Below are positions 1-37,062 of a DNA stretch of 37,062 bases, in pieces. Within the stretch, counting starts at the first letter, position 1. Every line of letters starts with the position of its first letter. Both the position numbers and the translations under genes were made by a program. This stretch comes from an uncultured Gammaproteobacteria bacterium (GTDB lineage: Bacteria; Pseudomonadota; Gammaproteobacteria; DRLM01), in NCBI GenBank assembly GCA_947259075.1, contig CAMYKQ010000032.1, forward strand, positions 1 to 37,062. The letters are read 5' to 3'. The notes beneath the pieces are model-generated. The model was not told the DNA's origin, searched no databases, and worked only from the letters and a program-made list of their open reading frames with translations.

Positions 1-515
1 GGCGCGGCAACGGCGGGTGCCGCCGTCACGGCGGGCGCGGGAGTGGCCGCGCGCGGCGCGGCTTGTGCCTGTGCTTGTGGAGCGGCTGACGCCACCGGCG
101 CGGCGACGGGCGCCAGCGTGTCGCCGCTAAATACCGGCGGATCGAGCAAGACGGTGTATTCGCGCAACAGACGGCCCGTGGGCCAGCGCAACTGCACGAT
201 GAAATCGAGATAGGGTTCGCGTACCGGCTGCGCGGAGGTGACTTCAATCACCGAACTGCCATCGGCACGGCGCACGACGTTGAACACCAAATCACTCAAG
301 GCGGCGGGGCGGTCAATGCCCGCCTGCTGAAATGATTCTTGCGGCGCGAGACGCACCACCGCGCCGTCCAGCTCGGCGGGCTGATCTACGATCAAACGAA
401 TTTCGGCGTTGAAAGGTTGATTGAGGCCGGAACGCAGTTCGATTTCACCCAAACCCAGCGCAGACGCTCTTCCGGAAGCCAAGGCTACCGCCAATACTAA
501 AGCCAGCTTGCGCAT
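1..515 (-). CDS. fimV: FimV N-terminal part (partial, runs off left edge)
   Basis: Only the first ~171 codons are in the window. The reading frame starts with a hydrophobic signal sequence (MRKLALVLAVALL) followed by the FimV-family N-terminal signature ALGLGEIELRSGLNQPFNAE and by DQPAELD and VQLRWPTGRLLREY. After about residue 140 it becomes an Ala/Pro-rich linker, as in FimV. FimV proteins are inner-membrane, peptidoglycan-associated (LysM) hub proteins that support type IV pilus or polar-site assembly. The LysM and TPR parts would lie to the left. It is downstream of asd and the Asd-like gene, the order seen in Pseudomonas. The start at 515 puts the signal peptide at the N-terminus. An in-frame ATG at 563, with AGGAGG 11 nt upstream of it, is an alternative that adds 16 basic residues. 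Recognition is by motif; the family call is firm, the exact start is not. Confidence 0.85.
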   Translation of the reverse strand, partial: MRKLALVLAVALASGRASALGLGEIELRSGLNQPFNAEIRLIVDQPAELDGAVVRLAPQESFQQAGIDRPAALSDLVFNVVRRADGSSVIEVTSAQPVREPYLDFIVQLRWPTGRLLREYTVLLDPPVFSGDTLAPVAAPVASAAPQAQAQAAPRAATPAPAVTAAPAVAA

Positions 516-737
516 ATTCGAGCGTGTCCCTTTTTTGCTTGTCACCCGTCTACCCTTTGACATCCCGGCCCATCCCTCCTAGCGGCCATCCACTGCTTTG
601 CGCGGTAAAACGCGTCGGATATACGTATCGGTTTGTTCGTCCATTGCTTTAGCGGCATCGAATAGAGGGGGTATCGCTAGCGGCAGTCACCATGTCACCG
701 CCGCGCCGCACGAGCCAACCCCATCTCCTCAATCAGG

Positions 738-1769
738 CTAATCTTGTACCAGAATCTCAGCAATTTGAATACAGTTCAACGCCGCGCCCTTGCGAACATT
801 GTCGGCCACGAGCCACATATCTAAACCCCGTGGATGCGATATATCTTCGCGCAGACGGCCGACATACACCGCGTCACTGCCGGCGGCCTCGCCCGCTGGC
901 GTGGGATAGGCGCCAGCGCGGCGCTCATCCAACAAGCTCACCCCGGGGGCATGCGCCAATAAATTCCGCGCCTCCGCCACCGTGAGTTTGGCGCGCGTCT
1001 CCACATGCACCGCCGCGCTGTGGCCGTAAAACACTGGCACCCGCACCGCCGTGGCATTGACCATAATGCGCTCATCACCCATCACCTTGCGCAACTCATC
1101 GGCAAGGTGCATTTCTTCATTGGTATAACCATTGTCGGCGTAGTCGCCGATCTGCGGCAACACATTAAAGGCGATCTGCTTGGGGAAGGTTCTGGGTTTG
1201 ATGCCCGTCATATTGAGCAAGGAGGCGCACTGCCCGGCCAATTCTTCGATGCCGTTCTTCCCCACGCCGGACACCGCTTGCAAGGTACACACGTTGACGC
1301 GCTCGACACCCGCCGCGTCATGAATCGGCTTCAACGCCAGCGCGAGCTCGATGGTGGCGCAACTGGGGTTGGCGATAATGCGCCGCGTTTGATGATAAGC
1401 GGCGGCCGCGCCGGGATTGACCTCGGGCACCACCAAAGGCACGTCCGCGTCGAAACGGAACTGCGAGGTGCGATCAATGACAATGCAACCCGCCGCCGCG
1501 GCGCGCGGCGCATGCCGCGCCGACACCTCCAAACTGGCCACGAAGAATGCCAGCTTGGCGCGCGAAAAATCACAGACCGCCACATCCTCCACCACGACGT
1601 AGCGGCCTTTGTATTCCAGCCGCGTACCCACCGCGTTGCGCTGATCCGCTAAATACAGCGTGCCGACGGGGAAGCCGCGCTCTTCCAGCAGCGCCAGCAA
1701 AGTTTCACCCACCAGCGTGGTGGCGCCCACCACGATGACATCAACGGGCCCGCTCAGATTAGCGCGCAT
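738..1769 (-). CDS. usg: Aspartate-semialdehyde dehydrogenase-like protein (Usg-type second copy)
   Basis: A 343-residue NAD(P)-dependent dehydrogenase of the aspartate-semialdehyde dehydrogenase superfamily, of the shorter class rather than the E. coli type next door. Visible landmarks are a Rossmann start GATTLVGE (residues 15-22, with Thr in place of the usual middle Gly), the phosphate-binding Arg in TSQFRFD (R105), the catalytic cysteine in NPSCATIEL (C137), the active-site Gln in LQAVSGVGKNG (Q164), and the Arg/His pair in VRVPVFYGHSA (R243, H250). The equivalent gene between asd and fimV in Pseudomonas is usually called usg or a probable Asd and has no clear role. Here all recognisable catalytic residues are kept, so enzymatic activity is possible. 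Its ATG shares one base with the asd stop (TGATG), so the two are almost certainly translationally coupled. Confidence 0.88.
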   Translation of the reverse strand: MRANLSGPVDVIVVGATTLVGETLLALLEERGFPVGTLYLADQRNAVGTRLEYKGRYVVVEDVAVCDFSRAKLAFFVASLEVSARHAPRAAAAGCIVIDRTSQFRFDADVPLVVPEVNPGAAAAYHQTRRIIANPSCATIELALALKPIHDAAGVERVNVCTLQAVSGVGKNGIEELAGQCASLLNMTGIKPRTFPKQIAFNVLPQIGDYADNGYTNEEMHLADELRKVMGDERIMVNATAVRVPVFYGHSAAVHVETRAKLTVAEARNLLAHAPGVSLLDERRAGAYPTPAGEAAGSDAVYVGRLREDISHPRGLDMWLVADNVRKGAALNCIQIAEILVQD

Positions 1770-2881
1770 CAGTGTTCAAGCAGGATGCGTAACATCCGTC
1801 GTAAGGGCTCGGCCGCGCCCCACAGCAATTGATCGCCGCAGGTGAAGGCGCCGAGGAATTGCGGCCCCATATTGAGTTTGCGCAAGCGCCCCACGGGCAC
1901 GGTGAGCGTGCCGGTCACGGCGGCGGGGGTGAGTTCGCGTATGCTGACGTCGCGCTCATTGGGCACGACCTTCACCCAGGCATTGTGCGCCGCGAGCATG
2001 GCGTGAATTTCATCCAGCGGCACGTCTTTATTGAGCTTGATGGTGAGCGCTTGGCTGTGGCAACGCATGGCGCCGACGCGCACGCAGATGCCGTCGATGG
2101 GAATGGGCCGGCCCTCGCGGCCGAGAATTTTATTGGTCTCCGCCTGCGCCTTCCATTCCTCTTTACTTTGGCCGCTGTCGAGCTGCTTGTCGATCCACGG
2201 AATCAGACTGCCCGCCAACGGCACGCCGAAGAACTCCTTCGGATAACTCTCGGAACGGATGTACTCCGCCATCTTGCGGTCAATGTCGAGTATCGCGCTG
2301 GCCGGGTCATCCAATTCTTTTTTGACCGCGCCGTGGATGCTGCCCATCTGCTTGATGAGTTCGCGCATATTGTTGGCGCCGGCGCCGGAGGCCGCTTGAT
2401 AAGTCATGGCGCTCATCCACTCCACCAAGCCGCGCTGATACAGGCCGCCCAGCGCCATCAGCATCAGACTCACGGTGCAATTGCCGCCGATGTAATTCTT
2501 CACGCCCTGGGCAAGGCCGCGCTTGATGACGTCGCTGTTCACCGGATCGAGCACGATGATGCTGTCCTGGTCCATGCGCAAGGTCGAAGCGGCGTCGATC
2601 CAATAGCCCTTCCAACCGGCGGCGCGCAGCTTGGGATAGATTTCACTGGTGTAGTCACCGCCCTGGCAGGAGATGATGACCTCCATGTTTTTCAGCTCGT
2701 CGAGGCTGCGCGCATCCTTGAGCGGCGGCACGTCCTTGCCGATGGCCGGCCCTTTGCCACCCACTTGCGAAGTGGTGAAAAACACCGGATCGATCACCTC
2801 GAAATCGCGCTCCGCCTGCATGCGCTGCATCAAGACGGAACCCACCATACCGCGCCAGCCGATCAGTCCTACCCGTTTCAT
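1769..2881 (-). CDS. asd: Aspartate-semialdehyde dehydrogenase, gammaproteobacterial type
   Basis: 370 residues, the normal length of the E. coli/Pseudomonas-type enzyme. It makes L-aspartate 4-semialdehyde from 4-aspartyl phosphate with NADPH, the branch point to lysine, diaminopimelate, threonine and methionine. The N-terminus [20 protein letters not shown] carries the nucleotide-binding GWRGMVG motif. The catalytic cysteine is C135 in [10 protein letters not shown], and the substrate-positioning Gln is Q162 in [12 protein letters not shown]. The His/Arg region is [18 protein letters not shown]. It follows leuB on the same strand, separated by a palindromic repeat element, and overlaps the second Asd-like gene by one base. 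Cytoplasmic. The family is unambiguous. Confidence 0.97.
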
Positions 2882-2904
2882 TACTTCGTCCTCGCTAATT
2901 CAAT

Positions 2905-3047
2905 GTAGGGTGGGTTAGGCCACCGGCCGTAACCCGCCAATCCGTTGCCAACGGCAACACAATTCATTTCGTTTATTCATTTAATGAGCCGCATCCGGCG
3001 ACATCATTGGTGGGTTACGGCGCGAAGGCGCGCCTAACCCACCCTAC
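2905..3047. repeat. Palindromic intergenic element, copy A (leuB-asd junction)
   Basis: A 143-bp element bounded by perfect 15-bp inverted ends, GTAGGGTGGGTTAGG at 2905-2919 and CCTAACCCACCCTAC at 3033-3047. Each end folds on itself as well (GGGTTA...TAACCC), so the element can form two hairpins or one long one. Its right end lies 2 bp from the leuB stop codon (3050-3052). Same family as the elements at 4153, 4968 and 17360. Confidence 0.9.
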
Positions 3048-3049
3048 GT

Positions 3050-4123
3050 TTATTTACACAGCGCCGCGACCACGGCATCACCCATTTCGGCCGTGCCGAC
3101 TTTTTTCGTACCTTCGGTATAAATATCGCCGGTACGATAGCCCTGCGCCAGCACCTGCTGCACCGCCGCGTCGATGCGACCGGCCAAGGCCTGTTCGTTT
3201 AAGGTATAGCGCAACATCATCGCCACGGAAAGAATCGTGGCCAGCGGATTGGCGCTGCCCTTGCCTGCGATGTCCGGCGCCGAACCGTGGATGGGCTCGT
3301 ACATGCCCTTGTTTTGCTCATCCAACGAGGCCGAAGGCAGCATGCCGATGGAGCCCGTCAACATCGACGCTTCGTCGGAGAGGATGTCGCCGAAGATATT
3401 GCCGGTGACGATCACGTCGAACTGTTTGGGTGCGCGCACCAGCTGCATCGCCGCGTTGTCCACGTACATATGGCTCAGCGCCACCTCGGGATACTCTTTA
3501 CTTACCTCGATCACAACCTCTTTCCACAACTCGCTACACTCCAGCACATTGGCCTTCTCCACCGAGCACAGTTGCTTGCGGCGCTTCATGGCGATGCCGA
3601 AGGCGACATGGGCGACGCGCCGCACTTCCGACTCCGAATACACCATGGTGTTGAAACCGACGCGCTCGCCGCCGCGCGTTTCGATACCGCGCGGCTGGCC
3701 GAAATAAATATCACCGGTGAGTTCGCGCACGATCATGATGTCCAACCCCGCCACCACCTCGGGCTTCAAAGTCGACGCCGCCGCCAACTCGGGATAGAGC
3801 AGCGCGGGACGAAGGTTGGCGAATAAGTTGAGTTCTTTGCGGATGCGCAACAAGCCGCGCTCGGGCCGCTTATCGCGCGGCAGCGTATCGTACTTCGGCC
3901 CGCCCACCGCGCCCAGCAACACCGTGTCGGCCTGCCGCGCCAACCGCAACGTCGCCTCGGGCAGCGGATCGCCCGCCGCGTCATAGCCCGCGCCGCCGAT
4001 GGCCGCCTGCTCGCTCTCGAACTTGAAGCCAAAGCCGCGCAACGCGTGCAACACTTTCAACGCCTCGGCGACGATCTCGGGACCGATGCCGTCGCCGGGC
4101 AATACCGCGATTTTTTTAGTCAT
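3050..4123 (-). CDS. leuB: 3-isopropylmalate dehydrogenase
   Basis: 357 residues, full length. It oxidises and decarboxylates (2R,3S)-3-isopropylmalate to 4-methyl-2-oxopentanoate with NAD+, the third step of leucine synthesis. The N-terminus [18 protein letters not shown] is typical. Substrate-binding REL is in [18 protein letters not shown], and the metal-binding Asp cluster lies in [20 protein letters not shown]. The NAD-selecting C-terminal loop is [16 protein letters not shown]. It sits third in leuC-leuD-leuB, with a palindromic repeat on both sides. Cytoplasmic homodimer by family knowledge. Confidence 0.97.
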
Positions 4124-4152
4124 ACCCTCTCCAATTTAATCTCACTCAAGAT

Positions 4153-4273
4153 GCAGGGCGGGTTAGGCCAGAGGCCGTAACCCACCAACTGTCGCGCAGC
4201 GACTCCTTGCATCGGGTACAAGGTGCGCCTGACGGCGCTAATTGGCGGGTTACGCTACGCTAACCCACCCTAC
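4153..4273. repeat. Palindromic intergenic element, copy B (leuD-leuB junction)
   Basis: A 121-bp member of the GTAGGGTGGG family. The left end is slightly diverged (GCAGGGCGGGTTAGGC) and the right end is GCTAACCCACCCTAC. The interior contains GTCGCGCAGCGACTCC, the reverse complement of a motif in copies C and D. The right end is 14 bp from the leuD stop, the only copy not tight against a stop codon. Confidence 0.85.
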
Positions 4274-4287
4274 ATTTATTCCCACAT

Positions 4288-4929
4288 TTATTCCAAGAAC
4301 AACCACGGCGCCTCAACGCGGCGGCGCGCCTCATAAGCCTTAATGTCCCCGGCATGTTGCAGGCTCAAACCGATGTCATCCAGACCATTGAGCAGCTTGT
4401 ATTTGCGGAATTCGTCGATTTCGAAACCGAATGATTCGCCGCTGGACGTGGTGACGCGTTGCGCCGCCAAATCCACGCTGAGTTGGTAACCAGGCGTGGC
4501 CAGCGTCTCGGCGAATAACTTATCCATCACCGCCGCCGGCAGCACGATGGGCAGAATGCCATTGTTGAAACAATTGTTAAAAAAGATATCGGCGTAGCTG
4601 GGCGCGATGATGACGCGGAAGCCATAATCGAGCAGGGCCCACGGCGCATGCTCGCGCGAGGAACCGCAGCCGAAGTTCTCACGCGCCAGCAAGATCCGCG
4701 CGCCTTGATAACGCGGCTGGTTAAGCACGAATTCGGGATTCACCCGCCGCGTACCGTGATCCATCCCCGGCTCGCCCGGATCGAGATAACGCCAGTCGTC
4801 GAACAGCGTCGGCCCGAAGCCGGTGCGGTGAATGGCCTTCAAATACTGCTTGGGAATAATCTGATCGGTGTCGACGTTGGCGCGGTCCAGCGGCGCCACG
4901 AGGCCGGTTAAAGTCGTTAGTTTTTCCAT
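4288..4929 (-). CDS. leuD: 3-isopropylmalate dehydratase small subunit
   Basis: 213 residues, the usual size for the LeuD swivel-domain subunit. It pairs with LeuC to isomerise 2-isopropylmalate to 3-isopropylmalate. Signature stretches are [50 protein letters not shown] and [13 protein letters not shown]. Two adjacent ATGs exist (4932 and 4929). I chose 4929 because TAGGTG then sits about 6 nt upstream and because relatives begin MEK. It lies downstream of leuC behind repeat copy C. Confidence 0.96.
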
Positions 4930-4967
4930 CATGCACCTACTAAAATTCTTAAACCACGGAGTTCAAT

Positions 4968-5155
4968 GTAGGGTGGGTTAGCGCAGCGTAACCCACCAAG
5001 CCGCGCCGAGAGGCGCTCCTTAAAAAAACAACAAGGAGTCGCTACGCGACGCTAGGGCGGGTTACGGCGCTTTTCCCTCCCCCCATCCCTCTCTCCGCTT
5101 GCGGGAGAAGGGGAGTATGCAAAGAGTGAGTTGATCGGCACCTAACCCACCCTGC
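4968..5155. repeat. Palindromic intergenic element, copy C (leuC-leuD junction), with nested repeat
   Basis: A 188-bp member of the GTAGGGTGGG family. The left end is GTAGGGTGGGTTAGCGC, the right end CCTAACCCACCCTGC. It is longer than the other copies because a second repeat type, the pyrimidine-rich CCCTCTCTCC...GGGAGAAGGGGAG hairpin (about 5085-5116), lies inside it. The interior carries GGAGTCGCTACGCGAC, shared with copies B and D. The right end lies 2 bp from the leuC stop (5158). Confidence 0.87.
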
Positions 5156-5157
5156 AT

Positions 5158-6561
5158 TCACTCCCACTCGCGCACATCGACGAAATGGCCCGCCACCGCG
5201 GCGGCGGCGGCCATCGCGGGACTCACCAAATGCGTGCGCCCGCCCGCGCCTTGGCGGCCTTCGAAATTGCGGTTCGAGGTCGAGGCGCAACGTTCGCCCG
5301 GCTCGAGCCGGTCGGCGTTCATCGCCAGACACATCGAACAGCCCGGCTCACGCCATTCGAAGCCGGCGGCGGTGAAAATCTTGTCCAGCCCTTCCTGCTC
5401 GGCCTGCTGTTTCACCAGACCCGAGCCGGGCACGATCAGCACCTGTTTCACATTGGCTGCTTTCTTGCGGCCTTTGGCCACCACGGCGGCGGCGCGCAAA
5501 TCCTCGATACGCGAATTGGTGCAGGAACCGATGAACACCTTGTCCACCTCGATCGCGGTGATAGGCGTGCCCGCTTGCAGACCCATGTATTTCAGCGCGC
5601 GGGCCATGCCCTCGCGTTTCACGGGATCACTCTCGCGCGCCGGATCGGGCACGCGGGCGTCCACCGCCGTCACCATCTCCGGCGAAGTGCCCCAGCTCAC
5701 TTGCGGCTTGATGCCCGCGGCGGCGATGCGCACGACGCGATCAAACTTCGCATCCGCGTCGCTATGCAATTCGCGCCACGCCATCACCGCTTTTTCCCAC
5801 AAATCGCCCTTGGGTGCGTAGGTGCGGCCGCGCACGTACTCGACCGTCTTCTCATCCGCCGCCACCATGCCGGCGCGCGCGCCCGCCTCAATGGCCATAT
5901 TGCAGACTGTCATCCGGCCTTCCACGGACAGCGCGCGTATCGCCTCACCGCCGAACTCGATGGCGTAGCCATTACCACCGGCGGTGCCGATCTCACCGAT
6001 GATGGCGAGCACGATATCCTTCGCCGTGACGCCGGGGCCGACCGCGCCATCGACGCTCACCAGCATGTTTTTCGATTTTTTCTGCACCAGACATTGGGTG
6101 GCCAACGCGTGCTCCACCTCGGAAGTGCCGATGCCGAAGGCCAGCGCGCCCAGCGCGCCGTGCGTCGAGGTGTGCGAATCGCCGCACACCACGGTCATGC
6201 CCGGCAGGGTGGCACCCGCCTCGGGGCCGATGACGTGGACGATACCCTGGCGGATGTCGCCCATCTTGAATTCGGTGATGCCGAATTCGTCACAATTGTC
6301 ATCCAAGGTGTCCACTTGCAGGCGCGAAACGGGGTCGGTAATGCCCTGCGAACGGTCGGTGGTAGGCACGTTGTGATCCGCCGTGGCCAGATTCGCCGTG
6401 CGGCGCCACACGTCGCGCCTTGCCAAGCGCAGCCCGTCGAAGGCCTGCGGCGAGGTGACTTCATGCACCAGTTGCCGGTCGATGTAAAGCAAACAACTGC
6501 CGTCGTCGTGCTGCCGCACCACGTGGGCATCCCATAATTTGTCGTAAAGCGTTTTGCTCAT
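5158..6561 (-). CDS. leuC: 3-isopropylmalate dehydratase large subunit
   Basis: 467 residues, full length aconitase-family subunit carrying the [4Fe-4S] cluster. It starts [15 protein letters not shown], the family N-terminus. A longer open frame up to 6699 exists but adds a non-conserved segment across the promoter region, so I rejected it. Cluster ligands are in [13 protein letters not shown] and [13 protein letters not shown], and the aconitase motif [20 protein letters not shown] is intact. With LeuD it catalyses the second leucine-specific step. First gene of the leftward leuC-leuD-leuB-asd-usg-fimV series, divergent from a LysR-type regulator whose likely operator lies just upstream. 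Confidence 0.97.
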
Positions 6562-6619
6562 TGCCACGGTCCTCGCGCTAATGCCTGGCATAGTAGCGCC
6601 GGCTTTACCATTACACAAA

Positions 6620-6648
6620 TTCATATTTTTTATGTATTGTATTCTCAA
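6620..6648 (-). promoter_or_regulatory. Candidate sigma70-type promoter for leuC
   Basis: On the minus strand, TTGAGA (6648-6643) and TATGAA (6625-6620) are separated by 17 bp. The match is 5/6 to the -35 and 4/6 to the -10 consensus, in an AT-rich island unusual for this GC-rich window. It lies 59 bp upstream of the leuC ATG. Predicted by eye only. Confidence 0.45.
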
Positions 6649-6655
6649 ATGGAAT
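6641..6655. promoter_or_regulatory. Candidate LysR-type regulator binding box
   Basis: ATTC-N7-GAAT (ATTCTCAAATGGAAT), a dyad of the T-N11-A type bound by LysR-family regulators. It lies in the 125-bp gap between leuC and the divergent LysR-type gene and overlaps the -35 of the candidate leuC promoter. Its far edge is 31 bp before the regulator's ATG, so it could serve both activation of leuC and autoregulation. Confidence 0.5.
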
Positions 6656-6686
6656 CTATTCACCCCCGGCGGACCGAGGCAGCCAC

Positions 6687-7553
6687 ATGAACACCACACA
6701 GTTGCGGGCCTTTCTCGCGGTGGCGCAAACCGCGTCCTTTTCGCGTGCCGCTGAGCAGCTCCACCTCACCCAGCCCGCGATCAGCAAGCGCATCGCCCAA
6801 TTGGAAGACGAACTCGACACCCGCCTGCTCGACCGCCTCGGACGGCAAGTCTCGCTCACCGAGGCGGGCCGCGCCTTGTTGCCGCGCGCGCAGCACATCC
6901 TCACTGAGATGGAAGACAGCCGCCGCGCCATCCAAAATCTCGCGGGCGCCGTCACTGGCCAGCTGCGTTTGGGCACCAGCCACCACGTCGGCCAGCACCA
7001 TCTGCCCGCCGTGCTGCGCGACTACAGCGCACGATTTCCTTTGGTGGAATTGGATTTGCATTTCCTCGATTCAGAAACAGGTGGCGAAGCGGTCGCACGC
7101 GGCGACTTGGAACTTGCCGTGATCACGTTGCCGATCTCACCGCCGCCAGAATTGGCGGCGATAGCCATCTGGGATGACCCGCTGTGCTTCGTCTGCGGTC
7201 ACGGGCATGCCTTGGCGCGGGTAAAACAGATCACGGCGCATGAGCTGGCGCGCCATCTCGCGTTACTGCCCGCGCGGCAGACCGTCACCCGGCAAATCTT
7301 GGAGACCAGCTTCGCGCCGCTGGGCGCGTCCATCAAAACCAATCTGTCGACCAATTATCTGGAGACCCTCAAGACCATGGCCTCCATCGGCTTGGGCTGG
7401 AGCCTGCTGCCGCGCACCTTGATGGACGGCAGCCTGCACGAATTCAAGGTGCGCGGGGTGCGGCTCCGCCGCGAACTCGGCGTGGTGCATCACCATACCC
7501 GCACCTTATCCAACGCGGCACGGGAAATGATTACGCTGTTACAGCGGCATTGA
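6687..7553 (+). CDS. LysR-family transcriptional regulator, divergent from leuC
   Basis: 288 residues, standard LysR size. The winged helix-turn-helix is at residues 1-60: [20 protein letters not shown], then [21 protein letters not shown] helical linker and a two-lobed substrate-binding (periplasmic-binding-like) domain from about residue 90 ([17 protein letters not shown]) follow. Family members are usually tetrameric and respond to a small molecule. Its position back-to-back with leuC, with a T-N11-A dyad between, suggests it controls the leucine genes, perhaps sensing a pathway intermediate. A LysR-type gene also sits next to leuC in Pseudomonas. It is not recognisably LeuO, so no symbol is given. 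Family certain, target inferred. Confidence 0.93.
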
Positions 7554-7637
7554 GCCGGCGCGGTCACGCTTAACTTGTAAACCGCCACGGCCGCATGCGA
7601 AAATCCGCCCTCTTTTATCAGCCATAGGCCGCCGCAC

Positions 7638-8498
7638 ATGAGCGCCACCATCATCGACGGCAAGGCCATCGCCGCCCAAGTTCGCGCGAAAGTCAAAGAC
7701 GCAGTGCAGTTACGTTTGAACGCGGGCTTGCGCGCGCCGGGGCTGGCGGTGGTGCTGGTAGGCGCCGACCCCGCCTCCGAGGTGTATGTGCGCAATAAGC
7801 GCAAGGCCTGCGAAGAGGCCGGGTTCATCTCCAAGTCCTACGATTTACCGGCCGACACCGGCCAGGCGCAATTGCTGGCACTGATAGACCAGCTCAACGA
7901 CGACCCCGAGATCGACGGCATCTTGGTGCAACTGCCGCTGCCCAAACCCATCGACAGCGAAACCGTGATCGAGCGCATCCACCCTGGCAAGGACGTGGAC
8001 GGCTTTCACCCTTACAACATCGGCCGCCTCGCGGTACGCATGCCCGCGCTGCGGCCCTGTACCCCGCACGGGGTGATGACCCTGCTCCATGCCACCCACG
8101 CCAACATCAAAGGACTCGAGGCCGTGATCGTCGGCGCTTCCAACATCGTCGGCCGCCCCATGGGCCTGGAATTATTATTGGCTGGTTGCACCGTTACCAC
8201 CTGCCACCGCTTCACCCGGGATTTGCGCGATCACGTGGAGCGCGCCGATATCGTCATCGCCGCGGCGGGTAAACCGGAGCTGGTGAAGGGAGACTGGATC
8301 AAACAGAATGCGACGATCATCGACGTGGGCATCAACCGTCTGCCCAACGGCAAGCTGGCCGGCGACGTGGAATACGACGTCGCCAAATACCGCGCCGGCT
8401 GGATCACCCCCGTGCCCGGCGGGGTCGGACCCATGACCGTGGCCACCTTGCTGCAAAACACTCTCTACGCGGCGGAGCAGTTGCACGGAGCGGGCTAG
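7638..8498 (+). CDS. folD: Bifunctional methylenetetrahydrofolate dehydrogenase / methenyltetrahydrofolate cyclohydrolase
   Basis: 286 residues, normal for FolD. It interconverts 5,10-methylene-, 5,10-methenyl- and 10-formyl-tetrahydrofolate using NADP. Visible motifs are the catalytic Tyr/Lys segment [14 protein letters not shown], the active-site [27 protein letters not shown], and the NADP-binding [14 protein letters not shown], ending with the family C-terminal [16 protein letters not shown]. No strong Shine-Dalgarno sequence is visible. The downstream 212 bp before the next gene hold one small hairpin (8671-8688) and no convincing terminator. Cytoplasmic housekeeping enzyme. Confidence 0.97.
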
Positions 8499-8710
8499 TC
8501 CCGCGCCCTTCGTCCCGCCCGTACAAGCGCCACCGCCCCCTAAGACACCCGGCCGGTACGGCGCGCCACGCCATCCACAATCATCCCCCATCACTACAGC
8601 CGCTCCACTCATTCGCGGGAAATGCACCTATGTAAAGCCCCGGGACTAGCGTCCGATACGCTGTGAGACGCATTGCCATTCGGTAATGAGATGCAACGGG
8701 TTCAAGAGCA

Positions 8711-9346
8711 ATGAGCGGAGATACACAGAGCAGTCCCAGCCGCCTGCGCAAATGGCTACCGCGCCTGGCCCTCGCCGTCTGGGCGCCCAGCCTGCTGGTG
8801 CTCTGCGCCTATCTGCTGGTGGGGCACTGGATCACCCTGCCCCTGCCGCCGGTCGACGACCCCAAACTCGCCCAATCCATCCATGACGAACTGAGCCCGG
8901 ACGAACGGGGGCAGTGGGTGGCCGTGCATGTGCTCTATAGCCGCTGCGATTGCTCGAAAAGGATCGTGAATCACATCCTCGAGCGCGAACGCATCACCGG
9001 GGTGAAGGAAAAGATCATCTTGGTGGAACACAAACCGGAGTGGGAAGCGCGGGCGCAGGCCACGCACATTCCCGTCCAAGTCATCAGCCGCGATGAACTC
9101 AAAACCGTCTACAACATCCCCGCCGCCCCGGTGATGATCGTCAGTGACCCGCGGGGCGTCATTCGTTACGCGGGCGGCTACACCGCGCGCAAACAAGGCC
9201 CGGACATTCGCGATGTGGCGGTCATCAATACCGTAATGAAACAGGACAGCGCCGAGGCCATCCCCCTCTTCGGCTGCGCGGTCGCCAAAACCTTGAGCAC
9301 CCTCCTCGATCCGTTGGGCATCAAAGATTTCAGCGCGAGCCTTTAA
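8711..9346 (+). CDS. Membrane-anchored thioredoxin-like protein with CxC motif
   Basis: 211 residues. One transmembrane helix (about 18-38, LALAVWAPSLLVLCAYLLVG) follows a short basic N-terminus, predicting an inner-membrane anchor with the rest in the periplasm. The soluble part begins with VHVLYSRCDCSKRI, where two cysteines (C79, C81) are spaced CxC at the end of a beta strand, as at the active-site position of a thioredoxin fold. A later YNIPAAPVMIV has the cis-Pro-like element expected of that fold, then VIRYAGGY. A further Cys lies near residue 189 (PLFGCAVAK). Role unknown: it could be a thiol reductase, an electron relay or a metal-binding protein. It precedes the CheX-like gene by 58 bp on the same strand, so joint transcription is plausible but not shown. 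Confidence 0.65.
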   Translation: MSGDTQSSPSRLRKWLPRLALAVWAPSLLVLCAYLLVGHWITLPLPPVDDPKLAQSIHDELSPDERGQWVAVHVLYSRCDCSKRIVNHILERERITGVKEKIILVEHKPEWEARAQATHIPVQVISRDELKTVYNIPAAPVMIVSDPRGVIRYAGGYTARKQGPDIRDVAVINTVMKQDSAEAIPLFGCAVAKTLSTLLDPLGIKDFSASL

Positions 9347-9404
9347 TGATGCGCCAACAGCTTTTACATCGAACTGACGCGGTACCCGCACGGAAAACTC
9401 ATCA

Positions 9405-9908
9405 ATGACGACTATTCAAGACGTTTTAAATAGCGCGATACCGGCCGCCACAAGCGCCATCCTCAACAACAGCGGCATCGATCTCGCGCGGCAATTAAAG
9501 GATGAAGGACACTACGACGTGGTCGCGGTCATCGGCTTTTCCGGCGAAGGTTTCGCAGGCGCCTTGGGCTTCGCCACGGAACGATCCCTGATCGAGGCCG
9601 CCTATGGCGAATGCGACACACTGCTAGCCGACAGCTGGTTGGGGGAAGTCGCCAATCAATTACTCGGCCGTACCAAGAATGCCTTCCTCGCCTACGGCAT
9701 CGAGATTCGCCTGGCGATCCCCATGGTGCTGCACGGCCTCAAAATTCAAGCGCGGATTGCCGAAACAAACGGCAGTCAATTTCAATTCACCTCGGCATCC
9801 GGGCGAGCCTGCGTTTGGGTCGACGCCAATTGGAACACCCGTCAGAAAGTGCAACCGGCCGATACCGAGCAACATGCCAAAGCCGAAGGCGACATCGTGA
9901 TTTTTTAG
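9405..9908 (+). CDS. CheX-like chemotaxis phosphatase
   Basis: 167 residues. The centre has DSWLGEVANQLLGRTKNAF, matching the CheX/CheC/FliY phosphatase helix with its catalytic E-x-x-N pair (E81 and N84), followed by the conserved IPMVLHG strand. Only one such helix is seen, as in CheX. Members dephosphorylate CheY-P, so the natural substrate here is the receiver encoded at 12010. It is the first of four closely spaced plus-strand genes (phosphatase, kinase, receiver, MCP-like). Its start has only a weak Shine-Dalgarno (GGAAAAC). Cytoplasmic. Family call by motif; the actual substrate is inferred from context. Confidence 0.78.
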   Translation: MTTIQDVLNSAIPAATSAILNNSGIDLARQLKDEGHYDVVAVIGFSGEGFAGALGFATERSLIEAAYGECDTLLADSWLGEVANQLLGRTKNAFLAYGIEIRLAIPMVLHGLKIQARIAETNGSQFQFTSASGRACVWVDANWNTRQKVQPADTEQHAKAEGDIVIF

Positions 9909-9970
9909 CTTTGGTCTTGCGGAACCGGCGAACGGAAAACACCCAATCGCCTAGATACCTGGAGTGAGTC

Positions 9971-11947
9971 ATGGTCAACTTGAAAAGATATCTCGTACTG
10001 CCCAGTGAGGTCACCGCCTTCGAGCACAATTACCTCACCCGGCTGAACAAAATCGCGTTGTATTTCTTCTACGCGCACATCCCCATTTTCATGCTCGTCG
10101 CCTGGGCCGCCGATACCGGTCCGCTCTTCGCGCTGATACTCAGCATCGCGGTACTGATCGGGCCCACCATCGCCCAATTCACCTTCCAGAGCGAACGCGC
10201 CAAATCGATGGTCTATGGCTTTACCGCCATGGCCATGGGTGCCCTGCTGGTACATTTCGGCCAAGGCCCGGTGCAGATCGAAATGCACTTCTACTTCTTC
10301 GCCTTGCTGGCCATGCTGTGCATGTTCGCCAACCCCGCGGTCAACCTCGTCGCCGCGGTCACCGTGGCCGTGCATCACCTGCTCTTTTGGTGGCTGCTCC
10401 CCAGCAGCGTGTTCAACTACGACGCCTCGATCTGGGTCGTGGCGGTACACGCGGCCTTCGTGGTGCTCGAAACGGTGGCGGCCTGCTTCATCTCGCGCCG
10501 CTTCTTCGACGACGTCATCGGTCTGGAAAAAATCGTGCGGGCGCGCACCAGGGAAGTCCACCTGATACTCAACAACATCGGTCAAGGTTTCATGACCGTG
10601 GACTTGCACGGCACCATGTCGGATGAGCGTTCCACCATCGTCAGCAGCTGGTTCGGCGAAAGCGGCGATGCCACCACCTTCCAGGAATATGTAAGCAAAG
10701 TCGACGCGGGCGTCGGCGAATGGTTCGAACTGGGCTTGGAATCACTGCGTGATGGCTTCCTGCCAACGGAAGTCTCGATCGATCAACTGCCCAAGCGCAT
10801 CAATCTCAACGGTAGCATTCTCGAACTAAGCTACAAACCCATCAACGATGCCTCCGGCGCGCTCGAAAAGCTGCTGATCATCATCTCCGACATCACCAGC
10901 GAAATCGAACGCGAGCAGGCCGAAGTCCAGCAGAAACAATTGATGCATATCTTCGAGAATATCATGCGCGACAAACTCGGCTTCCTGCAGTTCCTCGCCG
11001 AAGCCGACGACATGATCGAAGCCGTCGCCGGCCAGAAATATGCCGACCTGCCGCACTTGAAACGCATCATTCACACCATCAAGGGCAATGCCGGTCTGTT
11101 CGGCATGGCCAGCATCGCCTCGCTGTGTCACGAGCTGGAAGATGAGATCGTGCTGGAGAGCCGCGCGCCCGAACAAGAGCGCCTGACCACCCTGAAAAAC
11201 GAATGGAAGACGACCTGCGCCAAACTCGATCATCTGCTCGGTGAACGCTCCGGCGAGAATATCGAGATCAACGACGCCGACTACAAGGACGTGGTGCGCG
11301 CCCTGCTCAACCGCGATGACCCGGACAAGATCGCCGAGATGATCCAGTCCTGGAAACTGGAGACCGCGCAACGCCGTCTCGAATTCATCAAACAACAAGC
11401 CGAGAGTCTGGCCACCCGCATGGGCAAACAACATATCGAGGTCAAGGTCGAATCGAACAACCTGCGCCTGGAAAGCGCGAAGTGGGCCTCGTTCTGGTCC
11501 AGCTTCACTCATATTCTGCGCAACTCCATCGACCACGGCATCGAATCACAGGAAGAGCGCGAACAGATGGGCAAGAGCGGACCGGGTTCCATCCACATCG
11601 AAACCTATGTGGACAAGGATGAGTTCGTGATCGCGGTGGAAGACGACGGCCGCGGCGTCGATTGGCAGTCGATCGCCGACAAGGCCATCGAGGCCAAACT
11701 GCCGCATGCGACCGAGGCGGACCTGGTCAACGCCCTGTTCAAGGATGGCATCAGCACGAAGAAGGTCGTCACCCTCTTCTCCGGCCGTGGCGTGGGTATG
11801 GGCGCGGTGCACGAGGAGTGCGCGAAGCGCGGCGGTCAGATCGAACTGAAGAGCCAAGCGGGCAAGGGCACGGCATTCATGTTCCGCTTCCCGCTCGACA
11901 AATCAATCTATCAGCCGGCGCCGCGCCTCGAGGCGTCCGCGGCTTGA
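9971..11947 (+). CDS. Membrane histidine kinase with Hpt and CheA-like ATPase domains
   Basis: 658 residues. Residues about 25-178 hold roughly six membrane helices with the motifs VQIEMHFYFF and AVHHLLFWWLLP, a sensor type I recall on some MCPs and GGDEF proteins. Residues 195-310 look PAS-like (LNNIGQGFMTVDLHG to IISDITSE). An Hpt domain follows, with the likely phosphorylated His368 in RIIHTIKGNAGLFGM, then a helical segment (455-485) and a CheA-P4-type ATPase: N box HILRNSIDHGIE (514-525), G1 DDGRGVD (558-564), G2 GRGVGMGAV (605-613). There is no C-terminal CheW-like domain and no obvious P2. GGAG lies 6 nt before the ATG. Predicted to phosphorylate the CheY-like protein encoded next. Domain calls for Hpt and ATPase are firm, the PAS call is moderate. 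Confidence 0.88.
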   Translation: MVNLKRYLVLPSEVTAFEHNYLTRLNKIALYFFYAHIPIFMLVAWAADTGPLFALILSIAVLIGPTIAQFTFQSERAKSMVYGFTAMAMGALLVHFGQGPVQIEMHFYFFALLAMLCMFANPAVNLVAAVTVAVHHLLFWWLLPSSVFNYDASIWVVAVHAAFVVLETVAACFISRRFFDDVIGLEKIVRARTREVHLILNNIGQGFMTVDLHGTMSDERSTIVSSWFGESGDATTFQEYVSKVDAGVGEWFELGLESLRDGFLPTEVSIDQLPKRINLNGSILELSYKPINDASGALEKLLIIISDITSEIEREQAEVQQKQLMHIFENIMRDKLGFLQFLAEADDMIEAVAGQKYADLPHLKRIIHTIKGNAGLFGMASIASLCHELEDEIVLESRAPEQERLTTLKNEWKTTCAKLDHLLGERSGENIEINDADYKDVVRALLNRDDPDKIAEMIQSWKLETAQRRLEFIKQQAESLATRMGKQHIEVKVESNNLRLESAKWASFWSSFTHILRNSIDHGIESQEEREQMGKSGPGSIHIETYVDKDEFVIAVEDDGRGVDWQSIADKAIEAKLPHATEADLVNALFKDGISTKKVVTLFSGRGVGMGAVHEECAKRGGQIELKSQAGKGTAFMFRFPLDKSIYQPAPRLEASAA

Positions 11948-12009
11948 GCGCGACAGGGCAGTAATCCAATCAATCCTGCAATCAGAATAGCGGCACTAAG
12001 GAGCTGAAA

Positions 12010-12378
12010 ATGGGAAAATTGATTTTGATCGTTGATGATTCGGCGGCCGTCAGACAGCAAGTCGGTATGGCCTTGGGGCAGGCGGGTTTCGAAACCGTGG
12101 AGGCCGGCGACGGCCGCGAGGGTGCCTCGGCGGTGGCCAAGAATCCGAACATCGCCATGGTGATCAGCGACGTCAACATGCCCAATATGAACGGCTTGGA
12201 GATGGTCAGCGAGATCAAGAAGAACCCCTCCAATCGCGCATTGCCCATTTTGATGTTGACCACCGAAGGCCAGCCCGCGCTGATCAAACAGGCGAAGGAA
12301 GCCGGCGCCGTCGGCTGGATCGTCAAACCCTTCAACGCCAGCCAGCTGGTCGCCACCGTGAAGAAACTGACGGCCTAA
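12010..12378 (+). CDS. CheY-like single-domain response regulator
   Basis: 122 residues forming a lone receiver domain with no output domain. The acidic pair is D9/D10 (LIVDDSAAV), the phospho-acceptor D54 (VISDVNMPNMNG), the switch Thr T84 (LMLTTEGQ) and the conserved Lys-Pro K106-P107 (WIVKPFNA). A good Shine-Dalgarno, AAGGAG, lies 6 nt before the ATG. It lies 62 bp after the kinase and 5 bp before the MCP-like gene. Likely takes phosphate from the kinase Hpt domain and is dephosphorylated by the CheX-like protein. The downstream target (flagellar, pilus or other) is not shown; the window does hold type IV pilus genes 16 kb away. Confidence 0.93.
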   Translation: MGKLILIVDDSAAVRQQVGMALGQAGFETVEAGDGREGASAVAKNPNIAMVISDVNMPNMNGLEMVSEIKKNPSNRALPILMLTTEGQPALIKQAKEAGAVGWIVKPFNASQLVATVKKLTA

Positions 12379-12383
12379 TACTA

Positions 12384-13364
12384 ATGTGGCGTTTCTGGGA
12401 TAAGCGTAAACATCAAGATGAAGGCGAGGAGGCAAATAAACTCGCGCCCTCGTTTGATGTGATCATGGACGCACCCGCCAAGGAGTGCCCCAAATGCGCG
12501 CGGCTCCCCAAGCATGTGGATGGCACAATTGGCGAATACCGCGCGCGGATTCGAGAACGGGTGCAGTCCGCCAAGGACACCAGTGAAACTGAAATTTTAG
12601 CCGTCGGCGATTGCGTCAAAGACATCGTCAATCACACCCGCCAATATATTGAAGAATCCAAGGAATTACTGGAGAAAAATCTCACCGCGCAAGCCACGTC
12701 TTTGGACAATTACCTCGGTTATGCCAAACAAACCGTGGGCGCGCAAAACAGCACGGTGCAGCAAGCACTCACTTTGTCGGAGGACATCAGCAAGGCAGGC
12801 ACGGCGGTAGATAAGTTGGCGAACCAAGCAAGATTGCTGGCGCTCAACGCCAAAATCGAATCCGCGCGCCTAGGCAGCGCGGGCAAGGCTTTCAGTGTAA
12901 TCACCGAGGAGATGAATCACTTGAGCGGCGAAATCGCCAAGACCAATCACTTAATAGCGGATTCCATCAAGGCGATCAAGGAATGCCTGCCCACCATCAT
13001 GAATCAAACCCGTTCTCAAATTGAGAAACTGGAAGCGTTCAGCTCGACCATGCGCCAGCTTAAGGACGGCGTGGAGAAATCCATCTCCACCACCAACAGC
13101 ACGGGCAACACGCGCCTGGACACCATACTCGAGCTCGCCTACTCCGCCCTGTCGCACTTGCAGTATCAAGACCCCATGGTGCAAGACCTGCAAAAAATAG
13201 ACGTGCTGATGAAGAAACTCAATGACGAGGTGAACGGGGAACTCGGCATACCCTTGACCGCCCAGGACACGCCCGTTCACATCAAGACGCTAGGCGGCAC
13301 CCTGAAAAACTCCAAGGACGACTCCGACCCCCTGCCCGACGCCGGTGAAGTTCTGCTCTTTTAA
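12384..13364 (+). CDS. Soluble MCP-like signalling protein
   Basis: 326 residues, no signal peptide or membrane helix. The middle (about 105-240) is a long helical region whose tip, KLANQARLLALNAKIESARL then GSAGKAFSVITEEM, matches the highly conserved hairpin tip of methyl-accepting chemotaxis proteins. In classical receptors that tip binds CheA and CheW. The N-terminal 50 residues are charged and contain a CxxC pair (C35, C38 in ECPKC). The C-terminal part has HLQYQDPMVQDLQKID. There is no HAMP or ligand-binding domain and no obvious methylation helices of normal length. It starts 5 bp after the receiver stop without a clear ribosome site, so translational coupling is likely. It may be a cytoplasmic partner of the upstream kinase. 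Confidence 0.8.
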   Translation: MWRFWDKRKHQDEGEEANKLAPSFDVIMDAPAKECPKCARLPKHVDGTIGEYRARIRERVQSAKDTSETEILAVGDCVKDIVNHTRQYIEESKELLEKNLTAQATSLDNYLGYAKQTVGAQNSTVQQALTLSEDISKAGTAVDKLANQARLLALNAKIESARLGSAGKAFSVITEEMNHLSGEIAKTNHLIADSIKAIKECLPTIMNQTRSQIEKLEAFSSTMRQLKDGVEKSISTTNSTGNTRLDTILELAYSALSHLQYQDPMVQDLQKIDVLMKKLNDEVNGELGIPLTAQDTPVHIKTLGGTLKNSKDDSDPLPDAGEVLLF

Positions 13365-13381
13365 ACGGGGCGCGCCAACAT

Positions 13382-15148
13382 TTAAAACTGCCAGACCATC
13401 GGCGCGATGATGACGGTGATGACGCCCTTCATCACGGTAATGGGGATGCCCATCTTGAAATAATCGGAGAACCGGTAACCGCCGGGACCGTACACCATCA
13501 GATTGGTCTGATAACCGATGGGCGTGGCGAAACTCGCCGAGGCGGCGACCATCAGCGTGAACACGAAAGGCAGCGGATTGACGTCCAAGGTCTCCGCCGC
13601 TTGCAGCACGATGGGGAACATCAGCACCGCCGCCGCGTTGTTGGTGATAAGCGCGGTGAAGACCGCGGTGATGATGAAGATGAATAACAAGGTCACCCAC
13701 GGATCACCCGCCGCCAGCGCAATCACTTGCTGGGCGATGACCGCGGCGGCGCCCGTCACTTGCAGCGCGGTGCCCAAACCGAACGAGGCGGCGATGACGA
13801 TCAGCACCTGCCAATCGACGCTGCGCCGCGCGGTGGACAGGCCGATACATTTGCTCGCCACCATCACCCCCGCGGCGATCATCGCCGCCTCGAGCATGCT
13901 CAACCAGCCCGCGGTCGCGGCCGTGACCATGCCCAGCAAGGTCAGCAGCGCGATCTTGGCCTTGTCGTGACGCGGCGGCGCGGAATCCTCCACCTGGCTC
14001 ACCAGAAAAAAGTCGCGCGAATTGCGCTGCTGCGCGGCGAAGGCGGGATTCGCCTCCAGCAATAAGGTATCGCCCGCGCGCAATTCGATATCACCGATCT
14101 TCTGCTGAATACGTTCACCATTGCGCGCCACGGCGATCACCGCGGCGTTGTACACCGTGCGAAAACGTCCCTCGCGGATGGTCTTGCCCACCAGCGGACA
14201 ACTGTCGGACACCACGGCCTCAACCAGACAGCGTTCCGTGCGCGGCGAATCCAGTTTGAAAACTTGATCCGTGGCGGGCTGCAGGCCGCGAATCTTGTGC
14301 AAATCCACCACCGACTCCACCACGCCGGTGAAGATCAAACGGTCGTTCTCCGCCAATTGTTCCTGCGGCGACACCGCCGGCAGACTGCGGCCATTGCGCT
14401 CGATCTCGATGAGATACATGCCCGGCAAATGCCGCAGCCCCGCCTGTTCGATGCTCTTGCCGCGCAACGGGCTGCCCGGTTCGACGATCATCTCCACGAT
14501 GTAATTACGCGCGTTATCCAGCTTACTAATCGCCGATTGGCGGTCGGGCAGGAACCAGCGCCCGAGCACGACCACCATGACGATGACGATAAACGCGCCG
14601 GGCAAACCCACCCAGGCGATCTCGAACATGCCGAGACTGGCGCCGCCTGACTGGGTCCACAGACCATTCACCACCAAGTTGGTGCTAGTGCCAATCAAGG
14701 TGCAAGTGCCGCCGATGATGGCCGCGTAACTCAGCGGCATCATCAATTTCGACGGCGAGATTTGATACTTCTTGGCCCAGTCGCGCACCGCCGGTATCAA
14801 CATCGCCACCACCGGCGTGTTATTGAGAAAGGCGCTCATCACCACCACGGGCGCCATTAAACGAATCTGCGCATCGGCCACCGAGCGCGGTTTGCCAAAC
14901 AGCGAGCCCACCACCCACTGCACCGTGCCGGTCTCCTGTAAACCGGCAGCGACGATGTAGAGCAGGCCCACGGTGATCATGCCCTCGTTGGCCATGCCGG
15001 CCAAGGCCTGTTGCGGGCTGATGACCTTGGCGAGCATCAACACCATCACCCCGCCGACCAAAATCACATCCGGCGCCAGCCGGTTCGTCGTCAGCGCCCA
15101 GAGGCAAAAGGTAATCACACCCAGCGTAAGCCATGCTTCCCATGCCAT
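13382..15148 (-). CDS. SLC13/DASS-type permease with two RCK_C (TrkA-C) domains
   Basis: 588 residues, the size of bacterial DASS carriers that have a soluble insert. Membrane helices cover about 5-200 and 395-588. Between them are two RCK_C-like domains (about 207-285, PGSPLRGKSIEQAGL; and 303-372, CPLVGKTIREGRFR). Two repeat signatures typical of the family are present: FLNNTPVVAMLIP with GTSTNLVVNG, and ITNNAAAVLMFPI with GYQTNLMVYGPGGY. The family moves sulfate, di- and tricarboxylates or related anions with Na+ or H+. The substrate cannot be read from sequence. It converges on the MCP-like gene with 17 bp between and no visible terminator. Its upstream region is a 737-bp repeat-rich gap. 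Confidence 0.88.
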   Translation of the reverse strand: MAWEAWLTLGVITFCLWALTTNRLAPDVILVGGVMVLMLAKVISPQQALAGMANEGMITVGLLYIVAAGLQETGTVQWVVGSLFGKPRSVADAQIRLMAPVVVMSAFLNNTPVVAMLIPAVRDWAKKYQISPSKLMMPLSYAAIIGGTCTLIGTSTNLVVNGLWTQSGGASLGMFEIAWVGLPGAFIVIVMVVVLGRWFLPDRQSAISKLDNARNYIVEMIVEPGSPLRGKSIEQAGLRHLPGMYLIEIERNGRSLPAVSPQEQLAENDRLIFTGVVESVVDLHKIRGLQPATDQVFKLDSPRTERCLVEAVVSDSCPLVGKTIREGRFRTVYNAAVIAVARNGERIQQKIGDIELRAGDTLLLEANPAFAAQQRNSRDFFLVSQVEDSAPPRHDKAKIALLTLLGMVTAATAGWLSMLEAAMIAAGVMVASKCIGLSTARRSVDWQVLIVIAASFGLGTALQVTGAAAVIAQQVIALAAGDPWVTLLFIFIITAVFTALITNNAAAVLMFPIVLQAAETLDVNPLPFVFTLMVAASASFATPIGYQTNLMVYGPGGYRFSDYFKMGIPITVMKGVITVIIAPMVWQF

Positions 15149-15274
15149 GATGGCGTCAACCTCAGTTAGCGTTATTTTATGAAAATCCAGCTCTACTAAA
15201 ACCGCGACGATAAAACCTCACGCGGACGATCAAGACGGCGAGACTGCTATCACATCCCCATGCAAAAAGCCTAG

Positions 15275-15511
15275 AACCTATCTCAAAATATGAACGGGAT
15301 CCAAAATGCCTCGACGGCTGGCATGGTAAGCAATCCTATGATCTCCCTCTCCCTCAGGGAGAGGGTTGGGGTGAGGGGGTATATGCATTGTAATGTCTTA
15401 ATTATTTGATCCCCTCATCCCGTCCTTCTCCCTGAGAGAGAAGGAACCAAGATTAATCAGCTCGGTGGAACACCTGTCATTACGCAGTCAAATTTAATTT
15501 TGAGATAGGTT
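15275..15511. mobile_element. MITE-like element with 15-bp terminal inverted repeats
   Basis: AACCTATCTCAAAAT at 15275-15289 is the exact reverse complement of ATTTTGAGATAGGTT at 15497-15511. Similarity continues outward for a few bases (GCCTAG / TTAAGC). The 237-bp interior encodes nothing and contains two copies of the CCCTCTCC / GGAGAGGG motif (about 15341-15378 and 15411-15447). Ends of this kind resemble transposase terminal repeats, which suggests a non-autonomous element. I could not identify a clean target-site duplication. Confidence 0.55.
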
Positions 15512-15535
15512 TTAAGCCTCTATCCACCATACACC

Positions 15536-15666
15536 CACCCCTCCTTGGAAAGGCGAAACCACCCCGTCGGCTTACGCCGCCACCCCTCCTTGGAAAGGAG
15601 GGGAGATTTATGATCTTTCTCCCCTCCTCATTTTCGAGGAGGGGTGCCCCGCAGGGGCGGGGTGGT
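15536..15666 (+). repeat. CCCCTCC/GGAGGGG palindromic repeat block, copy 1
   Basis: A 131-bp block of nested palindromes (ACCCCTCCTTGGAAAG, CCCCTCC...GGAGGGG, GCCCCGCAGGGGCGGGG). Its reverse complement matches 19685-19885 closely. Confidence 0.85.
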
Positions 15667-15885
15667 GAAGACGCTGGCAGTGCCAATCGGATTTTGGCGT
15701 CACTGCGGAGCAGTGCCGTTAGCCCGCAAACGAACGGCCGGGGTCACCGGCCGCTCCGTCACACTGATCGAGGATGTTAGCAAGTTTTCGCGCTGACAAA
15801 TAAAGAACCTGATCTTCTACGGCTAGCACTGCGGGCTATAAAAGCTCTGAGGTATGGAAAGCGCGGCATGGCCGTCCTTGGCCGA

Positions 15886-17340
15886 TCAAGACCGCCGCCA
15901 CGTAGTACCCTGCGGACCGTCTTCGAGGATGATGCCCTGCGCCTTCAACTCGTCGCGGATGCGGTCGGACTCGGCCCAGTTCTTGGCCTTGCGGGCGGCG
16001 AGGCGTTGGGCGATGAGGTCATCAATATTTTCATTACTCATTCCAACATGAGCGGTCACCGTTCCCACTGAAGCGGTCGCGCTCACTCCTGTCAAAGCGA
16101 CGGTGACATCCCTACCCCTTCCTTTTAGAAAACTATCGGGATCATCCTGTAACAAACCCAATACTGCGCCGAGCTGTTTAAGCGTACTGGAAATACGTGA
16201 CGCCTCGTCTTGCTTGTTTTCCGCCTTGGCCCGATTCAACTCCCGCACCACATCAAATAACACCGCCAGCGCCTCGGGCGTATTGAAATCATCGTCCATC
16301 GCCACATTGAAGCGCGTCACGTAATCACTCGCATCCGCATCGGCTGTCACCGGACCCACAGCTACATCGCGCAGCGCGGTATAAAACCGCTCCAGCGCCG
16401 CCTTGGCGCTGTCGAGGTTCTGTTCGGAGTAATTCAGCGGACTGCGGTAGTGGCTGCTGAGAATGAAATAACGCAGCACCTCGGGCTGATAAAGCTTCAA
16501 CACCTCGCGCACGGTGAAGAAATTGCCCAGCGACTTGGACATCTTCTCTTCGTTGATCTGCACGAAGCCGTTGTGCATCCAGTAATTGACGAAGTGGCAG
16601 CCGGTGGCGGCCTCGCTCTGCGCGATCTCGTTTTCGTGATGGGGGAACATCAAGTCCATGCCGCCGCCGTGAATGTCGAAGTGATCGCCCAGGCATTGCG
16701 TCGACATCGCGGAACACTCGATATGCCAGCCGGGACGGCCCGCGCCCCAAGGCGATGCCCAACTCGGCTCACCCGGTTTGGCGGCCTTCCACAACACGAA
16801 ATCCAGCGGGTCGTCCTTGGCCTCGTCCACCGCCACGCGCTCGCCGATGCGTAAATCCTCCACGCGCTTGCCCGACAGCGCGCCATAGCCGTCGAAACCG
16901 CTGACGTCGTAATAGACATCACCATTGGTGGCGGTGTAGGCATGGCCACCCTCGACCAAGCGTTGAATCATCGCAATGATGGCGTCCATCGAGGCCGTGG
17001 CGCGCGGTTCTTGATCCGGCGGCAACACCCCCAGCGCGGCGCTGTCCTCGTGCATGGCCTCGATGAAGCGTTCGGTGAGCGCGCCCATCGCTTCGCCGTT
17101 CTCTTGCGCGCGCTTGATGATCTTGTCGTCGATGTCGGTGATGTTGCGCACATAGGTCACGTCGTAACCGCTGGCGCGCAGATAGCGCGCCACCACGTCG
17201 AACACCACCATCACCCGCGCATGGCCGACGTGACAGTAGTCGTACACGGTCATGCCGCAGACATACATGCCGACCTTGCCGGGCACGCGCGGGGTGAATA
17301 TTTCTTTTTGCTTGCTGAGGGTGTTGTGGATTTTTAACAT
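15886..17340 (-). CDS. cysS: Cysteinyl-tRNA synthetase
   Basis: 484 residues, slightly longer than E. coli CysRS. It charges tRNA-Cys with cysteine. The zinc-binding and HIGH region is [18 protein letters not shown]. The second zinc-ligand region is [18 protein letters not shown] followed by MFPHHENE, and the KMSKS loop is [14 protein letters not shown]. The C-terminal domain contains a non-conserved Val/Thr/Ala-rich stretch ([20 protein letters not shown]) before the anticodon-binding end [20 protein letters not shown], which probably accounts for the extra length. It lies downstream of gltX on the same strand, separated by repeat copy D. Cytoplasmic housekeeping enzyme. Confidence 0.97.
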
Positions 17341-17359
17341 GGCGTCATCGTTTATCTAT

Positions 17360-17491
17360 GTAGGGTGGCTTAGGCTGAAGGCCGTAAGCCACCGACTCGG
17401 GCCGTCAGGCGCATATTCATTAACGGATGCGATGAGTCGCTGCGCGACCTTTTGGTGGGTTAGGCGCGAAGACGCGCCTAACCCACCCTAC
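17360..17491. repeat. Palindromic intergenic element, copy D (gltX-cysS junction)
   Basis: A 132-bp member of the GTAGGGTGGG family. The left end is GTAGGGTGGCTTAGGC, the right end GCGCCTAACCCACCCTAC. The interior has GAGTCGCTGCGCGAC as in copies B and C. The right end is 2 bp from the gltX stop (17494), the same placement as copies A and C. Confidence 0.88.
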
Positions 17492-17493
17492 AT

Positions 17494-18903
17494 TCATATC
17501 CAACGCGCCAGCCGCGCCCGCGCGCGCTCGGCGCCCATCAAGGTCAGCAGCGGCGCCAATTCCGGCCCATCCAATTCCCCGGTGAGCGCGGCACGCAGCG
17601 GTTTAAATAAATTTTTACCCTTGGCGCCGCTGTCGCGTTTGAGTCGCTCGACCATGGCCGCGTAATCGGCGGGATGGGCGGCATGCGCGGCGGCGGCGGC
17701 GGCGAAAAAGTCCGGCCCGGCCTGCGTCACCACGGCCTGCGCCTCGCCCTGCAGCGCCAGCGTCGCGGCGAAGAGGACGCGGGCCCAATGCAGCGCCTCG
17801 CCGGGCAGCATGATATTACCGCGCACGGCGGCGACGAAATCATCGCGCTGCGCGGCGGGCACCAGGGCGTGCACGGCCTCGCCCATCCACTGCCATAAGG
17901 TTTTACTGTCGGCGTGCTGCACGGCTTGACGCTGATAGTAGTCCAGCTGCGCGCCGTCATAACGCGCGGGCGAGCGGCCCAGTTTGGGCAGATCGAAATC
18001 CTTGGCCAGCTCGTCCCAGGCCATATAGGCGTTGTTCTCATAATGGTGACCCAGGCGCGCGAGATAATTGACCACCGCCAGCGGCAGATAACCGATCTCG
18101 CGCAGCTCGCGCACGCTGCGGCTGCCGCTGCGCTTGGACAGCGGCGTGCCGTCGCTGCCGACGATCATGCTGATGTGGCCGTAGTGCGGCGTGGGCAAAC
18201 TCAAGGCGCGCTGCAACAGAATCTGCCGCGGGGTATTGGTGAGATGATCTTCGCCGCGCAACACGTGGGTCACGCCCATCAGCGCGTCGTCGATGGCGTT
18301 GCTGAAGAAGAACGCCGCCGAGTTGCCTTCGGAACGGCGGATGACGAAGTCACCGATGTCATCGGTGGCGAAGGACTGCGGGCCGCGCACCAAATCCTCG
18401 AAGCGCACGACATCGCCGTCCAGCACCCGGAAGCGCAGGGTGGGCTGGATGCCTTTATCCAAACGTTTTTGCCGTTCTTCGGGATTGAGCCGCGCGCAGG
18501 TGCCGGCGTAACGCGGCGGGCGGCCGCTGGCGAGCTGCGTCTTGCGCGACAAATCCAATTCGCGCTGCGAACAAAAGCAGGGGTAGGCCAGGCCCTCGTC
18601 TTCCAGCAAGGCGAAGTAACGCTGATAGATCTCATCACGCTGCGATTGGGCGTAAGGCCCGTGTTCGCCGCCCACCGCGGGACCTTCCTGCCAGTCCAGG
18701 CCCAGCCAGCGCAGGTCTTCCATCAAGGCGATGGTGTGTTCGTCGCGGCTGCGCTCCAGGTCGGTGTCCTCGATGCGCAGCAAAAACACCCCGTGGCCGT
18801 GGCGGGCGTAGAGGGCGTTGAACAGCGCGGTGCGGACATTGCCCACGTGGATCAAACCAGTGGGGCTGGGGGCAAAACGGGTCTTTACGGCGGGTGAATT
18901 CAT
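17494..18903 (-). CDS. gltX: Glutamyl-tRNA synthetase
   Basis: 469 residues from the chosen ATG. It charges tRNA-Glu. The class I signature is [20 protein letters not shown], the glutamate-binding [12 protein letters not shown] follows, and the KMSKS-equivalent is [12 protein letters not shown]. The cysteines of the usual zinc-finger region ([17 protein letters not shown]) are present. Upstream in-frame starts up to 18939 exist but add no conserved residues, so [12 protein letters not shown] was taken. No clear Shine-Dalgarno sequence. It is divergent from the cyclophilin gene and upstream of cysS. Confidence 0.96.
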
Positions 18904-18940
18904 GGCGCGCATGGTAGCGGAAACCGCGTCACAGCTCAAA

Positions 18941-18957
18941 GGCGGCGTGGCGCCGCC
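18941..18957. other. Perfect GC hairpin in the gltX-ppiA divergent region
   Basis: GGCGGCG-TGG-CGCCGCC, a 7-bp perfect stem with a 3-base loop, about 40 bp upstream of the gltX ATG and 74 bp upstream of the cyclophilin ATG. No T-run on either side is long enough for a terminator. It could act in the 5' leader of gltX, or be chance in GC-rich DNA. Confidence 0.4.
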
Positions 18958-19030
18958 AACTTTCTTCAGCGGGCCAAAGCGTCTATTATTGGCCGCTGCC
19001 CTTATCCGCTTTTATCAGAAGGACCGTACC

Positions 19031-19624
19031 ATGAAGAAAACCCCCCTCTTCACCGCACTGGGCCTGTGCGCCCTGTTCACCGTCGTCCCCCAAGGCGCGG
19101 GCGCCGCCAGCCAGCCGCGCGTGCTCATGCAGACCAATATGGGCAATATCGTCATCGAGCTGGACCGCGCCAAGGCGCCCAAGTCCGTGGAGAATTTCCT
19201 GCGTTACGTCAGCGAAGGCCATTACGACGGCACCATTTTCCACCGCGTCATCCCCAACTTCATGATCCAAGGCGGCGGTTACATGGCCGACTTCAATCAA
19301 AAATCCACCCACGACCCCATCGAGAACGAAGCCAATAACGGCCTGGTGAACAAGCGCGGCACCATCGCCATGGCCCGCACCAACGATCCCCATTCCGCCA
19401 CCGCGCAATTCTTCATCAACGTGGTGGACAACGACTTCCTCAACTTCACCGCGCCCAATCCCCGCGGCTGGGGTTACACGGTGTTCGGCAGCGTGGTCGA
19501 GGGCATGGACGTGGCGGACAAGATCGCCAAGGTGAGCACGGGCTCCGCCGGCCCCTTCCCCAAGGACGCCCCGCGTCAAACCGTGGTGATCGAGAAGATC
19601 AGCCTGGTCGACGCGGCGAAATAA
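19031..19624 (+). CDS. ppiA: Periplasmic peptidyl-prolyl cis-trans isomerase (cyclophilin)
   Basis: 197 residues. A signal peptide ([20 protein letters not shown], cleavage near GAGAAS) is followed by one cyclophilin domain: [20 protein letters not shown], the active-site [27 protein letters not shown] and [14 protein letters not shown]. The signal peptide makes it PpiA-like (periplasmic) rather than the cytosolic PpiB. AAGGA sits 7 nt before the ATG, which settles this start against a longer frame from 18818. It accelerates proline isomerisation during folding of exported proteins. Upstream of lpxH, a neighbourhood common in gammaproteobacteria. Confidence 0.94.
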
Positions 19625-20080
19625 ACGCGGCCCAATGCAGCGTCCCAGTCTGACCACGGCATACATGGCCAATGCCTCTACGCCACCACCCCGCCCCTGC
19701 GGGGCACCCCTCCTCGAAAATGAGGAGGGGAGAAAGATGCTAAATCTCCCCTCCTTTCCAAGGAGACTGCATCGGCCAGCGGCGGCGCCGCGCCCCGCGG
19801 GAGAAAGATGTTAAAACTCCCCTCCTTTCCAAGGAGGGGTGGACGCGAAGCGGACGGGGTGGTTGCGCCTTTCCAAGGAGGGGTGGGCGCAAAATGGACG
19901 GCATGGTCGCGCTTTTCAAGGTGAAATACCGCGCCAAACGGCGGGATGCCGGGTCCGCCGCGGGCGTTTTTATTTTTTAGCGCAATCCCCGTCAAGGGGG
20001 CGGAGCGGCCGCCAAAGGCATGCGGAATTAGGCGGCGCACCCACCGGCGCCATCAACATCCAAGACGCGAAGACTAAACC
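19625..20080. other. Repeat-bearing gap between ppiA and lpxH
   Basis: 456 bp with no gene. The block at 19685-19885 is a repeat. The rest (19886-20080) is GC-rich with no clear promoter or terminator. The lpxH ATG has no good Shine-Dalgarno sequence. Confidence 0.6.
19685..19885 (-). repeat. CCCCTCC/GGAGGGG palindromic repeat block, copy 2 (inverted, with internal duplication)
   Basis: Opposite orientation to copy 1 at 15536-15666. The first ~80 bases (ACCACCCCGCCCCTGCGGGG through TCCCCTCCTTTCCAAGGAG) match its reverse complement with few changes. About 68 extra bases follow, and then the remaining half (AGGAGGGGTGG...GACGGGGTGG) resumes. The extra bases end in a second GGGAGAAAGATG...CTCCCCTCC unit, so a tandem duplication is likely. 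Confidence 0.8.
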
Positions 20081-20809
20081 ATGAACACCACCCTATTCAT
20101 TTCCGATTTACACCTGAGCGCTGAGCGCCCCGGCATCACCACCCTGCTGCTGGATTTTCTCCGTGAACGCGCGGCGCGGGCGCGCGCCTTGTACGTGCTG
20201 GGCGATCTGTTTGAAGTGTGGCTGGGCGACGACGCCATCCACCCTGCCTATCAGCCGGTGCTGGCGGGCTTTCGCGCCCTCACCGCCGCGGGCGTGCCGG
20301 TGTACGTGATGCACGGCAACCGCGATTTTCTTTTAGGCGCGGGCTTTGAAAAACTCAGCGGCTGCCAACTCATCGGCGAACCCGCGCTGATCGAGCTCAA
20401 TGGCGAACCCAGCCTGCTGCTGCACGGCGACGTACTCTGCACCGACGACGTCGAGTATCAGCAATTCCGCGCCCATGTGCGCAATCCCGAAACCCAGCGC
20501 CAATTCCTCGCTATGACTATCGAACAACGCATCGCCACGGCGCGCCAGTTCCGCGACGCCAGCCGCGAACACACCAGCCAAAAGGCCGAGGCGATCATGG
20601 ATGTGAATCAAACGGCGGTGGCGGCGGTGATGCGCGAACACGGCGTGCGCCAATTGATCCACGGCCACACCCATCGCCCCGCCGTGCATGACTTCGAACT
20701 CGACGGCGGCGCCGCGCGGCGCATCGTGCTCGGCGATTGGTACGAGCAAGGCAGCGTGCTGCTATGCGATGACGGCGGCTGCCGCTTGGAAAATTTAGGC
20801 GGGACGTGA
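20081..20809 (+). CDS. lpxH: UDP-2,3-diacylglucosamine hydrolase
   Basis: 242 residues, the normal LpxH length. It hydrolyses UDP-2,3-diacylglucosamine to lipid X and UMP in lipid A synthesis at the inner membrane surface. The calcineurin-like metal motifs are all present: ISDLHLS (D8, H10 region), LGDLFEVWLGDD, HGNRDFLLG, LLHGDVLCTDD and HGHTHRPAVHD. Its presence implies an LPS-bearing Gram-negative cell. It converges on the PBP-like gene, with 41 bp between the stops and no visible terminator. Confidence 0.95.
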   Translation: MNTTLFISDLHLSAERPGITTLLLDFLRERAARARALYVLGDLFEVWLGDDAIHPAYQPVLAGFRALTAAGVPVYVMHGNRDFLLGAGFEKLSGCQLIGEPALIELNGEPSLLLHGDVLCTDDVEYQQFRAHVRNPETQRQFLAMTIEQRIATARQFRDASREHTSQKAEAIMDVNQTAVAAVMREHGVRQLIHGHTHRPAVHDFELDGGAARRIVLGDWYEQGSVLLCDDGGCRLENLGGT

Positions 20810-20850
20810 TGTCCCCGCTTCACGCTTAAGTGCCGCGCTGACCGCGCGCA

Positions 20851-23800
20851 TTATTCGACGGGCCTTAGCGCGCGCGGCCCGGTTTCCTGGTCCATCTCCA
20901 GCGCCGGATCAGCCTCCGTCCGCGGCAGCGGCTTAACCACATCCTGCGGCACGCCCTCCTCCGGTTCGGCGGACAAGGGCAACGCCGGTTCGGCGGCGGA
21001 CGTTTCTTGTTGCGGTGCGGCCGGGGTGTCCCGCGCCGCCTCGGCCAGCAGCGGCGTGATCGCCGGCGCCAAGGCCTTCAATACCTGCACGGTCAAACCG
21101 CTGGTGAATTTATACTCCGCCGCCACCGGCCCCTGCACATACGCGGTGAGCGTGCCGAAGAAACGCTCGCCGATATAAAACACGAAGGTCGCGGTACGAT
21201 TCACCACCCGCGACTCAATCAGCCGTCCGCCCTTGCCGTAGACCTCGAAACGCTGATCGCCGGTACCGGTCTTGCCGCCCGCGGGCGCCAGCGTGCCATC
21301 CGGCAGCACGAAGGCCTTATTCAGCCGCCGCGCCGTGCCCTGCTCCACTACGTCGGCCAAGGCGCGGCGCACTACTTGCGTGAGTTCGGCGGGCAGCACC
21401 CGTTCCCCGGCCCCGACCTTACGCGCGACGACCGCTTCGTACGGCGTATTCGCGGCGAAGCGCAAACCCTCCACGCGCGCGGTGGGCGCGCGCACGCCGT
21501 CATTGATGATGATGCCCATCAATTCCGCCAGCGCGGCGGGACGATCCGCTGAACTGCCGATGGCGGTAGCATAGGAGGCCACCAAGCTATCGAAGGGATA
21601 ACCCAGCTGCTTCCATTCGCGGTGTATTTCTTGAAAGGCCTCGATCTCCAGCAAGCCGCGGATGCGGCTGTCCTGCGCATTTTTATGGCGCGTTTTAAAC
21701 AGCCAGCTATACACCTCTTGGCGTTGTTCGCGGCTGGCGTCCAGTATCTCTTGCATCTTCGCACCCGGGTGCGCGCGCAAATAGGCCACGGTCCATAACT
21801 CCAAGGGATGGACGCGGGCGATGTAACCGCGATCGGGCAGCGAAAAATTATCCGGTGTGTATTTCTCGAAAAGACGGCCCATGTCTTTGTCCGACAGATT
21901 GTTCACCGGCAGACTGGCGCGTAAAAAAGCACTGAACTCGGCCAAGCTCGCCGCGGGCGCGACGGAATTGAACGCCATCGCCAAACGCTCCGGCGTCACC
22001 CGCATGCCCGCGACCAGCAAGTCCAAGGCCTCATCCGGCGACTTGTCTTGATACTTGCGGTAAAAACGCTGCATATACTGACTGCCCTCGCGGTCGGCGA
22101 AACGCGCGAGGTAAGCGGGACGGCGCTCATCGCCGCTGTCTTCCAGCAACTGGCCCGACGAGCCTGGCACCGCCGTCATGTGATAACGCACGACGTCGCG
22201 CATCATGCGGATGAACACCAGGTTCACCGAATTGCGCAGCGCCTCGCGCACCGGCATGATTTTGCCGTTGTCGTCTTTATTGAAATTCTCGAAGCTGTGC
22301 AGACCGCCGCCGGTGAAAAACTGTTCCGCCGGACTCGCCGAGTAGCGCCGCTCCATCGCCGCCTCCAGCATGGGCCGCAAGCCGCGCTCTTCGTTGCTTT
22401 GCAAATATTCCAGCGCCCAGCGTGCCAGCGGATTATTCGCGCTCACCACGACCTGCGCCAACTCATCACGCTCGAGTCCGACGTAGCGCGCGTGCAGCGC
22501 GGCGATGACATTGAGATAACTCACCAAGGTGCGCAGCTTGGCGGTGGAACCCAAATCCAGCTTCACGCCTTCATTGATGTCGAAGGGTTGATCGAAATTA
22601 TCGGTCTGCACCCGCACCAGATTGCCGCTGGGCGTGCGCTCCACCAAGGTAAAGCTGTAAACGATGCGCGCGAGGTCATCGCCCTCTTGCAACAAGCGTT
22701 CGCCGAACAGGCCCGCGACCTTGGCCGCGGCGGGGTCTTTCAGTGAACGCAAGGTTTGCGTCACCGTGCTCTGCATCGCGCTGTCCAAGGTCGTTTGCAC
22801 CGTGAGGTCAAGCCGGTCCAGATCGTACAAACGCGGCACGGCCAACATCTGCGCCAAGCGGCTGCGCACGGCGTTATTGGCCTTGCTGGCGACGAAGGTG
22901 ACCGGCGGCGCTTCGACGCCGGCGCGAAACCGCAGCGTCACTTGCTTCGCCGCGTCGCGCAGCGCGGGTGAGATGTACTCCGCCTTGGCAAGCAAATCTA
23001 AATAAACGTTCGCCAGCGCATTCAAACGCTCGGGTTTGCCCGAGAGATAAAACGACGGGCGGCGCTGCGCGAGGAACAGACTCAAGACTTGTTTATAGGC
23101 CAGGGCGTCCGCCTCGTTCACCGGCCCAGCCGCCGCGACCAAACGCCGCAAACGCTGATTGGTCTCGGCCATATTCGCGCCGTACCACACCAGCAGGCCG
23201 TCGCCGACGCCGTTCACTTCACCATAGCCCGCCCGCGCCGCCAGCGGCACGCTGTTGATGTAGTTGAGTACAATTTGCCGGCGATAGGCGCTGGTGTCTT
23301 CGCCATCGAGGTAGGCGCGCACGCTGGCCGACGCCATTTGCCGTAATTTATCCTTGGCGCCCAAGGTCAGGCCGTCGGGCGAGTGGCGGTATTTCTCCAT
23401 TTGCGTCGCGAGGGTGCTGCCACCCGCGACATTGGTGCCGTCGTCCACGACTTTACTCAGCAGTAATTCGCCCACCGCCTTGAACAAGCGGTCCCACTCC
23501 ACCGCCGGGTTGCGGGTCGGCGACCGCGCCTCGAGCAGCTCGCGGTTTTCGATGAACAACAAACTGTTCACCATCAACTCGGGCAACTCATCGAAACCGC
23601 CATAGAGCAAACCCGGATAACGCACGGCGTACATCGCGTCACCGCGGTGGTCGAGGATTTTGAGACCGGCCTGATTTTTCTCGCGGTAAGCGGGAAACAA
23701 GCCCCAATCCACCAGCTCGCGCATGCGCGGCGATAGGCGCGCCTGCGCCGTGACTGGGTACCCCTTGGTGGTTAACGCCGTCAAAAACGCCGGCAGTTGC

Positions 23801-24282
23801 ACATAGCCCAGCCGTTCGTCGAAGGGACCGCCTGTGGGGTAGCGCGCTGCGTCAGCGGGTGCGGGGCCAGGCTCAACTTGGTAACTCAGCTCCTTACCCA
23901 GCTGCGCCAGGTAATGGGCCTGCAAACTGGAGGAATCGAGTTCTTCAACAACGAACAGCGCCGCGACGAATACCAGCGCCACGAACAGTAAACGCAACAG
24001 CCAGCGCCACGCGCTACGGCCGCGGCGGCGCACCGCCGCCACCGAAGGCGGCGCCAGCACGGGGGCATGAGCGGCCTTGCCGACGGTGAGCGGCGGCAGA
24101 TCAACGGGATCGAAATGGGGGATTACGGGCGCGGAATGCGGCCCGGGCGCAACGGCCCCGGCGGACGCGGCGGCGTTGAACGCAAACGTCTCGGTGACGG
24201 CGGGCCGCTGTTCATGCAGCGCACCCTCCCGTTTATTTCCGCTCCCGCGCCGCTGGCGATTGCGCTTTGACCGCCGTCCCAT
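20851..24282 (-). CDS. Large divergent class A PBP-like protein (GT51 plus transpeptidase)
   Basis: 1143 residues, longer than E. coli PBP1a/b. A basic, Ala/Pro-rich cytoplasmic tail precedes one transmembrane helix (about 92-112). The GT51 region (about 230-370) has IENRELLE (E245) at the place of the ED-x-x-F motif, then GGSTLATQMEKYRHSP, then KLRQMASASVRAYLDG where the usual second catalytic Glu of RKxxE reads Gln (Q315). The transpeptidase has S579-T-A-K582, S685-V-N687 and K1004-T-G1006, all intact, with an unusually long insert between SxN and KTG. The C-terminus is acidic and Pro/Glu-rich. The transpeptidase is probably active; the glycosyltransferase is atypical. It acts on peptidoglycan in the periplasm and lies just downstream of an MltD-like gene on the same strand. 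Confidence 0.85.
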   Translation of the reverse strand: MGRRSKRNRQRRGSGNKREGALHEQRPAVTETFAFNAAASAGAVAPGPHSAPVIPHFDPVDLPPLTVGKAAHAPVLAPPSVAAVRRRGRSAWRWLLRLLFVALVFVAALFVVEELDSSSLQAHYLAQLGKELSYQVEPGPAPADAARYPTGGPFDERLGYVQLPAFLTALTTKGYPVTAQARLSPRMRELVDWGLFPAYREKNQAGLKILDHRGDAMYAVRYPGLLYGGFDELPELMVNSLLFIENRELLEARSPTRNPAVEWDRLFKAVGELLLSKVVDDGTNVAGGSTLATQMEKYRHSPDGLTLGAKDKLRQMASASVRAYLDGEDTSAYRRQIVLNYINSVPLAARAGYGEVNGVGDGLLVWYGANMAETNQRLRRLVAAAGPVNEADALAYKQVLSLFLAQRRPSFYLSGKPERLNALANVYLDLLAKAEYISPALRDAAKQVTLRFRAGVEAPPVTFVASKANNAVRSRLAQMLAVPRLYDLDRLDLTVQTTLDSAMQSTVTQTLRSLKDPAAAKVAGLFGERLLQEGDDLARIVYSFTLVERTPSGNLVRVQTDNFDQPFDINEGVKLDLGSTAKLRTLVSYLNVIAALHARYVGLERDELAQVVVSANNPLARWALEYLQSNEERGLRPMLEAAMERRYSASPAEQFFTGGGLHSFENFNKDDNGKIMPVREALRNSVNLVFIRMMRDVVRYHMTAVPGSSGQLLEDSGDERRPAYLARFADREGSQYMQRFYRKYQDKSPDEALDLLVAGMRVTPERLAMAFNSVAPAASLAEFSAFLRASLPVNNLSDKDMGRLFEKYTPDNFSLPDRGYIARVHPLELWTVAYLRAHPGAKMQEILDASREQRQEVYSWLFKTRHKNAQDSRIRGLLEIEAFQEIHREWKQLGYPFDSLVASYATAIGSSADRPAALAELMGIIINDGVRAPTARVEGLRFAANTPYEAVVARKVGAGERVLPAELTQVVRRALADVVEQGTARRLNKAFVLPDGTLAPAGGKTGTGDQRFEVYGKGGRLIESRVVNRTATFVFYIGERFFGTLTAYVQGPVAAEYKFTSGLTVQVLKALAPAITPLLAEAARDTPAAPQQETSAAEPALPLSAEPEEGVPQDVVKPLPRTEADPALEMDQETGPRALRPVE

Positions 24283-24397
24283 AATTACAACATATCTCTT
24301 TACACCGGCTTGACCGTTACCGGCAGCGCAGCATTATCGCATTTTACTTAAGGAGCCTCTTATTTATTCAGAGCGTCCTCAAAAGTTCGCCGCACGC

Positions 24398-25978
24398 TCA
24401 GCGGCTGGCCGGTATCCCCAGGCGTTGTCCGGGACGGATGACCGAACGCTTGGTCAATTGATTGTTCACCAGCAACCGCGTCACGCTGATGCCGTAGTTG
24501 GCGGCGATCAGCCACGGTGTATCACCCTTGCGCACCACATGCACCAGGGCCTCGCCGCTACCCGGCTCGGCCTCTTCGCGCAGCTTCAACTTCTGACCGA
24601 CGCGCAGCAAATCATCTCCTGGCGTTAAATCATTCATCGCGCGCAACGCCGATATCTCGGTTTTATAGCGTTTGGCGATGACCGACAAACTATCACCCGC
24701 CCGGACCACGTGCACCGGCGCTTGCGCCACGCTCGCGCGCGGCGCCTCATCGGTTTTACGCGTGGCGGCGCTCAACAAGGCCGTGCTCTTCGCCGTGGCG
24801 CTGAGCAAGGTCGCGGACGGCAAATTCACCAGCACCCCGGCGGGCACCGCCGCTTGGCCGCGGCCGACCCGCGCGCCCCAGGCCGGATTCAACGCCACCA
24901 ATTCGCGCTGCGTCACGCCGTATTGGGCGGCGAGATCGTGCACACGCGCCGCGCGGTCGAGCACGATGTGATCGTGACGCAAAGGCGCCTCGAAACGCAG
25001 ACCCTCGGGGAAGAAACGTTCCGGCTGATTGGCGATCTCCCGCGCCGCGAGAAACTCCGCGTAAAAATTGCGCGAGGCGAAACCGAAACTTTTACCCTTG
25101 TACTCGCTGACGATACGCCCGAAGTCGCTGCCGAATTCCGCCTTGGCCCGCGCCATGCCTTGAATGCCGTGATTGTACGAGGTGATCGCCAAACCCCAGT
25201 CACCCAATCGCCCGTAGGCCTCTTTCAAATAACGCGCCGCGCCGCGCGCCGAGGCCACCGGATCAAGCCGTTCATCCACGGCCTTGTCCACGGTCATGAA
25301 GGTGCGGCCAGCGCCGCGGGTGAATTGCCACATGCCCACCGCCCCGGCAGCCGAACGGGCGTGGGGTTGAAACGAGGATTCAACGTGCGGCAGATACGCT
25401 AAATCTTCCGGCAGACCCGCCTCTTTGAAAATGAGACGGAAGGCCGCGTCGTAGCGCCCGCTGATTTCCAGGCCGCGGCGGAAACGCTCGCGCACCCCGC
25501 GCTGCGTGCGCAGACGCGAATACGCCTCACTGATGGCGGCGGGACCGCCCGCCGCGACGAGACGCTGGCGCAGGGCACGATCCTCGGCCGACAGTGCGCT
25601 ACCGTCACGCTCCGCGGCGGCGATATTTTGCAGGCGCGCTTGCCAGGCCTCGCGGCTTTGTTTGATTTGCTCGCGTTGCGCCTCGTTGAGCGTGTCACCC
25701 ACCGCGCCGTCCAGCACGATCACCTCATAAACCAGCCCAGGGTAGTCCATATCGTGCAAGACCACTTGGCCTTGGCTCCACTCGGCGAACACGCTGCGCC
25801 AGAAGGCCACGTTGTCGCGTAACACCGCGGGCTGGGTGAAGACATCGCGCTGCGCACCGGCATCCTCGAGATGGGCGGGCGGGGCGGGGTCCACCGACGC
25901 CACAACTGGCCCACTCAAAAAACCGGACAGCGCTAACGCGATGCCCGCGGACAGCAGATGCACACTACGCTTATTCAT
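24398..25978 (-). CDS. mltD: MltD-like membrane-bound lytic transglycosylase with LysM repeats
   Basis: 526 residues. A signal peptide (MNKRSVHLLSAGIALALSGF) has no lipobox cysteine, unlike E. coli MltD. The SLT domain (about 180-300) has the catalytic Glu E200 in LPHVESSFQPHA, then AGAVGMWQFTRGAGR and ITSYNHGIQGMARA. Three LysM-type repeats follow: a degenerate one at about 336-386 and clear ones at 421-467 (VHVVRAGDSLSVIAKRY) and 478-523 (VHVVRKGDTPWLIAANYG). It cleaves glycan strands to anhydromuropeptides, anchored to the wall by LysM. A strong Shine-Dalgarno sequence (AGGAGGAGT) abuts the ATG. Upstream of the PBP-like gene by 115 bp, so synthesis and cleavage enzymes may be co-expressed. 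The gene symbol is by resemblance. Confidence 0.88.
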   Translation of the reverse strand: MNKRSVHLLSAGIALALSGFLSGPVVASVDPAPPAHLEDAGAQRDVFTQPAVLRDNVAFWRSVFAEWSQGQVVLHDMDYPGLVYEVIVLDGAVGDTLNEAQREQIKQSREAWQARLQNIAAAERDGSALSAEDRALRQRLVAAGGPAAISEAYSRLRTQRGVRERFRRGLEISGRYDAAFRLIFKEAGLPEDLAYLPHVESSFQPHARSAAGAVGMWQFTRGAGRTFMTVDKAVDERLDPVASARGAARYLKEAYGRLGDWGLAITSYNHGIQGMARAKAEFGSDFGRIVSEYKGKSFGFASRNFYAEFLAAREIANQPERFFPEGLRFEAPLRHDHIVLDRAARVHDLAAQYGVTQRELVALNPAWGARVGRGQAAVPAGVLVNLPSATLLSATAKSTALLSAATRKTDEAPRASVAQAPVHVVRAGDSLSVIAKRYKTEISALRAMNDLTPGDDLLRVGQKLKLREEAEPGSGEALVHVVRKGDTPWLIAANYGISVTRLLVNNQLTKRSVIRPGQRLGIPASR

Positions 25979-26697
25979 ACTCCTCCTGGCTTCTCGAACA
26001 TCTTAAAAACCATCCCGCCGCAGCGCCGTGCGCCGCACAAACTCAAGCAATGTCCCTGCCATGCCGTGTTGGCCCCCGCTCGCCGTCGGCACCTCGATGC
26101 AGCGCGGTGCGGTGATCTGTAGCCTCATTGCACCCGCCCACTTCCAGTGAGGGGGATCAAACCCGATTACCCTTAATCATCAATCCCCTCATCCGGCCCT
26201 CCAGCTAGGGGAGAGGGGATTTTTCAGCAAGCTATCCGCCAACACAAACAAGGACGTCCAAAGACGCCCTGTCATTCAACCGTTACGACCATTGCCCTCG
26301 CCGACCGCGAGGTGACGGCAAACCGCCAGCCTATAAACCCTATCGACCACGTGCGCGACGGTATTTCGTCACATCAAATCACAGCCGCCGGTGACAAACA
26401 AGATATCGTCATTTTGAAATTGAAACATGAGGAGGAATAACCCGGGAATCACCCGCCGCAAACCCGCCGAAGCGTGACGGCGGGTGAGTTTTCTCGAGGC
26501 ATTTTGATGCGCGGACTCGCTGCCGCAGGGCCTGCTTCACCGATTCTTCCCCGTGAGGGTGAGGCTTAGCACGGGGACGAAACCGCGTAGATCTCCAGCG
26601 TTCACCCTTACATCATCTTTCTTTCGCCAAGGGGTAGCGTTCACACTTCATATGCCTGGCAATGATACAGCCCTTTGCGGGTTCGAGCGCGCCGCGC
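25979..26697. other. Long intergenic stretch between hemH and the MltD-like gene
   Basis: 719 bp without a supportable gene. It holds one CCCCTCATCC...GGGGAGAGGGGATTTTT repeat (about 26187-26225), a hairpin ACCCGCCG-N8-CGGCGGGT (26462-26485) followed by GAGTTTTCT on the plus strand, and a 7-bp dyad CCCCGTG-N14-CACGGGG (26549-26576). The second could be a terminator of an unseen plus-strand transcript. No tRNA or known RNA family is recognisable. Confidence 0.55.
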
Positions 26698-27813
26698 TTA
26701 TTGCTTCGCGCCCAGCGCCAGCGCCCGCCGCCGGCTAGCCTCCGCCTCTGCTTCTTGGCGCGCGCCATTCCATTGCGCATCCACCTCGGGCCAGCCTTGG
26801 GCGTTGCGGCACACCAAGTCCGCCAAGAACGCGAGGTGATCGGCGCGGTCGTTGAGCGCGGGGATGTAATGCAAACGCGCGCCGCCCGCGGCGAGAAAAT
26901 CTTCTTTGTTCTGCATCGCGATCTCTTCCAAGGTTTCGAGGCAATCGGCGGAGAAACCGGGGCACACCACGTCCACCTGCTTCACGCCCGCCTTGGCCCA
27001 GGCCTGCAGGGTTTTGTCGGTGTAGGGTTGCAACCACTCGGCGCGCCCGAAACGCGATTGAAACGTCAATTGCCACTGGCCCTCGCTCAATTGCAAACGC
27101 TCGGCGACCAAGCGCGCGGTCTTGATGCACTGGCAATGATAGGGATCACCCAGCAACAAAGTCCGCTTGGGCATGCCGTGAAAAGAAAACAGCAAACGCT
27201 CGCCGCGGCCGTGTTGCCGCCAGCTCTCTTGAATGCTGGCGGCGAGCGCGGCGATGTAGGCGGGATCATCGTGATAGTGGCTGATGAAGCGCAATGCCGG
27301 CACCCAGCGCCAACGCTTGAGCACATCGGCGACGGCGTCGAAGGCGGTGGCGGTGGTGGCGCCGGAGTACTGCGGATACAGCGGCAGCACGATAATGCGC
27401 CGCGCGCCCGCGTCGCGCAGCTGTTGCAGCCCGGCGGCGATGGAAGGCTGGCCGTAACGCATGGCGAGGGCAATATGCACCGGACCCTGGCAACGTTGCT
27501 CCAACAGCGGCTGCAAACCCGCGGCCTGGCGCCGCGAGATCACTACCAACGGCGAGCCCTCATCGCCCCACACCCGCTGATAGGCGTGCGCCGAACGTTT
27601 CGGCCGCGTGCGCAGCACCACGCCGTGCAGGATCAGCCACCATAACGGACGCGGGATTTCCACCACCCGCGGGTCCCACAAAAACTCCGCCAGATACCGC
27701 CGCACCGCCGCCGCGGTGGGCGCCTCGGGCGAACCCAGATTGGTCAGCAACACCCCCAGACTTTCCCGCGCCCCATGGCGGTAGTCCTTTTCTCCCTCGT
27801 AACGGCTCATCAC
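26698..27813 (-). CDS. hemH: Ferrochelatase
   Basis: 371 residues, about 50 longer than E. coli HemH because of extra residues at both ends. It inserts Fe2+ into protoporphyrin IX, the last step of protoheme synthesis. It has GVLLTNLGSPEAPT, the catalytic His in LLFSFHGMPKRTL, FQSRFGRAEWLQPYTD, the VVCPGFSADCLETLEEI segment with the conserved Glu, and NDRADHLAFLADLV. The C-terminal 35 residues are charged and Ala-rich, without known function. A second ATG three bases downstream (27810) is an equally good start. Peripheral inner-membrane enzyme by family knowledge. Confidence 0.95.
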   Translation of the reverse strand: MMSRYEGEKDYRHGARESLGVLLTNLGSPEAPTAAAVRRYLAEFLWDPRVVEIPRPLWWLILHGVVLRTRPKRSAHAYQRVWGDEGSPLVVISRRQAAGLQPLLEQRCQGPVHIALAMRYGQPSIAAGLQQLRDAGARRIIVLPLYPQYSGATTATAFDAVADVLKRWRWVPALRFISHYHDDPAYIAALAASIQESWRQHGRGERLLFSFHGMPKRTLLLGDPYHCQCIKTARLVAERLQLSEGQWQLTFQSRFGRAEWLQPYTDKTLQAWAKAGVKQVDVVCPGFSADCLETLEEIAMQNKEDFLAAGGARLHYIPALNDRADHLAFLADLVCRNAQGWPEVDAQWNGARQEAEAEASRRRALALGAKQ

Positions 27814-27902
27814 TCGTTCCTCAATTCAACGCAGGGCCGTGCGGCACGCATGCATGGCCGGGCAGTATACCCAAGTGCGGCGGCAGGGTCAGCGGCGGCG
27901 GC

Positions 27903-28220
27903 TTATGCCAGCGCAATGGCGCGCCGCGCCCAGGCGGCGCACTCTTCGCTTTCGAGAATATCGACCGGCACTTCGTAGTAATTTTTCAACGTCTGCTTTG
28001 GATTGGGGCGAAAGCAATCCATGCCGCGCGCTTGATAAACCGCGCGGCCGCGCTCATCGGTTTTGAAGTAGAGACGGCCGCGATGCACGATGCCGAAGAA
28101 GCGTTCGCCGGCATACAAGCCATGGCCGCCGAACATGGCCCGCGCCTTGATTCCGGATAAGGCCGCGAGCTGTTCCAGCACGAAGGCGAGGAAAGAATCG
28201 TCTTCTGTATATTTACTCAC
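27903..28220 (-). CDS. TfoX/Sxy N-terminal domain protein
   Basis: 105 residues with a GTG start. The single domain matches TfoX-N: ALSGIKARAMFGGHGLYAGE, FGIVHRGRLYFKTDERGR and YYEVPVDILESEECAAWAR. There is no C-terminal TfoX domain, so this is the short stand-alone type whose role is unclear and not the full competence regulator. It follows the Nudix gene by 3 bp on the same strand and is likely co-transcribed with it. Confidence 0.85.
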   Translation of the reverse strand: MSKYTEDDSFLAFVLEQLAALSGIKARAMFGGHGLYAGERFFGIVHRGRLYFKTDERGRAVYQARGMDCFRPNPKQTLKNYYEVPVDILESEECAAWARRAIALA

Positions 28221-28223
28221 GCT

Positions 28224-28664
28224 TCAGTCCAAACGCAGCGGCGCGGGCGCGCCGGTGGCGCGAAAACGCCGGTAGTCTTGCAAAATTTGCGCGTGATCGA
28301 AGGCCAGCGCGGCGGGCAAATCATCGAGGGAGAACACGGCGAGATGCTGGGCGTCGTCGCAGGCGCGCGCCTCGCCGCGCGCCTCGCCAACATAGACCGC
28401 GCTCACCGTATGCCCGCGGGCATCGCGTCCCGGCGCGGAATAACAACCCAGCAAGGCCGTGAGCGTGACGCGCAGGCTGGTCTCTTCCTCCGCCTCGCGC
28501 AGCGCCGCGTGTTCGAGGCGCTCACCCACGTCGACGAAACCGCCGGGAATGGCCCAGCCGTGGGGCGGATATTTACGCTCGATGAGCACGATGGGCCGCC
28601 CGGGACGGTCGCTGAGTTCGATGATGACATCGGCGGCGAGCAAGGGCGTGACGGGTTGAGGCAT
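28224..28664 (-). CDS. Nudix hydrolase
   Basis: 146 residues from the ATG at 28664. A TTG 15 bases upstream would add five residues, but GAGAG ahead of the ATG favours the shorter form. The Nudix box G-x5-E-x7-REUxEExGU is seen as GGFVDVGERLEHAALREAEE followed by ETSLRV. The N-terminal part (VIIELSDRPGRPIVLIERKY then PPHGWAIPGG) resembles ADP-ribose/NDP-sugar pyrophosphatases. It hydrolyses a nucleoside diphosphate linked to another group; substrate unknown. Forms a small minus-strand pair with the TfoX-N gene. Confidence 0.9.
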   Translation of the reverse strand: MPQPVTPLLAADVIIELSDRPGRPIVLIERKYPPHGWAIPGGFVDVGERLEHAALREAEEETSLRVTLTALLGCYSAPGRDARGHTVSAVYVGEARGEARACDDAQHLAVFSLDDLPAALAFDHAQILQDYRRFRATGAPAPLRLD

Positions 28665-28679
28665 GATCCGTTCTCTCAA

Positions 28680-29061
28680 AAAAGACAGCGGACATGATAG
28701 CGCGTCGCGAAAGTAACGTCAGGCACGCTTCAAGCTTGCGGCGTGGCGGCGGCAAACAAAGTGCGAGCGGTCTTCGCCGCCCTTTTCGCTGGTGAGATAG
28801 TGAGGGCTGGGGGGATCAATGCATCAACACCTCACCCGGCTACTTCTACATTCTCGTCACCCCGTCCTTCTCCCGGAGGGAAATATGATCTTTTGTTCAG
28901 CCCCGTGAGTAACACTCCGTGTGAGACGGTTGGCGCCAAGCAATCCGCGTGAACAGGTCAACGCGCATGAGTTAACCCAGGGTCCCAAGCAAACGGCGCG
29001 GCCAGGCATGAAGACGAGGTTTTATCGCGACGCTATTGAGGTGTCTATAAACGCGCTGGCA
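28680..29061. other. Intergenic stretch between pilE and the Nudix gene
   Basis: 382 bp without a supportable gene. A fragment of the pyrimidine-rich repeat (CCCCGTCCTTCTCCCGGAGGG, split about 28859-28880) is present. The few open frames here run on into the pilE shadow or lack initiation signals. No convincing pilE terminator is visible. Confidence 0.55.
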
Positions 29062-29475
29062 TCACCAGCATTTGCTGGAGCCGGTGCTCGCGCCTTTGAC
29101 GCCGGTGGAACTAAGGGTGAGATTCCCACACACGGTATCGCTGGCCTGCGCCGCTTGCGGGGTGGCGGTCAACACAAAGGCATTGGCGATGCCGCCCGCC
29201 CCAGCGGCGACGCTGATCTTGTAATAGCCGTCGGTGGACGCCGCCGGACTGGCGGCGAAACCCAAGGCGGTCAAGTCCGTGGTGTAGCTATTATTGTCGG
29301 TGTAAAACCGCTGCTGGCGCATGGCCACTTCCAGCAGACCGGCATGGCCATCGGCACGGCGGCTTTGATACACCCTATCCATGAAACTGGGATAGGCGAT
29401 CGCCGCCAGTATGCCGGCGATCGCGATCGCGATCATCAATTCAGCCAAGGTAAAACCCGCCGTCCTGCCTCGCAT
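29062..29475 (-). CDS. pilE: Type IV minor pilin PilE
   Basis: 137 residues. A 7-residue leader (MRGRTAG) precedes FTLAELMIAIAIAGILAAIA, the type IV prepilin N-terminus with Glu at mature position 5, cut by PilD. The C-terminal Cys pair (VCGNLTL and SSKCW) forms the usual disulfide loop. AGGAGA lies 7 nt before the ATG. It is last in the fimT-pilV-pilW-pilX-pilY1-pilY2-pilE series, the place PilE occupies in Pseudomonas aeruginosa. Minor pilin priming pilus assembly at the inner membrane. Confidence 0.9.
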   Translation of the reverse strand: MRGRTAGFTLAELMIAIAIAGILAAIAYPSFMDRVYQSRRADGHAGLLEVAMRQQRFYTDNNSYTTDLTALGFAASPAASTDGYYKISVAAGAGGIANAFVLTATPQAAQASDTVCGNLTLSSTGVKGASTGSSKCW

Positions 29476-29502
29476 GTCCAGCTCTCCTTTTCGCCTTGGC
29501 GC

Positions 29503-29832
29503 TTAGCGCGCCGGCCGCAGATTCGGCAGCACCCACAGCTCATCCACGGTACCGAGCTTGCCGCCGCCTTCGCCGCTGACCATCACGCCCACGAACTGGC
29601 CTATCTTTAGATCTTCCAGCGGCGCGAAGGATCGTTGCGGGGTATGTACCCGCAAGTTCTTCGAGAGCAGATAACGCTGATCGTTGATGACCACGTAGTC
29701 CTTGCCCATATTGTCCAAGCTGCCCGAACGGGTGAATTCCTCGGGATAGGGTTGCGGGCTGGCGGCCATGCCGGGCGCCGCCGCCCCCACCATCATCGCC
29801 GCCAAAAGCCCGTAAGCGAAACGTCGTTTCAT
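29503..29832 (-). CDS. pilY2: PilY2-like small secreted pilus protein
   Basis: 109 residues. A signal peptide (MKRRFAYGLLAAMMVGAAAP, cleavage near GMAAS) is followed by a small beta-rich domain with DYVVINDQRYLLSKNLRVHT and LEDLKIGQFVGVMV, the pattern seen in the PilY2 position of other type IV pilus clusters. Its role is not established. GGAG sits 7 nt before the ATG. Between pilY1 and pilE, 22 bp from the pilY1 stop. Confidence 0.75.
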   Translation of the reverse strand: MKRRFAYGLLAAMMVGAAAPGMAASPQPYPEEFTRSGSLDNMGKDYVVINDQRYLLSKNLRVHTPQRSFAPLEDLKIGQFVGVMVSGEGGGKLGTVDELWVLPNLRPAR

Positions 29833-29854
29833 ACTCTTGCTCCTTTGCTATTAC

Positions 29855-32800
29855 TTAGCGCATATGCTGCCAGGTGATACGGCCCAGCGCCGCCGCGCCG
29901 GTATCCACCCGCGGTGTGGTCGGGTCACCGTTGCCTTGACTGGCCGCGAGGTTTGTACAGGTCCTGCCGGTGCAAGCACTGCTCACGGCGGCGATCGGCG
30001 ACAACATGCTGTCGTATTGCATACCGCTGGCGCCGACGACGGTGCCTGATGAGGTACCGGTAGTCGTGGTGCCAGCGCTGGTGGTGGTCGTGCTCGAACA
30101 GGACGGCGTCGAGGACGTACCACCGGTGGTCGTGGTGACACAGGTCGTAACGGTCCTGCTCGAACTGCCGTCGCTGTACGCCGTGTCACAGGTCTCGACC
30201 GTGGTCGTAGTCGTGGTCGTTGTACCACCGCCGCCACCGCCGCCACCGCCGCGGCCACCGCGGCCACCGCGGCCACGACGACCGCCACCGCCCGAAGTCG
30301 AACTCGTGCTTGAGCTGGTGGTGGCACAACTGGTGGTGCCGGTAACCGGCCCGCCGCCGCTGCTCGCCGTCACCTTATCGTTATCGTCGATGATGCCGTC
30401 GCCGTTGAAGTCAAAGGGTGAGTCGGGCAGGCGCGCGCCGTCCGCGGCATTGAGCAGCATCAGCCAGCTGCCGCCGCCCACGCCGCAGACCTCGGGATTG
30501 GGCAAGAGCGTGGCGAAGATGATGCGGCCATCACGTAAGATCGCCTCGGTGTTTTGCCGTTCGCCGTTATTAATGCCAGTCTGCTGGTTCACCAAGTCCA
30601 TATACCAGCCGCGATGCGCGCTCCAATCAATGGTGTTGTTAGTGGTCACCCGGGCATTACCGCCGCCGGAGACAGGTATCTCTTGAGTGATTTCTTGCCG
30701 CAATAAGGTGCTGCGCAATACGGTGCTCGCGCCCGTGCCGCTGAGATTCCTGTCCCAGATGCCGTAGAAGGACTGGGTTACCTGGCCGGTCACGGCGTTA
30801 TCCCCTACTTCGATGTATTTACCGGTGCCGAAATAGACCATATAGCTATTGGCGACGGTGGGATGCGGACCGACCATGGGCCGCACGGTGATAGCCTGCG
30901 CCTGCGGCGAGGCCCCCGTGGAACGCGCGGTGAATAGAGGCTGGCCACCATTACTCACCACCCACGAAGCGGAGCTGGTGTTGTTCAAGTCAAAACGCCA
31001 GAGATTGCCGAACAAGTCACCCGCGTAGACGTAATCCACCAGGGTGTCACCGTCGACATCCACGGGCGCCGGGGTCGCCAGGCCATTGGGACGGCTGGTG
31101 CCGGTGGGGTCAACGCTGCTGCCCGCGCCCGTGCTGATCTTTTTGATAAGCGTACCGTCAGCCATATTGACCACGTACAGCACCGCCGCGCCGGTGGTGC
31201 TGACCCGGCCGTCGGCCTCGGTGCTGTTATAGCCATTGCCGAAGACCGCGGCCCAGGTGCCATCACGCAGGCGCACGATGACGGGCTGGCTGTAGCTATA
31301 CCCCATATCCACGTCCTGCGTGTCACTGAATTCCCATTTCACGATTTGCGAGGCCGTAGCTTCCGAGAAGGTGGACGGATCGGTGACGTCCAGGGCGAAG
31401 ATGCCCTGCCCGCCGCCACGCAGGCTGCCGACCAGCATGGTGCGCCAGCTGCCGCCGACATAGACGTCGCCCACGGTGGGTGAACCGTCCACGTAATAGC
31501 GATGGGTATACGAAGCGTCGGTCAAACGGCCTATCTTGCTGTAGATCATGCTGGGTACGTAGGCCAGTTTTTCTTGGCCGGTGACCGCATCGAAGCCGTG
31601 CAGCATGCCGTCATTGGCGCCCACATACACCATGGGCGCGCGTGCCGCCTTCGCGGTGCGGAAGGCCGAATAACTATCGAAGTTATAGTAGAAGCCCGGC
31701 GCGCCGACGTAGGCGGGGCCGGAGCTGATGATGTCGCCCAAGACCCCGACGCGGTCACGGAAGCTGCCGCCGCTGCTCACCTCGCCGGTGCGTACACCGC
31801 GCAGGTAATCCAGACGCAGCGAACCCTTGCCATCACCGCTGCCGCTGCTATTGGCATTGAGGAAGGTCTGCTGCGCCGCGGCCAGGGACGCCCAGCGGAA
31901 GGGCACGCCTACACCCGTATCGGACTTACGCGTCACGATCACCCGGCTCGCGGGACTGGTGGTATTGAGAACATCCGCCGCATCCAGGGTGGCCGCGCCG
32001 ACCACGCCGGTGGGTGAAATAGGCATATAACGCAATTGACCGGCCCAGGACACGCTTTCAAAGCGTGCTTGATACACCGTAGCACCCGCGCTGATATTCG
32101 AGGTGCTCAAGGCCAGGGCCGCCGCCGCGCTGGTGTGCGCGGTGATATCGGCCAAGGCATTTTGCAAGGCGGTCACCAAGGCATCAGGGTCATTGGCGGA
32201 TAGATACAAACCACGGCCGTTGAAGGCGGCATGACGCAGGTCATCGATCTTCTGCGCATCGCCCGAGCTGGGATTGGGCCAGGTGAAGGGCGTGGTCTGA
32301 TCCGCCGGCTCGCTGGTCAAGGTGCCGCGTATGCCGAAGCTCACGGTATAGGTCGACATATGCTGGTGACGCGCCTCATCAAAACCGGGCACGATCGCCA
32401 CATTATTGGCGAGCCCGGTCTGAATGTCGGTCTCGTAATATTTCATGGCGATGTCCGCCAAGGTATTGCTGTAACCGTCGGCGAAGGCGCCGCCGTCAAA
32501 GGCGGTGTTGTTATCGCCGTCGGTATTGCCCACCGTGGGCGCGGTGCCGTTGTAGAAACCGTCGGTCATGAGAATGGCGTAGTTTTGCTGACATTCTCCG
32601 CCCAGGGCGGCGCTCAAGGCCGGGCAACTGGAAAACAGCGCATTCGTCTTACAACTAAGGTATTTGCCGCACTCGTCGAGGGCGGTTTGCAACGGCGTGC
32701 CGTTCTGAGAATCGATGCTATACAAGGCATCGAGCAATACGCGCTTATTGCCGGTCTTGGGATCATCGTTCATCAAGGCAATGGCGCGCTTCACGTTATT

Positions 32801-33682
32801 GTTGTTATGGAGAGTGGACAGGCCCATGCGTACGTTCTTGGACTCGGCGATCACCTTGCCGTAGGCGGCCTTGGCCACCAGCTCGCGGCTGCGGTAATAG
32901 CTGAACCAGTTGGCGAAGTTTTGTTTGGTGGCGGCATCGGCGTTCTTAATCAGGAACTGGGTTTCCTCGCCGTTATCGAAACGGCCGTTGCTATTGGCAT
33001 CATTCCAGGTGTAATAACGGAAGCCGTCGGGCTGACTATCGGCGTCGCGGTCGGCGGTGGCATAACTGGAGGTATTTCTTCTCGAGCTATCACGGGTCAG
33101 GTCGATGGTCACCGAGGTGGAAAGATAGGGATCCAAACGCGCGGCGGTGATGGGCATATTGCCGAAGGCCACGCCGGCGTTATCGACGCCCTGCCACGGC
33201 TCATAGGTGCGATTGGGGTTGAAGTAGAGGGTGTTGAATTGATAATTGCGGAAGCGCCATTCTTGCTCGTCCGCGGTATTGCACTGATTCGTGCCGCCCG
33301 AATAGCTGTTATAGGGCGAGGTCACGGCATAGGTGTAGCCGTAAAAGGTGCCGCTGGAGAACGTACAATCCGCCGTGCCGTTGTTGTCGTTGTCGCGGTG
33401 TTTGACGCTGCCGCTGCCTGAGGGGCTGCTGCCGTCGGGCTGGGTGCCGGTGAAGCGCCCGTCCTGAGTATAATCCTGGGTGATGACCTCCCAATCCATG
33501 CTACCCGAATCGTCGATGACGATCATGATATTGGGCGGCGCATTGGTGCCCATATACAAAGGCGTGGTGGCGAGATTGAGATTCACCGCCTGGCTGTCGA
33601 TGGACCAGCCCGTGATAACCACGGCGCACGCGGCGATGAGGCTAGCGGGTGTCAGAGACGAACGAATAAATGAAAGGGCCAT
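29855..33682 (-). CDS. pilY1: PilY1 pilus-tip adhesin/assembly factor
   Basis: 1275 residues. A signal sequence is followed by a von Willebrand A-like region that begins APPNIMIVIDDSGSMDW, with MIDAS-type D-x-S-x-S at about residues 57-61. Several Asp-rich loops (DNDNNGTAD, DANSNGRFDNGEE) may bind Ca2+. The C-terminal half is the PilY1 beta-propeller (about 640-1060) with VYVGANDGMLHGFD and the EF-hand-like Ca site DVDGDTLVDYVYAGD. A second such loop, DFNGDGIIDDNDK, follows. The last ~140 residues are an odd Gly/Arg/Thr/Ser-rich tail. GAGGAG 7 nt before ATG 33682 fixes this start against a TTG at 33697. It controls pilus extension and surface attachment, at the pilus tip or cell surface. Confidence 0.93.
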   Translation of the reverse strand: MALSFIRSSLTPASLIAACAVVITGWSIDSQAVNLNLATTPLYMGTNAPPNIMIVIDDSGSMDWEVITQDYTQDGRFTGTQPDGSSPSGSGSVKHRDNDNNGTADCTFSSGTFYGYTYAVTSPYNSYSGGTNQCNTADEQEWRFRNYQFNTLYFNPNRTYEPWQGVDNAGVAFGNMPITAARLDPYLSTSVTIDLTRDSSRRNTSSYATADRDADSQPDGFRYYTWNDANSNGRFDNGEETQFLIKNADAATKQNFANWFSYYRSRELVAKAAYGKVIAESKNVRMGLSTLHNNNNVKRAIALMNDDPKTGNKRVLLDALYSIDSQNGTPLQTALDECGKYLSCKTNALFSSCPALSAALGGECQQNYAILMTDGFYNGTAPTVGNTDGDNNTAFDGGAFADGYSNTLADIAMKYYETDIQTGLANNVAIVPGFDEARHQHMSTYTVSFGIRGTLTSEPADQTTPFTWPNPSSGDAQKIDDLRHAAFNGRGLYLSANDPDALVTALQNALADITAHTSAAAALALSTSNISAGATVYQARFESVSWAGQLRYMPISPTGVVGAATLDAADVLNTTSPASRVIVTRKSDTGVGVPFRWASLAAAQQTFLNANSSGSGDGKGSLRLDYLRGVRTGEVSSGGSFRDRVGVLGDIISSGPAYVGAPGFYYNFDSYSAFRTAKAARAPMVYVGANDGMLHGFDAVTGQEKLAYVPSMIYSKIGRLTDASYTHRYYVDGSPTVGDVYVGGSWRTMLVGSLRGGGQGIFALDVTDPSTFSEATASQIVKWEFSDTQDVDMGYSYSQPVIVRLRDGTWAAVFGNGYNSTEADGRVSTTGAAVLYVVNMADGTLIKKISTGAGSSVDPTGTSRPNGLATPAPVDVDGDTLVDYVYAGDLFGNLWRFDLNNTSSASWVVSNGGQPLFTARSTGASPQAQAITVRPMVGPHPTVANSYMVYFGTGKYIEVGDNAVTGQVTQSFYGIWDRNLSGTGASTVLRSTLLRQEITQEIPVSGGGNARVTTNNTIDWSAHRGWYMDLVNQQTGINNGERQNTEAILRDGRIIFATLLPNPEVCGVGGGSWLMLLNAADGARLPDSPFDFNGDGIIDDNDKVTASSGGGPVTGTTSCATTSSSTSSTSGGGGRRGRGGRGGRGGGGGGGGGTTTTTTTTVETCDTAYSDGSSSRTVTTCVTTTTGGTSSTPSCSSTTTTSAGTTTTGTSSGTVVGASGMQYDSMLSPIAAVSSACTGRTCTNLAASQGNGDPTTPRVDTGAAALGRITWQHMR
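30224..30292. repeat. In-frame GCC/ACC-type triplet tract inside pilY1
   Basis: About 69 bp of near-tandem CCACCGCCG and CCACCGCGG units on the plus strand, encoding the Gly9 run and the RGGRGGRGG stretch of PilY1. A Thr8 run and GTCGTGGTC units flank it. It is in frame, so length changes by units of three would keep the protein open. Confidence 0.8.
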
Positions 33683-33693
33683 GCTACATCTCC

Positions 33694-34260
33694 TCAATTA
33701 AACCGCTGCGCGTAGATACTTTGCAGGGTCACACGGGTTGCTGAATTCTGGCCCGCGCCTTGGGCACTGATCTGGTAATACTCGACACTGGGCTGGGGTT
33801 GATAACCGGTCGCGGTAAGCAGGTTATCGCGGTTCAAGGCACCCGGCACCGCCACCTCCTGCGTCACGATCACGGGCTGGGAATCCACGCCCGGCAACGG
33901 CGTCAAGCCGCGAAGCGTGCCGTAGCGTACTCCATTCGCCGTCCACCACGTCGCGGGCTGGCCGCCCACCGCGGTGCCGTCAAAAGTGCCGCTGGCGCGC
34001 ACCATGCCCCCGCCCATGATCGTGCTCAAGGGTTTGGCGGACTGCGCCCGCAACCAGGTTTCTATATCCTTCAGCCCGCTCTCCGCCGCCTCCATCCCGA
34101 GTGCGGTGTCGCGCTGATTGTGAACCACCTTCTCTTCCATCACGGACTTACTCATGGTGGTGATGCCTAACAGGGTCAGCACGATGAGAAACAGCAAGCT
34201 GACAATCAGCGACGCGCCGCGCTGTGAAAGGGGGGGTGGATATAAAACGGTGTATTTCAT
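33694..34260 (-). CDS. pilX: Type IV pilus minor pilin PilX
   Basis: 188 residues. A 15-residue leader ending SQRG precedes ASLIVSLLFLIVLTLLGITT, the hydrophobic N-terminus characteristic of PilX, which lacks Glu at position 5 as PilX proteins do. Then MEEKVVHNQRDTALGMEAAE and SGLKDIETWLRAQ follow. Its ATG overlaps the pilW stop by 4 bases (ATGA), showing coupling. A pseudopilin-like priming subunit thought to act with PilY1. Confidence 0.9.
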   Translation of the reverse strand: MKYTVLYPPPLSQRGASLIVSLLFLIVLTLLGITTMSKSVMEEKVVHNQRDTALGMEAAESGLKDIETWLRAQSAKPLSTIMGGGMVRASGTFDGTAVGGQPATWWTANGVRYGTLRGLTPLPGVDSQPVIVTQEVAVPGALNRDNLLTATGYQPQPSVEYYQISAQGAGQNSATRVTLQSIYAQRFN

Positions 34261-34982
34261 TGTGCCAACCTATTGCGTAGTTTGACGGTGGTGGAATAAA
34301 CCCGGCGCAGGCGTTTGTCATTGAAGGGGCCGTACACCTGGCCCAGCAAATCGTAGCTGCGTCCGGCGGTATCGGGGGAGACCAGCGTATCGCTGGCCAG
34401 CAACACCGCCACCCTCATGCTCACCACGTTGAGCATGGTGGCCGGCGGCACGGCCACGTAGCGATTCGCGGCCCCGTCAGCATCGGTGTCCTCGCCGTAA
34501 AGCACCTGCACACCCTCCACGCCATCGAGCAGCTCGATGCCGTTGCAGGTGAGTATCGGCCGCCCGGTGGTGCCACTGGTGACGACGGCGAAGACATTCA
34601 CCACCGGGTTGCCCGCCGCCGCGCCGGTGCAATCGACGGGGACGGGTAATTGATAACGCACCGTGAAGCTGTCGCTGTTATTCACGCCGGTGTTATTGGC
34701 GCCTTGCAGAGGATTAGCGACGGGCTGCAAAGGATTGGTGCGATAGCCCGCCATCAAAATCTCGCCGCTCATCACCCCCACCGCGAAGCGGCCCTGCTCT
34801 TGGATCATGGACATCGCCTCGGCGAAACGGGAGGTCTGGCGGTTGGAAAGAAAGATCTGTATCACCAGCCCGGTCATCAACAAACCCAAGACCATGCCTA
34901 TCATCAGCTCGATCATGGTCAATCCGCGCTGATGCCGAGCCATGGCGCTGAATCTCGTTGCCGAGGATGTTACGGTGACCAT
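34257..34982 (-). CDS. pilW: Type IV pilus minor pilin PilW
   Basis: 241 residues from the ATG that overlaps the pilV end by 13 bases. An internal ATG at 34943 would give a 7-residue leader (MARHQRG), closer to usual pilins, and may be the real start; neither has a strong ribosome site. The mature N-terminus is LTMIELMIGMVLGLLMTGLV with Glu5. Later NRQTSRFAEAMSMIQEQGRF and the VLYGEDTDADGAANRYV segment match PilW. Minor pilin in the priming complex. Confidence 0.9.
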   Translation of the reverse strand: MVTVTSSATRFSAMARHQRGLTMIELMIGMVLGLLMTGLVIQIFLSNRQTSRFAEAMSMIQEQGRFAVGVMSGEILMAGYRTNPLQPVANPLQGANNTGVNNSDSFTVRYQLPVPVDCTGAAAGNPVVNVFAVVTSGTTGRPILTCNGIELLDGVEGVQVLYGEDTDADGAANRYVAVPPATMLNVVSMRVAVLLASDTLVSPDTAGRSYDLLGQVYGPFNDKRLRRVYSTTVKLRNRLAQ

Positions 34983-35440
34983 GTCGTCACCACTTGGTCC
35001 GCGCTGCCATCACGACGGGTCCAGCTCAAGGCAATTGCATATCGGCCATCAGGGTCAGGGCCGGCCACGCTACTGACGGCATTAGGCAGAAAAATATTAT
35101 TGCTAGTGACCCATATAAAGGCGTCATATTGCGCGACTTGCGCGGAGGTGCACCCGGTGAGAATGCAACCGGGGTCGGTGCCCGCGGCATTGGCGATGAC
35201 ATAATTGCCGGCCGCCACGCCCGGCGCATTGGCCCGCATGCGCTCGGCGATGTCATTGACTTGTTGAATAGCGAGACTGCGCTGGTAGGCGTCGCTTTGA
35301 TTGCGCACGCCGCTGATCTGCATCTGCGCCACGCCCATCAGCCCCAGGGCCATCACCAGCATGGTGATAAGCGCCTCGATGAGAGAGGAGCCGCGGCAGC
35401 GCGACGGTGTGGTAAGCGAGTGGTGTTTACGTCTCTTCAT
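34970..35440 (-). CDS. pilV: Type IV pilus minor pilin PilV
   Basis: 156 residues. The leader ends SRCRG, followed by SSLIEALITMLVMALGLMGV with Glu5, then AIQQVNDIAERMRAN, typical of PilV. It has a Cys pair (GCILTGC) that may form a disulfide. GAGG lies 6 nt before the ATG. Seven bases downstream of the fimT stop and overlapping pilW, so part of one transcript. Confidence 0.92.
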   Translation of the reverse strand: MKRRKHHSLTTPSRCRGSSLIEALITMLVMALGLMGVAQMQISGVRNQSDAYQRSLAIQQVNDIAERMRANAPGVAAGNYVIANAAGTDPGCILTGCTSAQVAQYDAFIWVTSNNIFLPNAVSSVAGPDPDGRYAIALSWTRRDGSADQVVTTWSP

Positions 35441-35447
35441 GGCCGCC

Positions 35448-35957
35448 TCAGGTGCAAGTCATCGCGGTGGTGCTGGCGTAACCGAACACTTTAATCACTA
35501 AACTACGGCCCGCTTCGGCGCTGCGGTTATCGCAAATAGTGAACCTGCGTTGAGCGGCCGCCGGAATATTCAAAAATCCGCTGGGCAGATAACTGATGGT
35601 GGTCACACCCTCCACGCTCACCAATTCCTGGGCTGTGGCCAAGGCGCCGAAGACACGCTGGATTTCATTGGCGGAAAGGGTGCTGTCGCCGTTCAAATCC
35701 ACCCACACCAGCCAGCCTTGTTTCCAAGACGTGCCGTTGCAGGCGGTGCCGCCATTGCTGGCGCACACCGTGGCCCTCGCGCCACGCCGCATCGCCTCGC
35801 TGCGCGCCAGTTGAAAACCTTTGAGCAATTCTTCGCTGCTGCTCGTCAAGCGATTATTCATAATCATATTGTTGAACGAAGGCACCGCCATGGTCATGAG
35901 AATGACCGCGACCGCGATGGTGATCATGAGTTCGACTAAACTGAATCCACGCTGCAT
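35448..35957 (-). CDS. fimT: GspH/FimT-family minor pilin
   Basis: 169 residues. The short leader MQRG precedes FSLVELMITIAVAVILMTMA with Glu5, then FNNMIMNNRLTSSSEELLKG and FQLARSEAMRRGARATVCAS, the FimT/FimU/GspH signature. C-terminal cysteines are in FTICDNRS and AMTCT. FimT and FimU cannot be told apart by eye. First gene of the leftward minor pilin operon. Members of this family can bind DNA in competent bacteria; whether this one does is unknown. Confidence 0.88.
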   Translation of the reverse strand: MQRGFSLVELMITIAVAVILMTMAVPSFNNMIMNNRLTSSSEELLKGFQLARSEAMRRGARATVCASNGGTACNGTSWKQGWLVWVDLNGDSTLSANEIQRVFGALATAQELVSVEGVTTISYLPSGFLNIPAAAQRRFTICDNRSAEAGRSLVIKVFGYASTTAMTCT

Positions 35958-36055
35958 TTGCCATCACCCGTCATCCCGTCAGCCACGCGAGGCGGCTCAC
36001 GACTAAAGTAACTTCCATGCTAGGGATAAACTCGACCAGCCACCGCGACATCCAT

Positions 36056-36073
36056 CTCACTATTAATTGTGAG
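36056..36073. promoter_or_regulatory. Palindrome upstream of fimT, possible operator
   Basis: CTCACTATTAATTGTGAG, an 18-bp dyad matching its reverse complement at 16 of 18 positions, with an AT-rich centre. It is 99 bp upstream of the fimT ATG and about 190 bp past the AbgT stop. The placement suits a regulator site for the pilin operon. No regulator can be assigned. Confidence 0.35.
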
Positions 36074-36237
36074 TTGGCAGCGACGGCCGTTATTGAAGGG
36101 TCAAGCTGAGCGTCCTGCCATTTGACTACTAGATCGGTCAAAGCCGTGAAATCTTGAATGGGACGGGAGGGGGAACAAACAGCGCGGCGCCAAGCCGTGA
36201 CTGAAGCGCGGGTTTATTTAACTGACGGCACGCCCGG

Positions 36238-36264
36238 AAAAATCCGCAGCGGCCCCGGGCCGGT
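36238..36264 (-). terminator. Possible terminator after the AbgT-family gene
   Basis: On the minus strand, just past the TAG stop, CGGCC-CGG-GGCCG is followed by CTGCGGATTTTT. The T-run is separated from the stem by several bases, so the call is weak. Confidence 0.3.
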
Positions 36265-36266
36265 CA

Positions 36267-37062
36267 CTACGGCGGCGGATACGTGAGCGGACCGGCCGGC
36301 CCCAGAGGAAAACCGAGCGCGATCCAGCCCAGCAGCAAGACGCCCCAGGCCAAGGCAAAACACAGGGCATAGGGCATCATCAAGGCGACCACGGTGCCGA
36401 GGCCGCTGCCCTTGGCGTAACGCTGCACCAAGGCCAGGATGATGACCATATAAGGATTAAAGGGCGTAATGACATTCGTCACGGAATCGCCCACCCGGTA
36501 GGCGGCCTGGGTCAATTCGGGACTGATGCCGACTTGCATGAGCATGGGCACGAACACCGGGGCGAAGAAGGCGTATTTTGCCGAGGCCGAGCCGATGAAG
36601 AGATTGGCCAGCCCCACGACCACAACGAAGCCGCTGACCAGCAGCGGAGGGGTAAACCCGCTGCCCGCCAGCCATTGCCCGCCGACGATGGCCAGCATCT
36701 CGCCTAGCCGGGAATATTTGAAAAACTCGATGAATTGCGCGGCGAAGAAGGCCAGCACGATGTACGGCCCCAAGGCGGCCATGGTCTCGCCCAGCAGGCG
36801 GGCCAGGTCGCGGTCATTCTTTATTGTCCCGGCGGCCCAGCCATAAACCACCCCCGGCACGAAAAAACCCAAAAACAATAAAGGCACCGTGGCCTCGACC
36901 CAGCGCGGGAAACGCGCGCCCGCGCCGTGCAGGGGCGCGCCCGGCCACCACACGGCGCACAAGACCACGATCAAACCCAAGGCCGCCGCCAGCCCGGCGG
37001 CGCGCAGGGCCCGCGATTCACGCGGATCGGCGGGCGGCGCGGCGGGCGGGGTCCCGGCACGA
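36267..37062 (-). CDS. AbgT-family transporter (partial, N-terminus beyond right edge)
   Basis: The last ~264 residues of an open frame that continues past the window edge. Upstream codons read PPADPRESRALRAAGLAAA, then a membrane helix begins. About five to six helices are visible, with the AbgT signature GSASAKYAFFAPVFVPMLMQ, then VGISPELTQAAYRVGDSVTN and VITPFNPYMVIIL. AbgT members take up p-aminobenzoyl-glutamate, or export antimetabolites such as sulfonamides. The substrate here is open. No neighbouring gene in the window helps to decide. Confidence 0.88.
   Translation of the reverse strand, partial: RAGTPPAAPPADPRESRALRAAGLAAALGLIVVLCAVWWPGAPLHGAGARFPRWVEATVPLLFLGFFVPGVVYGWAAGTIKNDRDLARLLGETMAALGPYIVLAFFAAQFIEFFKYSRLGEMLAIVGGQWLAGSGFTPPLLVSGFVVVVGLANLFIGSASAKYAFFAPVFVPMLMQVGISPELTQAAYRVGDSVTNVITPFNPYMVIILALVQRYAKGSGLGTVVALMMPYALCFALAWGVLLLGWIALGFPLGPAGPLTYPPP

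Follow-up and report, generated by a model that had tools for sequence, protein, structure and literature searches.

A recurrent kinase, receptor-tip, CheX and CheY-like gene module and its divergent member in an uncultured gammaproteobacterium

Four adjacent genes of an uncultured gammaproteobacterium raise the question of whether they form a chemosensory-type pathway of their own, in which the kinase carries the sensor and the tip of the receptor is set apart as a separate protein. The window, by which we mean the whole stretch of 37,062 nucleotides that was analysed, is the entire contig C32 of a 3.1-Mb assembly that is 99.9% complete. Its plus strand encodes a CheX, a membrane Hpt/CheA-P4 kinase, a CheY-like receiver and a soluble MCP-hairpin protein. 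The genes are spaced 62, 62 and 5 bp apart, and a DUF6436 gene lies 58 bp upstream of the set. A first-pass annotation had described this gene set, strand and spacing, which were reproduced by ORF coordinates and Pfam, and the residues that it had named (E81-x-x-N84 in CheX, H368 within HTIKG in the kinase and D54 in the receiver) were all present. Its statement that CheW, CheA, CheB and CheR are missing was also confirmed, within the window only. No sigma-70-like promoter was found at the module by a simple scan, a result that says little. The features of the locus are as follows:

9405..9908, plus strand: CheX-family protein of 167 aa, predicted CheY-P phosphatase (Pfam CheX, 29.4 bits)
9645..9656, plus strand: predicted catalytic E81-x-x-N84 motif of CheX; ExxN is kept in related CheX proteins
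9888..9905, plus strand: C-terminal tail GDIVIF of CheX, a putative docking peptide
9971..11947, plus strand: membrane histidine kinase of 658 aa with a 6-TM sensor, a PAS-like region, Hpt and a CheA-type P4 ATPase, and no P5
10028..10540, plus strand: 6-TM sensor, about residues 20-190, common to chemoreceptors of related genomes (hydropathy, BLAST to L019/L022, phmmer)
10538..10975, plus strand: PAS-like region, residues 190-335, related to module kinases
10988..11203, plus strand: Hpt domain, residues 340-411, with phospho-acceptor H368 at codon 11072-11074 (Pfam Hpt, 6e-12)
11507..11899, plus strand: HATPase_c of the CheA P4 type, residues 513-643 (Pfam), with N, G1 and G2 boxes at H514-N518, D558-G562 and G605-M610
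12010..12378, plus strand: CheY-like single-domain response regulator with D54 at codon 12169-12171 (Pfam Response_reg, 93.5 bits, 1.2e-26)
12384..13364, plus strand: soluble MCP-hairpin protein of 326 aa (Pfam MCPsignal, 51.8 bits)
12804..12953, plus strand: receptor tip, residues 141-190, LALNAKIESARLGSAGKAF
13164..13184, plus strand: YQDPMVQ, a CheZ D-x-x-x-Q-like string seen in the window's protein only
13344..13361, plus strand: C-terminal tail GEVLLF of the MCP-like protein, with the same pattern as the CheX tail

The kinase was found to join a receptor-type sensor to a CheA-type catalytic region. Six hydrophobic segments were recognized by hydropathy, and a phmmer search with residues 1-190 returned MCPs only (E 4e-13), namely the 6-TM chemoreceptors of two same-family genomes, full-length receptors to whose sensors the segment is 34-39% identical. 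It was noted that 37 of the 44 matches to the PAS-like region were kinases of the related clusters described below (best E 1.7e-5). An Hpt (P1) domain with its phospho-accepting histidine and a P4 ATPase are both present, as in CheA; a P5/CheW-like domain, HisKA and the CheA dimerisation domain were not detected by Pfam, and the protein ends about 15 residues past the ATPase match. The dimerisation domain (P3) gave no Pfam match in a kinase whose AlphaFold model is poor (pLDDT 60). Two observations support the proposal that the sensor has moved onto the kinase and that the receptor tip has become a protein of its own: the identity to chemoreceptor sensors, and the kinases of related clusters, which carry 4HB_MCP-HAMP. 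A receptor-type sensor is found on the kinase in both lineages, in the 6-TM form in the window and in the 4HB_MCP-HAMP form in the relatives.

The MCP-like protein carries the hairpin signalling tip of a receptor, and neither a transmembrane segment nor a sensor domain of its own was found in it by hydropathy and Pfam. AlphaFold predicted a helical rod at about residues 41-230 (pLDDT about 86-94) and disorder in the C-terminal 40 residues (287-326), tail included, and in Foldseek the model was best matched by two receptor structures, 3g67 (soluble, T. maritima) and 1qu7 (Tsr). The core tip LNAxIExxR is kept, and the usual Q-T-N just ahead of it is lost both in the window and in those relatives whose tip is readable. 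A single N-terminal transmembrane segment was present in 42/44 of the relatives' hairpin proteins, whereas the window's protein has no membrane anchor. We take YQDPMVQ to resemble the D-x-x-x-Q motif of CheZ; the protein had no match to Pfam CheZ, and the string, which is confined to the window, is given as a side observation only.

The CheX protein scored above the Pfam cut-off of 27 bits and matched 3h2d, a CheC-like protein of solved structure, weakly in sequence (E 0.0037). E81, N84, G88 and P106 are invariant across the CheX proteins of related clusters, and E-x-x-N was present in 48/48 proteins of one CheX type (CX1) and 32/32 of the other (CX2) among the matches listed. By profile and motif alone, the protein is a predicted CheX phosphatase, a membership defined by the CheX fold with E-x-x-N. 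The best NCBIfam model for the receiver was CheY.

Both CheX and the hairpin protein end in the same kind of tail, G-[DE]-hydrophobic-x-hydrophobic-F-COOH, an observation absent from the first-pass annotation. In the related clusters listed, all 80 CheX-family proteins (48 CX1 and 32 CX2) end in G-[EAD]-L-[ED]-[LMF]-F-COOH; GDIVIF belongs with these tails of the G-E-L-E-L-F type and diverges from them in two of the hydrophobic residues and in the second of the acidic ones. The pattern, ending in a stop, was searched for as DNA over the 3.1-Mb genome. Written in this way, its final codon lets in the non-stop TGG, and matches of that kind elsewhere were set aside. Exactly two matches were obtained, and these were the window's CheX and hairpin genes, a striking exclusivity to the module within the genome. 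The reversed pattern, used as a control on the same genome, likewise gave two matches. From composition, the chance of such a tail is about 1.5e-5 per protein, and that of finding it on two genes in a given set of four is about 1e-9, figures that serve as a guide only because the pattern was chosen after the relatives had been seen.

The tail was also looked for beyond this genome. In six genomes that carry the module, the tail matches that end ORFs of at least 60 aa fell, with one exception, on chemosensory proteins. These were CX1 and CX2 proteins and, besides them, a CheD from Methylobacter together with two stand-alone CheX and a CheW-like protein in Oleiphilus, the CheW-like protein and CheD being named by sequence and gene context and not by profile search. 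The remaining match was to one ORF of doubtful reality, and the count leaves out three Oleiphilus matches, one of them TGG. In the fetched loci, 0/1767 non-CheX ORFs had the tail at their C-terminus, and the hairpin proteins of the relatives are without it. The tail may be a docking tag on CheX and the hairpin protein. The C-terminal peptide of CheZ docks on CheY, and it resembles the tail in being acidic-hydrophobic, in ending F-COOH and in belonging to a CheY-P phosphatase. However, the phosphatase folds of CheZ and CheX are unrelated, and we claim no common ancestry.

We examined the rest of the genome for chemosensory genes. A search for CheW returned a single cluster, on contig C17, which reads by Pfam as MCP-CheW-CheR-CheW-CheA(REC)-CheB-REC-GGDEF, the layout of the c-di-GMP system Wsp, and is the only CheA/CheW/CheR/CheB set found in the genome. 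An assignment of this cluster to Chp/Pil was rejected on the same Pfam content, which is Wsp-type with REC-GGDEF. Because the sole CheW cluster is Wsp-type and lies on C17, we regard the module as separate from any che operon. Eleven further MCP genes, one apparently split, lie elsewhere in the genome, as do at least two other CheX genes, one of which adjoins a CheY-like gene on contig C51; such counts are lower bounds because the family search of this genome at first missed the window's own CheX. No FliM was found in this 3.1-Mb genome, and a flagellar output was rejected on that ground. Since FliM is missing and the only CheA/CheW system is Wsp-like, the output would lie elsewhere than at a flagellar motor. 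The twitching or surface response suggested in the first-pass annotation is a guess, made somewhat likelier by the lack of FliM.

The same gene families were found together far beyond this genome. From a scan of 84,980 species genomes with a kinase alignment, supplemented by plasmid records, we obtained at least 48 loci that place a membrane Hpt-ATPase kinase next to a short MCP-hairpin protein, to CheX (one copy or two) and to a CheY-like protein, the CheY-like neighbour being present in all listed loci but one by an automatic count. Most of these loci are from Burkholderiales, and others are from Rhodocyclaceae, Methylobacter and Oleiphilus; in Caballeronia the kinase reads 4HB_MCP-HAMP-PAS-Hpt-HATPase. 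Among the loci listed, 26 had the gene order HK-MCP-CX1-CX2-RR, 12 had HK-MCP-CX1-RR, three had HK-CX2-RR-MCP-CX1 and two had HK-RR-MCP-CX1, the remaining orders being singletons that include a divergently transcribed form in Oleiphilus. The first-pass annotation had mentioned scattered similar gene sets; they are more than scattered, and form a recurrent module of which the window is the odd member, clustering the same families in a gene order of its own. Bias was lower in an evenly drawn sample of 369 class genomes than in the kinase scan. Strong CheX relatives were found there in four further genomes, with the hairpin gene adjacent and the tail present in 4/4. Of these genomes, two have complete sets and a third has no kinase next to the other genes; in the fourth, only a kinase fragment and no receiver was found. 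Twelve weaker CheX matches had no tail, and only that at locus L184 adjoins a kinase and a receiver.

We consider it rather probable that the window's set works as a phosphorelay of the chemosensory type, self-contained and with its receptor split. A stimulus at the receptor-type 6-TM sensor, fused straight to the Hpt/CheA-P4 kinase, would alter autophosphorylation at H368; the phosphoryl group would then pass to D54 of the CheY-like protein, from which CheX would remove it by means of E81 and N84. The hairpin protein would act as a cytoplasmic helical scaffold or regulator and not as a ligand sensor, and the common tail would keep it and CheX in the complex. For the partner of the tail, the CheY-like protein is our first guess and the kinase our second, because the docking of CheZ on CheY is the nearest precedent. 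The phosphorylated CheY-like protein may act by protein-protein contact on a non-flagellar target, for example type IV pili or Wsp/c-di-GMP. This phosphorelay is favoured by the intactness of every domain and catalytic residue, by the recurrence of the four families together, by the receptor-type sensors on the kinases of both lineages, by the tail and by the lack of FliM; the grouping of the P4 domain, the divergence of the hairpin protein, the tail-less hairpin relatives and the missing kinase in sampled close relatives weigh against it.

The Wsp-type cluster offers another role for these genes, in which the module would tune c-di-GMP signalling: the hairpin protein would insert into the array of WspA, WspE and CheW, the kinase would supply an additional input, and CheX and the CheY-like protein would serve as a phosphate sink. 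That cluster is the only CheA/CheW/CheR/CheB set found and ends in REC-GGDEF, and the core tip of the hairpin is retained; however, the Q-T-N ahead of this core is lost, the module lies on another contig with a complete kinase of its own, and in relatives the whole module stays together, which leads us to regard such an accessory role as unlikely. We find it more improbable still that an ordinary two-component system is present, in which the kinase and CheY-like protein alone matter and CheX and the hairpin protein are passengers. Full-length relatives of the kinase do occur without such neighbours (L029, L055, L058 and L068), as does a kinase-CheY-CheX trio without the hairpin protein (L184), but co-occurrence at 48 or more loci in several gene orders argues against passengers, as does the tail common to CheX and the hairpin protein.

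The origin of the set is a separate matter, since assembly from similar families independently of the Burkholderiales-type module would be compatible with the split-receptor phosphorelay. Such assembly is suggested by the P4 tree, in which the window's domain groups with ordinary CheA P4s and not with the module kinases (support 0.98, on a long branch), and by a hairpin protein that lacks the FERWHE and FQDIQAGGK motifs conserved in the relatives. All four families are adjacent in the window, as in that module. The Hpt domain is also closest to CheA-type Hpts, and the sensor and gene order differ. No orthologue was found in five same-family genomes, which made up the whole order-level sample, and strict thresholds likewise gave none in the samples of the class. 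On the other hand, the PAS-like region matches module kinases, the CheX tail motif is held in common, and the HK-RR-MCP order also occurs in L076 and L091. Independent assembly seems a serious possibility, although we would not put it as high as even; the set is either a branch of the module that diverged long ago or one that was assembled in part independently.

A broader reading is that of a separate class of chemosensory machine free of CheW and P5, in which the kinase would sense directly and the complex would be organised by a receptor tip detached from its receptor. The F-COOH tail would then serve generally to recruit chemosensory phosphatases and adaptors, among them CheX, CheD, CheW-like proteins and MCP tips. 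We hold this tentatively, at somewhat less than even confidence. Receptor, CheW and CheA P5 are thought to act together in chemosensory arrays, and a recurrent module with a receptor tip and without CheW or P5 would reveal other roles of the tip. The tail would give a short, testable handle, predicting which CheX, CheD, CheW-like and MCP-like proteins have a common partner. The statement that no such system has been described agrees with the literature as far as openly licensed papers go, among which no paper was found on the module or on tail strings such as GELELF and GEIDLF. As far as the open-access papers searched go, module and tail are undescribed; CheW-free signalling would be a stronger claim, beyond the present evidence.

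The nearest known systems differ from the window's set in several ways. The Burkholderiales-type HK-MCP-CheX-CheX-CheY clusters resemble it in gene families, in the receptor-type sensor on an Hpt-P4 kinase, in the PAS-like region and in the CheX tail, but they have another gene order, usually two CheX where the window has one, a 4HB-HAMP sensor in place of the 6-TM form, and tail-less, mostly membrane-anchored hairpin proteins where the window's is soluble and tailed. The Flm pathway of Comamonas testosteroni is of the Tfp/Chp type, with a CheA-like FlmA, a CheW-like FlmC, a PilJ-type receptor and a biofilm output (PMC6391922). It is a chemosensory pathway with a non-taxis output, as is proposed for the module, but its gene set is different, and it was rejected as a described form of the module on account of its Tfp type and its CheA and CheW. 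The Wsp-type surface-sensing system on C17 is likewise a non-flagellar chemosensory pathway, but has a full MCP-CheW-CheR-CheA-CheB set, a GGDEF output and a separate locus. Every one of the thousands of CheA sequences covered by a survey had four core domains (PMC10542144). Canonical CheA-CheW-MCP arrays with CheY and CheX (E. coli, with CheX as in Thermotoga) share with the window an Hpt/P4 relay to a CheY-like receiver, a CheX-type phosphatase and an MCP tip, whereas the window has no CheW, P5 or CheR/CheB, carries its sensor on the kinase and makes the receptor tip as a separate protein. The four core domains of the CheA survey we take to be P1, P3, P4 and P5, and it is P5 that the window's kinase does without.

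The four-gene module (CheX, membrane Hpt-P4 kinase, CheY-like receiver and soluble MCP-hairpin protein) was found to share its window with type IV pilus genes:

29855-35957, minus strand: minor-pilin operon encoding GspH/FimT-like, PilV-like, PilW, PilX and PilY1 proteins
3-563: FimV-type N-terminus

The tail, the C-terminal G-[DE]-hydrophobic-x-hydrophobic-F of the window's CheX and hairpin protein, was also noted in Oleiphilus, where two stand-alone CheX proteins and one CheW-like protein end in it, and in Methylobacter on a CheD, the CheW-like and CheD names being read from sequence and gene context.

L125, 1042-1521; L129, 1501-2139; L148; L149: these tail carriers

This distribution hints that the tail is a general tag recruiting chemosensory proteins.

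Further gene sets were noted in the same genome (L187, L188) and elsewhere:

L187 (C51:54000-66000), 5151-6093: second CheX of 182 aa and, immediately after it, a CheY-like protein of 127 aa
L184, 3297-6295: HK-CheY-CheX trio of another gammaproteobacterium
L171, 4219-6520: module with its kinase reduced to the sensor/HAMP part, directly 5' of the hairpin and CheX genes
L024, 9215-11197: diversity-generating retroelement (reverse transcriptase, Avd)
L188 (C17:17500-33500), 3083-12826: Wsp-type cluster MCP-CheW-CheR-CheW-CheA(REC)-CheB-REC-GGDEF

The L187 pair, with neither kinase nor tail, is possibly another orphan phosphatase-receiver pair, and the L184 trio, where hairpin protein and tail are absent, may represent a simpler version of the module. 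The short L171 kinase may reflect a gene fragment or assembly break. The retroelement belongs to an Ideonella plasmid, on which it closely follows the module at its downstream side. The Wsp-type cluster was the only CheA/CheW system found in the genome, which lacks FliM, even though 11 other MCP genes are present.

Two small motifs of the window's hairpin protein were without counterpart in relatives:

12480-12512: ECPKCARLPKH (CxxC and His), close to the N-terminus
13164-13184: YQDPMVQ

The former is possibly a metal-binding site, and the latter resembles the CheZ catalytic motif, D-x-x-x-Q.
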